Assembly: GCA_029862005.1 (NCBI GenBank)
Contig: JAOTYD010000011.1
Span: 1 to 64,000, forward strand
DNA length: 64,000 nucleotides
Direction of reading: 5' to 3'
Source: Gammaproteobacteria bacterium
GTDB lineage: Bacteria > Pseudomonadota > Gammaproteobacteria > GCA-001735895
Shown: positions 1-64,000 of the stretch, piece by piece
How the letters are laid out: each line of letters begins with the position of its first letter
How positions within the stretch are numbered: the first letter of the stretch is position 1
Translations under genes and position numbers: made by a program
Notes under the pieces: generated by a model
Database searches by the model: none
What the model saw: the letters and a program-made list of their open reading frames with translations, nothing else
What the model was told of the DNA's origin: nothing

Positions 1-1098
1 AAACCGTTAACGCAAGATGCCGAGACATCATTTACCCTACCCTCCGAGTACTATCTTTCCGCAGAAATCTTCGAACTCGAGAAACAAAAGATATTCTACC
101 GAACCTGGCAATATGTTGCTCACCAGTGCAGCTTGCCGAATTCGGGAGACTATATAACGCTTAGTATCTGCGACGAGAATATTTTCGTGATCCGCTCAGC
201 TGATAATCAACTGCGCGCTTTTTATAATGTGTGTCGACATCGGGCTCACGAATTACTGCAGGGTTGCGGTAACGTGCACAAGCTGATTGTCTGCCCCTAC
301 CATGCCTGGTCTTATGACAATGCCGGGCAGCTCCAAGTGGCACGCATGGGCGAACATCGTCCCGGATTCGACAAGGCGGAGTATGGTTTAAAGGAAATCA
401 GGCTCGAAATCCTGTGCGGCTGTATTTTCGTCAATCTGGACGACCAGTGCGAGAGCCTGGATACGATTGCTGCTGGCCTCGAGTCCGATGTTCGCGAACA
501 CATCCCCTATCTGGATGAGATCCAGCTCTGTGGCAGCAACCTGCTCGGCGAAACCCGTATCAAGGCCGATTGGAAAGTTGTCGTCGACAACTACGTCGAA
601 TGTTATCACTGTCGTCCCGCACACAAAGCATTCGCCTCGATCATCGATATGGATAAATACCAGGTCGACGTTTACGACCACTGGTCACGCCAGTATGGTC
701 CCGATATCCGTATCGAGAACACCGCCTACACGGTAAATCCCGACGTCGGCATGCAATGCTCGGTATTCTGGTACCTGTGGCCAAACACGACCTTTAACGT
801 TCTGCCGGGTTCAAACGAATTTGCTGTATTCACGGTACAACCGATAGACAGGACCAACTGCAATTTTGGCGGGGATTCATTTGCGGTTGACGGAGAAATC
901 TATCGACCTCGCGCCGATTACGTCGCGGACATCCTGGCGCCTGAAGATATTCACCTGTGTGAATCGGTGCAGCGCGGATTGGGTTCAAACAGCTATGACC
1001 AGGGTACCTTCATGGTCGATCCCAACCATCCCGGCGAAAGCGAATACGCACTGCATCATTTCCATCGGCTGGTGCAACAAGCTTTAGCGATTGATTGA
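1..1098 (+). CDS. Rieske non-haem iron oxygenase, alpha subunit (5' end cut off)
   Basis: The reading frame is open from base 1, so the true start lies before the window; at least 365 residues are present. Counting from base 1, the Rieske [2Fe-2S] ligands are Cys78, His80, Cys98 and His101 (CRH and CPYH). The mononuclear iron site follows in DNYVECYHCRPAH (about residues 197-208), with a late Asp in the APEDIHLCE segment. The overall pattern resembles the glycine-betaine/carnitine/proline-betaine demethylase branch of ring-hydroxylating oxygenases more than true arene dioxygenases. Such enzymes take electrons from a separate reductase, which is not in view. The 3' end overlaps the convergent aconitase-X small subunit by 15 bases. 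The substrate is not determined; an N-methylated amine is an inference. Confidence 0.85.
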   Translation, partial: KPLTQDAETSFTLPSEYYLSAEIFELEKQKIFYRTWQYVAHQCSLPNSGDYITLSICDENIFVIRSADNQLRAFYNVCRHRAHELLQGCGNVHKLIVCPYHAWSYDNAGQLQVARMGEHRPGFDKAEYGLKEIRLEILCGCIFVNLDDQCESLDTIAAGLESDVREHIPYLDEIQLCGSNLLGETRIKADWKVVVDNYVECYHCRPAHKAFASIIDMDKYQVDVYDHWSRQYGPDIRIENTAYTVNPDVGMQCSVFWYLWPNTTFNVLPGSNEFAVFTVQPIDRTNCNFGGDSFAVDGEIYRPRADYVADILAPEDIHLCESVQRGLGSNSYDQGTFMVDPNHPGESEYALHHFHRLVQQALAID

Positions 1099-1524
1099 TA
1101 TTGTTCCGTCCCGGTTAATTGTCATGGCTTCGCCGGTTTTTATCTGCCTTATTTGCTCGATCGATATCTCCACCACGGGAACATTCAACTGGTAGAGCTG
1201 GTTTGCGACCAGCGTACCCACGCCGATATTAACGTCGCGCTCGCCCAGCACAAACGCGGCCGGTCCGCTGCCATTGCGCAAGGTCTCGGCAATGCCCCCC
1301 GGGGTTCCGGCCGAGCCCTTGCTCTGGGGAATACATAAAATACACCCACCTACTCGCTGCCCGTGCTGTGGGTGATGCACATCAATAATTTCACCGTTGG
1401 ACGGATTGAATCCACCCCAGAAGCTCAAGGTATCGTCGAGCACCAATGCCGAGCCCTCGGCCCAACCTGCAATTAATACTCTGGCCTGAATACTGTCGGG
1501 TTGCCGATTCACGAAGCAACCCAT
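1084..1524 (-). CDS. Aconitase-X (AcnX) small, swivelling subunit (DUF126)
   Basis: This 146-residue protein has the DUF126 pattern: an LSFWGG segment near residue 33, an HHPQHG segment, a GSAGTPGG loop and a late GPAAFVLGE segment. In the AcnX family this domain swivels over the Fe-S catalytic subunit. Bacterial members studied so far are mainly cis-3-hydroxy-L-proline dehydratases, while archaeal ones act on mevalonate 5-phosphate. Its ATG overlaps the end of the large-subunit gene by 16 bases, so the two are translationally coupled. It is the split (two-gene) form of the enzyme. The proline-type substrate is the likelier one in this organism but is inferred from family only. Confidence 0.85.
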   Translation of the reverse strand: MGCFVNRQPDSIQARVLIAGWAEGSALVLDDTLSFWGGFNPSNGEIIDVHHPQHGQRVGGCILCIPQSKGSAGTPGGIAETLRNGSGPAAFVLGERDVNIGVGTLVANQLYQLNVPVVEISIEQIRQIKTGEAMTINRDGTISINR

Positions 1525-2768
1525 TGATCAAGTGTGACTTCTCCGCTGACTGCGGATTCGACGCATTCACGCAAGCTGCCGATCAACACGTCAACCGGCA
1601 GCATGCCGGGTGCATAGTAGGCCCACTTTGCCGAGTTGGTCATGATCTTGCCCTGTAAACCGTTGACGACCGGTGAAAAGTAGGTACAGGTATCGGTTAT
1701 TATTTTAATCCCGGCCTGCTGCAGCGACTCAATCCATCCGTGGCCTTGCGCCTGCTCGAACACATGGCGACTGGTGGTCAGATAAAAAACCAGCCCGGGA
1801 TGAATACTGCGACCATCGAGCAACCTGACCAGGCGTTCAAATTCGGTGTACGAAAAATGCGGGGTACCGAGGGCGATACCGGCGAGCGCCTGGTCGGAGT
1901 TCTTGCCGAGCTCATTACGTGCCTGCTGCAGGTCGTCAACGCTCAACTCGATGATCTGTCGCGGTTGCCGACCCTGAAACGCAATCTCAAGAGTTGCGGC
2001 TTCAGGCGTTATTCCAACTGCGTGAAACAGCGGCACGCTACCCGCCGAACTAGCGGCGGCGCTAATCGCCTTTAAATCATCCTCATCGCAGCTCGACGGC
2101 AACCCGATGATTGCCGGGACCTGGTTACCGCAGCTGCGCCCGATGACGTAGCCGAGCAGATGATAAAACAAATCATTATCGCGAATCAGCGATGGAATGT
2201 TACTCACATCGAACAGGATCTGGGCGGCCCTGGCCTCGTCTCGATGCAGCTTACTAAACGGCACGCGCCCCGTTATCGCCGCGCAGACGTCGAGGTAATC
2301 GCCATACATGTTAGTGCGCGCCCCGATCACCGAGTTGTAAAAACTGACCGCGTTCGACTCGGATCCGACAATATGCGCGCCGATCCCCGGCCTCCCCGGC
2401 AGCTGATAAGGCGCGCAGGTCCAGACGGGATTACAGCCAAGCCTGACATAGGCCTGCATCAATTGCCGGGCCTCGTTCATTTCACGGCTCGCAAGCGGGT
2501 CACGCACCGACAGGTCGTTGAGCGACACCAGGCCGTTATTGGTCCAGGACGGTACCGCCAGCGTGGCGCCATGTTCGAGCATGTAGTTGATAAAATCGAG
2601 GTGGGCGCGACCGTTATAAAAACAGGCATCGATATGCGCGAAACTGATATCGATCAACCTGTCCACCTGGTCGATATGCGCCGCGGTAACAATCGTTTGC
2701 ATCGCAAACTGCATCGCCTTACCGAGCTTGCCGTCGAGTCGTGCCTGATCCAGTTCGTTTAAGCGCAT
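1509..2768 (-). CDS. Aconitase-X (AcnX) large, catalytic subunit (DUF521)
   Basis: At 419 residues this matches the catalytic subunit of AcnX. Visible family features are the GIGAHIVGSESNAVSFYNSVIG region with the preceding TCAPY cysteine, the RTNMYGD and AAITGRVP segments, and TDTCTYFSP near the C-terminus, whose cysteine is a likely Fe-S ligand. The expected reaction is dehydration of a hydroxy-acid or amino-acid substrate; in proteobacteria that is often cis-3-hydroxy-L-proline to delta-1-pyrroline-2-carboxylate. The gene precedes and overlaps the small-subunit gene. It is divergent from the methyltransferase, with a 175-base gap between them. A mevalonate-phosphate role is unlikely in a gammaproteobacterium. 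Confidence 0.87.
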   Translation of the reverse strand: MRLNELDQARLDGKLGKAMQFAMQTIVTAAHIDQVDRLIDISFAHIDACFYNGRAHLDFINYMLEHGATLAVPSWTNNGLVSLNDLSVRDPLASREMNEARQLMQAYVRLGCNPVWTCAPYQLPGRPGIGAHIVGSESNAVSFYNSVIGARTNMYGDYLDVCAAITGRVPFSKLHRDEARAAQILFDVSNIPSLIRDNDLFYHLLGYVIGRSCGNQVPAIIGLPSSCDEDDLKAISAAASSAGSVPLFHAVGITPEAATLEIAFQGRQPRQIIELSVDDLQQARNELGKNSDQALAGIALGTPHFSYTEFERLVRLLDGRSIHPGLVFYLTTSRHVFEQAQGHGWIESLQQAGIKIITDTCTYFSPVVNGLQGKIMTNSAKWAYYAPGMLPVDVLIGSLRECVESAVSGEVTLDQWVAS

Positions 2769-2943
2769 AATCCCTGCTAGCAGTCGATCGACTGGCTTTT
2801 ATGAAAACAATAGCCGCTATGCTGCATGCCATCCGCAGTTACCAGGGCTATTTTGCCTGTATTCATATCGCGCCCTATTGCTTGAGTTGGGGTTATTTAA
2901 GGCATAATCTGCTGATAATTATCCTGACTTGCAAGGAGTTTTT

Positions 2944-3585
2944 ATGGAGGACCTCGAAACCTGGCTGGAACGCGTTTACCAGGCGGATGGCGAACGCAAG
3001 ACACTCGATACCCTCTACGATGAATGGTCAAAAGACTACGACCAGCAGCTCTGGGCCAGTGGTAATCCCTATATCGCCATCGCCACCGGGCTGGTTGGCC
3101 GCCACGTGCACGATTATGACGCAAAAATTCTCGATGCCGGCTGTGGCACCGGCAACATGGCCCAGGTGCTGCACCAGCTGGGGTATCGAAACATCGAGGG
3201 ACTCGATCCATCGGCCGGTATGCTGGCCGTGGCGCAAAGAAAAGAGGTGTATCAGCAGCTGCACCAGCTTTATCTCGACGCCCGGGTTGACCTGGCCGAT
3301 GACAGCTTCGATGCGGTCGTCGCAGCCGGGGTACTTACCCACGGCCATGCGCCTCCCGAATCGCTCGACGGCATACTGAAACTGACACGGCCCGGTGGTG
3401 TCATCATTTTTTCACTTTCCGCGATTGCCTACGAAGAGCTCGGCTTTAAACAGAAAATTGCCGTGCTGGAGGAATCAGGTCAGTGGGAAAAACTCGATCA
3501 ATCACTGCTCTTTCGAACCTATCCGTTTTCCGAGAAGGAAGCGCACTTGCGTCACTGGGTACTCGCATATCGCAAATCCGGTTGA
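2944..3585 (+). CDS. Class I SAM-dependent methyltransferase (METTL27/WBSCR27-like)
   Basis: The protein of 213 residues has a Rossmann methyltransferase core: DAGCGTGNMA (motif I), GLDPSAGMLAVA (acidic loop), SFDAVVAAGVLTHGHAP (motif IV) and LTRPGGVIIFS (post-motif). The N-terminal LYDEWSKDYDQ segment is typical of the WBSCR27-like branch, whose substrates are mostly unknown. The start at the ATG at 2944 was chosen over an in-frame TTG 15 bases upstream because AAGGAG sits about 6 bases before the ATG. It stands alone; the next gene, the RND adaptor, starts 119 bases on. The substrate cannot be told. Confidence 0.8.
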   Translation: MEDLETWLERVYQADGERKTLDTLYDEWSKDYDQQLWASGNPYIAIATGLVGRHVHDYDAKILDAGCGTGNMAQVLHQLGYRNIEGLDPSAGMLAVAQRKEVYQQLHQLYLDARVDLADDSFDAVVAAGVLTHGHAPPESLDGILKLTRPGGVIIFSLSAIAYEELGFKQKIAVLEESGQWEKLDQSLLFRTYPFSEKEAHLRHWVLAYRKSG

Positions 3586-3704
3586 TTTGCAGATATCAGG
3601 AAACAGGTGGAGCAAATTAGATGTCAAATGGGTAAAATTGACCCTTGCAATTGTTTATTGCGTATCCAGTTAATGGATCAACAATGATTAAGGTGTAAAC
3701 CTAA

Positions 3705-4853
3705 GTGTCTGAACAAGCTTCGACTCGACGACCAAGACTCTGGCTGAGGCTGCTACTGGTGTTACTGCTCATCATCGCGATGAGTGGCGCGCTGGGTTAT
3801 AAGAAGTTTTTACAGATCCAGGACCAGATTGCCCAGGGCAGCCAGTTACCCCCACCGATAAGCGTAACCGTAGCCGAGGTTAAGGCCGCACAATGGAATC
3901 GCCGGATCAAGGCAATCGGCAACCTGGTGGCATTTCAGGGGGTCGATGTAACGACCGAGGTTTCCGGCGTGATAACGTCGATAAACTTCGAATCGGGCGA
4001 TGATGTCGAGAAAGGCTCGCTGCTGGTCGAACTGGATAATCGCACCGAAAAGGCGAATCTCGAATCGGCCCAGGCCCAGTTTAACTCGGATAACAGCCAG
4101 TACCAGCGTTTACTCAAACTTAAGGATCAATCGTTTGTCACCAGTAATGATATCGACACGCAGGCGTCACTGGTCAACATCGCAAAAGCGCAGATCAGTG
4201 TCGCCAGGGTAGCGCTCGCGAAGAAACAAATTTATGCCCCGTTCTCGGGTAAGCTGGGTATCCGCCAGGTTGATCTGGGCGAGTATGTCGCTCCGGGAGA
4301 TACCATTGTCACCTTGTTATCACTGGACCAGCTGTACATTGACTTTACCCTGCCCGAAAGCAATTTTAAGGATCTGGTTCCCGAACAGGCAATCGAGTTT
4401 CAAGTGCGTTCGTATCCCGAGCAAACTTTTAGCGCCAGGGTCGAGACTTGGAATCCACAACTCGATGCCAGCACGCGCAATATTACGATTCGTGCGGTGG
4501 TAGACAATCGAGAACGACTGCTGGCACCCGGCATGTTCGCCGACACGGCGGTTCGTTCAAATCGCCCGATGCCGGTGTTGACCGTTCCCGAAACCGCGAT
4601 CTTTTATAACATCTACGGCGAAGCCGTGTATGCCCTCGAAAAACAGCCGGACAGTGGCAATGATCCGATTCCTGATTACCGGCTGGCGGCGCGACAGATT
4701 GATGTCGCCTATCGCAACAATGGACTGGCCGGGGTGAAAAGCGGACTTAAAGCGGGTGATATCGTAGTGACGTCGGGTCAGCTCAAACTCTATCCAAGCC
4801 TGCGGGTTACGATCGTCGATGACGTCCCTGAATACAAGGCAAGTAATCAATAA
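3705..4853 (+). CDS. RND efflux pump periplasmic adaptor (membrane fusion protein)
   Basis: This is the HlyD/AcrA-type adaptor of a tripartite RND pump, 382 residues long. There is one N-terminal membrane anchor (about residues 13-33, rich in Leu/Val/Ile). It is followed by a biotinyl-lipoyl half-motif with GDDVEKGSLLVELD, a short alpha-helical hairpin, the second lipoyl half (YAPFSGKLGIRQVDLGEYV) and beta-barrel regions. It is a short-hairpin type like MexC/VexG-class proteins and is anchored by its N-terminal helix rather than by lipid: no lipobox Cys is visible. GTG is the start, preceded by AAGGTG. It sits 7 bases before the permease gene, so both form one operon. No TolC-like outer-membrane gene is in the window. 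Confidence 0.9.
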   Translation: MSEQASTRRPRLWLRLLLVLLLIIAMSGALGYKKFLQIQDQIAQGSQLPPPISVTVAEVKAAQWNRRIKAIGNLVAFQGVDVTTEVSGVITSINFESGDDVEKGSLLVELDNRTEKANLESAQAQFNSDNSQYQRLLKLKDQSFVTSNDIDTQASLVNIAKAQISVARVALAKKQIYAPFSGKLGIRQVDLGEYVAPGDTIVTLLSLDQLYIDFTLPESNFKDLVPEQAIEFQVRSYPEQTFSARVETWNPQLDASTRNITIRAVVDNRERLLAPGMFADTAVRSNRPMPVLTVPETAIFYNIYGEAVYALEKQPDSGNDPIPDYRLAARQIDVAYRNNGLAGVKSGLKAGDIVVTSGQLKLYPSLRVTIVDDVPEYKASNQ

Positions 4854-4860
4854 TCCTTAG

Positions 4861-7800
4861 ATGTTAACCGACTATTTTATCAAGCGCCCGGTGCTGTCCC
4901 TGGTAATCAGCACGCTGATCGTATTGCTCGGTGTACAGGCCTTTTTCAACACTCAGGTACGGCAGTATCCCGAGCTCGAAACCTCTGTCATTACTATTAC
5001 CACCGCCTACCCCGGTGCCAACGCCGAATTGATACAGGGTTTCATCACCACCCCGGTTCAGCAGGCGGTATCGAGCACCGTCGGCATCGATTTTGTACGC
5101 TCCAGCAGCAGCAACAGCGTATCGGTCGTCGAAGTACATATGAAACTCGGAGTTGACGCCGATGTTGCGTTGACCGAAGTCAGCACCAAGGTCTCGTCGA
5201 TTCGGGGAGAGCTACCGATCGAGTCCGAAGACCCGGTCATCGCCAAGCAATCGGCCGAAGGATTCGCACTCGCCTATTACGGCTTCTACAGCGAGACTCT
5301 GTCCGATGTTGAAGTCACCGATTACCTGCTGCGCACCATTCAACCCGCACTTGCGACCGTCAAGGGGGTCGCGCAGGCCGAAATTTTAGGCGGCAAGACC
5401 TACTCGATGCGCGTCTGGATGGATCCGGTGCGCATGGCTGCACAGAGAGTATCGGCTGCAGATATCGTTAACGCCATTGGTGCCGAGAATTACCAGTCTG
5501 CTGCAGGCCAGACCCGGGGCCAGCTGGTGCAAACCGATGTTAATGCGGTTACCGATACCAGTGATCCAGATGTTTTTGAACGCTTTATTATCCGCGAGGA
5601 AGGCGACAACAAGGTGCGCCTTGGCGACGTTGCCGATATCGAGCTTGGTGCCGAAAACTATGATTCGCTGGTTATGTTTGACAATGTGCCTTCGATATAC
5701 ATTGGCATTAACGGTACCACCGACGGTAACCCGTTGACCACGATCAAGCTGGTTACGGCCAAACTGGAAAAGATGAAGAGTGCATTTCCACCCGGTCTCA
5801 ATGTCGCCATTGCCTACGATTCTACCGAGTTCATCCAGGCCTCAATCAACGAGGTCATCTTTACCCTGGCCCAGGCTTCGGTAATCGTCATCATTGTCAT
5901 TTTCCTGTTCCTCGGATCCTTCCGCTCCACAATGATTCCGCTGGTCACCATACCGCTATCCATCATCGGTGTGCTGTTTTACATGCAGGTGATGGGATAC
6001 TCGATCAACCTGTTAACCCTGCTGGCCATGGTGATGGCGATCGGTCTGCTCGTCGATGATGCAATCCTGGTCGTGGAAAACATTTACCGACATATCGGTG
6101 AGGGTCTGCGACCGATGCAAGCGGCACTACTGGGTGCCCGCGAAATAGCGAAACCAGTGATTGCGACCACGATCGTACTCTGTGTCGTTTACGCTCCGAT
6201 TGGTCTTCTCGGCGGGCTCACCGGGGTACTGTTCAAGGAGTTTGCATTCACGCTGGTAGGTACGATTATCATTTCGACTATCATCGCACTAACACTGTCA
6301 CCCATGATGTGTTCGCGCCTGCTCAAACCCACCATTTCCAACAACGCTTATGCCCGCTTGGTAAACGACCTGTTTGAAAAGATCCATCGAGGCTATGAAA
6401 ATACCCTAGCCAGTTCCCTGAAAACGCGTTCGGTCACGGTCTTCTTCGTAGTTTGTGTGGTCGCCATGCTGGTGGCCATGTTCCAGTTTATTCAGAAAGA
6501 ACTCGCGCCGGAAGAAGACCAGGGTGTCATATTTACCTTCTCGCAGGCACCCGACCACAGCAGCCTCGACTACCTGAACAAGTACACCGCACCCTACATC
6601 GATATATTCCGCGAATACGAAAACGAATATCAGTCTTCTTTCATGGCAAACGGTTTTGCCGGGCCGACCGTGTCTTTCGCGGGCATGCTGCTCAAGCCCT
6701 GGGAAGAGCGCAGCCTGACCTCGATCGAAATGATTCCGCAAATCCAGCTGAAGCTCGATCAACAGCCCGGATTGCAAAGTTTCGCATTTAATCCCCCGTC
6801 GCTTCCGGGTGCCAGTGGCAACACCCCGGTCGAATTCATTTTGAAGACCCAGCAGGGTTATGACCAGCTATACGGGGTCGTGCAACAGGTGCTTGACAGG
6901 GCCCGCGAGAGTGGCAAATTTTTCTTTATCAAGAGCGACTTTAATTTCAGTAAACCGGAGATACGGGTCACGATTGATCGAGAGCGTGCCGACTCGATGG
7001 GCATTTCAATGCGCGAAATCGGGCAGACACTCGGGGTAATCCTGGCTGAAGGCTATGTCAGTCGTTTCAACCTGGCCGGACGCAGTTACAAAATTATCCC
7101 GCAGGCGCGTAGCGTGGAGCGACAAAATGCCGAGATCGTCGGCCAGTATTACGTTTACTCTGATCAGGGCGAGCAAATAAACCTGTCGACGCTGGTCGAT
7201 ATCGATTATACCTCGGTACCTCGCGAACTGGTGCAGTTCCAGCAACAAAACGCCGCCAAGATCGATGCGGTACCCGGCGTACCACTTGGCGAGGCGCTGC
7301 AAGTACTGCGTGACATCACCGAAGAAGTTGCGCCAGCCGGTTACAGCTTCGACTACCAGGGACAGTCACGCCAACTGGTGCAGGAAGGTTCGGTACTGGC
7401 ACTGACATTCGGCTTCGCGATTATTGTCGTGTTCCTGGTGCTGGCAGCGCAATATGAGAGCCTGCGTGACCCGTTAATCATTCTCACAACGGTACCCCTG
7501 GCGATGTTCGGGGCCATAATACCGATGTTCCTGTGGCAGGTATCGATGAATATTTACAGCCAGGTGGGATTGATTACATTGATCGGGCTGGTCAGCAAAC
7601 ATGGCATACTGATTGTCGAATTTGCCAATGCAATACAGAAAAACGATAACCTGTCACCAACCGAAGCTGTGATCAAGGCCGCCTCGATTCGACTACGACC
7701 GATCCTGATGACGTCTTTTTCGACCATTATCGGCATCATGCCGCTGGTGGTTGCGAGCGGTGCAGGCGCCGCCAGCCGACAATCTATTGGCATCACCATC

Positions 7801-7932
7801 GTATCCGGGTTCGCCATCGGCACCCTGTTCACGCTGTTTGTATTGCCGGTGATTTACACTTTCTTTGCCGCCGATCACCGTCCGAAGGTTGCAGATGAAG
7901 ATCGGGAAATATTGGCATCTCAATTAGTTTAG
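4861..7932 (+). CDS. RND efflux transporter permease (AcrB/MexF superfamily, HAE1)
   Basis: At 1023 residues this is a full-length proton-driven RND permease of the inner membrane. It starts with the family hallmark FIKRPVLSLVISTLIVLLG helix and contains two large periplasmic loops. The TM4 segment (about residues 390-405) carries adjacent acidic residues in AIGLLVDDAILVVEN, which are the proton-relay aspartates. The second half repeats the fold, with GLVSKHGILIVEFAN and RLRPILMTS motifs. It is paired with the adaptor upstream. The substrate range is not predictable. No regulator is adjacent, and the following gene (nudC) is convergent with only 8 bases between stops. Confidence 0.92.
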   Translation: MLTDYFIKRPVLSLVISTLIVLLGVQAFFNTQVRQYPELETSVITITTAYPGANAELIQGFITTPVQQAVSSTVGIDFVRSSSSNSVSVVEVHMKLGVDADVALTEVSTKVSSIRGELPIESEDPVIAKQSAEGFALAYYGFYSETLSDVEVTDYLLRTIQPALATVKGVAQAEILGGKTYSMRVWMDPVRMAAQRVSAADIVNAIGAENYQSAAGQTRGQLVQTDVNAVTDTSDPDVFERFIIREEGDNKVRLGDVADIELGAENYDSLVMFDNVPSIYIGINGTTDGNPLTTIKLVTAKLEKMKSAFPPGLNVAIAYDSTEFIQASINEVIFTLAQASVIVIIVIFLFLGSFRSTMIPLVTIPLSIIGVLFYMQVMGYSINLLTLLAMVMAIGLLVDDAILVVENIYRHIGEGLRPMQAALLGAREIAKPVIATTIVLCVVYAPIGLLGGLTGVLFKEFAFTLVGTIIISTIIALTLSPMMCSRLLKPTISNNAYARLVNDLFEKIHRGYENTLASSLKTRSVTVFFVVCVVAMLVAMFQFIQKELAPEEDQGVIFTFSQAPDHSSLDYLNKYTAPYIDIFREYENEYQSSFMANGFAGPTVSFAGMLLKPWEERSLTSIEMIPQIQLKLDQQPGLQSFAFNPPSLPGASGNTPVEFILKTQQGYDQLYGVVQQVLDRARESGKFFFIKSDFNFSKPEIRVTIDRERADSMGISMREIGQTLGVILAEGYVSRFNLAGRSYKIIPQARSVERQNAEIVGQYYVYSDQGEQINLSTLVDIDYTSVPRELVQFQQQNAAKIDAVPGVPLGEALQVLRDITEEVAPAGYSFDYQGQSRQLVQEGSVLALTFGFAIIVVFLVLAAQYESLRDPLIILTTVPLAMFGAIIPMFLWQVSMNIYSQVGLITLIGLVSKHGILIVEFANAIQKNDNLSPTEAVIKAASIRLRPILMTSFSTIIGIMPLVVASGAGAASRQSIGITIVSGFAIGTLFTLFVLPVIYTFFAADHRPKVADEDREILASQLV

Positions 7933-7940
7933 CGGGTTGT

Positions 7941-8894
7941 TTAAGTCAGCCTGAGCACTTCGTGCATCCAGGTATTCACCAGGTAACGCGCGATCGAATC
8001 TCGCCGCGGTAGACAGAAATAATCGCAACCGTCACCCCACTCTCCGAATTTCTTTAATTGTTGGGCGTCGAACCAATAGGCTTCTTCGATTTCAACACCG
8101 TCTACCGCGATATCCCGGGTCAGAGCCTCGGCTCTGAAGCCCAGCATGATTGACGACGGAAAGGGCCAGGGCTGCGAAGCCTGGTACTCTATTTTGCCAA
8201 CCTTGATACCGCACTCTTCGTAAACTTCACGCGCTACTGTCTCTTCCAGGCTTTCGAGGGGATCGACAAAACCGGCCAGGGTCGACATCATACGATTCGG
8301 AAAGCGCGAGTTGCGGGCTAACAGGCAACGTGGTTGGTGCGGATCCGAGCGATCTTCAACCAGCATGATCACTGCTGGATCGGTGCGCGGAAAATGCATA
8401 CGCCCGCAACTGCTACTGGTGCAGCGGCGCATGTGGCCACCATTTTCGCTTTGTGTCGGGCTACCGCAAATTCCGCAGTAACGGTGATTCCGGTTCCAGA
8501 AAAGTAACCCACGGGCGTAGGCGAGCTGCGCGGCCTGCTGGGATTCCAGTAGCCAGCCAACATCCCGCAAATCGACAAACTCGTTATCGCCAATAAATTC
8601 GGCAAGTACATTATCATCGTGACTGGAGACATCGAGCGCGAATAATGGGCCGTGACGATCGATTCCCAGGAACACCCGCTGCCCGGATTCTTCCGCCAGG
8701 TTTTCGATTTCGGCTTTCGGGAGATCGATGACTTGCGGCGTTTCCAGGTTTCGGTCACGCCAGCACATCAAGCTTTTATCGTGCCTTAAGATGAATACGC
8801 GACACTGTTGTCGTGTCCATTGTTGTTCGATCCATGCTCGATTTTTGCGTGATTCGCTGGCCCGATCCAGGTTTAATTCGCGGTAATAAATCAC
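7941..8894 (-). CDS. nudC: NAD+/NADH pyrophosphatase (NudC)
   Basis: NudC hydrolyses NAD(H) to NMN(H) and AMP and removes NAD caps from RNA 5' ends. The 317-residue protein has the N-terminal NUDIX-like domain, a four-Cys zinc ribbon (CGICG ... CTSSSCG, about residues 140-163), and the Nudix box GFVDPLESLEETVAREVYEE followed by CGI. The diagnostic SQPWPFPSS signature follows it. All key features are intact. It is transcribed alone toward the RND operon. Confidence 0.93.
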   Translation of the reverse strand: MIYYRELNLDRASESRKNRAWIEQQWTRQQCRVFILRHDKSLMCWRDRNLETPQVIDLPKAEIENLAEESGQRVFLGIDRHGPLFALDVSSHDDNVLAEFIGDNEFVDLRDVGWLLESQQAAQLAYARGLLFWNRNHRYCGICGSPTQSENGGHMRRCTSSSCGRMHFPRTDPAVIMLVEDRSDPHQPRCLLARNSRFPNRMMSTLAGFVDPLESLEETVAREVYEECGIKVGKIEYQASQPWPFPSSIMLGFRAEALTRDIAVDGVEIEEAYWFDAQQLKKFGEWGDGCDYFCLPRRDSIARYLVNTWMHEVLRLT

Positions 8895-9049
8895 ATCAAT
8901 AGCTTAGCATGAAATAGCTGTCAACTCGTGGCGGAAATCAGGCCTGGAAACTTGTCGACTGCCCAAAGTACGACTGTTTAACCGGAGATATCAACCAACA
9001 CAGGATTCCGAATTCAAGGCAAATCTAATGGGGAAATTGTTGTAGCTGC

Positions 9050-9505
9050 TCAGGGAGAATTCTTTTTCCGGTATTCCTCGATGGCCTCTTTCAGCTCGTC
9101 ATATTCATCGCAACCAAAAAAGCATTCCTTATCCAGCACGGCAAGCCGTTCCTCGGCTTTTTCGGGTTGCCCGAGCTGCAGATAAAGTTCACCCAGGTAT
9201 TCATTGGCGCCACGATGGTCGGGCTCGATTTTCAGCGCCTTAAGATAGTAGTCTAATGCGGTATCAAAATTACCCAGTTTACGATTGCTATAGGCCAGCA
9301 GGTTTAATAAATCGGCACTATCCGGCGTATCAACCAAGGCCTTATCCAGCTCGGAAATCGCCTGCTGGTATTCCTCGGCTTTAATCAGTTTCTTAATGGG
9401 TGCCAACGTGGAGCTACCACTGTCGTCGCCGCCATCAGCTTGAACTGCGGTTAATCCAAATCCAGTCAGTAGTAACCCTATTACGCAAAGTCTAAATCTT
9501 GGCAT
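9050..9505 (-). CDS. Secreted tetratricopeptide-repeat protein
   Basis: This 151-residue protein has a Sec signal peptide of about 23 residues ending in AVQA before a Gly/Asp/Ser-rich stretch. About three TPR units then follow, for example ALVDTPDSADLLNLLAYSNR and ALKIEPDHRGANEYLGELYL. A C-terminal segment carries two Cys residues (CFFGC) that may form a disulfide in the periplasm. TPR proteins are protein-protein adaptors, and no partner can be named here. It ends upstream of nudC on the same strand with a 155-base gap (8895-9049) in which I see no gene or clear terminator. Confidence 0.8.
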   Translation of the reverse strand: MPRFRLCVIGLLLTGFGLTAVQADGGDDSGSSTLAPIKKLIKAEEYQQAISELDKALVDTPDSADLLNLLAYSNRKLGNFDTALDYYLKALKIEPDHRGANEYLGELYLQLGQPEKAEERLAVLDKECFFGCDEYDELKEAIEEYRKKNSP

Positions 9506-9564
9506 TGTTTTTCTCCTCGATCATTGGTACCTGTTTATCGGCTCAAAGTTTTCTGTTTTACCCA

Positions 9565-10761
9565 CTACGCAATCACACCAGCAGACCTGAGCACTTCTAG
9601 CTGCTGCTCGTTCAAGCCCAACAGGTCTTCGAGAACCTCGCGATTATCCTGACCCAGCGCGCCACCCGGCCAACGCGTAGCGCCAGGCGTACGCGAAAGC
9701 TTGGGTACCAGCGCCGGAATTTTCAATGCCTGTCCGTCTATCTCAACGGTTTCGAACAAGCCACGCGCGTTGAAATGAGGATCGTTGAGCATGTCCTCGA
9801 CGTTGTATATCGGACCGGCCGGCACCCTGGCCTGGTCAAGTTTCTCAAGCAAATCGCTCGCGTTGTTGGTGGCACACCATTCTGATAATACCCCATCTAT
9901 CTCGGCTTCATGTTTCACCCGTCCCGGGTTCGTCGCCAGGCGCGGATCATCGGCCATCCCGGGGTGACCGGCCGCGACCATTAATCGCTGGAATATCGAA
10001 TCACCGTTTCCACCGATAACGATATACCTGCCATCGCGACAGCGATAGGTATTGGTCGGCACGATGCCGGTCACGGTACTACCCGAGGGTTCGCGAATCA
10101 CGCCATTGCCATCATATTCTGGAACCACCGCTTCCATCAGGTTGAACATCGATTCAACCAGTGCCACGTCAACGACTTGCCCGGCGCCACTGTTCTGTTT
10201 TTCCAGCAGCGCCATGGTGATGCCGAGTGCAGCATGAATGCCGGAAATGGTATCGCCAATACTGAGATTAGGCCGCACGGGTGCCTCTCCCGGGTGACCG
10301 TTGACATAACGAAAACCACTCATTCCTTCGCATACCGAGGCGAATCCGGGTTTACTCGCGTAGGGTCCGTCCTGTCCATAACCGGATATACGGGCGTACA
10401 CCAGTCCCGGATTGGTTGCCTTGAAATCCGCCGGTCCAAGACCCCATTTCTCGACTACGCCAGGTCTGAAATTCTCGATCACGACATCGGCTTTTTCGAT
10501 CAGTTGGCGCACCAGTTCAATCCCGCGCTCGGTCTTCAGGTCTATCGTCACGGATTTCTTGTTACGCGCCAGCGACCGCCACCACAACGAAGTATCTCCA
10601 CGCATTTCACGCCAGCGTCGAATCGGGTCGCCGCCTTCCGGCGGTTCAATCTTGATAACCTCGGCGCCAAAATAACCGAGCATACAACCGGCAAACGGCC
10701 CGGCCAACAGCTGTCCCAGTTCAATCACACGATACCCCGCGAGCGGTCCCGATGGCTTCAT
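9565..10761 (-). CDS. CaiB/BaiF family (class III) CoA-transferase
   Basis: The length of 398 residues and the N-terminal GYRVIELGQLLAGPFAG, then EVIKIEPPEGGDPIR and NKKSVTIDLK motifs, identify a family III CoA-transferase. The catalytic Asp is expected about residue 168 in the LSIGDTISGI segment. These enzymes move CoA between carboxylic acids such as formate/oxalate, succinate/mesaconate or carnitine/crotonobetaine, and the specific acids cannot be told. The ATG is preceded by a GGAGT ribosome-binding site. It is divergent from phoH. It could serve osmolyte catabolism (carnitine or acrylate-type acids), but its neighbours give no direct support. Confidence 0.88.
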   Translation of the reverse strand: MKPSGPLAGYRVIELGQLLAGPFAGCMLGYFGAEVIKIEPPEGGDPIRRWREMRGDTSLWWRSLARNKKSVTIDLKTERGIELVRQLIEKADVVIENFRPGVVEKWGLGPADFKATNPGLVYARISGYGQDGPYASKPGFASVCEGMSGFRYVNGHPGEAPVRPNLSIGDTISGIHAALGITMALLEKQNSGAGQVVDVALVESMFNLMEAVVPEYDGNGVIREPSGSTVTGIVPTNTYRCRDGRYIVIGGNGDSIFQRLMVAAGHPGMADDPRLATNPGRVKHEAEIDGVLSEWCATNNASDLLEKLDQARVPAGPIYNVEDMLNDPHFNARGLFETVEIDGQALKIPALVPKLSRTPGATRWPGGALGQDNREVLEDLLGLNEQQLEVLRSAGVIA

Positions 10762-10886
10762 AAAGTACTCCTGCCTATAAATTCACCAGGTAAATGTTAC
10801 GCAGGAATAGTAAGCGTGACCAGCCGAAACCAGGCTTATGACCTGATTATGCGGAATCGGAACCGGTTATCCAGCAGTGCGCCCCA

Positions 10887-10898
10887 CCCAATATTGGG
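10887..10898. promoter_or_regulatory. Perfect 12-base palindrome between caiB-like gene and phoH
   Basis: CCCAATATTGGG is a perfect palindrome in the 260-base divergent gap between the CoA-transferase and phoH. A second short palindrome, AACCGGTT, lies at 10861-10868. Either could be an operator for a dimeric regulator. No cognate regulator is adjacent, so the assignment is tentative. I see no other gene in the gap. Confidence 0.25.
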
Positions 10899-11021
10899 AG
10901 AACCGCCATCGAGGCATCTGATCAGCGACACGGGCTTGATGTTTTTCGACTTATTAACACAAATCAGGTGCATGTTGAATTCGATTGAATTACCATTAAT
11001 CGTCACCACAGAGTTTGCTTT

Positions 11022-12440
11022 ATGTCACCCGTAGTACTTGCCGATTCCGGCCCCGATACAAAAATATTTGTGCTCGATACCAACGTTTTGATGCACGATC
11101 CTTCGGCCCTCTTCAAGTTTCAGGAACACCATGTATACCTGCCGATGACCGTGCTCGAAGAACTGGATAACGCCAAGCTCGGGGTATCGGAGGTCGCCCG
11201 TAACGTGCGTCAAACCAACCGCTTTATCGATGAATTACTGACCGCACAAAAAGAAGTCATCATTGAACAGGGTCTGCAGCTTAGTCAGTTCAATCCTGCA
11301 GAAGAACCCTTTAAATGTAGCGGACGCCTGTTTTTTCAAACCCAGGCGCATGGTTCCAATCTACCAGAGTCACTACCGGGCAACAAAAATGATAATACGA
11401 TTCTGAACACGATTATCGCGCTCCAGCGAGATGTCGAGGATCACGAAATCGTCCTGGTTTCCAAGGACATCAACCTGCGCATCAAGGCAACCATACTGGG
11501 AATCACAGCCGAGGATTACGCCAATGATCGCGTCGTCGATGACCTGGACCTGCTGTTCAGTGGCTCCTGTCAACTCCGCAACGACTTCTGGGACGCCCAC
11601 GGCAAACAGATCGAAAGCTGGCAGGAAGAAGGCAAGGCCTATTACGAGGTTCAGAGCCTGAATGGAGAGGAATGGTATCCAAATCAATTCATCTTCATCG
11701 ATGACGAATTTGAAGCTATCGTGCGCAAAAAAAAGGACGCCGGGTGCCTGATCGAAGTTTGTCAGAATTACTATGGCCAGCGACATTCGGTCTGGGGCAT
11801 TAACGCGCGCAGTCGGGAGCAAAATTTTGCACTGAACTTGTTAATGGATCCCGAGATCGACATTGTTACCCTGTCGGGCAGCGCCGGGACCGGTAAAACG
11901 CTGTTGGCGTTAGCGGCGGGCCTGACCCAGACACTGGACCAGGGGATATACAAGGAAATCATCATGACCCGCGTTACGATCCCGATCGGTGAAGACATCG
12001 GGTTCCTTCCGGGCACAGAAGAAGAGAAAATGACACCATGGATGGGGGCACTGATGGATAACATGGAAGTGCTTACCGGCAGCGATCAAAAGGATTCCTG
12101 GGAGCAGGCCGCAACTAACGATTTACTGCGCAACCGCATCAAGATTCGCTCGCTTAACTTCATGCGCGGACGCACTTTTCAAAACAAGTTCATTATAATT
12201 GACGAGGCGCAAAACCTGACCTCCAAGCAAATGAAAACCCTGATCACACGCAGCGGATCCGGCACCAAGATCGTATGCCTCGGTAATCTCAAGCAGATCG
12301 ATACCCCTTACCTGACCGAAACCACTTCGGGTATGACTTATGTCGTCGATCGCTTCAAACATTGGGAGCACAGCGGACATATCACGTTAATGAATGTCGA
12401 GCGCTCCCGCCTCGCCGACTACGCCTCCGATATGCTCTAG
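11022..12440 (+). CDS. PhoH-family ATPase with N-terminal PIN domain
   Basis: The protein (472 residues) joins a PIN-like nuclease domain (FVLDTNVLMHDP at the N-terminus, acidic residues further on) to a PhoH P-loop NTPase domain. The latter has Walker A GSAGTGKT (about residue 288) and a Walker B-like FIIIDEAQNL. This is the PhoH2/YlaK type, linked to RNA unwinding and cleavage, and is distinct from the short PhoH next to ybeY. It is cytoplasmic. It appears monocistronic, ending 110 bases before a convergent gene. Confidence 0.88.
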   Translation: MSPVVLADSGPDTKIFVLDTNVLMHDPSALFKFQEHHVYLPMTVLEELDNAKLGVSEVARNVRQTNRFIDELLTAQKEVIIEQGLQLSQFNPAEEPFKCSGRLFFQTQAHGSNLPESLPGNKNDNTILNTIIALQRDVEDHEIVLVSKDINLRIKATILGITAEDYANDRVVDDLDLLFSGSCQLRNDFWDAHGKQIESWQEEGKAYYEVQSLNGEEWYPNQFIFIDDEFEAIVRKKKDAGCLIEVCQNYYGQRHSVWGINARSREQNFALNLLMDPEIDIVTLSGSAGTGKTLLALAAGLTQTLDQGIYKEIIMTRVTIPIGEDIGFLPGTEEEKMTPWMGALMDNMEVLTGSDQKDSWEQAATNDLLRNRIKIRSLNFMRGRTFQNKFIIIDEAQNLTSKQMKTLITRSGSGTKIVCLGNLKQIDTPYLTETTSGMTYVVDRFKHWEHSGHITLMNVERSRLADYASDML

Positions 12441-12550
12441 GCGCGGTTGAAGTCCAGACAAGCATTAATACCAAAAACGCCCAACCGGCAAAGGGACCAC
12501 GGATAATCGTCGAGACTGCTTCCTGAAGGGGATACTGCCAGGATGACGGC

Positions 12551-13138
12551 CTAGTCGGCCAAGGTGATCCCAGTGGTGTCAGGTGGTGGTGGCTCAGGCT
12601 CCTTCTTGCCCTCACTGAGGTCACTGCCAACCGGTGCAATATCAAAGCCGGTGATATCAATGTCGGGTTCTTCCGGTTCCTGGTAATCATCCTTTAACTC
12701 GCTACCAACCGGTGCAATCGTAACCACGAGATCCTCGATTTGATCTCCGGTGATACCAAGTGGGTCGGTTTGCGGGGGTGGTGCGGCGTCGCCGTCGTAG
12801 CTGCTTTCGAATTCAACCGCGGGGGGTGCCGCTGCACTGGCCGCAGGTTCGGCAACCGGCGTTGGTGGCGCTGCAGCTGCCGGCTGCTGGGCTGGCGCTC
12901 CACCACCGGACGAACTGATTTCACACTCGGCTCCGGCACGGTTAAGTGCTGCTTTATATTTCGCAGCGGTTGCCTGATCGATATTTTTCTTGATGACAAT
13001 ACGCTTGCCGGAAAACAGTTGTGCCAGCTTGGCATCGTCGGCATTGAACATTTTTCCGACCCTGGCTTTAACTTCTTCCAGATTTGCACCGTCACTGATC
13101 TGGCCGGAAAAAGCGACTTCGAATAATTGATCACTCAT
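12551..13138 (-). CDS. Conserved protein with N-terminal small alpha/beta domain and Pro/Glu-rich repeat tail
   Basis: I do not recognise a function. Residues 1-75 form a compact domain with the pattern FEVAFSGQISDG ... FSGKRIVIKKNIDQATAAKY ... AGAECEI, which also occurs at the N-terminus of other proteobacterial proteins of unknown role. The rest is low complexity: an Ala/Pro-rich linker, then two imperfect copies of an acidic unit (APVGSELKDDYQEPEEPDIDIT and APVGSDLSEGKKEPEPPPPDTT, about residues 142-192). It has no signal peptide or membrane helix. It is divergent from ppnN with 57 bases between starts. The tail looks disordered. Confidence 0.7.
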   Translation of the reverse strand: MSDQLFEVAFSGQISDGANLEEVKARVGKMFNADDAKLAQLFSGKRIVIKKNIDQATAAKYKAALNRAGAECEISSSGGGAPAQQPAAAAPPTPVAEPAASAAAPPAVEFESSYDGDAAPPPQTDPLGITGDQIEDLVVTIAPVGSELKDDYQEPEEPDIDITGFDIAPVGSDLSEGKKEPEPPPPDTTGITLAD

Positions 13139-13195
13139 GTCATGATTCCTTCTCTACTGCACTATACTATAGACCAAATTTTATCACTCGGAACA

Positions 13196-14572
13196 ATGAC
13201 AAAGAACACGGAAATCACACGCCTTACCCCTCGCGGAAACATGGACATCCTGTCTCAGCTGGAGGTCAGCCAGCTTAAGGAGGGCAGCAAGGAGGATGGC
13301 CTCTACGAGACTTTCAGGCGCTGCTCACTGGCCGTGCTGAACGTGGACAGCACCACTGACGACGCGCGCGAGGTGCTCGAACGTTACCAGGATTTTCAAA
13401 TTCGCGTGGTTCAGCAGGCGCGCGGCGTCAAGCTCGAGATCGAAAATGCACCCGAGAGTGCCTTCGTCGACGGAAAAGTCATCAGGGGAATCCAGGAGCA
13501 ATTGTTTTCGGTACTGAGGGACGTCTCGTATGTAAAAAACAAGATCGAGTCAAACCAGATTTTCGATATGGACACCAGTGAAGGCATCACTAACGTGGTG
13601 TTTCATATCCTGCGCAATGCCCGCGTACTCGTCCGGGAAATCGAGCCGAACCTGGTGGTCTGCTGGGGTGGACATTCGATTGGTCGTGTCGAGTATGACT
13701 ATTGCAAGGATGTGGGTTACCAGCTTGGTTTGCGCGGCCTCAATATTTGTACCGGCTGTGGCCCCGGCGCCATGAAAGCGCCGATGAAAGGTGCGGCGAT
13801 CGGTCACAACAAACAGCGAATCCGCCGGGGACGTCATGTCGGACTTACAGAACCCGGTATCATTGCCGCCGAATCTCCTAATCCGATCGTCAATGAACTC
13901 GTCATTCTACCGGATATCGAAAAGCGTCTCGAAGGATTCGTGCGAGCCGGCCATGGAATTATCATATTTCCCGGGGGTGTCGGCACGGCCGAGGAAATTC
14001 TCTTCATCCTCGGGATTCTCCTCAATCCGGAAAATCGCCATATCCCGTTCCCGCTGATACTGACTGGTCCGGAGAGCGCGAGCGATTATTTCAAGCAAAT
14101 CGATGAATTTATCAAGCTCGCGTTGGGACGGGAAGCGCAGGAACACTACACCATCATCATCGATGATGCCACCAAGGTTGCGCGAGAAATGACAGCCGGA
14201 CTCGAATCGGTGCGCAACTTCCGGCGCGAACATTCGGACGCCTACTATTTCAACTGGCTTTTGAATATCGATCACCAGTTTCAGAAACCGTTTCATCCAA
14301 GTCACGAAAACGTGGCCGCGCTCAACCTCGGACGTGAACAGGACCTGCACTTGCTCGCGGCCGATCTGCGGCGAGTGTTCTCGGCGATCGTATCAGGCAA
14401 TGTAAAGGCGGACGGGATCCAGCGTATCGAAAAGAATGGTCCCTTTGTAATCAGGGGCGAAAAACAAATAATGCAGTCACTGGATGCTTTACTGCATTCG
14501 TTCGTGGCCCAGCAGCGAATGAAGGTTCCCGGTAAAACCTATACCCCTTGTTATTACCTGAATAAGCAGTAA
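13196..14572 (+). CDS. ppnN: Nucleotide 5'-monophosphate nucleosidase PpnN (YgdH)
   Basis: PpnN cleaves purine and pyrimidine nucleoside monophosphates to base and ribose 5-phosphate and in E. coli is activated by (p)ppGpp. From the ATG at 13196 the protein is 458 residues, close to the E. coli length. It shows the LOG-like core (CTGCGPGAMKAPMKGAAIGH and FPGGVGTAEEI) flanked by the N-terminal LSQLEV segment and the C-terminal QRMKVPGKTY segment. An in-frame TTG at 13127 would add 23 residues and would overlap the divergent gene; I reject it because family members begin near the later ATG. Confidence 0.92.
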   Translation: MTKNTEITRLTPRGNMDILSQLEVSQLKEGSKEDGLYETFRRCSLAVLNVDSTTDDAREVLERYQDFQIRVVQQARGVKLEIENAPESAFVDGKVIRGIQEQLFSVLRDVSYVKNKIESNQIFDMDTSEGITNVVFHILRNARVLVREIEPNLVVCWGGHSIGRVEYDYCKDVGYQLGLRGLNICTGCGPGAMKAPMKGAAIGHNKQRIRRGRHVGLTEPGIIAAESPNPIVNELVILPDIEKRLEGFVRAGHGIIIFPGGVGTAEEILFILGILLNPENRHIPFPLILTGPESASDYFKQIDEFIKLALGREAQEHYTIIIDDATKVAREMTAGLESVRNFRREHSDAYYFNWLLNIDHQFQKPFHPSHENVAALNLGREQDLHLLAADLRRVFSAIVSGNVKADGIQRIEKNGPFVIRGEKQIMQSLDALLHSFVAQQRMKVPGKTYTPCYYLNKQ

Positions 14573-14611
14573 CAATTCCGGCAAGCAATAAACCACATCC
14601 GGAAGAATTGA

Positions 14612-15049
14612 ATGAGTTCGATCAAGGCAATCGCGATAAAAAACCAACCTCGCGTGGCAATGCAGGTAATCGATAGTGCGCAGGTGACCGTGGCAAACGG
14701 AATCCTCGGCGATTTTCGGGGGACCCAGCAAGGTCGCCAGATAACCATATTAAGCGAATCGGCATGGCATAAAGCCTGTGCCGAGATCGGTTCCAAGCTA
14801 CCGTGGATTACCCGGCGCGCCAATTTGCTGGTCGATGAAGTTGAGTTTGATGCCTCATATGTCGGCAAAACCGTGCGCATTGGCGACGTCGAGTTGCTGG
14901 TGACCGAGGAAACCGATCCCTGCTCGCGCATGGACGCACAGCACCAGGGACTGACCGCGGCCTTGACACCGGAATGGCGGGGTGGAATCTGCTGTAACGT
15001 CACCAAAGCAGGCAATATCAAGGTAGGAGATCAAGTAGAATTCGATTGA
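14612..15049 (+). CDS. MOSC domain protein
   Basis: The small 145-residue protein consists of a stand-alone MOSC (molybdenum cofactor sulfurase C-terminal) beta-barrel. It contains the GDFRGTQQGRQITIL and ITRRANLLVDEV motifs and a cysteine in TDPCSRMD, the position proposed to carry sulfur. Such proteins may bind a molybdenum cofactor or transfer sulfur; the partner is unknown. It lies 39 bases after ppnN and may share its transcript. Its 3' end overlaps the convergent permease gene by 19 bases. Confidence 0.82.
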   Translation: MSSIKAIAIKNQPRVAMQVIDSAQVTVANGILGDFRGTQQGRQITILSESAWHKACAEIGSKLPWITRRANLLVDEVEFDASYVGKTVRIGDVELLVTEETDPCSRMDAQHQGLTAALTPEWRGGICCNVTKAGNIKVGDQVEFD

Positions 15050-15921
15050 ATTCTCAGCAACTCCCGCTCGACTCGTATCCCGTTAATACAATAGGTCACG
15101 ACGCTGACCAGCACAACTGCGCTGCCGATCAGGGTGAGCCAGCTCGGTTTTTCGCCAACCCCGATCCAGACCCAGATAGGGCCGAGAATCGATTCGGTCA
15201 GTGAAAAAAGGGCAACCTCGGACGCCATGATATAGCGCGACGCAACCGTAAAGCACCAAAATCCGATGCCGAACTGCAGGCAGCCCATGGTAATCGCGAT
15301 CGCCAGATCGCGATTCGAAATAACAAAAGATTCAACGAAAAAGGCCGCTACACCCCCCATAACGATACCGCTGAGACAGGTTGCTGGTAGCATGTCGGTG
15401 CCACGCTTATCGCGAATGATTAACAGGAAGGCGACAAAAGAGGCGACCACGCCCAGGGCAGCGATGTTTCCCGCCCAGCGACCCTCGATCAAACCATCGG
15501 CGAACATCAATCCGATACCGGCAAGCGATATCAGCATCGCGATAACACCAAAACGGGAAGTTCGTTCACCGAGTATCAGCCACGCGGCAAATGCCGTTGC
15601 CAGCGGTGCGGCGCCAATAATAAAGACCGCGTTGGCAACCGTGGTCAGCAGGATCGCAAAAATATAACAAATGGAACCGAGTCCAAGCACCAGCGCAGCC
15701 CAGAGACCGGGCTTGCCGATCTTGTGGAAGGCGCGGCCGATGTCCGATCGGTAGCGGATCAGCAACAGCAGGAACAGCGTTAGTGAGAAGGTGAAGCCGC
15801 GGTAGAACAGGACCTGCCAGCCGCTTGCCGATTCGATGTTGCGTAACAGGATTCCGGAAGTGCTCAGGAAAAAGCCACCAATGATAACCAGCGTTACACC
15901 GTAACTGTATCGACGCTCCAC
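15031..15921 (-). CDS. DMT-family permease (EamA domains)
   Basis: The 296-residue protein has about ten hydrophobic helices in two EamA repeats, the drug/metabolite transporter fold of the inner membrane. Its start is a GTG that shares one base with the stop of acuI (TAGTG), so the two are very likely co-translated. The substrate is unknown. Coupling to acuI raises the possibility that it moves a DMSP- or acrylate-related metabolite, but this is inference from position only. Confidence 0.85.
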   Translation of the reverse strand: MERRYSYGVTLVIIGGFFLSTSGILLRNIESASGWQVLFYRGFTFSLTLFLLLLIRYRSDIGRAFHKIGKPGLWAALVLGLGSICYIFAILLTTVANAVFIIGAAPLATAFAAWLILGERTSRFGVIAMLISLAGIGLMFADGLIEGRWAGNIAALGVVASFVAFLLIIRDKRGTDMLPATCLSGIVMGGVAAFFVESFVISNRDLAIAITMGCLQFGIGFWCFTVASRYIMASEVALFSLTESILGPIWVWIGVGEKPSWLTLIGSAVVLVSVVTYCINGIRVERELLRIQSNST

Positions 15922-16910
15922 TAGGGAACCTTGACCACCGCCCTGCCCCGGATTTTGCCATCCAGAATATCTTCTGCCGCCTGTGGCAAATCCGCAAAAT
16001 CAAGATCAAACGACAAGCTGTCCAGCAATTCCAGATCGAGATCTGTTGCCAGGCGCTGCCAGGCAATCTTGCGTTTCTCGATCGGCGCCATCACCGAATC
16101 GATACCATACATCGAAATCCCACGAAGTATAAACGGCGCCACCGTGGTAGGCAGGTTCATCGATTCGGCCAAACCACAGATTGCCGCCGCACCCCCGGAC
16201 TTCAGCTGGCTTAAAACATTGGCAAGCGTGTTGCCCCCGGCGACGTCGATTGCGCCGCACCATAGCTCCTTACCCAGCGGACGTGCTTTTTCCGCAAAAT
16301 CCGCGCGGTCCAGCACATCGGCGGCACCCAGGTTCATTAGAAAGTCTTTTTCATTCATGCGCCCGGTACTCGCCACAACGCGATACCCTAAGCGACTAAG
16401 GATAGCTACGGCAATACTGCCGACGCCACCCGATGCACCAGTGACCAGGATATCGCCATCTCCCGGCTTGATACCATGATCTTCCAGCGCCATGATGCTT
16501 AGCATTGCGGTATAGCCGGCAGTTCCGATCGCCATCGCCTGGCGCGTATCGAGACCTTCCGGTAACGGTACCAACCAGTCTCCGTTGACGCGTGCTTTTT
16601 GCGCATAGCCACCCGAATGTACCTCGCCAACGCCGAACCCGTTTAAGATCACTCGGTCACCAACACTGAATCCGGCATGGTCCGATGCAGTAACTGTGCC
16701 GCTGAAGTCAATTCCGGGGGTCAATGGAAACTTGCGAATGATTGCCGACCGTCCAGTCAGGGCCAGACCATCCTTGTAATTCAAGGTGGTATATTCGACG
16801 TCAACCGTCACATCACCTTCCATCAAGTCGTCATCACCCAACTGTGTCAGCACGCAACGCTGACCATCATCGTTCTTTCCAATCTGATATGCCTGGAACT
16901 TTTCTGACAT
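15921..16910 (-). CDS. acuI: Acryloyl-CoA reductase, AcuI/YhdH family
   Basis: AcuI reduces toxic acryloyl-CoA to propionyl-CoA with NADPH and is a common partner of DMSP catabolism. The 329-residue MDR-superfamily protein has the YhdH/AcuI N-terminus (TTLNYKDGLALTGR, PGIDFSGTV) and no structural zinc Cys cluster. Its nucleotide loop is TGASGGVGS, and AICGLAESMNLPTTVAPFIL is another typical segment. It is the first gene of an acuI-permease pair and is divergent from a FadR-type regulator. A palindrome lies 23-35 bases before its ATG. General quinone-reductase-like activity is the alternative. Confidence 0.85.
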   Translation of the reverse strand: MSEKFQAYQIGKNDDGQRCVLTQLGDDDLMEGDVTVDVEYTTLNYKDGLALTGRSAIIRKFPLTPGIDFSGTVTASDHAGFSVGDRVILNGFGVGEVHSGGYAQKARVNGDWLVPLPEGLDTRQAMAIGTAGYTAMLSIMALEDHGIKPGDGDILVTGASGGVGSIAVAILSRLGYRVVASTGRMNEKDFLMNLGAADVLDRADFAEKARPLGKELWCGAIDVAGGNTLANVLSQLKSGGAAAICGLAESMNLPTTVAPFILRGISMYGIDSVMAPIEKRKIAWQRLATDLDLELLDSLSFDLDFADLPQAAEDILDGKIRGRAVVKVP

Positions 16911-16932
16911 GCATCGACTCCATCAAATGGTA

Positions 16933-16945
16933 TTTGTAATACAAA
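16933..16945. promoter_or_regulatory. Candidate operator shared with dmdA (acuI/gntR divergent promoter)
   Basis: TTTGTAATACAAA is a perfect odd palindrome lying between acuI and the divergent gntR-type gene. With its flanks it reads TATTTGTAATACAAA and matches the dmdA upstream site (TATTTGTCAGACAAA) at 13 of 15 positions. The GT-N3-AC core fits the usual operator form of FadR/FCD-type GntR proteins. It is close enough to either start to act as a repressor site for both genes. Binding is inferred. Confidence 0.6.
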
Positions 16946-16958
16946 ATCATGTTAAAGT

Positions 16959-16973
16959 AATTGCTTCGCAATT
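16959..16973. promoter_or_regulatory. Second palindrome in the acuI/gntR gap
   Basis: AATTGCTTCGCAATT is a 6-3-6 inverted repeat located 24 bases before the gntR ATG. It may be an autoregulatory site or only a small hairpin in the leader of the regulator mRNA. It does not resemble the site shared with dmdA. Confidence 0.3.
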
Positions 16974-16997
16974 GCATCACCAAACTCGGGGATAAAA

Positions 16998-17720
16998 ATG
17001 CAGGAAAATGCGATTGTCAAAGCCAGCATTTCCAAACAGATTGCCGAACAATTACGCGCTGCAATCGTCGCGGGTCAATTCAAAATCGGGCAGCGCCTGC
17101 CCACCGAGGATGAACTGGCACAGCGCTATGGGGTTTCGCGCCCGAGCGTTCGCGAAGCCCTCAAGCGACTCGCCGCACAGAACCTGGTGCGCGCCAGGCG
17201 TGGCCCGACGGGTGGCAATTTCGTGGTCCAGCCGAGTTATGCAGAATTGGCCGAGTCCCTGAGTGGTGCCGCGACCCTGCTGGTCGGCATGGGGGCTCTT
17301 GGCATCGAAGAAATTATCGAGGCACGGCGTGCCTTGCAAGGCAGCTGCCTGGAACTCGCCGCTGTCAACGCGAATGAATCCCATATCCAGAATATCGAAG
17401 CTGCATTAATCCGCCAGCAGGACCCCGGGATCAGCGACGAGGCTTTTTGCCAGGCAGATGTCGCCTTTCACCGGGCACTGGTTGATGCCACCGAAAATGG
17501 CATGCTGCGTTTTGTAATGTATACCGTGATCGAAGCCCTGATTCCGGTTACCAACATGGTGGTAACGGTGGTACGCGAGCGCAGCGACATCGTTTCCCTG
17601 CACCAGCAAATGCTGGAACACCTCGAGCAGGGTAATGTCAATGCGATGAAAGCCCGCATGGATGAATTACTCGATTACCTGTTAAAGAAGTTTGAGCAGG
17701 CCAGCGCCAGTCGAGGTTAA
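16998..17720 (+). CDS. FadR-type (GntR/FCD) transcriptional regulator
   Basis: The protein of 240 residues has an N-terminal GntR winged helix (about residues 10-75: LPTEDELAQRYGVSRPSVREALKRL, then a basic wing RARRGPTGG). A C-terminal all-helical FCD ligand domain follows, with the metal-site-type residues of ADVAFHRALVDAT and the His in SLHQQML. Such proteins usually repress and are released by an acyl-CoA or organic acid. It is divergent from acuI. The nearby TTTGTAATACAAA palindrome, repeated before dmdA, makes it the best candidate regulator of DMSP genes here. The ligand could be acryloyl-CoA or a related acid; this is inference. Confidence 0.88.
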   Translation: MQENAIVKASISKQIAEQLRAAIVAGQFKIGQRLPTEDELAQRYGVSRPSVREALKRLAAQNLVRARRGPTGGNFVVQPSYAELAESLSGAATLLVGMGALGIEEIIEARRALQGSCLELAAVNANESHIQNIEAALIRQQDPGISDEAFCQADVAFHRALVDATENGMLRFVMYTVIEALIPVTNMVVTVVRERSDIVSLHQQMLEHLEQGNVNAMKARMDELLDYLLKKFEQASASRG

Positions 17721-17752
17721 GGCAAGGTCAACCTGCCGGTGCTTAGAAATAA

Positions 17753-17938
17753 TCAGCTCGCGATCCCGATCAGCAGCAAAATAATGGGTAAACCGATCGC
17801 TGCCAGGCGCAGGTTCGAAGCGGGCTCCTCTTCAAGGTCCTGGATTAAGTCACGAAAGCGTCGCAGCGCACTGACCGCAAACTTGTGTTTCTTGTAGCCT
17901 GCAATTACCTGCTCGGACCTCGACGCTTCACGTGACAT
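17753..17938 (-). CDS. Small protein with one C-terminal membrane helix
   Basis: From the ATG at 17938 the protein is 61 residues. It has a basic N-terminal half with a likely helix (YKKHKFAVSALRRFRDLIQDLEEE) and a C-terminal hydrophobic segment (LAAIGLPIILLLIGIAS). That is the layout of a tail-anchored small membrane protein. A TTG nine codons earlier is also possible. I do not recognise the family. It is convergent with the GntR gene and divergent from manC. Confidence 0.5.
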   Translation of the reverse strand: MSREASRSEQVIAGYKKHKFAVSALRRFRDLIQDLEEEPASNLRLAAIGLPIILLLIGIAS

Positions 17939-18032
17939 AGCGCCTGTTTTTACTTCGCGTATCAACTTATAATGTTAGTTTGTCAAGCTTATTGCAACTG
18001 TCACGATTTCACAGAATAAACGAGGCCCTTAT

Positions 18033-19439
18033 TTGATCCCCATCATTCTCTCGGGCGGTTCCGGCACCCGGCTCTGGCCACTGTCACGCAAGATGTACCC
18101 GAAGCAGTTTCTCAGCTTGCTGCACGAGCAGACCATGCTGCAAAAAACACTGTCGCGTCTCGACGGGCTGTCGCATTCCGCACCGACCGTCGTCTGCAAC
18201 CACGAACACCGTTTCATCGTCGCCGAACAGGCACGACAGCTCGACATCGAGGATCTTTCGATTATCCTCGAACCCGTTGGCAGAAACACGGCACCTGCGA
18301 TTGCGGTTGCAGCGATTCACGCCGCCAAACTTGCCGATGATCCGGTGTTGCTGGTACTTTCGGCGGATCACGAAATTAAGGATGAGAAGGCATTTTGCAA
18401 TGCCGTGCGGCAGGCCCAGCCGTTAGCCGAGGCAGGCAAACTGGTGACTTTCGGAATCGTCCCCAAGCACGCCGCCACGGGCTACGGCTATATCAAGCGC
18501 GGCAGTGCCGATGGAGGCGGTTTTAGCGTCGATCAATTCGTCGAAAAACCGGACCTTGAGACAGCCGAAGAATACCTGGCCGCGGGCGATTATTACTGGA
18601 ACAGTGGAATGTTCATGTTCAAGGCACATTCGTATCTCGCGGAGCTTGAAAAATTCAAACCGGATATGGTCGGACACTGCCGGCAGGCCGTCGACAATTT
18701 GCGCGAAGATATAGGTTTCCTACGCCTCGATGCGGAAGCATTTGCCAACTGCGAATCCGATTCGATCGACTATGCGGTAATGGAGAAAACCGACCTGGCC
18801 TGCGTGGTACCAATGGACGCCGGCTGGAGCGATATCGGTAGCTATTCGTCGTTGTGGGAACAGGGCGACAAGGATAAGTCGGGTAACTCTACCCACGGCG
18901 ATGTCATCACCAGCGACACTGAAAATTCGCTGGTGCATGCGGAGAGCCGACTCGTGACGGCAGTTGGGGTTAAAAACCTGGTTATCATAGAAACCCATGA
19001 CGCGGTGCTGGTTGCAGACAAGGACCAGGCAGAGAAAGTGAGGCAGATCGTCGAACAGCTCAAGCTGAATGAGCGCGAGGAAGAAAACTTTCACCGCATC
19101 GTTTACCGTCCCTGGGGCAGCTTCGATTCGGTGGATGAAGGCGACCGCTACAAGGTCAAGCGCATTACCGTAAAACCCGGCGCACGCTTATCCAAGCAGA
19201 TGCATCATCATCGCGCCGAACACTGGGTAGTGGTCAAGGGAAAGGCACGGGTTTTTCGCAACGATGAAATTTTCGACGTACATGAAAACGAGTCGGTTTT
19301 TATTCCGCTTGGCGCCACCCATTACATCGAGAACCCAGGCGTAATACCACTCGATATTATCGAAGTGCAGTCGGGCTCCTATCTTGGAGAAGACGATATT
19401 GTACGATTCGATGACGTCTATGGGCGCCGCGACGACTAA
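18033..19439 (+). CDS. manC: Mannose-1-phosphate guanylyltransferase / mannose-6-phosphate isomerase
   Basis: This bifunctional enzyme makes GDP-mannose for surface polysaccharides. The 468-residue protein has the nucleotidyltransferase domain ([20 protein letters not shown] at the N-terminus, [10 protein letters not shown], the [13 protein letters not shown] segment) and a C-terminal cupin-type isomerase domain with [14 protein letters not shown] metal-binding residues. The start is TTG with GAGG upstream. It stands alone among unrelated genes, with no other GDP-sugar genes in view. Confidence 0.92.
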
Positions 19440-19500
19440 ATTTCAATAAAATTGATCTGGGTCAGTTTATCTCATCGATGAAATCGGATATTTAAAGCTT

Positions 19501-20463
19501 ATGACCGACAAGAACCCACTCAAATTCGACGATACCCTGCTCGACGACGAGTTGGTTTACCCGGACTGGTTCAAGCTGAGTCTCGGCGATCTGAACGATG
19601 ATGTGGCCGAGGCGCGGGAACAGGATAAGTTCGGCATAGCCGTCTATTACGGACAAAAGCGCTGTGCCTACTGCGAAAAATTCTTCGAGATCAATCTCAC
19701 CGACAGCGCGATTGAACATTACCTGCGCGAGCATTTCGACGTGATTCCAGTCGACATCTGGGGTATCGAAGAGTTTATCGATACCAACGGCACCACCTAT
19801 ACCGAACGCGAACTGGCGCTGCGTTACGACACAAATTTTACGCCATCGCTGGTATTCTACGACCGCAAGGGCAAACCGGTATATCGCCTGCGGGGATATT
19901 ACCCGCCATACCAGTTTCGCGCGGCATTGCACTATGTGGTCGAAGGTTTCTACCGGGTTGAGAAATTTCGCGACTACCTCGAACGTGCCGAGCCGGGATT
20001 ATTCTTTACCTCGGGCGATTTAATCGAACGCGACTTTTTTCTACCGCCTCCGTATGACCTGCAGCGTAGCAAGCAATTTTCGAACAAGGCACTTGCGGTA
20101 ATATTCGAACAGGGCAACTGCCATGCCTGCGAATTACTCCACAGTGGACCTTTAACACAGGACGAAATTCTCGGCGAAATTGAAAAACTGGACGTGGTGC
20201 AGCTCAACCTGTTTGGTGATACCGAAGTAGTAACCCCTGTCGGTAAAAAGACCACGGCTAAACAATGGGGGGAAGACCTCGGGCTGTTTTATACGCCGAC
20301 CATCGTGCTATTCAGCCCCCGGGGTCACGAAATCATGCGCGTCGACTCGGTGGTACAGTTTTATCGGTTGTGGGGCGTTCTCGATTATGTCAACAAGGGC
20401 ATCTACGACCGCGGCATCGATTACCAGGGCTGGCGACTGCAACAACGCGAAACTATCGAGTAA
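19501..20463 (+). CDS. Cytoplasmic double-thioredoxin-fold protein
   Basis: The 320-residue protein holds two thioredoxin-like domains. The first has the active-site motif CAYC (Cys55 and Cys58) and a cis-proline segment NFTPSLVFYD near residue 115. The second has CHAC (Cys207 and Cys210) and its own FYTPTIVLFS cis-proline segment. There is no signal peptide, so it should act in the cytoplasm, unlike the periplasmic SoxW/DsbE relatives. The next gene starts 11 bases on, so it is probably in one operon with the aldolase and mtnA. Its redox partner is unknown. Confidence 0.75.
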   Translation: MTDKNPLKFDDTLLDDELVYPDWFKLSLGDLNDDVAEAREQDKFGIAVYYGQKRCAYCEKFFEINLTDSAIEHYLREHFDVIPVDIWGIEEFIDTNGTTYTERELALRYDTNFTPSLVFYDRKGKPVYRLRGYYPPYQFRAALHYVVEGFYRVEKFRDYLERAEPGLFFTSGDLIERDFFLPPPYDLQRSKQFSNKALAVIFEQGNCHACELLHSGPLTQDEILGEIEKLDVVQLNLFGDTEVVTPVGKKTTAKQWGEDLGLFYTPTIVLFSPRGHEIMRVDSVVQFYRLWGVLDYVNKGIYDRGIDYQGWRLQQRETIE

Positions 20464-20474
20464 GATACCTTTCC

Positions 20475-21140
20475 ATGACTTCAGATTCTGCCACGCGAAC
20501 CTCATTGTCGCGCAAGGTAATCGAAAATTGCCTGGCGATGAATTCCCGGTACATCAATCAGGGCAGTGCCGGTAATATCAGTGTGCGCTACGAAGACGGT
20601 TTCCTGATAACACCGTCTGGCGTCGCCTACGAACGCCTACAGCCCGAGGATATCGTTTTTGTTAACCGGGATGGTATTTCGCAAGACCGGATGGCACCAT
20701 CGAGCGAATGGCGCATGCATCGGGATATTTACGTTGACCGGCCCGAAGCCGGGGCGGTATTGCATGCGCATTCAACTTTTGCGACCGCCCTGTCCTGCCT
20801 GCGCCTCGAGATCCCCGCATTTCATTACATGGTCGCAGTGGCCGGTGGTAGTAATATCCGCTGTGCCGAGTACGCATTGTTCGGCACCCAGGCGTTGTCC
20901 GACAATATGCTGGCTGCACTTGACGGCCGACGAGCCTGCCTGCTTGGAACGCATGGTATGATTTGTTACCACGACAACCTGGACAAGGTATTGTTGCTGG
21001 GGATCGAGATCGAGTCCCTGGCCAGACAGTACTGGCATGCCTGTCAGCTCGGTGAACCCGTTCTACTGGACGATGCGCAGATGACTGAAGTACTCGAGCG
21101 ATTCAAAAGCTACGGCAAACAACCCGGGGACGCAGGCTGA
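20475..21140 (+). CDS. Class II aldolase (fuculose-phosphate-aldolase type), probable 5-thioribulose/5-deoxyribulose-1-phosphate aldolase
   Basis: This 221-residue protein has the zinc aldolase signature: GSAGNISVRYEDGFLITPSG, the SSEW glutamate, the HAHS histidine pair and GTHGM. It resembles L-fuculose-phosphate aldolase (Ald2 type) more than the MtnB dehydratase. It is followed after four bases by mtnA. That pair is the mark of the DHAP shunt, in which MtnA makes (methylthio)ribulose 1-phosphate. The aldolase then splits it to DHAP and (methylthio)acetaldehyde or acetaldehyde. The kinase or phosphorylase step is not in the window. The ATG at 20475 was chosen because earlier in-frame starts lie inside the preceding gene. 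Confidence 0.85.
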   Translation: MTSDSATRTSLSRKVIENCLAMNSRYINQGSAGNISVRYEDGFLITPSGVAYERLQPEDIVFVNRDGISQDRMAPSSEWRMHRDIYVDRPEAGAVLHAHSTFATALSCLRLEIPAFHYMVAVAGGSNIRCAEYALFGTQALSDNMLAALDGRRACLLGTHGMICYHDNLDKVLLLGIEIESLARQYWHACQLGEPVLLDDAQMTEVLERFKSYGKQPGDAG

Positions 21141-21144
21141 AACC

Positions 21145-22245
21145 ATGAATGTCGATGGCGTCGCCTACCGCAGCATCTGGATCAATAACGACGGCTGGTC
21201 GGTCGACGTAATCGATCAAACCCGACTGCCGCACGCATTCGAGGTCAGAAACCTGCAAAGCCTGGACGATGCCTGTGCGGCGATACGCGATATGGTGGTG
21301 CGCGGTGCTCCACTCATAGGTACAACCGCAGCCTACGGTTATTACCTGGCACTATGCGATGATCCGTCAGACAAGGGGGTAGAACATGCCTACCAGAAAC
21401 TTTTCGAGACCAGGCCCACGGCTGTAAACCTGCGCTGGGCGCTGGACCTGGTCAAGGTAAAAACTGCGACATTGTCGCCCTCCGAGCGGGCTGCCATGGC
21501 ATTTTCCCAGGCCGATAAAATAGCCGAGCTTGATGTCATAACCAATCAGAGCATCGGTGCACATGGCCTGGAACTGATCGAAAATATTGCGCTTGAAAAA
21601 CAACCCGGAGAATCGGTAAACATACTCACCCACTGCAATGCGGGCTGGCTTGCGACGGTCGACTGGGGTACCGCAACCGCACCAATTTACATGGCCCACA
21701 ACGCCGGTATTTCGGTTCACGTCTGGGTCGACGAAACCCGGCCTCGCAACCAGGGCGCCAGCCTGACTGCCTGGGAACTGGGACATCATGGCGTCCCGCA
21801 CAGCCTGATTGTCGATAACCTCGGCGGACACTTGATGCAGCAGGGCATGGTAGACCTGTGTCTGGTAGGTAGTGATCGTACCACTCGCAGCGGCGATGTC
21901 TGCAACAAGGTTGGCACTTACCTTAAAGCCCTGGCCGCAAAAGACAACGACGTCGCGTTTTACGTTTGCCTGCCGAGCACCACGATCGACTGGACGATCA
22001 GCAATGGAATAAGAGAAGTTCCCATCGAACAGCGTGACGCAACCGAGGTGTCGCAGGTTATCGGCAAACTAAGCAGTGGCGACATCGATCATGTGACCAT
22101 TACCCCGGATGGCACCGGGGTTGTTAATTATGCCTTCGACGTAACTCCGGCCAGACTCATCACTGGCCTGATTACCGAGCGCGCCATCGTTAAGGCCACT
22201 GAAAACGACCTTACATCTAACTTTCCCGAGCATTCGTCAAATTAA
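21145..22245 (+). CDS. mtnA: S-methyl-5-thioribose-1-phosphate isomerase
   Basis: MtnA isomerises 5-methylthioribose 1-phosphate (or 5-deoxyribose 1-phosphate) to the ribulose form. The 366-residue protein shows the family motifs DMVVRGAPLIGTTAAYG and LTHCNAGWLATVDWGTA (catalytic Cys). Further on are HVWVDETRPRNQGA and DRTTRSGDVCNKVGTY (catalytic Asp). It is translationally close to the class II aldolase, giving a two-step salvage unit for by-products of SAM radical and polyamine chemistry. The rest of the classical Mtn methionine salvage genes are absent here. Confidence 0.93.
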   Translation: MNVDGVAYRSIWINNDGWSVDVIDQTRLPHAFEVRNLQSLDDACAAIRDMVVRGAPLIGTTAAYGYYLALCDDPSDKGVEHAYQKLFETRPTAVNLRWALDLVKVKTATLSPSERAAMAFSQADKIAELDVITNQSIGAHGLELIENIALEKQPGESVNILTHCNAGWLATVDWGTATAPIYMAHNAGISVHVWVDETRPRNQGASLTAWELGHHGVPHSLIVDNLGGHLMQQGMVDLCLVGSDRTTRSGDVCNKVGTYLKALAAKDNDVAFYVCLPSTTIDWTISNGIREVPIEQRDATEVSQVIGKLSSGDIDHVTITPDGTGVVNYAFDVTPARLITGLITERAIVKATENDLTSNFPEHSSN

Positions 22246-22291
22246 ACCCCGGCATAAAGCTTTAATGCACGAGCAATCTGCACAAATTGTT

Positions 22292-22321
22292 TTGACCGAT
22301 CGTTCCAAACTCGTTTAATAT
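22292..22321 (+). promoter_or_regulatory. Possible sigma-70 promoter for the TetR gene
   Basis: TTGACC at 22292-22297 and TAATAT at 22316-22321 are separated by 18 bases and lie about 25 bases before the TetR ATG. The match to -35 and -10 consensus is moderate. No obvious autoregulatory palindrome is seen around it. Confidence 0.35.
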
Positions 22322-22345
22322 GTACCGACTAACTGAGGATTAACC

Positions 22346-22927
22346 ATGCCCTGGGAAAAGTGTTACGACGAAACCGAGGTACTGGATAGCGCGATGAAGG
22401 CCTTCTGGTCAAAGGGCTATGAAGCCACGTCGCTGCAGGAGCTGGTGAAAGCAACCGGAATAAATCGTGGCAGTATATACAACGCCTTCCCCGGTAAACG
22501 AACGCTGTTCATGCGCGCACTCGAACACTATGACCGGATTTATCGCATCGAACATTTGCAGGAGATCGCAGAAAAACATGCTCCTGTAGAGGCGATCATC
22601 ACCGTTTTCAAAACAGCCGTCACAAATCCGATTGACAGTGATACCCCCTGGGGCTGCCTGTTAGTCAATACCGCCCTCGAGTTATCGCCGCATGATCCCG
22701 AGGTCGCTGAATTCGTCGATCACAGTTTAAGGGGCGTCGAAGCGTTTTTTTACGCACGCATAGAGGCCGCAAAACAAGATAAAACAATTAATGCCTCACT
22801 GGATTCCGAGTCTACCGCAAAGTCATTGCTCAGCCTGTTTTTAGGATTGCGTGTACTAACGCGCATAAATGTTCGACAAACCACTATCGAAGCCGTCACA
22901 TCACAGGCCAGGATGATGCTGAAGTAA
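22346..22927 (+). CDS. TetR/AcrR family transcriptional regulator
   Basis: The protein has 193 residues. Its N-terminal helix-turn-helix (AFWSKGYEATSLQELVKATGINRGSIYNAFPGK in overlapping pieces, residues about 18-50) is typical of the branch that controls redox or xenobiotic genes. The C-terminal helical domain binds an unknown ligand. It is followed after 52 bases by an AhpD-like gene on the same strand, which is its probable target. GAGGA precedes the ATG. Confidence 0.88.
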   Translation: MPWEKCYDETEVLDSAMKAFWSKGYEATSLQELVKATGINRGSIYNAFPGKRTLFMRALEHYDRIYRIEHLQEIAEKHAPVEAIITVFKTAVTNPIDSDTPWGCLLVNTALELSPHDPEVAEFVDHSLRGVEAFFYARIEAAKQDKTINASLDSESTAKSLLSLFLGLRVLTRINVRQTTIEAVTSQARMMLK

Positions 22928-22979
22928 CAAACCTGGCCGAACCTGGAACCATTGTTCCGCAAAACCGGAGGAGAAAATC

Positions 22980-23549
22980 ATGAGTGTTTCTTATGTAGAA
23001 AGAGATCAGGCAGATGCCGAAACTATTGCCTTTTACGATAAGGCCGAGGATCGATTTCAGGCGCTGTTGAATATATTCAAGGTGTTTGGACACCAACCCG
23101 AGTACGGTACCGCATTCACCGACCTGATCATGGCCATTCTAAAAGATGGCGTGCTCGACTGGCAAACCAAGGAATTACTGATATTAAAAGCGACTCAACG
23201 TAATGACTGTCAGTACTGCGTAGTCCAGCATGAACGCGTTTCAGACATGCTCGGCATTCCAGCCGAAAAAATTGCCGATATCGACGGTGACAAGTATAAA
23301 ACCAGCCCGCATTTCACCGAAGGTGAGAAAGCGTTGATGGATTTGACCGTGCAAATCGGTGAAGACGCGAATCGGGTATCGAACGAACTCTGGGAACGCC
23401 TGCATGCTAACTGGAGCGAACCGCAAATCGTTGATGCGGTATTCGTCATCACGATTTATATCGCGGTTTCCAAATTTGGAGACGCACTCGGTGTTGAACT
23501 GGAACCGATGTTCGACGGATTTGAACCGCAACTGAAGGTTAGGCACTAA
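22980..23549 (+). CDS. Carboxymuconolactone-decarboxylase family protein (AhpD-like)
   Basis: The 189-residue protein carries the AhpD/CMD fold with the redox motif CQYCVVQHE (Cys, Cys, His about residues 77-84). In AhpD this motif takes part in alkylhydroperoxidase reactions through a disulfide. The neighbours TetR and glutaredoxin agree with a thiol redox or peroxide role. Genuine carboxymuconolactone decarboxylation is unlikely because the CxxC-His pattern marks the peroxidase branch. Confidence 0.82.
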   Translation: MSVSYVERDQADAETIAFYDKAEDRFQALLNIFKVFGHQPEYGTAFTDLIMAILKDGVLDWQTKELLILKATQRNDCQYCVVQHERVSDMLGIPAEKIADIDGDKYKTSPHFTEGEKALMDLTVQIGEDANRVSNELWERLHANWSEPQIVDAVFVITIYIAVSKFGDALGVELEPMFDGFEPQLKVRH

Positions 23550-23564
23550 TTCAGGAGCCTGTAG

Positions 23565-23590
23565 TACGCGGGCATATTGATGCCCGCGTA
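23565..23590. terminator. Strong stem-loop between the AhpD-like gene and glutaredoxin
   Basis: A perfect 11-base-pair, GC-rich stem (TACGCGGGCAT pairing with ATGCCCGCGTA) closes a 4-base ATTG loop. It starts 16 bases after the AhpD-like stop. There is no T-run after it, so it is either a partial (attenuating) terminator or an mRNA-stabilising hairpin rather than a classical intrinsic terminator. Confidence 0.55.
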
Positions 23591-23608
23591 ACCTTGCAGC
23601 GCACGAAA

Positions 23609-23833
23609 ATGAAAGATATCGAAATTTTTACCGGACCTGGCTGTGCACATTGTGAACAGGCCAAGGCATTGCTCAAACTACATGGGCTTGATTACACCGA
23701 GCGCGATGTCAGCGAGCCTGCTGTTATGGGCGAGTTCAGAGAGCGGCTGCCACGATCAAAGGCGCTACCCCAGATATTTGCCGATGGTAAACACCTCGGA
23801 AGCCTCGAAGACCTGCAGATAAACTTGCAGTGA
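23609..23833 (+). CDS. Glutaredoxin
   Basis: This small dithiol glutaredoxin (74 residues from the ATG at 23609) has the active site GCAHCEQAK near the N-terminus, the YTERDVSEP segment, and LPQIFADGKHLGS supplying the cis-proline and the glutathione-binding loop. It reduces disulfides or mixed glutathione disulfides in the cytoplasm. An earlier TTG (23594) is possible but lies next to the hairpin. It is convergent with the O-methyltransferase gene. Confidence 0.88.
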   Translation: MKDIEIFTGPGCAHCEQAKALLKLHGLDYTERDVSEPAVMGEFRERLPRSKALPQIFADGKHLGSLEDLQINLQ

Positions 23834-23840
23834 TAGCGGC

Positions 23841-24509
23841 TTAGCCGTTCTTACGCATCACGGTCAGGCCGTCGCCGATTGGGATCAGCGACAGATCGTA
23901 ACTGCCTGGTGCCCGATCATGAATCCATTGATTGAGCTCACGCAGCGCTACGGTATCTTCACTGGTGTCTCCAGCATCGACCACCGAACCGCTCCAGAGT
24001 ACATTGTCGAGCGTTATCAGGCCACCGGCTCTGACCAGCACCAGGCAGGATTCGACGTAGGCCCGGTAGCCGCTCTTATCGGCGTCTATATAGGCAAAAT
24101 CGTACTTACCCTCGTGGCCTTCGTCGATCAGGCGATCAAGGGTTTGTTGTGCCGGTGCAATTTGCAGATCAATCCGATCCTGGACCGATGCCGCCTGCCA
24201 GTGCTCGCGCGCAATACGGGTGAAATCTTCACTCACATCACAGCAGGTCATCTTCAATAGCGGTATTGCCAGGGTTAATCTCAGGCTGGTGTAACCGGTG
24301 AAGGTGCCGATTTCGAGGCCCTGTTTTGCGTTCAGCATTTTAAACAACAGCACCAGCAACTGGACCTGCTCGGGCGAACTGATCATATTTGCATCGGGCA
24401 TACCCAGTGTCTGTTCACGCAGCTGCAGGCAAGCTTCCGGTTCATGCAGCGAAACGTCCAGCAGGTACTGCTGCAGGATTTCATCGAGACCTATAGATGA
24501 CGTCGACAT
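23841..24509 (-). CDS. SAM-dependent O-methyltransferase (family 3, catechol-type)
   Basis: The 222-residue protein has the CCoAMT/catechol O-methyltransferase pattern: GLEIGTFTGYTSLRL (SAM loop), CCDVSEDF, YDFAYIDADKSGY (metal-binding Asp) and GGLITLDNVLWSG. It should methylate a hydroxyl using Mg2+, and the substrate is unknown. It is transcribed divergently from the GST gene with a 129-base gap. Confidence 0.88.
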   Translation of the reverse strand: MSTSSIGLDEILQQYLLDVSLHEPEACLQLREQTLGMPDANMISSPEQVQLLVLLFKMLNAKQGLEIGTFTGYTSLRLTLAIPLLKMTCCDVSEDFTRIAREHWQAASVQDRIDLQIAPAQQTLDRLIDEGHEGKYDFAYIDADKSGYRAYVESCLVLVRAGGLITLDNVLWSGSVVDAGDTSEDTVALRELNQWIHDRAPGSYDLSLIPIGDGLTVMRKNG

Positions 24510-24638
24510 GATGATTTCTCCCCAAATTCTAATTCACCCCAAAAAGACCATAATTTTTTTGTGGTTGATATTGATTTCGTTGGTCCATACATACGAATCT
24601 TAATGACCTAATTTTGACTTAAGCCGGGAAACAACACA

Positions 24639-25298
24639 ATGTCGTTACACTTGATCAGCTATAAAACCTGCCCCTTCGTTCAGCGTGCAGTGATCACCCT
24701 GAAACACAAGAAAATCGATTTTGATATCACCTATATCGACCTCGCCGATCCGCCCGACTGGTTCCTCGAACTCTCGCCATTGGCGAAAGTTCCGGTATTG
24801 AAGGTTGACGACGAAATCCTTTTTGAATCAGCTGTTATCAATGAATATCTCGATGAAATCACCGGCGGCGATCTGCAGCCCAGGGAACCTCTGGCACGCG
24901 CCAAGAACCGCGCCTGGATAGAATTTGCCTCGAATATGCTGGGTAATCTCTACATGATGAAAATGAGCAAAGACAGGGACAGGTATAACAAGTACAGCGA
25001 ATTACTGGTGAGCCAGCTCGAGCGGGTCGAGAAACGCCTCGGAGACGGCCCGTGGTTTAACGGGGCTGAATTTTCACTCGCCGACACCGCCTTCGCCCCT
25101 TTCTTCAGGCAAGACTCGGTGGCCGATGGCAAACTCTCGGTGATCAATCCTGAAAAAATGCCCCGGGTCAACGCCTGGGCCGAGCGCCTGCTGGCACTAC
25201 CCGAGGTTCGGGAATCTGTGGTCGATGAATTCGAAGACCTGTATATCAATGCCATGGAAAAGAACGGCTCCTACAGCCTGCAGCGGTTAGCGGCCTAG
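24639..25298 (+). CDS. Glutathione S-transferase family protein
   Basis: The 219-residue protein has an N-terminal thioredoxin-like domain with CPFVQRA (a Cys-type active site, as in omega-class GSTs), LSPLAKVPVLKVDD and ESAVINEYLDE for glutathione binding. The C-terminal domain is all-helical. The Cys active site suggests a thiol transferase or glutathionyl reductase role rather than conjugation. It appears to be transcribed alone. Confidence 0.88.
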   Translation: MSLHLISYKTCPFVQRAVITLKHKKIDFDITYIDLADPPDWFLELSPLAKVPVLKVDDEILFESAVINEYLDEITGGDLQPREPLARAKNRAWIEFASNMLGNLYMMKMSKDRDRYNKYSELLVSQLERVEKRLGDGPWFNGAEFSLADTAFAPFFRQDSVADGKLSVINPEKMPRVNAWAERLLALPEVRESVVDEFEDLYINAMEKNGSYSLQRLAA

Positions 25299-25451
25299 GA
25301 TAAGTTCTTGCGATAAAAGCCAGGGATTTGATCCCACATGCACGTTTGTCTTTAAGCGGAACCAGGTCTGGAAGATTCCCGTCGAGGCTGGAATCGCTGT
25401 ATAGTGACTGTTAAATGAGATTGATATTACTTATGAACAAAAGAGGTCTTA

Positions 25452-26195
25452 ATGGCTAACTGGCTAGAAGGCAAAGTCGTTGAGAATCGACGCCTGAATG
25501 ATTACCTGACATCGTTGATTATCGATGTTCAACTCAACGGGTACGAGGCTGGACAGTTCGTGCGCGTCGGCCTGCCCGATGGCGATACCGTGCTGGCACG
25601 ACCCTATTCGCTGGTCAATACCCCGCAAGAAAGCCATCTCGAAGTGTACTTCAATATCGTCGAGGAAGGCCCTCTTTCGCCGCGGCTATTCGATCTCAAG
25701 TCAGGCGACGACGTTCTGGTCTCGGATAATCCCTCGGGGTTCCTGACCATCAGTGAAATTCCACAATGCAACCATTTATGGATGATTGCAACTGGCACCG
25801 GTATCGGACCCTTTCTTGCAATTCTCAAAAGCGAAGCCGCCTGGGAAAAGTTTGGAAAAATCATGCTGTGCTACTCGGTGAGTTACGCGCACGAGCTCGC
25901 CTACCAGGACACGATCGGGCAGATCGCTGAAATGCATGGCGATCGATTCTGTTACCTGCCGATAGTGACACGAGAAAAATTAGCAGCTTGTCTCGGTAAG
26001 CGAGTTCCCTCGGTGATGCAGGATGGCAGTCTCGAGCAGAAGGCCGGCGTCATCATTAACGCCGAGAACTCCCACGTCATGATGTGCGGCAGCTCCGACA
26101 TGATTACCGATGTCAGCGCCGAGCTGGTATCACGCGAGATGAAAAAACATCGCCGCCGCGACCCGGGTCATTTCACGACCGAGAAGTATCACTAG
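25452..26195 (+). CDS. fpr: Ferredoxin/flavodoxin--NADP+ reductase
   Basis: The 247-residue FAD enzyme resembles E. coli Fpr along its length. It has the FAD motif RPYSLVN, the NADP loop ATGTGIGPFLAIL, and the C-terminal VMMCGSSDMI plus a basic RRRDPGHFTTEKY tail. It moves electrons between NADPH and ferredoxin or flavodoxin, and could feed the Rieske or other iron-sulfur enzymes. It is convergent with the Nudix gene, with one base between stops. Confidence 0.92.
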   Translation: MANWLEGKVVENRRLNDYLTSLIIDVQLNGYEAGQFVRVGLPDGDTVLARPYSLVNTPQESHLEVYFNIVEEGPLSPRLFDLKSGDDVLVSDNPSGFLTISEIPQCNHLWMIATGTGIGPFLAILKSEAAWEKFGKIMLCYSVSYAHELAYQDTIGQIAEMHGDRFCYLPIVTREKLAACLGKRVPSVMQDGSLEQKAGVIINAENSHVMMCGSSDMITDVSAELVSREMKKHRRRDPGHFTTEKYH

Positions 26196-26196
26196 T

Positions 26197-26805
26197 TTAA
26201 TCGCCGCGCAGTACCTCGATCAGCGACAGGGTCATGCGCGCAGTTGCTCCCCATAGCATTTCCCCATCGTAAAGGTCATAGTAGACCACTGGCCAGGGTC
26301 TCCGGGAATCTGGGTGTTGACGTTCCTCGAAGCGATAGTTCGAGGCTTCGGCGAGCCAGTTCAGCGGAATTGTAAACGCGCGCGCAACTTCGATTTCATC
26401 CAGGTTTAACGGGTACGGCCAGGGCACGACTCCGATGTAAGGTCGAACCTGAAATTCACTGATGGTGTGATGATGGTTGATGTGCCCGAGTACTTCGATA
26501 TCACTGGCGGCGATACCTATCTCTTCCTCGGTCTCCCGCAGTGCCGTCGCCAGCAAGGTTTCATCGGCCTCATCGCGTTTGCCGCCGGCGAACGCGACCT
26601 GCCCGCTATGGCGGTCGCCCTCGTAGCTGGTTCGTCGGATATAAAGAATATGCCAGGCGTTGTCGATGCGTACAAACGGTACCAGTACCGCAGCCTCGCG
26701 TGCCGCATCACTTAACAATTCCGGGGGGACATCATAAGTCGTGTCACGTTGAGCATGCAGGCGCGCTCGAATGTCATCGACGCTGAGAGCATCCAGTTCA
26801 GGCAC
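26197..26805 (-). CDS. Nudix hydrolase, CoA pyrophosphatase-like (NudL/YeaB)
   Basis: Using the GTG at 26805, the protein is 202 residues. It contains RRTSYEGDRHSGQVAFAGGK, the NudL-type extension before the Nudix box, and then ALRETEEEIGI of the box. It continues with HTISEFQVRPYIGVV. NudL enzymes cleave CoA and its derivatives to 4'-phosphopantetheine and 3',5'-ADP. The frame is open further upstream, but that part lies over the DUF1289 gene. The GTG overlaps the DUF1289 stop region by 8 bases, indicating coupling. Confidence 0.82.
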   Translation of the reverse strand: MPELDALSVDDIRARLHAQRDTTYDVPPELLSDAAREAAVLVPFVRIDNAWHILYIRRTSYEGDRHSGQVAFAGGKRDEADETLLATALRETEEEIGIAASDIEVLGHINHHHTISEFQVRPYIGVVPWPYPLNLDEIEVARAFTIPLNWLAEASNYRFEERQHPDSRRPWPVVYYDLYDGEMLWGATARMTLSLIEVLRGD

Positions 26806-27001
26806 GCCTTGAGGCCCTGCTCCTGCGTGCCGCTGCCAGATCCAGGAATTCCAGCCGCTTTTCGTTACTGGCAGCACTCCAGGCACAGATTTCGTCGATG
26901 CTGCGAAAACAGCCCAGGCAGATGTCATTATCATCGAGCGTGCAGTGGCGCACACACGGGGATTCAACCCGCACCGGTTTATCAGTATCCGAAGTTGCCA
27001 T
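26798..27001 (-). CDS. DUF1289 family protein
   Basis: This 67-residue protein has the four-cysteine pattern of DUF1289 (CVRHC then CLGC, with a conserved IDEICAWSAASNEKR segment), probably a small zinc or iron-sulfur binding unit. Its function is unknown. It lies upstream of, and overlaps, the Nudix gene. DUF1289 genes are often found next to Nudix or dehydrogenase genes in proteobacteria. Confidence 0.82.
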   Translation of the reverse strand: MATSDTDKPVRVESPCVRHCTLDDNDICLGCFRSIDEICAWSAASNEKRLEFLDLAAARRSRASRRA

Positions 27002-27132
27002 TGTCGAATTCCGGGTGATCTTTCAGTAGAAGAAGTTGCTGGTCCATAGTGGGCGAAGCCTAAATTATTCCGATACCCTGACACAAGTACTAGCCGCTTG
27101 CATCAGTCTAAAAAACCTGTAATTTTAACGGC

Positions 27133-27984
27133 ATGTCGCCGCAAATAATCAATATCGACGATTACCCGGTCGATAAGCTGTCATCTGCCGATGCGCAGTC
27201 ATGGGTCAAGCAGTTGCGGGCCAGCCTCGACCAGGATGGTTCCTGCACCCTGCCCGGCTTCGTAACGGCACAGGCGCTGGACAAAATGGTGCGGCAGGCA
27301 CACTCTATAGCACATCTCGCCTATCCCGGCCCGACCGAGGTCAGTCCCTACTTCTTCAATTATCGACTGGGTCATGGCGAAGACCTGCCCGGCACACACC
27401 CCGTAAGGTACAAGGGTAAGCGTAACCTGGCCCAGGTTGCTGCCGATTTGATACCGCCTGAATTCCTGCTGAGCCAGCTATACCGAAGCGATTTAATGCT
27501 CGATTTCCTGGCCGCGGTTACCGATCAGCGGATTTATCGTAACCAGGATCCCTACCAGTCGCTTAATATTTCGATCATGAACCAGGGCGGATGTCAGCAA
27601 TGGCATTTTGACAGTGGCACCATGGTAACCACTTTGCTGTTACAGGAACCCGACGCCGGGGGAATATTTGAATATGCACCGGCAATTCGTTCCGACACCG
27701 ACGAAAACTTTGACGCCGTGCAGGCGGTTCTGCAAGGCAACAGTGATCGAGTGCTCCAGAACCGTTTACAGGCGGGTACACTTTCACTGTTTCGTGGGCA
27801 TTATTCGCTGCATCGGGTAACACCCGTCGAGGGCCAGCGCCAACGCATTCAGGCCATACTCGGCTATTCCAGCCGACCTGGATTACTCGGCAACAAGGAG
27901 TCGAGTATTCTGCACTATGGTCCCCGCGTAGCTGAAATCGAGGCAAATAACCCACAATATCCCCACCAGGTCGCAATCGGGTAA
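27133..27984 (+). CDS. 2-oxoglutarate/Fe(II)-dependent oxygenase
   Basis: The 283-residue protein has a double-stranded beta-helix oxygenase core. The iron triad is seen as His158-x-Asp160 (WHFDSG) and His227 (YSLHRVTPV), with Arg236 or Arg238 for 2-oxoglutarate binding. It resembles the HalD/ArpA-like group that hydroxylates or halogenates free amino acids or modifies small molecules; Asp160 is present, so it is a hydroxylase rather than a halogenase. The substrate is unknown. It lies just upstream of dmdA, on the same strand but outside the candidate operator. Confidence 0.8.
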   Translation: MSPQIINIDDYPVDKLSSADAQSWVKQLRASLDQDGSCTLPGFVTAQALDKMVRQAHSIAHLAYPGPTEVSPYFFNYRLGHGEDLPGTHPVRYKGKRNLAQVAADLIPPEFLLSQLYRSDLMLDFLAAVTDQRIYRNQDPYQSLNISIMNQGGCQQWHFDSGTMVTTLLLQEPDAGGIFEYAPAIRSDTDENFDAVQAVLQGNSDRVLQNRLQAGTLSLFRGHYSLHRVTPVEGQRQRIQAILGYSSRPGLLGNKESSILHYGPRVAEIEANNPQYPHQVAIG

Positions 27985-28011
27985 AAACAGGCGCCAAACA
28001 GGCAACTTCTT

Positions 28012-28026
28012 ATTTGTCAGACAAAT
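28012..28026. promoter_or_regulatory. Candidate operator upstream of dmdA
   Basis: ATTTGTCAGACAAAT is a perfect 15-base odd palindrome with the GT-N3-AC core of GntR-family sites, 71 bases before the dmdA start. It closely matches the palindrome in the acuI/gntR intergenic region at 16933-16945. This suggests regulation of both loci by the FadR-type regulator encoded next to acuI. Confidence 0.65.
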
Positions 28027-28096
28027 CAAAAAAGAATAGCATTGCGACCCTTTGGTAACGACGGCTCGGGCCACTTGACTCGACTGGAATCCCGGA

Positions 28097-29197
28097 TTGG
28101 TTGATAAAATTCTAAGCATTTCACGCCGCACGCGCAAAACCCCGTTTACCAACCGCGTGGAAGCCGCCGGTGTCAAGGGTTACACCGTGTACAATCACAT
28201 GTTGTTGCCCACTTTTTTCGAATCCATAGAAGCCGATTACTGGAGTCTGTGCGACGATGTTCAGGTCTGGGATGTCTCCTGCGAACGACAGATCGAGATT
28301 TCCGGTCCCGATAGCGAACGTTTAATCCAGCTGATGACACCGCGAGATATTTCCCGCGCTGGCATTGGACAGGGACTTTATGCGCCACTCTGCGACGAAA
28401 ACGGCGGCCTGGTCAACGACCCGGTATTGATTAAATTCGCCAACGATGACTGGTGGGTTTCGATCGCCGATAGCGACGTCAGATTATGGGCCCGTGGGCT
28501 CGCGCTCGGCTACGGTCTCGATGTCACGGTGCGCGAGGCCGCCATCTGGCCACTCGCGGTACAGGGCCCGAAAGCAGAAACCCTGGTGACCCGTATTTTC
28601 GGCGATGAGGTCCCCGGTATCCGTTTTTTTCGTTCGAAAATGCTCCAATTTCGTGGCAAAGCGATGATGGTCATGCGCTCCGGTTTCAGCAAACAGGGTG
28701 GCTTCGAAATCTATCTGAACGATGCTGAGCTGGCCGAGCCGCTGTGGGATGAACTATTCGCACAGGGTCGGGATTTGAATGTCAGGGCGGGTGGCCCCAA
28801 CCTGATCGAACGCGTCGAAAGCGGCCTGTTGTCGTACGGCAACGACATGAACTTTACCCACAATCCGTTTGAATGCGGACTGGACGCCTTCATCGACCTC
28901 GACGCCGATATCGAGTCGTTGAGTCTGCCGGCATTGCGTGAAATCAGGGGCAAACACGTGCACCAGCTGGTCGGGGTAGTCTTCGATGAGCCTGTCAGCT
29001 TTGATGATTTCAGGGTTGAAGTGGACGATCGCACAGTCGGTGATGTACGTTCACAGGTATGGTCGCCGCGTTATCAGAAATTCCTGACGATGATAATGAT
29101 GAAGCGCGATTTTCTAAGCAATAACCGAACCGTCAGCGTGGACGGTAAAACTGGTAATATCGTCGATCTGCCATTCGATTTTGACGCGATTGGATAA
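28097..29197 (+). CDS. dmdA: Dimethylsulfoniopropionate demethylase DmdA
   Basis: DmdA transfers a methyl group from DMSP to tetrahydrofolate, giving methylmercaptopropionate. The 366-residue GcvT-fold protein matches the SAR11/roseobacter DmdA pattern from its N-terminus: RKTPFTNRVEAAGVKGYTVY, NHMLLP, VQVWDVSCERQIEI and LMTPRDIS. Further matches are NDPVLIK, WWVSIADSDVRLWARGLA, SGFSKQGGFEIY, NLIERVESGLLSYGNDM and NPFECGL. These diagnostic residues separate it from GcvT and from dimethylglycine dehydrogenases. The start is TTG, the only upstream start in frame. It heads a tight cluster (gaps of -1 to 14 bases) with a MetY-like gene, a hydrolase, a FadN-like gene and an acyl-CoA ligase. Confidence 0.85.
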   Translation: MVDKILSISRRTRKTPFTNRVEAAGVKGYTVYNHMLLPTFFESIEADYWSLCDDVQVWDVSCERQIEISGPDSERLIQLMTPRDISRAGIGQGLYAPLCDENGGLVNDPVLIKFANDDWWVSIADSDVRLWARGLALGYGLDVTVREAAIWPLAVQGPKAETLVTRIFGDEVPGIRFFRSKMLQFRGKAMMVMRSGFSKQGGFEIYLNDAELAEPLWDELFAQGRDLNVRAGGPNLIERVESGLLSYGNDMNFTHNPFECGLDAFIDLDADIESLSLPALREIRGKHVHQLVGVVFDEPVSFDDFRVEVDDRTVGDVRSQVWSPRYQKFLTMIMMKRDFLSNNRTVSVDGKTGNIVDLPFDFDAIG

Positions 29198-29211
29198 TCC
29201 GGGAGGTAAGC

Positions 29212-30519
29212 ATGAGTCGTTCTTCGTATCTCAAACCTGACACGGTGGCATTGCACACCGGTTACGTGCCGGAGAGCGACCATGGTTCGCGCGCGGTTCC
29301 GGTTTACCAGACCACGTCGTACGTGTTCGAGAGCGTCAGTGATGGCTCGTCGCTGTTTAACGTTGAACAGGGCGGCCATATTTATAGCCGTATCACCAAT
29401 CCCACGGTCGCAGTGCTGGAACAGCGCATCGCCGCGCTTGAAGGCGGCAGTGGCGCAATTTGTACCGCCTCCGGCATGAGCGCGCTGTTTACGGTTTTTA
29501 TTACCTTGTGTTCAGCCGGCGACCACATGATTTCGGCAACGCAGATCTATGGCTCCACTGCGACTCTTTTAAAGCACACGATAAAACGTCTCGGCATCGA
29601 CTGTACCTTCGTTTCCATTAACGACGAGACGGCCCTGCGCGATGCGATCCAGCCCAATACCAAGATGGTGTTTTGCGAATCGATCGGCAACCCGGGTCTC
29701 GAGATCGCCGATCTTCCCGGCATCAGCGCAATTGCGCACGAAGTCGGAATACCTCTGGTAGTCGACGCCACTTTTGCAACCCCGAGCCTGTGTCGCCCAA
29801 TCGACCACGGTGCCGACATTGTCGTACATTCGGTTACCAAGTGGATGGGTGGACATGGTGTCGCGATTGGCGGGGCGATCGTTGACGGCGGCCAGTTTGA
29901 CTGGGAACAAAGCGGTCGCTTTCCCGAACTCACCGAGCCCTATGCCCCTTTTCATGGCATTAAATTCTGGGAAGAGTTCGGACCTTCGGCGCTGGCGATG
30001 AAAATGCGCGCCGAATCGATGCGCGATATCGGTGCCGCAATGAGCCCGCACAATGCGTTCCTGATCCTGCAGGGCATCGAAACCCTGAGCCTGCGCATGA
30101 AACAGCATGTTGCCAATGCGAAAGTCCTGCTCGATTGGCTACAACAGCAGGAAGCGGTAACCTGGACCAACTATCCCGACATGGAATCGAATCCGAGCCA
30201 CGCCCTGGCTGATACCCTGTTCCCCGACGGCGCCGGTTCGATGCTATGTTTCGGCGTTGTCGGAGGTCGTGCAGGGGGTGCGGCATTCATCGATTCGTTG
30301 CAACTGGCATCGAACCTGGCCAATGTCGGCGATGCCCGTACCCTGGTGCTGCACCCCGGGAGCACCACGCATTCGCGCCTCACGGTTGAAGATATGAAGG
30401 CGGCCGGCATCAGTGAAGACATGATTCGCGTCTCGGTTGGCATCGAAGATATTACCGATATCAAGTCCGACTTCACGCGTGGCTTCAAGGCAGCACAGCG
30501 CATCGCCGGGGAATCCTGA
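29212..30519 (+). CDS. metY: O-acetylhomoserine sulfhydrylase-like Cys/Met metabolism PLP enzyme
   Basis: The 435-residue protein belongs to the O-acetylhomoserine (thiol)-lyase group: LHTGYVPESDHGSRAVPVYQTTSY at the N-terminus in pieces, YSRITNPTVAVLE, EGGSGAICTASGMSA, and the PLP lysine in HSVTKWMGGHG. Such enzymes join O-acetylhomoserine with sulfide or methanethiol. Directly after dmdA, the natural reading is capture of methanethiol from DMSP as methionine. It starts 15 bases after the dmdA stop and overlaps the next gene by one base (TGATG). Methionine gamma-lyase activity is the main alternative. Confidence 0.85.
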   Translation: MSRSSYLKPDTVALHTGYVPESDHGSRAVPVYQTTSYVFESVSDGSSLFNVEQGGHIYSRITNPTVAVLEQRIAALEGGSGAICTASGMSALFTVFITLCSAGDHMISATQIYGSTATLLKHTIKRLGIDCTFVSINDETALRDAIQPNTKMVFCESIGNPGLEIADLPGISAIAHEVGIPLVVDATFATPSLCRPIDHGADIVVHSVTKWMGGHGVAIGGAIVDGGQFDWEQSGRFPELTEPYAPFHGIKFWEEFGPSALAMKMRAESMRDIGAAMSPHNAFLILQGIETLSLRMKQHVANAKVLLDWLQQQEAVTWTNYPDMESNPSHALADTLFPDGAGSMLCFGVVGGRAGGAAFIDSLQLASNLANVGDARTLVLHPGSTTHSRLTVEDMKAAGISEDMIRVSVGIEDITDIKSDFTRGFKAAQRIAGES

Positions 30520-31316
30520 TGTATATCGATGTTCGGGGTCACAAGACCTATGCAGCCACCGGCGGCAAGAAATTTGACGGCAGCCTGCCAACAGTTATGT
30601 TCGTGCACGGCAGCGGGCTCGATCATCGCAGCTGGGCCTTGCAAACGCGCTGGTTTGCTTACAACGGCTATGCGGTGCTGGCACCCGATCTTCCCGGGCA
30701 CAGCCTTTCCGAGGGTAAGCCACTCGAGAGCATCGAGGAAATGGGCGCCTGGCTGGCTGATTTTATCCGCGCCGCCGGGGTCACCGGGGTGCACGCGGTG
30801 GGTCATTCCCAGGGATTTCTCGACGTGCTCGAGCTCGCACGCCAGGCCCCCGAATTGTTGAAATCGATCACCGGCGTAGGCACCGCGGGCGCGATCCCGG
30901 TTAACCCGGCATTGATCGATGCCGCTAAAAACAGTGCCGGAGATGCCGCGGAAATGCTGCTCATGTGGGGTTTCGGACCCGATGCCCAGTATGGTATCAG
31001 CGCGATCCCGGGGATGCAGCCGATCGCGATCGGACGCCAGATCATGGCGAGCAATCCGCTCTATGAAGACCTGGTGGCCTGCGCCAGCTACGAAAACGGC
31101 AGCCAGGTTGCCAAATCCATCAAGGTGCCATCCCAGCTGATACTGGCCCGCAAGGACCGGCTCACCCCGGTCAAGGCCGGCATGGCCTTCGCCGAGGAAT
31201 TAAATGCCCGGGTTACGATCATTGAGCGCTTTGGCCACATGCTGCCGATCGAGGCGCCGCGCCAGACATTACAAAAGTTACGTGAACTGATTAGCTCGCT
31301 GGAACAAGCAGCCTAG
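30519..31316 (+). CDS. Alpha/beta-fold hydrolase
   Basis: This 265-residue hydrolase has the nucleophile elbow GHSQG (about residue 94), the oxyanion segment VHGSGLDHRSW, an Asp in ARKDRLTP and the His in FGHMLP, so the triad is complete. Its ATG overlaps the metY stop. It may act on an ester or thioester intermediate, perhaps CoA-related, but no specific substrate is supported. Confidence 0.85.
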   Translation: MYIDVRGHKTYAATGGKKFDGSLPTVMFVHGSGLDHRSWALQTRWFAYNGYAVLAPDLPGHSLSEGKPLESIEEMGAWLADFIRAAGVTGVHAVGHSQGFLDVLELARQAPELLKSITGVGTAGAIPVNPALIDAAKNSAGDAAEMLLMWGFGPDAQYGISAIPGMQPIAIGRQIMASNPLYEDLVACASYENGSQVAKSIKVPSQLILARKDRLTPVKAGMAFAEELNARVTIIERFGHMLPIEAPRQTLQKLRELISSLEQAA

Positions 31317-31325
31317 GGGATATCG

Positions 31326-33629
31326 ATGAGCATCAACAAAGTTGCCGTGATCGGCGCCGGCACGATGGGTTCCGGTATTGCAGGCCAGGTCGCCAACGCC
31401 GGCATCGAAGTCTGGTTGCTGGACCTGCCCACGGACGATAACGTAAACGCGCTCGCCGAACGTGGGCTCGAGCGTCTGCGCGACCCGAATCAACCAGGCC
31501 TGGTCAGCAAGGACGCCGAAGCCTTTATCCACCTTGGCAACACCCGCGATGATTTCGATCAACTCGCCGACTGCGACTGGGTCGCCGAGGCCGTGGTCGA
31601 ACGTCTCGATATCAAGAAGGATTTGTACCAGCGTCTTGATGCCGTGTGTCAGGACGATGCCATTATCACGTCGAATACATCGACAATTCCGATTCGATTG
31701 CTGGTTGAAGACATGCCACTTGCGTTTCGCCAGCGCTTCGCCATCACCCATTTTTTCAACCCGGTGCGTTTCATGCGCCTGCTCGAACTGGTGCGCGGCG
31801 AGGATACCGATTCGTCCGTCATCGACCTGTTGGGTGACTTTTGCGAACAACAACTGGGTAAAGGTGTCGTGCTCTGTCGAGATACACCGGGTTTTCTCGG
31901 TAACCGGGTCGGGGTTTTCGCCATCCAGTGTGCGCTACAGGCCGCGTTCGAAAAGGGACTGACGCCCCTCGAAGCCGATGCTATTTTCGGTCGACCCATG
32001 GGAATACCAAAAACCGGTGTCTTCGGTCTTTACGACCTGATCGGAATCGACCTGATGTCGGACGTGGTACAGAGCCTGGTCAATATTCTGCCGGATTCCG
32101 ACCCGTTTCATGCCGAGGCCGCAAAAATACCACTAATGACACAAATGATCGCCAACGGTCAGACCGGCAACAAACAGGGCCAGGGCTTTTACCGCGATGT
32201 CGAGTCCGGGCGCGAGGTATTGAACCTCGAAACCTCGGAATACAAAGAGGCAGCGCGCCTGAACCTGCCACTCGCTGAAAAAGCCGAGCGCTACGGCGTC
32301 AGGCATTTGCTCGAAGACAACACTTTATATGGCCAGTTTGCATGGCGCGTGCTGTCACGCACCCTGAGCTACGCTGCCTCGCTGATTCCCGAGGTCGGCG
32401 AAGATCCGGTCGGCATCGACGACGCAATGAAACTGGGTTACAACTGGATCAAGGGTCCGTTCGAATTAATCGATGAAATTGGTGTCGATACATTCATTGC
32501 CCGGCTCGAATCAGACAATCTGCCGATCCCACCCTTTCTCACCGAGGCCGCCGGATCAACCTTCTACCGGGTTGCTGACAACGATCTCCAGGTGCGACAT
32601 GTCGGCAGTACCTGGCAAACCATCAAGCGCCCGGACGGCGTAATCCGTTTTACTGAAAAACGTCAAACCCTGCAGCCCCGTAACAGTTGCGCGGTTGCCA
32701 GCTGGTTCGAGCTCGACGGTATCGCGCTGGTCGAGTTTCACAGCAAGGCTAACGCACTCGATTCCGACTCGATGGCAATCCTCGATGATGCGCTGAACCA
32801 GGTTGAACCTTACGGACTGCAGGGATTGATCGTGCACAACGACGCCCAGCATTTTTCCTGCGGGGTCAACTTGCAGGCGGTGCGCGATTTCTTTCGCCGT
32901 GATGACATGGACGGCCTGGACAAGTTTCTGCAGGATTTTCAGCAATCAGTGCATCGCATGCAGACTGCCCCGTTTCCGGTGGTCGCAGCACCGGTGGGCC
33001 TGTCGATTGGTGGCGGCTTCGAAGTGGTGTTACATGCAAGACAGGTTATCTGTCATGCAAATTCTGTCATGGGCCTGGTCGAATCACTGGTCGGCGTTGT
33101 TCCGGGTGGTGGTGGCTGCAAGGAAACCCTGTATCGCTGGATAGAGTTGTTGCAGTGCGGCGATGATATTTCTGCCGCCTGCTGGAAGGCTTTCATGAAT
33201 CTTGGCTATGGTAGAACTGCAACTTCACCGATCATTGCCAAGCAGCAGGCGATGCTGCGAGCACACGATCGTTTCGTCATTAACCGCGATCGTATCCTTG
33301 GCGAAGCGATCAAGGCGATCGCCGATCCCGGAGGCCAGGTGCAATTTGAACGCCCTGCCCTCGTTATGCCGGGTAGACCCTTATTCGAAGAAATGGTCAA
33401 ATGGCTGGAAGAATCTCGTGCCAAGGGTGTATTCATGGCGCATGACGTCAATGTTGGCAGCGAAATGGCCAGGATCGTGACCGGCGGCGATATCGAACCG
33501 GGCACGGTTTGGAGCGAACAGGATTTCTACGACGCCGAGCGTCGTTCATTTCTGACCCTGGTTGCAACGGCCGCAACCCGCGAGCGTATTAACAGCATGC
33601 TCGATGCGGGGTCGCCCGTACGAAATTAG
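31326..33629 (+). CDS. 3-hydroxyacyl-CoA dehydrogenase / enoyl-CoA hydratase, FadN-like
   Basis: This bifunctional 767-residue protein has the dehydrogenase first (VAVIGAGTMGSGIAGQ NAD loop at the N-terminus, HFFNPVRFMRLLELV, DTPGFLGNRVG). A C-terminal crotonase domain runs from about residue 450 to 650, with an oxyanion-loop FSCGVNL, LSIGGGFEV and VESLVGVVPGGGG, keeping one catalytic Glu. This domain order is that of Bacillus FadN, the reverse of FadB/FadJ. No acyl-CoA dehydrogenase or thiolase follows. In the dmdA cluster the crotonase domain could hydrate methylthioacryloyl-CoA, a job done by DmdD/AcuH elsewhere; this is inference. Confidence 0.85.
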   Translation: MSINKVAVIGAGTMGSGIAGQVANAGIEVWLLDLPTDDNVNALAERGLERLRDPNQPGLVSKDAEAFIHLGNTRDDFDQLADCDWVAEAVVERLDIKKDLYQRLDAVCQDDAIITSNTSTIPIRLLVEDMPLAFRQRFAITHFFNPVRFMRLLELVRGEDTDSSVIDLLGDFCEQQLGKGVVLCRDTPGFLGNRVGVFAIQCALQAAFEKGLTPLEADAIFGRPMGIPKTGVFGLYDLIGIDLMSDVVQSLVNILPDSDPFHAEAAKIPLMTQMIANGQTGNKQGQGFYRDVESGREVLNLETSEYKEAARLNLPLAEKAERYGVRHLLEDNTLYGQFAWRVLSRTLSYAASLIPEVGEDPVGIDDAMKLGYNWIKGPFELIDEIGVDTFIARLESDNLPIPPFLTEAAGSTFYRVADNDLQVRHVGSTWQTIKRPDGVIRFTEKRQTLQPRNSCAVASWFELDGIALVEFHSKANALDSDSMAILDDALNQVEPYGLQGLIVHNDAQHFSCGVNLQAVRDFFRRDDMDGLDKFLQDFQQSVHRMQTAPFPVVAAPVGLSIGGGFEVVLHARQVICHANSVMGLVESLVGVVPGGGGCKETLYRWIELLQCGDDISAACWKAFMNLGYGRTATSPIIAKQQAMLRAHDRFVINRDRILGEAIKAIADPGGQVQFERPALVMPGRPLFEEMVKWLEESRAKGVFMAHDVNVGSEMARIVTGGDIEPGTVWSEQDFYDAERRSFLTLVATAATRERINSMLDAGSPVRN

Positions 33630-33641
33630 CACAGGTGTATT

Positions 33642-35273
33642 ATGACTATCGAATACGATCAACTGAACGCCAACGCCGCCAACTTCGTTCCGCTGACACC
33701 GCTATCTTTCCTGCATCGTGCGGCCGATATTTATCCGCAACGCGAAGCATTGATTTACAACCAGCGCCGCAATAGCTGGGCCCAGACACGCAATCGCTGT
33801 ACCCGTATTGCGTCGAGCCTGGCAGCTCGAGGCATCGGTAAAAACGACACCGTTTCGGTGTTCGCCTTCAATACCCCGGAAATGTTTGAAAGCCATTTCT
33901 CAATCCCGATGGCTGGTGCCGTGCTGAATACGATTAACACGCGGCTCGACGCGGCCACGGTCGCCTATATTATCGATCATGGAGAATCGAGGATTTTCAT
34001 TTGCGACCGCCAGCTCTGGCCGGTGCTGCAGGAAGCCCTGCAGAGCTCTGAACTGCAACCCGAAATCATCATCATCGACGATGCCGATGCGGCCGAGAAA
34101 CCGGAGCTGCCTACAGATATAAGCTTTTCCTTCTATGAAGACCTGGTCGATCGTGGCGACGATACCTTCGCCTGGCGACCACCCGAAGACGAGTGGCAGG
34201 CGCTGACCCTGAACTACACCTCGGGTACGACCGGGCTTCCCAAGGGCGTCGTTTACCACCATCGCGGTTCTTACCTGATGACCATGGGCACCGTCATTTC
34301 CTGGGCGCTACCCCCCCACCCACGTTACCTGTACACGGTGCCGATGTTCCACTGTAACGGCTGGGGCCATGCCTGGACCATGACTGCGCTTGCGGCGACC
34401 GTGGTCTGCATTCGTGCATTTACGCCAAAGCTGTTTTTCGATCTTGCCGAAGAACACGGGATTACCCATTTCGGTGGTGCACCGATCATATTAAACATGC
34501 TCGCCAATGCGCCCGCCGAGGATCAGAAGGTATTCAAGGATACCGTCTATGCGATGACCGCCGGCGCGCCGCCACCGGCCAAGGTGCTGGAAAGCATGGC
34601 GCAGTTCAATTTCGAAGTCATGCACGTCTACGGGCTCACCGAAACCTACGGCCATATTCTGCATTCGGCACCGCAGGACGACTGGTACCAGCAGTCGATC
34701 GAACGCCAGGCTGAACTCAAGGCACGCCAGGGAGTTCGGTTCTCGATGACCGAAGCGGTCGATGTCATCGATCCCGAGACCGGTAAATCCGTACCCTGGG
34801 ATGCCGAAACCATGGGTGAAATCGTGATTCGCGGCAACACAGTTATGAAAGGTTATCTGAAGGATCCCGGGGCAACCGACGAAGCCTTCAACAATGGCTG
34901 GTTCATGAGTGGCGATATCGCGGTGATCCACCCCGACGGTTATATCCAGGTCAAGGATCGCGCCAAGGATGTGATCATTTCGGGTGGTGAGAATATCTCC
35001 TCGGTTGAGGTTGAAGGCGTACTCTACAAGCACTCTTCGGTCGGAGAAGCCGCGGTGGTGGCGCTGGCCGACGAAAAATGGGGTGAAGTCCCCTGCGCGT
35101 TTGTCGAACTGAAATCAGATGCCGATGCCAGCGAACAGGAACTGATCGATTTTTGCGCCGATAATATGGCACGCTTCAAGCGGCCGAAAAAAATCGTTTT
35201 TGGTGAACTACCAAAAACCGCTACCGGCAAGATCCAGAAAAATGTATTGCGTGAGCGCGCCAAAGCGTTGTAA
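33642..35273 (+). CDS. dmdB: Acyl-CoA ligase, DmdB-like (methylmercaptopropionate--CoA ligase candidate)
   Basis: The 543-residue AMP-forming ligase has the P-loop YTSGTTGLPKGVVYHHRG, the HVYGLTETYG segment, GWFMSGDIAVIHPDGYIQVKDR and the C-terminal lysine in PKTATGKIQKN. The N-terminal LTPLSFLHRAADIYP and DAATVAYIIDHGESRIFICD resemble the medium/short-chain ligases described as DmdB, which activate methylmercaptopropionate after DmdA. Position in the dmdA cluster supports this. Other short-chain acids are possible, because DmdB-type ligases are promiscuous. The symbol is a functional guess. Confidence 0.72.
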   Translation: MTIEYDQLNANAANFVPLTPLSFLHRAADIYPQREALIYNQRRNSWAQTRNRCTRIASSLAARGIGKNDTVSVFAFNTPEMFESHFSIPMAGAVLNTINTRLDAATVAYIIDHGESRIFICDRQLWPVLQEALQSSELQPEIIIIDDADAAEKPELPTDISFSFYEDLVDRGDDTFAWRPPEDEWQALTLNYTSGTTGLPKGVVYHHRGSYLMTMGTVISWALPPHPRYLYTVPMFHCNGWGHAWTMTALAATVVCIRAFTPKLFFDLAEEHGITHFGGAPIILNMLANAPAEDQKVFKDTVYAMTAGAPPPAKVLESMAQFNFEVMHVYGLTETYGHILHSAPQDDWYQQSIERQAELKARQGVRFSMTEAVDVIDPETGKSVPWDAETMGEIVIRGNTVMKGYLKDPGATDEAFNNGWFMSGDIAVIHPDGYIQVKDRAKDVIISGGENISSVEVEGVLYKHSSVGEAAVVALADEKWGEVPCAFVELKSDADASEQELIDFCADNMARFKRPKKIVFGELPKTATGKIQKNVLRERAKAL

Positions 35274-35303
35274 AAAACGGATTAAGCCCTAATTCAACCA
35301 GAT

Positions 35304-36092
35304 ATGAACCAGGATATTTCACCCGTCGAACTGCGCCACCGGATCCGTAGCGGAGAATTTACGTCGAATACGTCAGGTTACTCGCGCGGTTTCGTGCAGG
35401 GCAACCTCTGTATACTGCCAGCTGATTATGCCAGCGAATTTCTGCAATTCTGCCAGTCGAATCCCAAGCCCTGTCCACTGATCGGCATGGCTTCAAGTCC
35501 TGGGGATTACCAGATCCCGCGTCTCGGTGAAGACCTCGATATCCGTACCGATATTCCGAGCTACCGGATCTTCGAAGACGGTCAGCTGGTCAACGAAGTT
35601 CACGACATCAGTGACCTATGGCGTGACGACCTGGTGTCCTTTGTACTGGGGTGCTCGTTTTCCTTCGAGGAAGCCCTGATCGATGATGGCCTCGAGATTC
35701 GCAACGTCACCGAAGGCGTCAATGTGCCCATGTATCGCACCGATATCGACTGCATTCCAGCGGGCCGTTTCGCGAGTAAAATGGTGGTCAGCATGCGCCC
35801 GATGATTCCGTCGGACGCGATACGCGCGATCCAGATCTGCACCCGTTTTCCTGCGGTACATGGTGCACCGGTGCACTTCGGTGATCCTGGCAGAATTGGC
35901 ATCAGGGATATCAACCAGCCCGAATTCGGTGATGCCGTAAACATACACAATGATGAAGTACCTGTATTCTGGGCCTGCGGCGTAACCCCCCAGGTAGCGG
36001 TAGAGCAGGCGCGACCGCCATTCTGTATCACGCATTCGCCTGGCTGTATGCTGGTATCGGACTTACCCAACAGCCATCTTGCCGTTATGTAG
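35304..36092 (+). CDS. D-glutamate cyclase family, N-terminal-type domain (DUF1445, YcsI)
   Basis: The 262-residue protein is a stand-alone DUF1445 member: [55 protein letters not shown] and [14 protein letters not shown]-type segments are present (the last as [15 protein letters not shown]). In animals this domain is the N-terminal half of the D-glutamate cyclase DGLUCY, which forms 5-oxo-D-proline. B. subtilis ycsI sits with the 5-oxoprolinase genes in the same way. Here it is followed 11 bases on by pxpA. It starts 30 bases after the dmdB-like gene and may share the upstream transcript. Confidence 0.85.
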
Positions 36093-36103
36093 GTGGAGTA
36101 AAC

Positions 36104-36835
36104 ATGTTGATGCTCAATTGCGATCTTGGTGAAAGCTACGGCTCATGGAAAATGGGCCGTGACGACGAAGTCATGCCCCATATCGACCAGGCCAATATAG
36201 CCTGTGGTTTCCATGGTGGCGATCCGCTGGTCATGGAGCGGACCCTGGCAATGGCAAAACAGCACGATGTCATGGTGGGCGCCCACCCGGCCTATCCAGA
36301 TCTGGTGGGATTCGGTCGCCGCCCGATGCACTGTTCCGCCGAAGAGATTTCAGCATTCATGCATTACCAGATCGCGGCTCTCGAGGGTATGGCGAAAATC
36401 CAGGGGCTCGATTTAGCCTATGTCAAACCGCATGGCGCACTGTATAACGACATGATGGCGCGGGAGGCCGTGCGCGCTCCGATTCTGAAAGCGATAGCCG
36501 ATTTTCACAAACCCGTACGGTTGATGCTGCAGGCTACTCCCGAAGCCGAACTGCATCGTACCGAGGCTGCAGCGCATGGCATCGATCTCTGGTTTGAAGC
36601 TTTCGCCGATCGCTGTTATGACGACGATGGGAAATTGCTTTCCCGGGCTAAACCGGGGGCGGTACACAGCCGTGACAAAATGCTCTCCCAGGTGGAACAG
36701 ATTTGTAGTGAAGGCACGGTTACCACGGTCAGCGGCAATACCCTTGAGCTAAAACCCGATACTCTCTGCGTGCATGGTGATAACGACGCGGGAGTCGCGG
36801 CGATCAAGGAAATTCGTAAAATCATTCATTCCTGA
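36104..36835 (+). CDS. pxpA: 5-oxoprolinase subunit A (LamB/YcsF)
   Basis: PxpA is the subunit of the prokaryotic ATP-dependent 5-oxoprolinase that resembles carbohydrate deacetylase-fold proteins. The 243-residue protein has LNCDLGESYGSWKMG at the N-terminus, ANIACGFHGGDP, MVGAHPAYPDL, and VKPHGALYNDM. It ends in the LCVHGDN motif. With PxpB and PxpC it hydrolyses 5-oxoproline to glutamate. GGTGGAG precedes its ATG. Confidence 0.93.
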   Translation: MLMLNCDLGESYGSWKMGRDDEVMPHIDQANIACGFHGGDPLVMERTLAMAKQHDVMVGAHPAYPDLVGFGRRPMHCSAEEISAFMHYQIAALEGMAKIQGLDLAYVKPHGALYNDMMAREAVRAPILKAIADFHKPVRLMLQATPEAELHRTEAAAHGIDLWFEAFADRCYDDDGKLLSRAKPGAVHSRDKMLSQVEQICSEGTVTTVSGNTLELKPDTLCVHGDNDAGVAAIKEIRKIIHS

Positions 36836-36843
36836 TCCATCGC

Positions 36844-37521
36844 ATGCGAATCGAAATTGCGGGGCAAAACGCGTTTATCGTCTACTTTGCCGAGCAAACC
36901 AGCGCGGCTGTATCGGCGCAGATCCAGGCTGCTGTTGCGAATATAACTGCCACCATGCGGGACAGCATTGTCGACCTGGTACCATCCTACGCGTCGCTGT
37001 TGGTTATTTATGATCAGGATCGAAGTGATCATTTCGCGGTTAAACTTCAGTTGCGGACGGCTTTGTCGAATCTGGATAGCGTTGATGCATCGACCGGGGA
37101 ACTCGTCACCCTGCCCGTCTATTACAGTGCTGAATCCGGACCCGATCTCGAAACGATAGCGCAGCGTGGCAACCTCGCTATCGATGATGTAATCGAGATC
37201 CATCAGCAGCAGGAATACCGGGTCTACGCGATCGGCTTTGCTCCTGGATTTGCCTACCTGGGCGAGGTCGACGAGCGCATAGCCGCGCCGCGCCTGGCGA
37301 CTCCACGGCAAAAGGTACCGCGTGGTGCGGTCGCGATCGCAGACCGCCAGACCGCGGTCTACCCGGCTGTTTCACCGGGCGGATGGAACCTGATTGGACT
37401 GTGTCCGATGCGCATGTTCGATGCCGGCAAGACACCCAGCATGCCGGTTCAGGTCGGTGACAGAATTCGCTTTACCGCGATCAGTCGTGAAGAATTCATC
37501 GCCCAGGGCGGTAAGCTATGA
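36844..37521 (+). CDS. pxpB: 5-oxoprolinase subunit B (KipI-like)
   Basis: The 225-residue KipI-type subunit has the typical DLVPSYASLLVIYD, IHQQQEYRVYAIGFAPGFAYLG and PGGWNLIGLCP motifs, and TPRQKVPRGAVAIA in between. It combines with PxpC, whose start overlaps its last codon (ATGA-type four-base overlap). The Bacillus sporulation-inhibitor role of KipI does not apply to a gammaproteobacterium. Confidence 0.93.
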   Translation: MRIEIAGQNAFIVYFAEQTSAAVSAQIQAAVANITATMRDSIVDLVPSYASLLVIYDQDRSDHFAVKLQLRTALSNLDSVDASTGELVTLPVYYSAESGPDLETIAQRGNLAIDDVIEIHQQQEYRVYAIGFAPGFAYLGEVDERIAAPRLATPRQKVPRGAVAIADRQTAVYPAVSPGGWNLIGLCPMRMFDAGKTPSMPVQVGDRIRFTAISREEFIAQGGKL

Positions 37522-38453
37522 ATGGTTTTGTTGTCAGGCAGCCGGGCTTACTCAGCCTGCTGCACGACCGCGGCCGATACGGGGCGCACAACCTGGGATT
37601 GACTACCGGCGGGCCTCTCGACAGCCTGGCGTTCGACTGGGCTAACCGCATGCTCGGAAACGATGTCAACGCCACCTGCATCGAAATCAGTTTTGGCGGA
37701 CTCGCGCTCGAAGCGAGCCACGATACCAGCTTCGTTATTACCGGTGCGCAAGCACCCTGCAAGCTGGATGGCGAGCCGATCGAACAATGGTGCACCCATG
37801 ACATCGACAGTGGCAGCAAGCTTGAGATCGGCTTCACCAGCGCTGGTACGCGCTGTTACCTGGCGGTCAGCGGTGGTTTTGATATTACGCCAAGTTTCGG
37901 CAGCACTTCGACCGTGGTACGCGAAAATATCGGTGGCATCAACGGTAATAAATTGCAGGCCGGGGATCAGCTACCCTGCAGCGGCACCCGGCCGGCGAAG
38001 CACTGTTTCCTGGCCGAGGCGGATCGTCCCGTATATGCAGATTTTGCAGAACTACGCGTCGTGCCCGGGTACCAGCAGGCCGCCTTCAGCCCGCTGCAGC
38101 AATGGCGTTTTTTTAATACCGATTATCGGCTGACCGAACGCTGCGACCGCATGGGTTTCCGCCTCGAGGGTGAGACCGTCCATTCGAACATGGTTGGTAT
38201 GTTGTCCGAGGGCATCTGCCATGGCGCAATCCAGATTCCGGCAGACGGTCAACCCATTGTCCTGATGAACGATCGTCAGACGATCGGTGGCTATCCCAAG
38301 ATCGGCGCCGTGATCGCGCATGATACGGCGAGGCTGTCACAATTGACACCCGGATCAAATGTTCACTTCGTAGCGATCAGTCTCGAACAGGCGCACAACA
38401 TCCACTGTCTTGAACAGGCGCGCTACCAACGCGCGTCGTTGCAGCCCTGCTGA
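37518..38453 (+). CDS. pxpC: 5-oxoprolinase subunit C (KipA-like, biotin-dependent carboxyltransferase family)
   Basis: The 311-residue KipA-type subunit has LLSLLHDRGRYGAHNLGLTTGG (in part), AFDWANRMLGN, FVITGAQAPCKLDG, and the C-terminal DRMGFRLEGE and SEGICHGAIQIPADGQPIV motifs. Together with PxpA and PxpB it completes the 5-oxoprolinase. It is intact and overlaps pxpB. Confidence 0.93.
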   Translation: MNGFVVRQPGLLSLLHDRGRYGAHNLGLTTGGPLDSLAFDWANRMLGNDVNATCIEISFGGLALEASHDTSFVITGAQAPCKLDGEPIEQWCTHDIDSGSKLEIGFTSAGTRCYLAVSGGFDITPSFGSTSTVVRENIGGINGNKLQAGDQLPCSGTRPAKHCFLAEADRPVYADFAELRVVPGYQQAAFSPLQQWRFFNTDYRLTERCDRMGFRLEGETVHSNMVGMLSEGICHGAIQIPADGQPIVLMNDRQTIGGYPKIGAVIAHDTARLSQLTPGSNVHFVAISLEQAHNIHCLEQARYQRASLQPC

Positions 38454-38463
38454 GTATGAAGCT

Positions 38464-39309
38464 ATGAATCAGGCTGAAGATCTGGCACTCAGTAGTACCA
38501 TAGAAGATATCCTGGTAGCGCGTAACTTACGCGGCATGAAAACGGTGCAGAATCACCTCGAAGCAGGCTATTGCATGCGGGCGGCGCGGTTATTGCAGCG
38601 GTGCCGGGGTAATATCCTGATCGGAACCGGCTTCCCCGTCGTCAAAACTTTCGAGACCGACGGCCCGGTTGGTGCAATCGCGATGTACGAGGCCTTCGAA
38701 AAACTGGGCGCCACGCCGACCATCGTTTGCGGACGCCCGTTATCGCAGGCTCTCGCAGCAAAGTATCGGGTGCATGAAATCAGGGTTGGCGATCACGATC
38801 AACGCAAGCACGAAGCCCAGGATGCACTAGAAAGATTTCATCCAGACGCAATCGTTTCGATTGAAAGACCCGGCCAGGCTGCCGACGGCGGTTATTACAA
38901 CATGCGCGGCGAAAGCATTAGCGAGCATACCGCCTGTTTCGACACCTTCATGGATCAGAGCGAGTGTCCTACCATTGCGATCGGCGATGGTGGCAATGAA
39001 ATCGGCATGGGCAAGGTCGCCGACGCATTACAGGACTTAAATATAGTGCCCGCGATCACGAGCTGCGATGAACTGATTGTCGCCGACGTTTCCAACTGGG
39101 GCGCCTACGGCATCATTTCGTTCCTGTCGGTCTGGAATAAACGTGATCTGCTCGGCGAAATTGTGCCGATCGATATTCTCAGATACATATCCGAACTTGG
39201 CAGCGTCGACGGCGTCACCCGGGTCAACCGGCTAACCGAAGACGGACTCGAGGTCAGCGAAGGTGAGTCGGTTCTGCTGGAGTTACGACGTGTCTGTGGT
39301 TTTATTTAG
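38464..39309 (+). CDS. D-glutamate cyclase C-terminal-type domain protein (DUF4392)
   Basis: From the ATG at 38464 the protein is 281 residues and consists of the DUF4392 domain: NILIGTGFPVVKTFETDGPVG, SIERPGQAADGGYYNMRG, ECPTIAIGDGGNEIGMGKV and a C-terminal EIVPIDIL-type region. In vertebrate DGLUCY this domain is fused after DUF1445. Here both exist as separate genes on either side of pxpABC. Reading together: D-glutamate to 5-oxo-D-proline, then 5-oxoprolinase to glutamate. A start 54 bases earlier is possible but lies inside pxpC. Confidence 0.83.
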   Translation: MNQAEDLALSSTIEDILVARNLRGMKTVQNHLEAGYCMRAARLLQRCRGNILIGTGFPVVKTFETDGPVGAIAMYEAFEKLGATPTIVCGRPLSQALAAKYRVHEIRVGDHDQRKHEAQDALERFHPDAIVSIERPGQAADGGYYNMRGESISEHTACFDTFMDQSECPTIAIGDGGNEIGMGKVADALQDLNIVPAITSCDELIVADVSNWGAYGIISFLSVWNKRDLLGEIVPIDILRYISELGSVDGVTRVNRLTEDGLEVSEGESVLLELRRVCGFI

Positions 39310-39414
39310 ATTACTGGCGCAATGATTTCCATACTGTGGCTCTATTCCGGGAAGTCAGGTTTCTGCTTAACTTGCGTGCCTTTTTGAGCGGTTACTGAAA
39401 TTCAAGAGATAGCC

Positions 39415-40272
39415 ATGACAATTGCATATTTAAACGGCGAATACATGCCACTCGAGGAGGCCCGCATTTCCCCGATGGATCGGGGTTTTTTGTTTGGTGA
39501 CGGCATTTACGAAGTAATCCCCTCATATGGCGGCAAGATGGTCGGATATGGCCCGCATATCGAACGCATGCTGGACGGCCTCGATGCAATCGAAATCAAG
39601 CTCGGCTGGAGTAAAGAACAATGGCGCAAACTGTGCACCTCGCTACTGGAAAAGAATGGTAACGGCAATCTTGGAATATATCTCCACGTAACCCGTGGCG
39701 CCGACACTAAACGCCATCACGCGTACCCTGAGGATATCGAACCCACAGTGTTCGGCTATGCATTTGAAATCCCAGCACCCCCGATTCCGGACCGCGATCA
39801 GATCCACCCCTACACTTGTGCGACCGGTCACGATATGCGTTGGGACCGTTGTAACATCAAATCGATTTCACTACTCGGCAATGTTATGCATTTTCAACAG
39901 GGCTACAGCCAGGGAGACGCCGAAATTTTACTCTACAACGAAAATAATGAGCTGACCGAATGTGGCGCCTGTAACGCCTATATCGTCAAGGATGGCGTTG
40001 TGGCCACCCCACCACTCGATAACCAGATACTGCCGGGAATAACCCGCCAGCTGTTACTCGGGGTGCTTCGCGCCGAAGGCAGTATCCCGGTCGAAGAACG
40101 GATCATCACGATGGATGAAGTTTGGGACGCCGACGAAGTCTGGATTTCCAGTTCGAGCAAGGAAGTCGTCCCGGTGGTCAAGCTCGACGGAAAACCGGTA
40201 GGTGATGGCAAGCCCGGTCCGGTCTGGGAAAAAGCAGCAAAATTGTACTCGGCGGGTAAATACGACTTTTAA
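39415..40272 (+). CDS. dat: D-amino-acid transaminase (D-alanine aminotransferase type)
   Basis: This fold-type IV PLP aminotransferase has 285 residues. The catalytic Lys is in the DRCNIKSISLLGNV segment, with MDRGFLFGDGIYEV at the N-terminus. The YLHVTRGADTKRHH and ITRQLLL motifs favour the D-alanine transaminase group over branched-chain aminotransferases. It interconverts D-amino acids with 2-oxoacids and typically makes or uses D-glutamate. Placement after the D-glutamate cyclase/5-oxoprolinase genes fits D-amino-acid turnover. A 105-base gap separates them, so it may have its own promoter. Confidence 0.85.
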   Translation: MTIAYLNGEYMPLEEARISPMDRGFLFGDGIYEVIPSYGGKMVGYGPHIERMLDGLDAIEIKLGWSKEQWRKLCTSLLEKNGNGNLGIYLHVTRGADTKRHHAYPEDIEPTVFGYAFEIPAPPIPDRDQIHPYTCATGHDMRWDRCNIKSISLLGNVMHFQQGYSQGDAEILLYNENNELTECGACNAYIVKDGVVATPPLDNQILPGITRQLLLGVLRAEGSIPVEERIITMDEVWDADEVWISSSSKEVVPVVKLDGKPVGDGKPGPVWEKAAKLYSAGKYDF

Positions 40273-40301
40273 ACAAGATAGTCGTCACCCCGCTCTTGAC
40301 C

Positions 40302-40336
40302 CGGAATCTTGTGAAGGTGGCGCATAAAAGATTCCG
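40302..40336. terminator. Stem-loop between convergent dat and 5-formyl-THF cyclo-ligase genes
   Basis: CGGAATCTT at 40302-40310 pairs with AAGATTCCG at 40328-40336, a 9-base-pair stem with a 17-base loop, in the 101-base gap between two convergent genes. It could terminate transcription from both sides. There is no strong T-run, so it is a weak or factor-assisted terminator. Confidence 0.4.
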
Positions 40337-40373
40337 ATACGTCGGACCGCCGCTTACGCTGGGTCGATAGTTA

Positions 40374-40946
40374 CTATTTGTAAATCGCCCGGTCGGTCAC
40401 AACCATATCGACGCGTACATCCCATTCCTCGGGAACAATTCGGTCAACTTTCTGAATCTCATGGGCGACTCCGATCAGGACCGGCTTGCCGTGCTCGGGA
40501 TTCTTGCGAAAAGCAAAACTGCGGTCATAGAAACCACCGCCCATACCGATACGATTTCGGTTGCTGTCAAACACGACCAGTGGTGCCAGTACCAGATCCA
40601 GCGCACCGGGTGACAGCATTTCACTGTCGTTGACATCGGGTTCGGGCAATCGGAACTTGTTGATCCTCATTTTTTGACCTTGGAAGTATGGCGCAAACCT
40701 TAGCGCCTGTTGATCAAGATTCGGCAGATAGACTTCCTTGCCCAGGGCCAGGGCATGGTCCATGACCGGATTTAAGCCGATTTCCCCGTTAACCGCGCAG
40801 TAAGCCGCTATCCGGTCGGCCTGCTGATATTCGGGCAGCGCCACAACAAGGTCAGCAAGGTTCTGTGCCGCCCGCTCAAGGCTCACCGTGTCGAGATCCG
40901 CTCGCAATTTACGATAATGCTGTCTCAATTCATCCTGACTGGCCAC
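40374..40946 (-). CDS. 5-formyltetrahydrofolate cyclo-ligase
   Basis: This 190-residue enzyme converts 5-formyl-THF to 5,10-methenyl-THF with ATP, rescuing folate. Family motifs include RKLRADL at the N-terminus, the GEIGLNPVMDHAL segment, and GMGGGFYDRSF and WDVRVDMVVTD. It is a general housekeeping enzyme, but it also fits a cell with heavy one-carbon flux from DMSP and methylamines. It lies 38 bases downstream of the LysR gene on the same strand. Confidence 0.92.
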   Translation of the reverse strand: MASQDELRQHYRKLRADLDTVSLERAAQNLADLVVALPEYQQADRIAAYCAVNGEIGLNPVMDHALALGKEVYLPNLDQQALRFAPYFQGQKMRINKFRLPEPDVNDSEMLSPGALDLVLAPLVVFDSNRNRIGMGGGFYDRSFAFRKNPEHGKPVLIGVAHEIQKVDRIVPEEWDVRVDMVVTDRAIYK

Positions 40947-40984
40947 GGTCTATCCCCGTTAAATGACAGTCGCGCATGATACTG

Positions 40985-41866
40985 TCATTCAACCAGGCTG
41001 AGTAGCCATTCCTTGAACGCGCGCACCGCCGGATTTTTTAAATGCGACTCCGGGCAGACAACGTAGTAGCAGAACTCGTTTTCCAGGATCACGTCAAATG
41101 GCTTGACCAGTTTACCCGACTCGAGATAATCCTCGACGAATGTGCTCGAACCCAGGGCAATTCCCTGTCCTTCTATCGCAGCCTGAATCAAGACGTTGGT
41201 ATCGTCGATGATGGTCCCCTTTTCCGCGTTTATATCGTCTAAGCCGGCGAGTTCGAGCCACTCCTGCCAGCAGTCGTAACTGGCATCATGCAGCAGCGTG
41301 TAGTAGCGCAGATTATCGATATCAGTCAAAGGCTTGTCGTTGTGCAGGTATGCAGGCGAGCAAACCGGGAAAAAATCCAGTTCCAGCAATTTATCGGCAA
41401 CCACACCTGGCCAACCGCCTTTACCGTAGGTGACCGCAATATCAATTTCCTCACGCCGAAAGTCGACGGCGGCATTGGCATGATAAAGACAAAGATCGAT
41501 TTCCGGGTATTGCAACCAGAAATACTTGAGCCGTGGTGACAGCCATTTTGCCGCAAAGGACGGCGCCAGGCGCACGCTGAGCAGGTTCGAGTACTGTTCC
41601 CTGGTGAGGCCGCTGATGGCCTGGGACACCCGGTCGAAGGCCTCGATGACTTCCGGCAGCAGTACCTTGCCCTGCTCGGTCAACGCCAGGCGTCGTGGAT
41701 AACGGTCGAACAGCGAAAAACCCAGGTACTCCTCGATTACCTTGACCTGGTGACTGATGGCCGCCTGCGTGACATTGAGCTCTTTGGCCGCCCCGGTAAA
41801 GCTCAGCAAACGACCCGCGGCTTCGAAACATTTGAGACTGTTAAGTGGTGGTAAGCGTCTCGCCAT
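40985..41866 (-). CDS. LysR-family regulator, GcvA-like
   Basis: The 293-residue protein begins with the GcvA-type helix-turn-helix (RRLPPLNSLKCFEAAGR, TGAAKELNVTQAAISHQVKV). A periplasmic-binding-protein-type effector domain follows. It is divergent from the mttB-like gene, the usual layout for LysR activators and their targets. GcvA relatives often control glycine, betaine or one-carbon genes. The effector is unknown. Confidence 0.88.
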   Translation of the reverse strand: MARRLPPLNSLKCFEAAGRLLSFTGAAKELNVTQAAISHQVKVIEEYLGFSLFDRYPRRLALTEQGKVLLPEVIEAFDRVSQAISGLTREQYSNLLSVRLAPSFAAKWLSPRLKYFWLQYPEIDLCLYHANAAVDFRREEIDIAVTYGKGGWPGVVADKLLELDFFPVCSPAYLHNDKPLTDIDNLRYYTLLHDASYDCWQEWLELAGLDDINAEKGTIIDDTNVLIQAAIEGQGIALGSSTFVEDYLESGKLVKPFDVILENEFCYYVVCPESHLKNPAVRAFKEWLLSLVE

Positions 41867-41881
41867 AATTTCAATCTAAAC

Positions 41882-41896
41882 ATTACTAAAACTAAT
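41882..41896. promoter_or_regulatory. Possible LysR (GcvA-type) site upstream of the mttB-like gene
   Basis: ATTACTAAAACTAAT lies 15 bases upstream of the LysR start in the 133-base divergent gap. Its ends (ATTA and TAAT) fit a T-N11-A LysR box. The CTAAT within it equals the short motif known from GcvA sites. An AT-rich stretch (TATAAATAATAAT) follows. Confidence 0.35.
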
Positions 41897-41999
41897 CCAT
41901 ACTATAAATAATAATAGCTTGAATCCAGCAGTATCTGATTCGAAAATGGCCCGTTGCTAAATCAGTCCCTGATAACTTTGGCCATTGAGGACAATCACC

Positions 42000-43547
42000 A
42001 TGGCAAGACGATCCAATGCCCGCCAGGCAAAAATTGCATTGCGCAAGGCTGCACTTGCCGAGGACCTCAAACCGGTCCATCCCGGGGAATCGGGTGGTCA
42101 ATACAAGCCGCTCTCGGATACCGATATTGACCAGATCCATGCCACCATCTTTCGCATCCTCGAAGAAGTCGGCTTTGCTGACGCCAATGAACACTGTATC
42201 GAAACCTGCAAATCTGTTGGTGCAACCTACGGCGAAGACCAACGCCTGCGTTTTCCACGTGCTGTCGTTGATGATGCACTCAACAAATGCCAACGCGATC
42301 TGACGCTCCACGGGCAGGACCCGAAGCATGACCTGCAGCTGAGTGGCTCCAAGGTGCATTTTTCCACCGCCGGTGCGGCGGTCATGATAGCCGATCCCAT
42401 CAATAACGAGTATCGCGAGTCAACCGCCCAGGATTTGTATGACATGGCCCGTATTGCAGACAAATGCGAGCATATCCACATGTTTCAGCGTACCTGCGTG
42501 CTGCGCGACATCACCGACAACCACGACATGGATATCAACACCGCCTACAACGCGGTCATGGGAACCACCAAGCATATCGGCTCAAGCTGGACCGAAGCAC
42601 ACCATCTCGAAGACAGCTTGAAGATGCTGCACCTGGTTGCCGGTAGTGAAGAAAAATGGCGCGAACGCCCCTTCATGAGCATTTCCTGCTGCCACGTCGT
42701 GCCTCCGATGAAGTTCACCAACGAGGCGTTGAGCTGTATCAAGGTTGCGGTCGAGGAAGGCATGCCGGTATTGCTACTGTCTGCCGGTCAATCCGGCGCA
42801 ACCGCTCCAGCCTGCCTCGCCGGCGCAGTTGCCCAGGCCTGGGCCGAATGTCTCGGCGGGCTGGTTTTCGTCAACGCCATCAAACCTGGCGCACCGGCCA
42901 TCATCGGCACCTGGCCTTTCGTATCGGATCTGCGTACCGGTGCGATGAGCGGTGGTTCGCCCGAACAGGCGATCCTTTCATCGGCCTGCGCGCAAATGGG
43001 TAATTATTTCAATCTACCAACCGGTACTGCCTGCGGCATGACTGACTCCAAGTTACCGGATTTCCAGGGAGGCGCGGAAAGAGCCTATACCCTCGCCTGT
43101 GCCGCGACTTCGGGCGCCAATATTATTTATGAATCGGCCGGCATGTACGCGAGCCTGCTCGCTGCCTGCCCCGAGTCAATGATAATCGACAACGATATAC
43201 TCGGTGCCGCGTTGCGGATTACGCGCGGTATCGAGGTGAACGAGCAGACTTTAAGTTTTGAAGACCTCAAAGATGTTTGTCTCGGCAACAAGGGACACTA
43301 TCTCGGTTCGGGCCAAACCCTGGAGGTTATGCAAACCGAGTATATTTATCCGGAACTCGGTGACCGCCTGAGTCCCAACGAATGGGTTGAACAGGGGAAG
43401 CCCGTGCTGCTCGACAAGGCGATCGCACGTAAAAATGAAATCCTCGATAACTATTTCCCTTCCCATGTCAGCGACGAAGTCGATCAGCAGATTCGAGCGC
43501 AGTTTAATATTTTCCTGTCGCGGGAAGTCTTTGGCCGCAGTGCCTGA
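42000..43547 (+). CDS. Trimethylamine methyltransferase (MttB) superfamily protein, non-pyrrolysine
   Basis: From the ATG at 42000, which has GAGG upstream, the protein is 515 residues. It shows the MttB/COG5598 pattern: ILEEVGFADANEHCIETCKSVGA (in pieces), FSTAGAAVMIAD, MSISCCHVVPPMKF, and SSACAQMGNYFNLPTGTACGM. No in-frame amber codon is present, so it lacks pyrrolysine and is not a true trimethylamine enzyme. Related proteins demethylate glycine betaine or other quaternary amines with a corrinoid partner, and none is encoded here. It is followed by an FAD/GcvT protein 32 bases on. The substrate is unknown. Confidence 0.85.
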   Translation: MARRSNARQAKIALRKAALAEDLKPVHPGESGGQYKPLSDTDIDQIHATIFRILEEVGFADANEHCIETCKSVGATYGEDQRLRFPRAVVDDALNKCQRDLTLHGQDPKHDLQLSGSKVHFSTAGAAVMIADPINNEYRESTAQDLYDMARIADKCEHIHMFQRTCVLRDITDNHDMDINTAYNAVMGTTKHIGSSWTEAHHLEDSLKMLHLVAGSEEKWRERPFMSISCCHVVPPMKFTNEALSCIKVAVEEGMPVLLLSAGQSGATAPACLAGAVAQAWAECLGGLVFVNAIKPGAPAIIGTWPFVSDLRTGAMSGGSPEQAILSSACAQMGNYFNLPTGTACGMTDSKLPDFQGGAERAYTLACAATSGANIIYESAGMYASLLAACPESMIIDNDILGAALRITRGIEVNEQTLSFEDLKDVCLGNKGHYLGSGQTLEVMQTEYIYPELGDRLSPNEWVEQGKPVLLDKAIARKNEILDNYFPSHVSDEVDQQIRAQFNIFLSREVFGRSA

Positions 43548-43579
43548 GTTTTTTTGATCTAATACCAAGGATTTAGCAG

Positions 43580-45994
43580 ATGAAAGAACATGCCAGAGTC
43601 GTCATTATCGGAGGTGGTTCACTCGGAGTGAACCTGCTATACCATCTGACCCGTGAGGGCTGGACCGACGTGGTGCTGGTCGAGAAAGGCGAGTTGACCA
43701 GTGGCTCGACCTGGCACGCGGCCGGGCTCTGCTCAAACTTCATTGGCAATCACACGGTTGCCCAGATTCATAACTACACGATCAAGCTCTACAACGAAAT
43801 CCTGCCCGAGGAAACCGGTGAGAAATCCAGCTTTCACCAAACCGGAAGTATCCGCCAGGGATTTACCCGGGTCGAGGAAGAATGGTTTAAAAATCTTGAA
43901 AGCCGCGCCAAAAACATCGGCTTTGAATTCAACATCGTAACCAAAGAAGAAGCCCGGAAGCTTAATCCTTTCATGAACTTCGACAAGGCCCGGGTCATCG
44001 CCAGTACCCCGAATGATGGTCACGTGGATCCCACTTCGGTGGTCATGCCGTTGTCCAAACTGGCGCGCGACAAGGGTGCCGAGATCTATCGGTTTACCCG
44101 CGTTACCGAGATCAACGAGCTGCGTTCCGGTGAATGGGAGGTTGTTACCGACAAGGGCAAAATCGTGGCAGAGCACGTGGTCAATGCGGCCGGCTGTTTC
44201 GCTCGTGAAATCGGTGCGATGGTGGGTATCAACGTGCCGTTGATCAATCTCGAACATCAGTACCTGGTTACCGAAAAACACCCCGATATCGAGGCACTGG
44301 GCTGGGAATTGCCAGTGTGTCGTGATTCCTATAGCTCCGCCTACATCCGCCAGGAGGGGCTCGGCTTCCTGGTCGGACCTTACGAGATGTGGGGCTCGCG
44401 ACCGTGGGCGCTCGACGGCATGGACTGGTCTTTCGATCGCGAATTGTTCGAGCCGAACCTGGATGTATTAATGCCATTCCTTGAGCGTTGTTTTGAATTG
44501 ACTCCTAAATTCGAGGAAGTCGGGGTTAAATCGGTCGTTAATGGGCCGATCACTCACACCCCGGACGATAATATTCTGGCGGGACCCGTCGCCGGTCTGC
44601 GCAACTTCTGGAATCTTTGCGGCGCCAGCATCGGCATCGCCCAGGGCGGAATCGGCAAGTACATGGCGCAGTGGTTGAAGTATGGTCAGACCGAAATCAA
44701 CATGGCATCACTCGATACACGTCGCTTCGGCGACTGGGCCGACAGAAAATACTGCACCATCAAGGCGATCGAGTCATACGAGGCCATGTATGCCGTTGGT
44801 GCACCCAACGACAATCGACCCCACGGTCGGCCGATGCGGACCAGCCCACTTTATGCGCGCCTGCTCGAACACGGCGCGGTGCATGGGGCGGCACAGGGAT
44901 ACGAGAAGGCATTGTGGTTTCAGACAGACGCAGTGCGACGCGAATCGCTGAGCTGGTCGCACAGCGAGGCACACGCGGTCGTGGCCGAGGAATGCAGGGC
45001 AGTTCAGGAATCAGCGGGTATCATCGACATTTCGGGTTCAGCCAAGTACGAAATCACGGGATCGGATGCCGCGGCGTTCCTGGATCGACTCTCGTGCAAT
45101 AAACTGCCGCGAGTCGGGCGTATTGGATTAAGCCTGTTTCATTCACCCAACGGCGGCATTATGTGCGAAATGTCGATTACTCGCCTCGACGAAAATCATT
45201 TTTACCTGGTGTCGGCGATCGGTTCCGAAAACAAGGACCTGCACTGGATGCAATCCAACATGGCTGATTTCGATGTCAACATCGCCAACGTCAGCGAGGC
45301 AATCTCGTCAATGCTGATCACCGGACCCAACTCGCGCGAAATCCTGCAACAGATGACCGAGGAAGATTTGTCGAATGCTGCCTTCCCGTGGCTGTGTGCA
45401 CGCAATATCCAGATCGACAGCGCCATGGTACGCATGCTGAGGGTCTCTTACGCGGGTGAACTGGGATACGAGTTGCACATGCCCTCTTACCAGTTACTGT
45501 CGATTTACGATTCGATGTGGCGCAAGGCGGAACCAATTGGTATTCGGAACTTTGGCGGTTACGCCTTCAACTCGATGCGCATGGAGAAAATGTATCGCGC
45601 TTATGGTAACGAATTTACCGAGGAGATCAGCGGCTTCGAGGCTGGTATGGACCGCTTCATCGACACCAGTCGTGATTTTATCGGCTGTGAAAATCTGAAA
45701 CAGCGACAGCAGGATGGTTACGCGATTGAACTGGCATACCTCGTCTTCGATGACCAGGTTCCCTGCGAGTGTTATGGTAATGAGGCGGTTTATCACAACG
45801 GGGTACTGATTGGGCTGACCACCGGGGGCGCCTATGGCCATCGTGTCGGTAAAAGTCTCGCCTTTGCATACCTGAAACCCGAACTGATCAGCGCCGGGCT
45901 CGAGGTGACGGTTGACACGTCGATCGGAAGTCGCAGCGCTCATATCGCCATGGATGCGGCTTACGACCCGGCTAATGAATTGCTGCGGGCCTAG
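43580..45994 (+). CDS. FAD-dependent oxidoreductase fused to GcvT domain (dimethylglycine/sarcosine dehydrogenase-like)
   Basis: The 804-residue protein has an N-terminal FAD domain (IIGGGSLGVNLLYHLTREG, then GSTWHAAGL, whose His is the covalent-flavin residue in dimethylglycine dehydrogenase). A C-terminal GcvT domain starts about residue 420 (DISGSAKYEITG, LITGPNSREIL, SYAGELGYELH, GYAFNSMRMEK). It would oxidise an N-methyl group and pass the carbon to tetrahydrofolate. With the MttB-like protein upstream it forms a two-step demethylation unit. The electron acceptor (ETF) is not in the window. Confidence 0.9.
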   Translation: MKEHARVVIIGGGSLGVNLLYHLTREGWTDVVLVEKGELTSGSTWHAAGLCSNFIGNHTVAQIHNYTIKLYNEILPEETGEKSSFHQTGSIRQGFTRVEEEWFKNLESRAKNIGFEFNIVTKEEARKLNPFMNFDKARVIASTPNDGHVDPTSVVMPLSKLARDKGAEIYRFTRVTEINELRSGEWEVVTDKGKIVAEHVVNAAGCFAREIGAMVGINVPLINLEHQYLVTEKHPDIEALGWELPVCRDSYSSAYIRQEGLGFLVGPYEMWGSRPWALDGMDWSFDRELFEPNLDVLMPFLERCFELTPKFEEVGVKSVVNGPITHTPDDNILAGPVAGLRNFWNLCGASIGIAQGGIGKYMAQWLKYGQTEINMASLDTRRFGDWADRKYCTIKAIESYEAMYAVGAPNDNRPHGRPMRTSPLYARLLEHGAVHGAAQGYEKALWFQTDAVRRESLSWSHSEAHAVVAEECRAVQESAGIIDISGSAKYEITGSDAAAFLDRLSCNKLPRVGRIGLSLFHSPNGGIMCEMSITRLDENHFYLVSAIGSENKDLHWMQSNMADFDVNIANVSEAISSMLITGPNSREILQQMTEEDLSNAAFPWLCARNIQIDSAMVRMLRVSYAGELGYELHMPSYQLLSIYDSMWRKAEPIGIRNFGGYAFNSMRMEKMYRAYGNEFTEEISGFEAGMDRFIDTSRDFIGCENLKQRQQDGYAIELAYLVFDDQVPCECYGNEAVYHNGVLIGLTTGGAYGHRVGKSLAFAYLKPELISAGLEVTVDTSIGSRSAHIAMDAAYDPANELLRA

Positions 45995-46046
45995 TCTCTG
46001 CGATAAGATGGCTGGCCGGTAAAACCTGTTGAAACGGGAGATTGCG

Positions 46047-46634
46047 ATGAAAACTGTTAATTTTACCCGCATGGAAGATGGCACCCGCGAAGAGTACCAG
46101 TTCCTGGACCGGATGGAAGACGAGTACAAAGCAGGGCTTCCCGAGCGCATCATGGATAGTTTGCGCAAGCTCGAACACAGTTTCTCGGGTTACAAGATCA
46201 ATCGCCTGCAGCACAGCCTGCAGGGCGCAACCCGGGCATTTCGTGCTAGCGAGTCGGACGAAATGATTATCGCGGTGTTGCTGCATGACATTGGTGACGA
46301 TCTCGCCCCCTACTCACACAGCGAAATGGCCGCGGCGATACTGCGCCCGTTCGTATCCGAGAAAATCTACTGGATTGTCAAGCATCACGGTGTTTTTCAA
46401 ATGTATTATTACGCACATCACTGCGGTGGCGAACGCAATGCCCGTGAAATGTTCAAGGACAATCCCTGGTACCAGGCCGCGATCGATTTTTGTCATAACT
46501 ACGACCAGAACTGCTTTGACCCAGACTATGACACGGAGCCTCTCGAATTCTTCGAGCCCATCCTGCGCCGGGTTCTGTCAAAACCCAGTCTAGAAGATCC
46601 TGAACAGGTTGCCCGGTACGGTAGGGCCAGCTAG
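46047..46634 (+). CDS. HD-domain protein, possibly a diiron oxygenase or hydrolase
   Basis: From the ATG at 46047 (GGGAG six bases before) the protein is 195 residues. HD-type metal residues are His56 (QHSLQ), His80-Asp81 (LLHDIGDD), His91, His113/114 (HHG) and possibly His124/125 and Asp153. The His56 to His80-Asp81 spacing and the QHSLQ and LLHDIG wording resemble PhnZ-like HD oxygenases, although the extra His after HDLG in PhnZ is Asp here. It follows the FAD/GcvT gene and probably belongs to the same unit. A phosphohydrolase role is the plain alternative. Confidence 0.75.
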   Translation: MKTVNFTRMEDGTREEYQFLDRMEDEYKAGLPERIMDSLRKLEHSFSGYKINRLQHSLQGATRAFRASESDEMIIAVLLHDIGDDLAPYSHSEMAAAILRPFVSEKIYWIVKHHGVFQMYYYAHHCGGERNAREMFKDNPWYQAAIDFCHNYDQNCFDPDYDTEPLEFFEPILRRVLSKPSLEDPEQVARYGRAS

Positions 46635-46873
46635 CACGCTAATCCAGTGGTTTAACCAGGTCTTAACCGTGGCATTTTTTCCTCGATTACAAACGCGATT
46701 CATTATTGCTTTTGCAATCTAGCACTTAAGCTTGACTGTGCTCGCTACCATCGAGTCTAACCAGAACCATCCGAGACACTGACTTTTCACTTTATTCGTC
46801 CAACCGGGATTTGCGGCTTTATTCCTGATCGCATTTCGGTAGACTTGGCGCTTCCAGTACGATCGAAAGGCAG

Positions 46874-48061
46874 ATGGCAATTATGCCCGCAAAACTGAGT
46901 CATTATGGCAATACGACGGCCGCAACGCCCGCAATCGCTTATCCCGTCGAGCTGATGGAAATTGCCAGCCTGGAAAAATCCCGGCTTGCCTTTGACGAGA
47001 TTTCACGCTGGCCGGGTTACCAGGCCACGCCGCTGTATCGACTTGATTCGCTTGCCCGTGAGATCAAGGTCAGCGAAATTTTTTACAAGGATGAAGCACA
47101 ACGTTTCAAGCTGAAAAGTTTCAAGGCATTGGGCGGCGCCTATGCGGTAGCGCGTCAACTGCAAGCCCGAATTTTTGAAGCCACCGGAGAAAACGCAAGC
47201 ATCGAAGATTTATTGAGCAATACCTACGATTCGATTACCCGTGACATCGTGATTAGTTGTGCGACCGATGGTAACCACGGACGCTCGGTTGCCTGGGGAT
47301 GTCAAATGTTCGGCTGTCGCTGTGTCATCTATATTCACCGCGACGTTTCCGAGGGACGCAAACAGGCGATTGAAGATCTTGGTGCCGAAGTTATCCGCAT
47401 CACCGGTAATTATGATGACTCGATCAAACAGGCAGACCGGGAGGCGCGCACACACGGTCGAATCATCGTCTCAGATACCAGCTATCCGGGCTACACGGAT
47501 ATCCCGCGGGATGTAGCCCTTGGATATACCGTTATGCTTGCTGAAGCCGTTGACCAGATGCAGGACATCATTCCGACTCATGTTTTTATCCAGGGCGGCG
47601 TCGGTGGCCTGGCGGCAGCCGAGTGTGCCTATTTCTGGGAACTATGGGGCGAGCGGCGTCCACGATTTATCGTGGTTGAACCGGAACAGGCCAACTGTCT
47701 GCAGCAGTCAGCGCAAGCTGGTCATCCGGTAACCGTTGCAGGAGACCTCGATACCCTGATGGCCGGGCTTGCCTGTGGCGAAGTGTCGTTGCTAGCCTGG
47801 GAGATACTCAGGCCTGGCGCCAACGATTTCATGACCCTGAGTGAAGATGCCATTGTTCCCTGCATGCGCCTGCTGGCGCGGGGCAATCCTGAAATCGAAG
47901 CCGGTGAATCCGCAGTTGCGGGTATCGCGGCACTTATCGCGGCACGCGATGACGAGGCAATGTCAAACACTTTGGGTCTCGATGCATCCAGCCGGATTTT
48001 TATTATCGGTACCGAGGGAGCGACTGACCCGGAACTCTACCAGAAACTGGTGGCAGCCTGA
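46874..48061 (+). CDS. dpaL: Diaminopropionate ammonia-lyase
   Basis: DpaL (YgeX) is a PLP fold-type II lyase that breaks 2,3-diaminopropionate to pyruvate and two ammonia, acting on both D and L forms. The 395-residue protein has the PLP lysine in RFKLKSFKALGGAYA, CATDGNHGRSVAWG, YPGYTDIPRDVALGYTVM and the FIQGGVGGLAAA phosphate loop, close to the E. coli protein. AAAGG stands just before the ATG. The 239 bases before it (46635-46873) hold no gene. The M24 peptidase gene begins two bases after the stop. Confidence 0.9.
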   Translation: MAIMPAKLSHYGNTTAATPAIAYPVELMEIASLEKSRLAFDEISRWPGYQATPLYRLDSLAREIKVSEIFYKDEAQRFKLKSFKALGGAYAVARQLQARIFEATGENASIEDLLSNTYDSITRDIVISCATDGNHGRSVAWGCQMFGCRCVIYIHRDVSEGRKQAIEDLGAEVIRITGNYDDSIKQADREARTHGRIIVSDTSYPGYTDIPRDVALGYTVMLAEAVDQMQDIIPTHVFIQGGVGGLAAAECAYFWELWGERRPRFIVVEPEQANCLQQSAQAGHPVTVAGDLDTLMAGLACGEVSLLAWEILRPGANDFMTLSEDAIVPCMRLLARGNPEIEAGESAVAGIAALIAARDDEAMSNTLGLDASSRIFIIGTEGATDPELYQKLVAA

Positions 48062-48063
48062 TC

Positions 48064-49236
48064 ATGACCGATGCCCCCGAACGCGGATTCGCCATGAGTG
48101 AGTTCGAGGTCAGAACCGAACGTGCGCAACAATTGATGCGTGACGAAAAAATCGATGTCATGTTGCTGACAACCGAGCCCCATGTGCGCTATTTCAGCGG
48201 CTTCCTGACCCAGTTCTGGCAGAGTCCGACCCGCCCCTGGTTTTTACTGTTACCCCTGTCTGGCAAGCCAATTGCCGTCATTCCTTCGATCGGTGTCGCT
48301 GGAATGCAGCAGTGCTGGATCGACGATATTCGCAGCTGGTCTTCGCCACAGCCGCAGGATGATGGTATCTCGTTGCTGCTGGCGGCGATTCGTGAGATAC
48401 CCCGGCGCTTCGGTCGTTTGGCTATGACCCTCGGTACCGAGAGTTACCTGCGTATGCCCGCCCGCGATTATCGCCATCTCGAAACCGAGTTGACAGAATT
48501 CGAACTGGCCGATTGTGCCGACCTGATGCTCAGGCTTTGCAGCGTCAAGTCATCTGCCGAGATAGCCAAGATAAGGTACGTCTGCGAACTCGCCTCGGAC
48601 AGCTTCAATGCACTGCCCGAATTCGCCCGTATGGGTCAGAGCGAACGCGACATACTGCGTGCGATGCGGATCGATTTGCTCTCCCGTGGGGCCGATCATA
48701 CGCCCTACATCGTCTCTGCATCTGGCCAGGGTGGTTATGGCGATATCATTATGGGACCCAGTGACCGCGTACTCGAAGATGGGGACGTGTTAATCATCGA
48801 TACCGGCACTATATACGACGGCTATTACTGCGACTTCGACCGCAACTTCGGTTTCGGCCATGCGTCGGAGCAAAGCCTGCGAGCCTATGAAACCGTTTAC
48901 CGCAGTACCGATGCCGGCCTCGCAACCGCCAGGCCCGGTGCCACGACCACCGACATCTGGCAGGCAATGTGGTCGGTGCTGGAGCGCGGTGGCGCGCAAG
49001 GTAATGATGATATTGGCCGCATGGGCCATGGGCTGGGCGCTCAGTTGACCGAGTGGCCGTCAATCACGGCAACCGACCAGACTCCGCTGGTGCCGGGCAT
49101 GGTGATAACGCTCGAGCCAGGCATGGAATTTGAACCGGGAAAACTGATGGTGCACGAAGAAAATATTTTAATTACTGAATCAGGTGCCGAACTCCTTAGC
49201 AAGCGCGCGGCCGCCGAAATGCCGATCATCGATTAA
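48064..49236 (+). CDS. M24-family metallopeptidase (Xaa-Pro dipeptidase / creatinase / ectoine-hydrolase fold)
   Basis: The 390-residue pita-bread protein has an N-terminal creatinase-like domain and a C-terminal M24 domain with the dimetal ligands: Asp in IIDTGT, Asp in YYCDFDRNF, His in MGHGLG, Glu in LEPGMEF and Glu in MVHEENI. Coupling to diaminopropionate ammonia-lyase suggests it releases diaminopropionate or a similar amino acid from a dipeptide or amide. Ectoine hydrolase DoeA and creatinase share this fold. The start may instead be the ATG at 48094. Confidence 0.85.
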   Translation: MTDAPERGFAMSEFEVRTERAQQLMRDEKIDVMLLTTEPHVRYFSGFLTQFWQSPTRPWFLLLPLSGKPIAVIPSIGVAGMQQCWIDDIRSWSSPQPQDDGISLLLAAIREIPRRFGRLAMTLGTESYLRMPARDYRHLETELTEFELADCADLMLRLCSVKSSAEIAKIRYVCELASDSFNALPEFARMGQSERDILRAMRIDLLSRGADHTPYIVSASGQGGYGDIIMGPSDRVLEDGDVLIIDTGTIYDGYYCDFDRNFGFGHASEQSLRAYETVYRSTDAGLATARPGATTTDIWQAMWSVLERGGAQGNDDIGRMGHGLGAQLTEWPSITATDQTPLVPGMVITLEPGMEFEPGKLMVHEENILITESGAELLSKRAAAEMPIID

Positions 49237-49249
49237 CACGGTACCCGAT

Positions 49250-49753
49250 ATGAAACAGTTCCTGGTCAACTTGAGCACGCAGAACCGCTACTGGGTCGGG
49301 CTGATCCTGATCGGCATCGCCCTCGAAGGTGTCGCACTCTACTACCAGTATGTGCTGGACGAATGGCCCTGCGTGCTGTGCATTCATATCCGCATCTGGG
49401 TGGCTGCATTTGTTTTACTTGCGCTGATCGCAATTTTCTTCACGCGCTCTATTACTATTATGCGTATTGCGCATGGACTAAATGCCGGGATCATGGCCGG
49501 ATTTCTCGAGCGCAGCTGGCGGGTTCTTGCGGTCGAGCGCGGATGGATTTTTGGCGACTGCGACATAAACCTCGGTATGCCCGAGTGGTTCGCACTGGAT
49601 AAGTGGATTCCGACCCTATTTGAAGTACAAACTGCCTGCGGTTATACCCCGCTGATAATATTTGGAATTACCATGGCCGAAATGCTGGTCGTAATTTCGG
49701 TGCTTATGCTGATAATGAGCGCAGCAGTTTTCGTTGCCAGTTGGTTCGATTAG
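49250..49753 (+). CDS. dsbB: Disulfide bond formation protein DsbB family
   Basis: The 168-residue inner-membrane protein has four hydrophobic helices. It carries the quinone-proximal WPCVLC cysteine pair after the first helix and a second periplasmic pair (the Cys in GDCDIN and that in TACGYT) before the last helix. DsbB reoxidises DsbA and passes electrons to quinone. It begins 14 bases after the M24 gene stop but is probably functionally unrelated. Confidence 0.88.
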   Translation: MKQFLVNLSTQNRYWVGLILIGIALEGVALYYQYVLDEWPCVLCIHIRIWVAAFVLLALIAIFFTRSITIMRIAHGLNAGIMAGFLERSWRVLAVERGWIFGDCDINLGMPEWFALDKWIPTLFEVQTACGYTPLIIFGITMAEMLVVISVLMLIMSAAVFVASWFD

Positions 49754-49823
49754 CCGCGATCGAACCAGCAGTGTCTAAAGCCTTCTCTATAATGACCTCA
49801 ACAAAATGCAAGTGAAACTGTCC

Positions 49824-51326
49824 ATGATAACAACCATAAGCAAAGCTTTTTCAGAGACTTTCTTGGCCACTCTGCAGACTGGTATAAGCAGTTCATCATC
49901 GCTTTCCTGATTATTAATCCAATCGTATTTGCGATCAGCCCCTTCGTTGCGGGATGGCTACTCATCCTTGAATTCATTTTTACACTTGCGATGGCACTTA
50001 AATGCTATCCGTTACAGCCGGGTGGACTGCTCGCAATCGAAGCCATCGTAATGGGCATGTCCAGCCCGGAAGCCGTTTACCAGGAAACCATCGCTAATTT
50101 TGAGGTCATTCTATTGTTGATGTTCATGGTTGCCGGTATTTATTTTATGCGCGACCTGCTGCTGTACACTTTTACCAAGATCCTGCTTTCGATCAAATCC
50201 AAGGCATTGTTGTCTTTCCTGTTCAGTATTACCGCAGCCGTCCTGAGTGCCTTCCTCGATGCGTTAACCGTAACCGCGGTATTGATTTCGGTCGCGATCG
50301 GTTTTTACTCGGTATATCACCGCGTAGCATCGGGCAAACAGTTCCATCAGGCGGAGCACGATCACAGTACTGATGCCGAAGTTATCCACGATCGGCGTGC
50401 CGAGCTCAGGCAATTCCGTTCGTTTCTGCGTAGCCTGATCATGCACGGCGCGGTCGGCACCGCACTGGGCGGTGTATGCACACTCGTCGGTGAGCCGCAA
50501 AACCTGTTGATCGCCGAACGCGCCGGCTGGAATTTCATGGAATTTTTCTGGCGCATGGCGCCGATTACGATGCCGGTTCTGGTCGCCGGACTGATTACCA
50601 GCGTGGTACTGGAAAAAACCAGGTGGTTTTCGTACGGGGCAACGTTGCCCGAGTCGGTCGCCGCGACCCTGTCCGCTTACGATGCCGAACAGGATGCCAA
50701 TCGTAATCACCGGGCGAAGGCAACCCTGGTCATCCAGGCCGTCGTCGGCATCATCCTGGTCTTTTCCCTCGCCTTCCACGTGGCATCTGTAGGACTGGTG
50801 GGCTTGATGGTAATCGTGCTGTTAACTTCCTTTAACGGTATCGTCGAGGAGCATCAGATTGGCCACGCATTCGAGGAATGCTTTACCCTTCACCGCACTG
50901 CTGGTGGTATTTTTTGCGATCGTCGCCGTCATCCATGAGCAGCATTTGTTCTCGCCGGTCATCGAGCAGGTACTGGCAATGGATCGAGATCTGCAACCGA
51001 TCATGTTCTTTATCGCCAACGGCGTACTATCGATGATATCCGATAATGTTTTCGTGGCCACTGTTTACATTAACGAAGTTTCCGCGGCCTTCAAGGCAGG
51101 CACCATCGATCGTGAGCAGTTCGATGTTCTTGCGATTGCGATTAACACCGGCACCAACCTGCCGAGTGTCGCCACGCCCAATGGGCAGGCCGCGTTTTTG
51201 TTCCTGTTAACCTCGGCCCTGGCCCCCCTGATTCGCCTTTCCTACGTCAATATGCTGTGGATGGCCCTGCCCTACACCATCGTCCTTAGCATAGTCGGCA
51301 TGATCGCGATCGCGACTGCGTTTTAG
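49824..51326 (+). pseudogene. nhaB: Na+/H+ antiporter NhaB, interrupted by two frameshifts
   Basis: Translation in three segments matches E. coli NhaB across its length. The first is a short start at ATG 49824 (frame A), then a long frame B part with [34 protein letters not shown] and more. The third is a frame A end from LPFTALL to the C-terminus ([35 protein letters not shown]). One base is missing about 49859-49861 (a T-run) and one is extra about 50879. The frames are 501 codons net, close to the 513-residue E. coli protein. Both breaks are single-base, so sequencing error is a strong alternative to a true pseudogene. NhaB is a sodium extruder of the inner membrane. Confidence 0.78.
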
Positions 51327-51922
51327 CTGGCATAGCGTTCTATTATTCCGGGCTCGTTCAGCTCGAGCCATTGCAGCGCGATAATGGTCGCGGAAGACCG
51401 GATTTTACCGTCGCACACCCAGCTGAAAGCCTGTGCAGAATCAATAACCATGACCCGAATGTCTTCATGTTCATGTGGAAGCCCGTGGATACCACCGACG
51501 CCTTCGCTATCGACGATCCCGCAGAAAAGACTGCAATGTTCGGTGGTACCGCCGGGACTGACGTAATAGTGGCTGATTGCTTCCAGTTCTCTGATGTGGC
51601 AACCCGCTTCCTCGTCGCATTCACGGATCGCAACATCCAGTGCAGACTCTTCCGTTTCGATAACTCCGGCAACGCATTCGATGAGCCAGGGTCCATCGGT
51701 ATCGCCTATCGCACCGGCCCTGAACTGTTCTATCAGTACCACCTTTTCGCGAACGGGGTCGTAGGGCAGCACCGCAACCACGGTGCCACGTTCAAAAATT
51801 TCACGCGTGAATACCGGGCTGAACCCGCCACCAAATAGCTCATGAGAGATGCTGTACTCGTCCAGCTTGAAGTACTTTTCAAATAGCGTGACGTGTTGTT
51901 CTAGCTTCCACTTGTATTTCAC
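51323..51922 (-). CDS. nudF: ADP-ribose pyrophosphatase (NudF)
   Basis: This 199-residue Nudix hydrolase has [13 protein letters not shown], the ADPRase-type [14 protein letters not shown], the REC(D)EEAG core of the box and the [16 protein letters not shown] segment specific to NudF. It cleaves ADP-ribose to AMP and ribose 5-phosphate. It overlaps kdsB by four bases and the nhaB end by four bases. Its start at 51922 is an ATG. Confidence 0.92.
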
Positions 51923-52659
51923 GCCGGCATCGATCCTATCAGTTTTTCAACCTGGACCAGATCCTCTTCGGTGTCGATTCCCGGACCAGGCTCGGCACGC
52001 GCAATTTCGGTATGGATCGCGTAGCCGTTGCAAAGCGCGCGCAGTTGTTCCAGCGATTCGGCAATTTCCAGATCGCTGGGATCGAGTTCACTGAAGATTT
52101 TGATGAAATCGACCCGGTAAGCATAAATTCCGATATGCCCCAGGTATTGCCGAACTTCCCCATTTCGATCAAACGGGATAACGGAACGGCTGAAATAAAG
52201 CGCATGGCCGTGACGATCGTGCACCAGCTTGACCAGATTTGGATCCTGTGCATGCTTCAGGTCCACGATCTTATGCAAGGTTGCCATCGCACAGTCGCTC
52301 GATGACAGATTGCTGGCAACCTGGTTGATGTTTACGGCAGGCATTAGGGGCTCGTCGCCCTGCAGGTTGACAACGATGCTGTCCGCGGCCCAACCCAGCT
52401 TCTGTGTCACTTCCAGAATGCGATCGGTACCGCTGCAGTGGGCAGTATCTGTCATGCAGGCGTAACCACCAAATCCTTCGACGACATCGACTATGCGTTG
52501 ATCATCGGTTGCGACCACGACCTCGGTCGCGTTCGCCTGCTGCGCTGTGGCATAAACCCATTCAATCATTGGTTTGCCGTGAATGGTTCGCAGGGATTTA
52601 CCTGGCAGACGCGACGACGCAAAGCGTGCCGGTATCACGATACGAAAATCGATGGCCAT
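51919..52659 (-). CDS. kdsB: 3-deoxy-manno-octulosonate cytidylyltransferase (CMP-KDO synthase)
   Basis: From the ATG at 52659 the protein is 246 residues, with the classic IVIPARFASSRLPGKSL, KPMIEWVYATAQQA, VVNLQGDEPLMP and YFSRSVIPF motifs. It activates KDO for LPS inner core assembly. The longer frame back to 52701 overlaps ycaR, and family alignment supports the later start. It follows ycaR by four bases in the standard gammaproteobacterial order. Confidence 0.95.
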   Translation of the reverse strand: MAIDFRIVIPARFASSRLPGKSLRTIHGKPMIEWVYATAQQANATEVVVATDDQRIVDVVEGFGGYACMTDTAHCSGTDRILEVTQKLGWAADSIVVNLQGDEPLMPAVNINQVASNLSSSDCAMATLHKIVDLKHAQDPNLVKLVHDRHGHALYFSRSVIPFDRNGEVRQYLGHIGIYAYRVDFIKIFSELDPSDLEIAESLEQLRALCNGYAIHTEIARAEPGPGIDTEEDLVQVEKLIGSMPA

Positions 52660-52663
52660 TACA

Positions 52664-52852
52664 CTATCGTAACGCCTCGACCTCTTCACTACTGAGTTCA
52701 CGTGCTTCTTCAGGCAACATCACCGGAATCCCGTCGCGGATTGGATAGGCAAGTCGCGAGGCGCGCGAAATCAGTTCCTGTCGTTTTTTATCATAAATCA
52801 GTGGCCCCTTGGTGACCGGATCGACCAGTATATCCAGTAAATGTTTATCCAC
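52664..52852 (-). CDS. ycaR: Trm112/UPF0434 family protein YcaR
   Basis: The 62-residue protein has the Trm112-like zinc-ribbon-derived fold: [17 protein letters not shown], then [22 protein letters not shown]. Classical members carry Cys at the start of the domain (DPVC); here the usual cysteines are replaced by VDPVT and so on, so zinc is probably not bound. It begins with GTG overlapping the end of the lpxK region by eight bases and ends four bases before kdsB. Confidence 0.9.
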
Positions 52853-55661
52853 GATGACGACTCTCCAGTAATTGCATAATCTGACTGCTCAATTCCTCGC
52901 TAAACTCGATATGGAGTGGAACTACCCACAGATTCTCGCGCGCGATTGCTTTCAATTTTACCGCATCTTTATGCGTGACCAGTATCGGCAGTTCAGGTTT
53001 CAAATTCAAATCCTGTACATTGAACTCGTAATGATCCGGATACTCGTGCTCGATGACATCGATACCCATCTGCGCCAGGCTGGCGAAAAATATTTCAGGA
53101 AAACCGATACCGGCCAACGCGTGTACCTGCCGGCCCATGAATTCGCTGATATGCCGGGTCCTCTCGGGTTCCACCAGGTTCCAGACCTCCCCCAGCGACT
53201 CGATAACCTGGCCACTATCCCGGCTGATGGTGAGGTCAACACGCTTCAGGCGGCTACGTGGTTCACGCAACGGCCCTGCCGGCAGCAGTAATCCGTTACC
53301 CAGCGACAGATCCCGGCAAACCGCGACCTCGATATCGCGCTTCATCGCGTAGTGCTGGAGACCATCATCCGAAAGTAGGATATCGGTATCGGGAAAGCGC
53401 TCGAGTATCTGCGTCGCGGCCTCAACCCTGCGGGCACCAACCCCGATTGGGCAGCGACAAACCTCCGACATCATGTTGGCTTCGTCACCGTAAGCACTGC
53501 GGGTAATGCCGTCCTGTAAGATTTGTACGCTTTTTTCGTTACCACTCTTGTAACCCCGGGTAATGATCGCGGGTTGATACCCCTTTTCCTTTAACAACCG
53601 GTAAAGCGCGACCACGATTGGCGTTTTACCGTTTCCACCGAGCGTGATATTACCGACAACAATCGTGGTAACAGGCAGTTTCGTAGACCTTAACAGGCGC
53701 AGGCGATACCCTAATCGGCGCAGGTTGACAGAGAGATAAAAGATCAGGGAAAGCGGCATCAATAGCAGGGATAGCGGATTAATCGACCAAAGCCACCAAC
53801 CCTGTCTGCGCTGGGTCGACATACTGATCCAGTGCTGCATCACGGACTTGTCGAGAACCGAAGAACGGATTATTTTCGGTCGCGTGCTGGGTTGCAACTC
53901 GCCATCCTTGGTGTCTCGAAATTGCATCGAATGCAATTTTGAGTAAACGCCACCGGCTTCGAGCAATTCGGCATGCGTACCCTGCTCCACTATTTTCCCC
54001 TGATCCATAACCACGATATGGTCAGCGTGCTCGATCGTCGATAGTCGATGGGCGATAACCAGCGTGGTCCGGTTTTGCATCAAGTGCTCCATCGCGTGCT
54101 GTATATAACGTTCTGATTCAGTATCGAGTGCCGAGGTCGCCTCATCCAGAATCAGAATGGGTGCATTCTTCAGCAATGCACGCGCAATCGCTATGCGTTG
54201 TCGCTGGCCCCCGGATAACAGCACCCCACGCTCGCCAACCTCGGTATCCAGCTGGTCCGGCATTTCCGAAATAAACTCCCAGGCGTGGGCCTGTTTTGCT
54301 GCTTCAATAATCTGGGCTTCGTCTACCTGGTTGCTAATACCGTAAGCGATATTGTTACGGATGGTGTCATTAAATAACCTGACGTCCTGACCGACATAGG
54401 CAATCTGACGTCTTAAATCAGAGATGCGGTAGTGATCGAGTCGCTCCCCGTCCAGGGATACCTCGCCACTGTCATATTCATAAAGACGCGGGATAAGATT
54501 AACCAGGCTGGACTTTCCGCTGCCTGAACGACCCACGATTGCGACGGTTTGTTCGGGTTTTACCTCGAAACTGATTTCATCAAGCACGCGCTGATCGCTG
54601 CGTCGATAGCAAAGCGCGACATTATCAAACCGGATACGACCCTCGGCACGGTCCAGTTCCAGTTCACCCTGGTTATGTTCGCTCGCAAGCGATGTAAATT
54701 CGAACACGCTCTCGCCCGCGGCGATGCCTTTTTGAATACTGGCGTTGATTGAAGACAGGACTCGCATCGGTGCCAACAGCATGGTCATCGCAAAAATAAA
54801 AGAAACGAAATCTCCGGGACTGATAATGTTGCGCATCGAAACTGAAGTCGCAAAGGCGACAATAGCCGCGAACGCAACGGCAACTACCAACTGGATGAGC
54901 GGCATACTAAATGATTGCGCTATCGACATTTTCAAATGTAAATTCAGGTTGTTCTTGTTAACTTTATGGAATTTGTTGCGCTCGAATTCGTCACCACCAA
55001 AAATTTTAACAATGCGGTTCGAATCGACTACTTCCTGGGCCACCTGGGTAACGCCACCCATCGATTGCTGGATGCGTTTGCTAATGCTGCGAAAGCGACC
55101 CGAAATTCGAACCACGATCAGAAACACGATCGGACCAGCTATCAGGAATATGGCGGTCAGCTGCCAGTTCAACCAGACCATGTAACCAAGCAACACAATA
55201 ATTCGCAGGCTATCCTGGATGAATACCGTCAACGAGCTTGAAACCGATTTGGCAACCTGCTCGACGTCATAAGAAAAGCGCGTGACAATGGCGGCCGTCG
55301 AGGATTGATCGTACTCGTCGCTGGTCAGGGTTAATAGTTTCTCAAACATCATTTTACGAAGACTATTAATGACATTGCGCCCGATGTAATCCATGCAATA
55401 GCTGCGCATGAATATTGCCACCATCCTGACGATAAATATCAGTATTATCGCTACCGGTATCAGCTTTATAATCGTCGGATCGCGGTCAATAAAGCCGTCA
55501 TCCATTAACGGTTTCATCAGGTAAGCGAAAGCAGCGTCCGAGGCGGCGAAAATGATCATGCCGATCACAGCCAGCAGAAAGTACCCCTTATGCTCGAATG
55601 CCAGCGATAATAGCGCCCGATAGGCTTTGGCGCCGGTTAAATTAGCTTCGATCGGTTGCAC
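52845..55661 (-). CDS. msbA-lpxK: MsbA-LpxK fusion: lipid A flippase ATPase plus tetraacyldisaccharide 4'-kinase
   Basis: One uninterrupted 938-residue frame holds two normally separate proteins. Residues 1-581 are MsbA: six membrane helices, Walker [10 protein letters not shown], signature [16 protein letters not shown] and Walker [13 protein letters not shown]. It flips lipid A across the inner membrane. A 26-residue linker leads to LpxK, from about residue 608 (ATG at 53840). LpxK has [12 protein letters not shown] as P-loop and [10 protein letters not shown], and phosphorylates lipid A at the 4' position. In E. coli msbA and lpxK are adjacent separate genes, so loss of the stop is the likely origin. 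A separate lpxK start at 53840 with a weak ribosome site is possible. Confidence 0.85.
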
Positions 55662-55692
55662 TAAGTTGCTCTCTGAAATTTCACGCCATCAA

Positions 55693-56109
55693 TTACTCGA
55701 GCGGACGTGTAGTAGCGATCGAAACCTGTGTAAGTCCCAGTCGACTGACAACATCCATCGCGGTTACCAGCGACTGGACCGGGGAATCGGCATCGGACTG
55801 GATCACGATTGGCAGCCTGGTGCCGGCCATGGTGCGCTCCAGGGCAGCCTGCAAGGTAGCACTCTTGTTGTTGGTGAGCTCGCGCGAATTGAGGAAGAAG
55901 TTTCCTTTGGCATCAATCATCAGGTTTAATTTTTGTGGTGGCGCGGAGACCTGGTCCTGGTTTGCTTCGGGCAGATTGATTTTCAACTGCGACGTGGTAT
56001 CGAAAGTCGTCGACACCATGAAAAATATCAACAGTAAAAACACGACATCGATCAAGGGTGTCAAATTAATATCGACGTCCTCTTCGGCATTTCCGCTGTG
56101 GAAGTTCAT
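55693..56109 (-). CDS. exbD: Biopolymer transport protein ExbD/TolR family
   Basis: The 138-residue protein has one N-terminal membrane helix with the conserved Asp of the proton channel in INLTPLIDVVFLLLIFFMVS, then a periplasmic domain. It works with ExbB to energise outer-membrane transport. The gene follows exbB by three bases and leads to msbA, a common order in gammaproteobacteria. Confidence 0.92.
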   Translation of the reverse strand: MNFHSGNAEEDVDINLTPLIDVVFLLLIFFMVSTTFDTTSQLKINLPEANQDQVSAPPQKLNLMIDAKGNFFLNSRELTNNKSATLQAALERTMAGTRLPIVIQSDADSPVQSLVTAMDVVSRLGLTQVSIATTRPLE

Positions 56110-56112
56110 CGA

Positions 56113-56730
56113 TCAGGCCAGTTTCTTGCGATCGCCATGCAGAAAATCGACCAGCTTCATCGCTTCCTGCTCCATTGCCACCACCAATCCGTCTATTTTA
56201 CGTTTCAGGTGACGATGAAATATGAGACTAGGAATTGCAACGGTCAATCCAGCAGCCGTGGTAATCAGCGCCTCGGATATCCCACCGGCCAGCTGCCCTG
56301 GATCACCGACACCTATAACGGTTATCGCGGTGAAAACACGAATCATCCCGATGACCGTTCCCAACAGGCCCAGTAAGGGCGTTATCGTAGAAATCGTTCC
56401 CAGGGTATTCATGAATCTCTCCATTTCGTGCACCACGTGGCGGCCGTTTTCTTCGATGCTTTCGCGAATCAGGTCACGCGACAGGTGCCTGTTGATCAAT
56501 CCAGCCGCCAGCACCCTGCCAAGCGGGGAACCGTTTTCGATTTCAGTTATATGCTTTTCGGTTAACGCATCGCTACTCAGCAGGTTCCAGATGCCGGTCA
56601 GCAGCTTTTCTGGAATCACTTTTGTTTGGCGCAGGGTCCATAGCCTCTCGATAATGATGGCCGCGGCAACTACCGAGCACAACAGTATCGGAATCATCAG
56701 CCAGCCTCCTGCCTGAACCAGTTCGAACAC
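56113..56730 (-). CDS. exbB: MotA/TolQ/ExbB proton channel family protein
   Basis: The 205-residue protein has three membrane helices and the signature ITPLLGLLGTVIGMIRVFTA and AAGLTVAIPSLIFHRHL. It forms a proton channel with ExbD. It lies between comEC and exbD, as in several Pseudomonas-like genomes. Confidence 0.92.
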   Translation of the reverse strand: MFELVQAGGWLMIPILLCSVVAAAIIIERLWTLRQTKVIPEKLLTGIWNLLSSDALTEKHITEIENGSPLGRVLAAGLINRHLSRDLIRESIEENGRHVVHEMERFMNTLGTISTITPLLGLLGTVIGMIRVFTAITVIGVGDPGQLAGGISEALITTAAGLTVAIPSLIFHRHLKRKIDGLVVAMEQEAMKLVDFLHGDRKKLA

Positions 56731-56782
56731 GCTTTATTCCTCAGAAATTAATGCCGCACATCATACTGTGACAAGCGACTTT

Positions 56783-59071
56783 TTACCATCGCTGCCAGAT
56801 GCGCCGCACGGGGTTACGCATGGTTTTAACCTTGAGATCTCCGTCGCTGCTTTGGAGCCTGATCGCCCCGTCTTTATCACTACGATACTGTCTCGAACCA
56901 ATGGCTTCATAGCGTGACACGACCTCGTTCGCCGGAAATCCCCATCGATTGTTTCTTGACTGCGTAAAAACCACATGTTCAGGCCTCACCCGGTCCAGAA
57001 ACGGCTGGCTAGATGACGTATTGCTACCGTGGTGAGGTGCCACCAGCACGTCAGCTTCGAGGGCTGCACCATACTTTAGCAGCAACTCGGATTCTTTCAC
57101 GGTTTCTATATCTCCGGGTATCAGGACACGATGGTCGCCATTTACCCGGAGGACGCAGGAACGATTGTTACTGCCTGAATCAACCTTCGGGTCACCTGCG
57201 ACCAGGAAACTGAAATCCACACCGTCCCAGCGCCAGTCAGGGTATTCATGACATGAACGCACGCTTTGCTGCAACTTGAATCTGGCCTTAAGTTCTTCAG
57301 GCGTACCGGATAAAAGACTCGGGGGATGGTAAGCATCACGCAGGGAATGCATCCCGCCACTGTGATCCTGGTCAACATGGCTGATAACCAGCAGATCGGG
57401 ATTTCGAATTCCATGCCGCAACATAAATGGCATCAGCGCCCAATCGACCGGATTCCGACTCCCGGTTCTACCGGGACCCAGGTCGTAAACCAAGCTGTGA
57501 TTACGGGTCCGTAACAATAACGCGGTTCCCATACCAACATCAAATACAACGAGTTCGTAAGCACCATGCTGGAGTCTCGGGTGATGCCAGGCAAACCCTG
57601 CAACGAGGCTCAACAAAGCGACTCCACGAACCCCGGTGCTTCGCGGCATTAGCAGGATGAGCACCGCGATCAAGGCCATCAGTATCAACACTGACGGGTA
57701 GAAAACCGCGTTGGCTTGCAGGCCGGAATCGATCAACCAATTGACATAGCCCAACAACCATCGAAGTAAGCTGTCGGCAATATGAAACAACATGCCGCCC
57801 CCGGGCAGGCCCGACATTACGAACAAACAACCGGCCATCACCACCGGTAATACCGTAAAACTGACCACGGGAATTGCGACGATATTAGCCAGCAATCCCG
57901 CCGGATATAACTGGCCGAATATAAGGATGCCCAGGGGTGCGAACAAAACGGAAAAACAACACTGCAGGGCCAGTAACTGTTGCCACCAGCGCAGATTACC
58001 CGGCAAACGAAAATGGACAAAAGCGATCACCAGTAATGCACAAAAACTCAACCAAAAGGCAGTTGAGCCAATACTCCGGGGATCAACGATGATTATCACC
58101 ATTAGCGCCAGCGCGATCGATTGCGACAGATTGATCCGGTTGCGGATCAGCAGTGCAATCCCGAGCGCCGCGAACATGATTAATGCGCGCGTCGTGGGCA
58201 GACTGAACCCGGCCAGAGCCGCGTAACTCGTGGCTGCAACAATCGCTATTAGCCAGGCCGCCTGTGCACGATTGAGGCCACACCGGTAAAGACCCAGGCG
58301 CCAGCATTGGCGACCGAGACCGTAGAACAATAGTGACACCGTGCCGATATGGAGACCGGATATGGCGAGTAAATGCGCGATACCACCGGACCGGAGCAGG
58401 CGCTGTTGCGTTACTGGTATATCACCCCGGTATCCCAATGCCAGTGCCTTGATCAAACCTCGATGCTCACATCGGCCGCACCTATGATCAATGCCAGCAG
58501 CAAGGCTAGTGCGCCAACGGTTTACGCTCCACCAGCCCGCGTCCTCGAGCTTGCGGTTTTTGCTCGATTTACGGATATATCCAGAGACATCGATTCCATT
58601 GGCAAATTGCCATGCTTCGAAATCGGAACCGGCGGGATTGATCGTCCCGATCGGTTGTCGCAGCTTCACCTCGAATTCCCAGAGTTCTCCGGCAAGAGGC
58701 AACCGCTCATCCTGATACCAGTTGAGACGGGCATGGCGCGGCAGTGATCCTGCATAATGCTCGATTTCAATAATGTTCAGGGACAGGCTGATACGCCCCT
58801 GTTTCAACTGGGGAATATCGGCAATGATTCCGCGCATCAGCGTAATACGATTGTCGAAGCTGCCATCAAGCCGGTGTTCAAGATGATGATGAAACGCGGC
58901 GCTACTCCAGAGATAGGCAGCGCTTAGTAACAGAATGAATCGATAGGCCGGGCAACAGTAGAAAAACAGCAGCAGGATCGGTACCAAAGCCGACCAGTAT
59001 TGATCTGGAAGTTCGTTGCCATAATAAGCGACGAGCGAACCAAGCACGATCGCAAGTGCGTGTTGAGGCAT
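56783..59071 (-). CDS. comEC: ComEC/Rec2 DNA uptake channel
   Basis: ComEC carries single-stranded DNA into the cytoplasm in natural transformation. From the ATG at 59071 the protein is 762 residues. It has the N-terminal DUF4131/OB region, the competence domain (LLAISGLHIGTVSLLFYGLG, about ten helices) and a C-terminal metallo-beta-lactamase domain (VISHVDQDHSGG, APHHGSNTSSS). GGGAAAGC lies before the ATG. The gene is full length, so the cell may be naturally competent. Confidence 0.92.
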   Translation of the reverse strand: MPQHALAIVLGSLVAYYGNELPDQYWSALVPILLLFFYCCPAYRFILLLSAAYLWSSAAFHHHLEHRLDGSFDNRITLMRGIIADIPQLKQGRISLSLNIIEIEHYAGSLPRHARLNWYQDERLPLAGELWEFEVKLRQPIGTINPAGSDFEAWQFANGIDVSGYIRKSSKNRKLEDAGWWSVNRWRTSLAAGIDHRCGRCEHRGLIKALALGYRGDIPVTQQRLLRSGGIAHLLAISGLHIGTVSLLFYGLGRQCWRLGLYRCGLNRAQAAWLIAIVAATSYAALAGFSLPTTRALIMFAALGIALLIRNRINLSQSIALALMVIIIVDPRSIGSTAFWLSFCALLVIAFVHFRLPGNLRWWQQLLALQCCFSVLFAPLGILIFGQLYPAGLLANIVAIPVVSFTVLPVVMAGCLFVMSGLPGGGMLFHIADSLLRWLLGYVNWLIDSGLQANAVFYPSVLILMALIAVLILLMPRSTGVRGVALLSLVAGFAWHHPRLQHGAYELVVFDVGMGTALLLRTRNHSLVYDLGPGRTGSRNPVDWALMPFMLRHGIRNPDLLVISHVDQDHSGGMHSLRDAYHPPSLLSGTPEELKARFKLQQSVRSCHEYPDWRWDGVDFSFLVAGDPKVDSGSNNRSCVLRVNGDHRVLIPGDIETVKESELLLKYGAALEADVLVAPHHGSNTSSSQPFLDRVRPEHVVFTQSRNNRWGFPANEVVSRYEAIGSRQYRSDKDGAIRLQSSDGDLKVKTMRNPVRRIWQRW

Positions 59072-59149
59072 GCTTTCCCTGCCCTGTTTCCCTGTTGTGT
59101 GGCCCAACACTTTGCAGAATATTCAATTAGTACCGATAATACAATAATC

Positions 59150-59695
59150 ATGGCAAGGAAGTTTTTACGAAAGTTTTTGCCGCATCCTGACGTTGTCACC
59201 AAAAATCGCTGGATCAAGTTACTTGGCCCACGATTGCAGGACCCGTCTTTGTGGCATATCAACCGGCGATCTTGCTCGTTAGCGGTCGCGCTGGGTATAT
59301 TCTGTGCCTTTATCCCGATCCCGTTTCAAATGGTTATCGCGGCCGCGCTGGCAATCTGGATCAGGGCTAATATCCTGCTCACGGTGCCGATGGTCTGGAT
59401 CAGCAACCCGTTCACGATGGGACCCATGTATTATTTCTGTTACCTTGTCGGTGCTGAAATGCTGGGACTGGAGCCGCAAAGGTTTAACTTCGAACCAAGT
59501 TTCGAATGGCTGGTCACCCGCCTGGCGGCTATCTGGCAACCTTTCCTGCTCGGTTGTTTTCTGGTGGGCACGATCACCGCGCTGGCAGCTTTCGTGCTGG
59601 TTCGCATCCTGTGGCATTTGCACATCCTGAGACACATCCAGATCCGGGCCAGGCGCCTCCATAATCGTCGCCGGCGCATGCGTAAAAATACGTGA
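59150..59695 (+). CDS. DUF2062 membrane protein
   Basis: From the ATG at 59150 the protein is 181 residues, with basic ends and two to three membrane helices. The DUF2062 motifs are present: ALGIFCAFIPIPFQMVIAAALA and WISNPFTMGPMYYFCYLVG. The function of this widespread family is unknown. It is divergent from comEC (78 bases apart). Its TGA overlaps the GTG start of the next gene by four bases. Confidence 0.87.
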   Translation: MARKFLRKFLPHPDVVTKNRWIKLLGPRLQDPSLWHINRRSCSLAVALGIFCAFIPIPFQMVIAAALAIWIRANILLTVPMVWISNPFTMGPMYYFCYLVGAEMLGLEPQRFNFEPSFEWLVTRLAAIWQPFLLGCFLVGTITALAAFVLVRILWHLHILRHIQIRARRLHNRRRRMRKNT

Positions 59696-60303
59696 ATCTG
59701 CCCTGGATAGTACTGGTCACTGCTATCAGCGTAATCCTGGGCACCTGGTTATGTTTCTGGATTATAACTAAAGCACACGAAATCGGCTCTCCAACCTGGG
59801 TCTTCGAGAATATTTTGTGTCCCGTGATTCGCATCATGGTTCTGTTTATTATTGTCAGCCAGATTTACCCCGCGATCGACGCCAATGCCGCGCGCACAGG
59901 TTTCTGGTCTATTCTTTTCCAACAACAACAATTTAACCATTTGATCAACATTTTGTTTTTTGCGGGATTGTTACTGTCATTCATACCGGTATTGAGTCAT
60001 CCGGTGTTTGCATTGCCGATTCAGAGCTTACTCACCATAGCCCTGGTATTTCACTGGCAATATGCGGATTCAATCGTATCGCTGCACCTGTTTCCATCGA
60101 TGGCAACCATCCTGAAAATCATCGTTTACATGATGCTCGCATATTATGTGACAGGTGAATTGAGCCGTTATATTTCGCGTGCGCTTGATACCAGGTTCGC
60201 AGTCACCGGCAGTATTCGCCTAGTTTCCGAGGCCATCTACCTGGTGTTGCAGATACCCGTGATGCTGGTTTACAGCAGTTTTCTGAGACTACAGCTCCCC
60301 TGA
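59692..60303 (+). CDS. Integral membrane protein of unknown function
   Basis: The 203-residue protein has about five hydrophobic helices, starting with LPWIVLVTAISVILGTWL. I do not recognise a family with known function. It begins with GTG overlapping the DUF2062 stop, so the two form a coupled pair. It is convergent with lolD. Confidence 0.72.
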   Translation: MNLPWIVLVTAISVILGTWLCFWIITKAHEIGSPTWVFENILCPVIRIMVLFIIVSQIYPAIDANAARTGFWSILFQQQQFNHLINILFFAGLLLSFIPVLSHPVFALPIQSLLTIALVFHWQYADSIVSLHLFPSMATILKIIVYMMLAYYVTGELSRYISRALDTRFAVTGSIRLVSEAIYLVLQIPVMLVYSSFLRLQLP

Positions 60304-60326
60304 CCCGTCCGGGATGGACCGCGTTT

Positions 60327-61010
60327 TCAGGTTTCGGGTGTAAGGACACCGTCTTGCATATGTGAGCGATACTGCATCCGTTCAGCGATTGCGAGGTCAT
60401 GGGTTACCACCACCAGCGCGGTATTCGTTTCCTGGTTTAAAACAAGCATCAACTCGAGCATCTGGGCGGCTGTATGCTGATCAAGATTCCCGGTTGGTTC
60501 ATCGGCGAGCAGGCAATCCGGTCGGGTTACCAATGCCCGCGCCAGGGCAACGCGCTGGCGTTCACCGCCCGACAGCTCGCCTGGTTTATGGTCGGCGCGC
60601 TGTTCGAGCCCTACCTTGATAAGCCAGTCCTGCGCCTCTGTGAGCGCCGAAGGCAAAGGGATCCGACGTATCAGTAATGGCATCGCGATGTTTTCGACGG
60701 CGCTGAATTCGGGTAGCAGGTGATGAAACTGGTAAATAAATCCGAGGTGCCGATTGCGTAACTTGCCTAGGTTGGCCTCCGACAATTTCGACAGGCGGGT
60801 ATCGAGGATACTGATCTCCCCGCTACTTACATGATCGAGACCTCCCAGCAAGTGCATCAGTGTTGATTTACCCGCGCCCGATGCGCCGAGGATAGCGTGG
60901 CTCTCCCCTGCGTCAACATTGAAATCGACGCCCTTGAGCACCTCGACATCAAGTTTACCCTGGCGAAATACCTTGTGTACCGCGTTAGCCTCGATCACAG
61001 TTGCAGACAC
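60327..61010 (-). CDS. lolD: Lipoprotein-releasing ABC ATPase LolD
   Basis: This 227-residue ABC ATPase has Walker A LGASGAGKSTLMHLLGG, the signature ELSGGERQRVALARALV and Walker B CLLADEPTGNLD, and a HHLLPEFSAVENIAMPL segment typical of LolD. It powers release of lipoproteins from the inner membrane to LolA. It lies 12 bases after lolC on the same strand. Confidence 0.95.
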   Translation of the reverse strand: MSATVIEANAVHKVFRQGKLDVEVLKGVDFNVDAGESHAILGASGAGKSTLMHLLGGLDHVSSGEISILDTRLSKLSEANLGKLRNRHLGFIYQFHHLLPEFSAVENIAMPLLIRRIPLPSALTEAQDWLIKVGLEQRADHKPGELSGGERQRVALARALVTRPDCLLADEPTGNLDQHTAAQMLELMLVLNQETNTALVVVTHDLAIAERMQYRSHMQDGVLTPET

Positions 61011-61022
61011 TAAGGTTCTCCT

Positions 61023-62324
61023 CTATTCATAGCTTAGCGCTTCAGCAGGCCTGGTCCTGGATGCTCTGAGTGCCGGATACAGGGTTGCAACAATTGACAA
61101 TCCAAAAGACAGCAACACTATTTTTATTACATCGCTTTGCTTCATTTCAGAGGGCAGATCGGTAATCGGGTAGACACCCCGCGGTAAGAACTGGGTATGA
61201 AAAAACTGCTCCAGTGCGGGCACGATGACATCAATATGCGAGGCGACCACGACCCCGCTGACGAGACCAAGCAAGGTACCGATCAATCCAATCAATGTTC
61301 CCTGCACCATAAAAACCCACATGATCGATAACGGCGACATTCCGAGGGTACGCAAGATCGCAATATCTGACTGCTTGTCCGTCACTACCATTACCAGGGT
61401 CGATACGATGTTGAACGCTGCCACCGCAACAATCAGCGAGAGAATAATGAACATTACGGTTTTCTCGGTTCTTACTGCCTTGAAATAATTGCTGTGGCGC
61501 AGGGTCCAGTCCGAGACCCAGTATTCAAGTCCGATGCTTTGCTTGAGTTCCTGTCGTACCTGCGGCGCCAGGTCGAGATCTTCAAGCTTCAGGCGCAGCC
61601 CGCTGACGCCTCCGTCAAGCCGAAACAAGCGACTAGCATCCTGATAATGAATAATCGCGCTACTGCGGTCATACTCGTATACGCCGATCTCGAATATTCC
61701 GACAACCTTGAAACGACGCAAGCGCGGCAGGAAACCCAGCGGCGATGAAGTCGCCTGTGGTGTGACCATCGTAACGCGATCACCCGGGACCACGTCCAGC
61801 GTATTTGCCAACCCGCTACCGAGTATGATCCCGTACTCTCCTGCCACCAGGTCACCCAGCACACCAAATTTCATGTTGTCGTGAATCTCGGATACGCTGG
61901 TTTCGAATTCCGGGTCAATTCCCCGTATCAGCGCGCCGCTGACCGAGGATAGATTCGAGATCATTGCCTCGGCCTCGGTATAGGGAGCGGCGCCAATAAC
62001 CTCGGGATGCTCGAGCGTCTCCGAGCGCAGGGCATGCCATTCCTGTAGGGGACCCCGGAAACTCGATACCGTGACATGTGAGACCATCCCGAGAATACGC
62101 CCGCGCAATTCATTCTCGAAACCGTTCATCACCGACAGCACCACGATCAGGGCCATGACACCGAGCGTGATTCCAAGCATGGAAATCATCGTGATGAACG
62201 ATATGAAGTGATTGCGACGTTTGGCTCGCGTGTAGCGCAAGCCTACGAAGACTTCGAGCGGCATTTTCATGCGGCGGATTAAACCATGAATAACGGCCTG
62301 CCACCACCGCTGCAGCTGCGACAT
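61023..62324 (-). CDS. lolC: Lipoprotein-releasing system permease LolC/LolE
   Basis: The 433-residue permease has the MacB/FtsX-like layout: one N-terminal helix (ISFITMISMLGITLGVMALIVVLSVMNGFENEL in pieces), a large periplasmic domain, and three C-terminal helices. It partners LolD. Only one such permease is present, so it may be of the single-permease (LolF-like) kind. AAGGGTG precedes the ATG at 62324, which supports that start over Met19 or Met21. Confidence 0.9.
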   Translation of the reverse strand: MSQLQRWWQAVIHGLIRRMKMPLEVFVGLRYTRAKRRNHFISFITMISMLGITLGVMALIVVLSVMNGFENELRGRILGMVSHVTVSSFRGPLQEWHALRSETLEHPEVIGAAPYTEAEAMISNLSSVSGALIRGIDPEFETSVSEIHDNMKFGVLGDLVAGEYGIILGSGLANTLDVVPGDRVTMVTPQATSSPLGFLPRLRRFKVVGIFEIGVYEYDRSSAIIHYQDASRLFRLDGGVSGLRLKLEDLDLAPQVRQELKQSIGLEYWVSDWTLRHSNYFKAVRTEKTVMFIILSLIVAVAAFNIVSTLVMVVTDKQSDIAILRTLGMSPLSIMWVFMVQGTLIGLIGTLLGLVSGVVVASHIDVIVPALEQFFHTQFLPRGVYPITDLPSEMKQSDVIKIVLLSFGLSIVATLYPALRASRTRPAEALSYE

Positions 62325-62389
62325 GCTTCACCCTTGTTACCTATCAAAGGCATGCTATAGTTATATACGTTAAATTTGGAGACGATAAC

Positions 62390-62686
62390 ATGCGCACAGG
62401 ACTATATTTGTTACTCCTGGGTTTAGGCTTAATCCTGCAGCCCGCGGCTGCCGGAGACAGGCTGACTATTCCGGGACACGTTCCGGTAACCAGCAAGCAG
62501 ATGATGCCGAAACGCGGCATTAAAATGGATGATGTACTGAGTGAGTTTGGAGAACCTGACCAGCGCTTTGGCCCGGTTGGCGAACCCCCGATCACAGAAT
62601 GGGTTTACGGATCCTTCAGGGTTTATTTCGAATATCAGATCGTTTTGCATACCGTCGACCTGAATACTATTATTATGCCAAAATAG
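62390..62686 (+). CDS. Small exported protein of unknown function
   Basis: The 98-residue protein has a clear signal peptide of about 21 residues ending AAAG. A mature part with KRGIKMDDVLSEFGEPDQRFGP and VYFEYQIVLHTVD follows. The DDVLSEFGEP wording recalls SmpA/OmlA-like small outer-membrane proteins (BamE fold), though homology is not certain. It is divergent from lolC with 65 bases between. Confidence 0.65.
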   Translation: MRTGLYLLLLGLGLILQPAAAGDRLTIPGHVPVTSKQMMPKRGIKMDDVLSEFGEPDQRFGPVGEPPITEWVYGSFRVYFEYQIVLHTVDLNTIIMPK

Positions 62687-62771
62687 AACCGCAGTTAAGT
62701 TATTCGGTCCGAAATAAATACAAACAAAAGACGGAAACCGGAATTACCTGATTAAACCAAAGAGAGTGACA

Positions 62772-63431
62772 ATGAATACTCCAAGACTTTTGATTGTTCT
62801 AAGCGCGCTGGGTCTCGGCCTTGCGGGTTCAGGCCTGTATGCGGCCGAGGTAAACATAACAGGCGAGGTCGAAAGTATTACCGTCAAACACGGTGAGAAT
62901 GAAGTAAAGATCATGCGTAACCAGAACCAGAAAAACACGGTAAATCCTGCTTTCGCCAAGACCTCTCGTAAATGTCCTCCGTTTTGTATTCAGCCCGCGA
63001 ACATCGCAGCCGGCGTCGAAACGATCGCCGAGCTGGAGGTGCTGCAATACCTCAGTCGCAGTAGCGAGGGTGATGACAGTATCCTGGTTATCGATTCGCG
63101 TACTCCTGCCTGGGTTGCCAAGGGTACTATCCCCGGGGCAATCAATATTCCGTGGACCAGCCTCAATCCAGCCAAGGGCGCGGATCCGATTTCAATCGGG
63201 GAAATCCTCGAGGGAAAATTTAACGCCAGGAACCTCGAAGGTTTATGGGACTTCAGGGACGCTCGAATCCTGGTTATGTTTTGCAACGGGATGTGGTGTG
63301 GACAGTCGCCGAATAACATCAAGAACCTGTTGGCTTTCGGTTACCCCGCCCACAAGATCAAGTGGTATCGCGGCGGCATGCAAAACTGGGAAATTCTTGG
63401 CTTGACCACCGTAAAACCGATACAGGAATAG
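62772..63431 (+). CDS. Exported rhodanese-like protein
   Basis: This 219-residue protein has a signal peptide ending in YAAE, a linker with two cysteines (CPPFCIQ), and a rhodanese domain whose active-site loop FCNGMWCGQSPNN carries a Cys at the catalytic position. VIDSRTPAWVAKGTIPGAIN and WYRGGMQNWEILG are typical flanks. It probably handles sulfane sulfur in the periplasm. An upstream GTG is also in frame, two codons earlier. Confidence 0.82.
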   Translation: MNTPRLLIVLSALGLGLAGSGLYAAEVNITGEVESITVKHGENEVKIMRNQNQKNTVNPAFAKTSRKCPPFCIQPANIAAGVETIAELEVLQYLSRSSEGDDSILVIDSRTPAWVAKGTIPGAINIPWTSLNPAKGADPISIGEILEGKFNARNLEGLWDFRDARILVMFCNGMWCGQSPNNIKNLLAFGYPAHKIKWYRGGMQNWEILGLTTVKPIQE

Positions 63432-63448
63432 TCTTTTTACAGGCATAA

Positions 63449-64000
63449 GTGCCCTCTCGTCTTCTTGATACTCCAGCGCCTTCAATCGCGCAACCGATTC
63501 GCGTTGGCCAGCTCTACGGTAGCAGTCGCAGCCTGCTGCTGAGCGAGCAGATCGCGCAGCATGCGGGCCTGTCGGTTATTGTTTGCTGTGATATGGCCGA
63601 TGCCGAGCAGCTGGAACAGGAAGTTCGTTTCTTCAGTATCAACCAGCCGAGGATTTATCGTTTTCCGGATCTGGAAACCTTGCCCTACGATCAATTTTCG
63701 CCGCACCAGGATATTATTTCCGAGCGGATCCGTTGTCTCGCATCGATCACCGGCGCTGACTCGGGTGTTCTAATCCTCCCGGTCAGTACGCTGTTGCAGA
63801 AGATAGCGCCCCCTGATTTCATTCATCAGCGTTCGCTAATTTTGAATCGGGGCGACCGCATAGACCCGATCGCTTTACGCGAGAAACTCAGTCTTTACGG
63901 ATACCGCTCGGTATCCCAGGTTGAAGAACATGGCGAGTTTAGCGCTCGCGGATCGATCCTTGATTTATATCCCATGGGCAGTGCGCTGCCGTTTCGCATC
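63449..64000 (+). CDS. mfd: Transcription-repair coupling factor Mfd, N-terminal part (3' end cut off)
   Basis: The frame runs from a GTG at 63449 to the window end (184 codons) without a stop. Its translation has the UvrB-homologous N-terminal module of Mfd: FPDLETLPYDQFSPHQDIIS, LILPVSTLLQKIAPP and the GYRSVSQVEEHGEFSARGSI motif with DLYPMGS. Mfd releases stalled RNA polymerase and recruits UvrA. A stop lies directly upstream, so GTG is the only start in this position, with AGG five bases before. Confidence 0.85.
   Translation, partial: MPSRLLDTPAPSIAQPIRVGQLYGSSRSLLLSEQIAQHAGLSVIVCCDMADAEQLEQEVRFFSINQPRIYRFPDLETLPYDQFSPHQDIISERIRCLASITGADSGVLILPVSTLLQKIAPPDFIHQRSLILNRGDRIDPIALREKLSLYGYRSVSQVEEHGEFSARGSILDLYPMGSALPFRI

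Follow-up and report, generated by a model that had tools for sequence, protein, structure and literature searches.

An operon pairing a non-pyrrolysine MttB-family methyltransferase with a dimethylglycine dehydrogenase-like enzyme, and a candidate corrinoid partner encoded elsewhere in the genome

Results

A three-gene operon in a gammaproteobacterial genome encodes an MttB-family methyltransferase, an oxidoreductase with a tetrahydrofolate (THF)-binding domain that is related to dimethylglycine dehydrogenase (DMGDH; we refer to the operon enzyme as FAD-GcvT), and an HD-domain protein. We think it likely that the operon is a two-step module for demethylation of a quaternary amine, using a corrinoid protein of the MtgC type whose gene is on a different contig. 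The methyltransferase belongs to a distinct and widespread MttB clade, newly identified here, that is tied to the DMGDH-like partner, and the module most likely demethylates a betaine-like nutrient in this marine-type bacterium. The assembly comprises 3.99 Mb in 105 contigs and is 97% complete; the module is on contig C11, of which we analysed a stretch of 64,000 nucleotides (the window).

Organization of the operon

Table 1. Features of the operon region in the window (contig C11) and of the corrinoid gene cluster at locus L014 (contig C1).
Feature	Location	Position	Strand	Remarks
GcvA-type LysR regulator	window	40985..41866	(-)	divergent from MttB gene; NCBIfam GcvA PRK11139
Divergent intergenic region, 133 bp	window	41867..41999	.	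presumed LysR-controlled promoter, by position only
Non-pyrrolysine MttB-family methyltransferase, 515 aa	window	42000..43547	(+)	ATG 42000; PF06253; putative first demethylation step
DMGDH-like FAD oxidoreductase with THF-binding GcvT domain, 804 aa	window	43580..45994	(+)	four Pfam domains; putative second demethylation step
HD-domain dimetal protein, PhnZ/TmpB fold, 195 aa	window	46047..46634	(+)	ATG 46047; PF01966; likely co-transcribed
MtgC	L014	6112-6825		scored by model
DUF1638	L014	6862-7476		sequence reading and gene set of PMC12478193
Short MetF-type C-terminal piece	L014	7791-8261		
MetF2	L014	8258-9265		sequence reading and gene set of PMC12478193
Pterin-binding MtgD	L014	9322-10233		sequence reading and gene set of PMC12478193
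RACo/RamA reactivase	L014	10264-12285		scored by model
AraC-type regulator	L014			between RACo and MtgB-like MttB
MtgB-like MttB	L014	13651-15261		scored by model

The MttB and FAD-GcvT genes are separated by 32 bp, and the FAD-GcvT gene and the ATG of the HD gene by 52 bp (Table 1). The divergently transcribed regulator is of the GcvA type, scoring 340 bits against a cut-off of 288 bits (NCBIfam PRK11139), and its linkage to MttB is seen in the same genus, in Cocleimonas, in Oceanospirillaceae/SAR92 and at three alphaproteobacterial loci. All four genes are where the initial annotation had placed them, and matches to PF06253, to the four domains of the DMGDH-like protein, to PF01966 and to PRK11139 bear out the identities that it had given them.

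Across eight lineage groups, 56 of the 81 orthologue loci show linkage of MttB with FAD-GcvT, and the pairing is therefore not due to chance. The FAD-GcvT gene is located 3' of MttB at loci of the same genus, Thioglobus, Cocleimonas, Oceanospirillaceae and SAR92, and almost all close gammaproteobacterial loci on sufficiently long contigs have it immediately after MttB. Loci of SAR92, Oceanospirillaceae, SAR116 and Hyphomicrobiales carry a second FAD-GcvT gene, as does, at least in part, S. meliloti pSymB. Many alphaproteobacterial orthologues have no FAD-GcvT gene nearby, so this neighbour is not obligatory.

A diaminopropionate ammonia-lyase-family gene and an M24 peptidase-like gene are located 3' of the HD gene (46874-49236). 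We do not count these as operon members, as they follow a gap of 239 bp and stand beside MttB only within the same genus group. The window also contains a gene for a DmdA-like DMSP demethylase (28097-29197; 464 bits against an NCBIfam cut-off of 410 bits); the next gene is O-acetylhomoserine sulfhydrylase-like. D-glutamate cyclase-, 5-oxoprolinase (three subunits)- and class IV aminotransferase-like genes (35304-40272) form an apparent D-glutamate/5-oxoproline breakdown cluster that is kept in related loci of the genus.

The FAD-GcvT and HD-domain proteins

The FAD-GcvT protein carries the Pfam domains DAO, FAO_M, GCV_T and GCV_T_C over its 804 aa. Its best solved relative is mitochondrial dimethylglycine dehydrogenase (571 bits, aligned over almost the whole length), with which (5l46, 4pab) it shares the same four domains at full length and the STWHAAG stretch around the covalent-FAD His, so that both the domain architecture and the His of this family are present; it differs in being bacterial and encoded in an operon with MttB. 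Another FAD-GcvT protein of the genome is closer to DMGDH (631 versus 571 bits). We rejected TMAO demethylase (NF053776) as an identity, since only the GcvT part matches (116 versus 1100 bits).

Four other MttB genes of the genome adjoin GcvT-type genes, three of them FAD-GcvT (L015, L019 and L020, on contigs C28, C10 and C27) and one GcvT (L016, on C31). In this genome, the combination of an MttB with a GcvT-type enzyme appears to be a recurring module, and the simplest parse of such pairs would be that MttB acts first and GcvT-coupled oxidation second.

The HD protein matches PF01966 (E 5.5e-6), and its predicted structure (pLDDT 82) is most similar to PhnZ and TmpB (Foldseek E 5e-6 to 6e-5), with myo-inositol oxygenase next. 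It has the fold and the six-ligand dimetal motif of these enzymes, and the ligands (H56, H80, D81, H91, H114 and D153) are invariant in 12 HD homologues. Unlike PhnZ and TmpB it is without the YxxE loop, the site reading F46-S-G-Y49; it has the invariant Arg typical of HD phosphohydrolases, R53, three positions ahead of H56; and it scores far below the family cut-offs (40 bits against 300 for NCBIfam TmpB). The loop and the Arg are criteria for distinguishing HD oxygenases from phosphohydrolases (PMC8177086), and because the loop is absent and the hydrolase-type R53 is present we do not claim PhnZ/TmpB membership.

A three-enzyme route, compatible with the two-step module, would begin with a larger quaternary amine, which the HD protein, acting as an oxygenase of the TmpB/PhnZ type, would convert into the substrate of MttB. 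The fold match and the invariant ligands are consistent with this, as are the neighbours of HD homologues: in Cocleimonas the homologue adjoins a TauD-family gene resembling gamma-butyrobetaine dioxygenase/TmpA, and on a Pseudomonas plasmid one is positioned between a TauD dioxygenase gene and genes for choline uptake and oxidation. We nonetheless regard such an oxygenase as doubtful, given the missing loop, the phosphohydrolase-type Arg and the low TmpB score, and given that no HD gene was found at most alphaproteobacterial MttB loci or at those of Thioglobus and SAR92. Since homologues pair with TauD-family dioxygenases and choline genes, some role in quaternary-amine metabolism is plausible. 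The plasmid homologue (P. aeruginosa pF045_1, L149) is 50% identical, and the choline genes beside it encode a choline binding protein, choline dehydrogenase and aldehyde dehydrogenase.

The MttB-family methyltransferase and its putative substrate

The MttB protein matches PF06253 with residues 4-500 of its 515 aa (E 1.4e-111; 490 of 500 positions), and its nearest relatives in the PDB are MtgB (9yce/2qne, E 1e-62) and MttB (7xcl, E 1e-50). TM scores of 0.75-0.81 are obtained when its AlphaFold model is compared with 2qne and 9yce (MtgB), 7xcl (MttB) and the 7xcn chain from the MttB-MttC complex; the full-length family match and the TIM-barrel fold place it in the MttB superfamily (PF06253/COG5598). 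The corrinoid interface cannot be judged from this model because it is of moderate quality (pLDDT 74, weakest at 409-463), with low confidence at the dimerisation-loop interface. The gene is an open frame without an in-frame TAG (amber) codon, and Met347 occupies the pyrrolysine position (334), in agreement with the earlier designation of this enzyme as non-pyrrolysine; with a score of 349 bits against a cut-off of 525, we rejected identity as a pyrrolysine trimethylamine methyltransferase.

In a quick maximum-likelihood tree, 79 orthologues of this MttB form a single clade (SH-aLRT 99) apart from all MtgB-like rows, and its joins to other groups, including pyrrolysine MttB, are through long branches and are unsure. 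Within its own genome the protein is 40% identical to two paralogues (C27 at 15.6 kb and C12 at 73 kb) and 21-24% identical to the other seven. A sister-clade operon on the R. pomeroyi megaplasmid (L147, 7025-17321) contains genes for a LysR regulator, an MttB (44% identical), a class III aminotransferase, two FAD-GcvT proteins and a TPP enzyme, the last of which is 46% identical to one encoded near the C12 MttB (L022).

Residues N199, R309 and H345 of MtgB have been proposed by docking as glycine betaine ligands (PMC6855144). The corresponding residues are His or Phe, Gly and Glu in 78 orthologues; the seven MtgB-like paralogues have Asn, Arg and, in most cases, His there. As the clade is without the docking-proposed ligands, its substrate is probably not glycine betaine. 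This argues against a second glycine betaine route in which MttB would make dimethylglycine and FAD-GcvT would be an ordinary dimethylglycine dehydrogenase, as do the presence of an MtgB-like enzyme with N, R and H at these positions beside mtgC in the same genome, and of the other FAD-GcvT protein that is nearer to DMGDH. We therefore consider this route unlikely, even though DMGDH is the best solved relative of FAD-GcvT, the regulator is GcvA-like, and the orthologues at SAR116 loci adjoin two FAD-GcvT genes together with gcvT, gcvH and gcvP.

Neighbouring genes offer hints to the substrate that conflict between lineages, and none is decisive. PutA, recognised from sequence and not by a model, is encoded divergently to MttB at six Thioglobus loci (L044, L048, L049, L054, L056 and L058), which suits proline betaine, whose two methyl groups could be removed by one MttB and one FAD-GcvT to give proline. 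MmsA is encoded upstream at eight Thioglobus and three SAR116 loci (two examples score above the MMSDH cut-off), suiting beta-alanine betaine, and the SAR116 loci run on into gcvT, gcvH and gcvP, suiting a glycine product. Searches of the literature for a substrate of close MttB homologues found none. We favour, with low confidence, an amino-acid betaine other than glycine betaine, with proline betaine first and beta-alanine betaine second.

A corrinoid system on another contig

The neighbourhood of the MttB module showed no corrinoid or reactivation gene, in agreement with the initial annotation, which had headlined the module as corrinoid-free. At the level of the genome this headline is not supported, as contig C1 carries MtgC, MtgD, MetF2 and RACo/RamA (Table 1), and the MtgC and reactivase of this cluster rule out genome-level absence of a corrinoid partner; that these are encoded elsewhere in the genome is half of what the annotation had itself named as counterevidence, together with co-regulation or, alternatively, a known substrate of close homologues. 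The genome search that it had proposed yields a single PF02607 match, a stand-alone 237-aa MtgC-like corrinoid protein on C1 with a GDIHDIG motif and with MttC (from the MttB-MttC complex) among its nearest solved relatives, and one RACo_C_ter protein, encoded 5 kb beyond MtgC. The aerobic MtgBCD gene set (stand-alone MtgC, MtgD and RACo/RamA) is thus present (L014, 6112-12285), on a different contig from the MttB module. A profile search finds ten PF06253 (MttB) genes in the genome, and the MtgB-like MttB beside mtgC on C1 keeps the N, R and H ligand positions. Further PF02310 matches on C5 and C7 are in open frames of 507 and 580 aa, which we judged by length and sequence to be other proteins.

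The co-occurrence of the MttB orthologue with a stand-alone corrinoid protein is near-perfect. Within the order, the orthologue (at least 74% identity) is present in 28 of 31 same-genus genomes, two of these being partial matches, and in none of ten genomes of two sister genera. A stand-alone corrinoid protein is encoded in all 20 orthologue-holding genomes of the genus that are at least 90% complete (in one of them it is truncated by the end of a contig), compared with 3 of the 8 genomes of the order at that completeness without the orthologue. Outside the genus the same is true of 46/46 genomes at least 90% complete with a 51-59% identical orthologue (frames of 233-369 aa), a set drawn from even samples of class and phylum. 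In the same phylum sample, such a protein could be present in no more than 71 of the 359 proteobacterial genomes that lack the orthologue (at most 20%), this being an upper bound made up of six genomes with only MtgC-range scores and 65 with at least two matches, counted by eye. The association has a Fisher p of 2e-24, without correction for kinship. For 44 loci from a named collection, a PF02607 match was found in 40 genomes and RACo in 35, the genomes without one or the other including single-cell and fragmentary assemblies for which completeness figures are absent. Most of the small genomes of the Thioglobus group (0.7-1.7 Mb) retain a single stand-alone corrinoid protein along with the orthologue. 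The C1 MtgC and the 46/46 and 20/20 co-occurrence favour a distant corrinoid protein as the partner, which had been raised from the outset as one option, although the co-occurrence is indirect evidence, since these bacteria also use MtgC in methionine synthesis (PMC12478193) and would keep it anyway.

An alternative explanation is that MttB is corrinoid-free and passes the methyl group directly either to THF in the GcvT domain of the adjacent protein or to some other acceptor, with the corrinoid system serving other paralogues only. The linkage in 56/81 loci, the identity of merely 21-24% to the seven MtgB-like paralogues and the loss of R309 and of G372 (a corrin-touching residue of MttB that is Leu in the clade and differs in MtgB as well) are compatible with this, as is G399 (98% complete), the one sampled genome with MetH as its only PF02607 match, which has a 40%-identical MttB of another branch (L142, C27). 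However, none of 66 genomes at least 90% complete holds a close orthologue without MtgC, many alphaproteobacterial orthologues are without the FAD-GcvT neighbour, and both the fold and the positions of Gly110 and Tyr364 of pyrrolysine MttB, kept in 78/78 orthologues, match the corrinoid-using enzyme. Nor is any GcvT domain known to take up a methyl group from a separate protein, and we regard this explanation as very improbable. That the clade as a whole moves methyl groups without any corrinoid protein, to THF directly or via the partner GcvT, is a shade more improbable still; if true, it would be the first corrinoid-independent MttB-family enzyme.

Discussion

In the two-step demethylation that we favour, MttB would transfer the first methyl group of the substrate to the cobalt of the MtgC-type corrinoid protein, which would be common to the ten MttB paralogues and held in the Co(I) state by RACo/RamA; MtgD would pass the methyl from MtgC to THF, and MetF2 would then oxidise it. 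The FAD domain of the DMGDH-like enzyme would oxidise the resulting tertiary amine at the next methyl, and its GcvT domain would catch the released methylene to form 5,10-methylene-THF. The GcvA-type LysR protein may control the operon, and the HD protein would probably contribute a side or upstream step. The initial reading of a non-pyrrolysine MttB and a DMGDH-like enzyme as a module for a methylated amine is supported.

The closest comparison is with the MtgBCD(E) system of R. pomeroyi, in which genetics has shown glycine betaine use to depend on MtgC and MtgD; up to seven pfam06253 genes are present per genome, and other methylated substrates have been suggested (PMC12478193). R. pomeroyi SPO2108 and SPO2134 are induced on glycine betaine. 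The two systems have in common an aerobic setting, a pfam06253 enzyme, stand-alone MtgC, MtgD, MetF2, RamA, DUF1638 and several MttB paralogues (PMC12478193), whereas the MttB described here is of another clade, without the proposed ligands of MtgB, and is linked to a DMGDH-like enzyme rather than to mtgC. In E. limosum, as described in excerpts of two reports, MtpB, MtcB and MtyB use a common MtqC that is encoded apart, so that there, too, substrate-specific non-pyrrolysine MttB enzymes are encoded separately from the common corrinoid protein and its THF methyltransferase; E. limosum is an anaerobic acetogen, and these excerpts do not mention an FAD-GcvT partner (PMC8604678, PMC12155760). The pyrrolysine MttB-MttC system of Methanosarcina barkeri shares the fold and Gly110 and Tyr364 and is on the same side of the tree (through long branches), but Met, Ile or Ala replaces pyrrolysine in the clade (PMC9842639). 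From these comparisons, the module is most likely a further branch of the known layout of many MttB enzymes and one corrinoid protein, as in Ruegeria and Eubacterium, and not an instance of B12-free chemistry.

A remote MtgC resolves what had looked like a paradox, an MttB without a corrinoid protein. The unassigned clade is widespread, with members in Thioglobus/SUP05, SAR92, SAR116, other Alphaproteobacteria and on S. meliloti pSymB; these enzymes probably act on a methylated nitrogen compound, the B12-dependent breakdown of which has so far gone uncounted.
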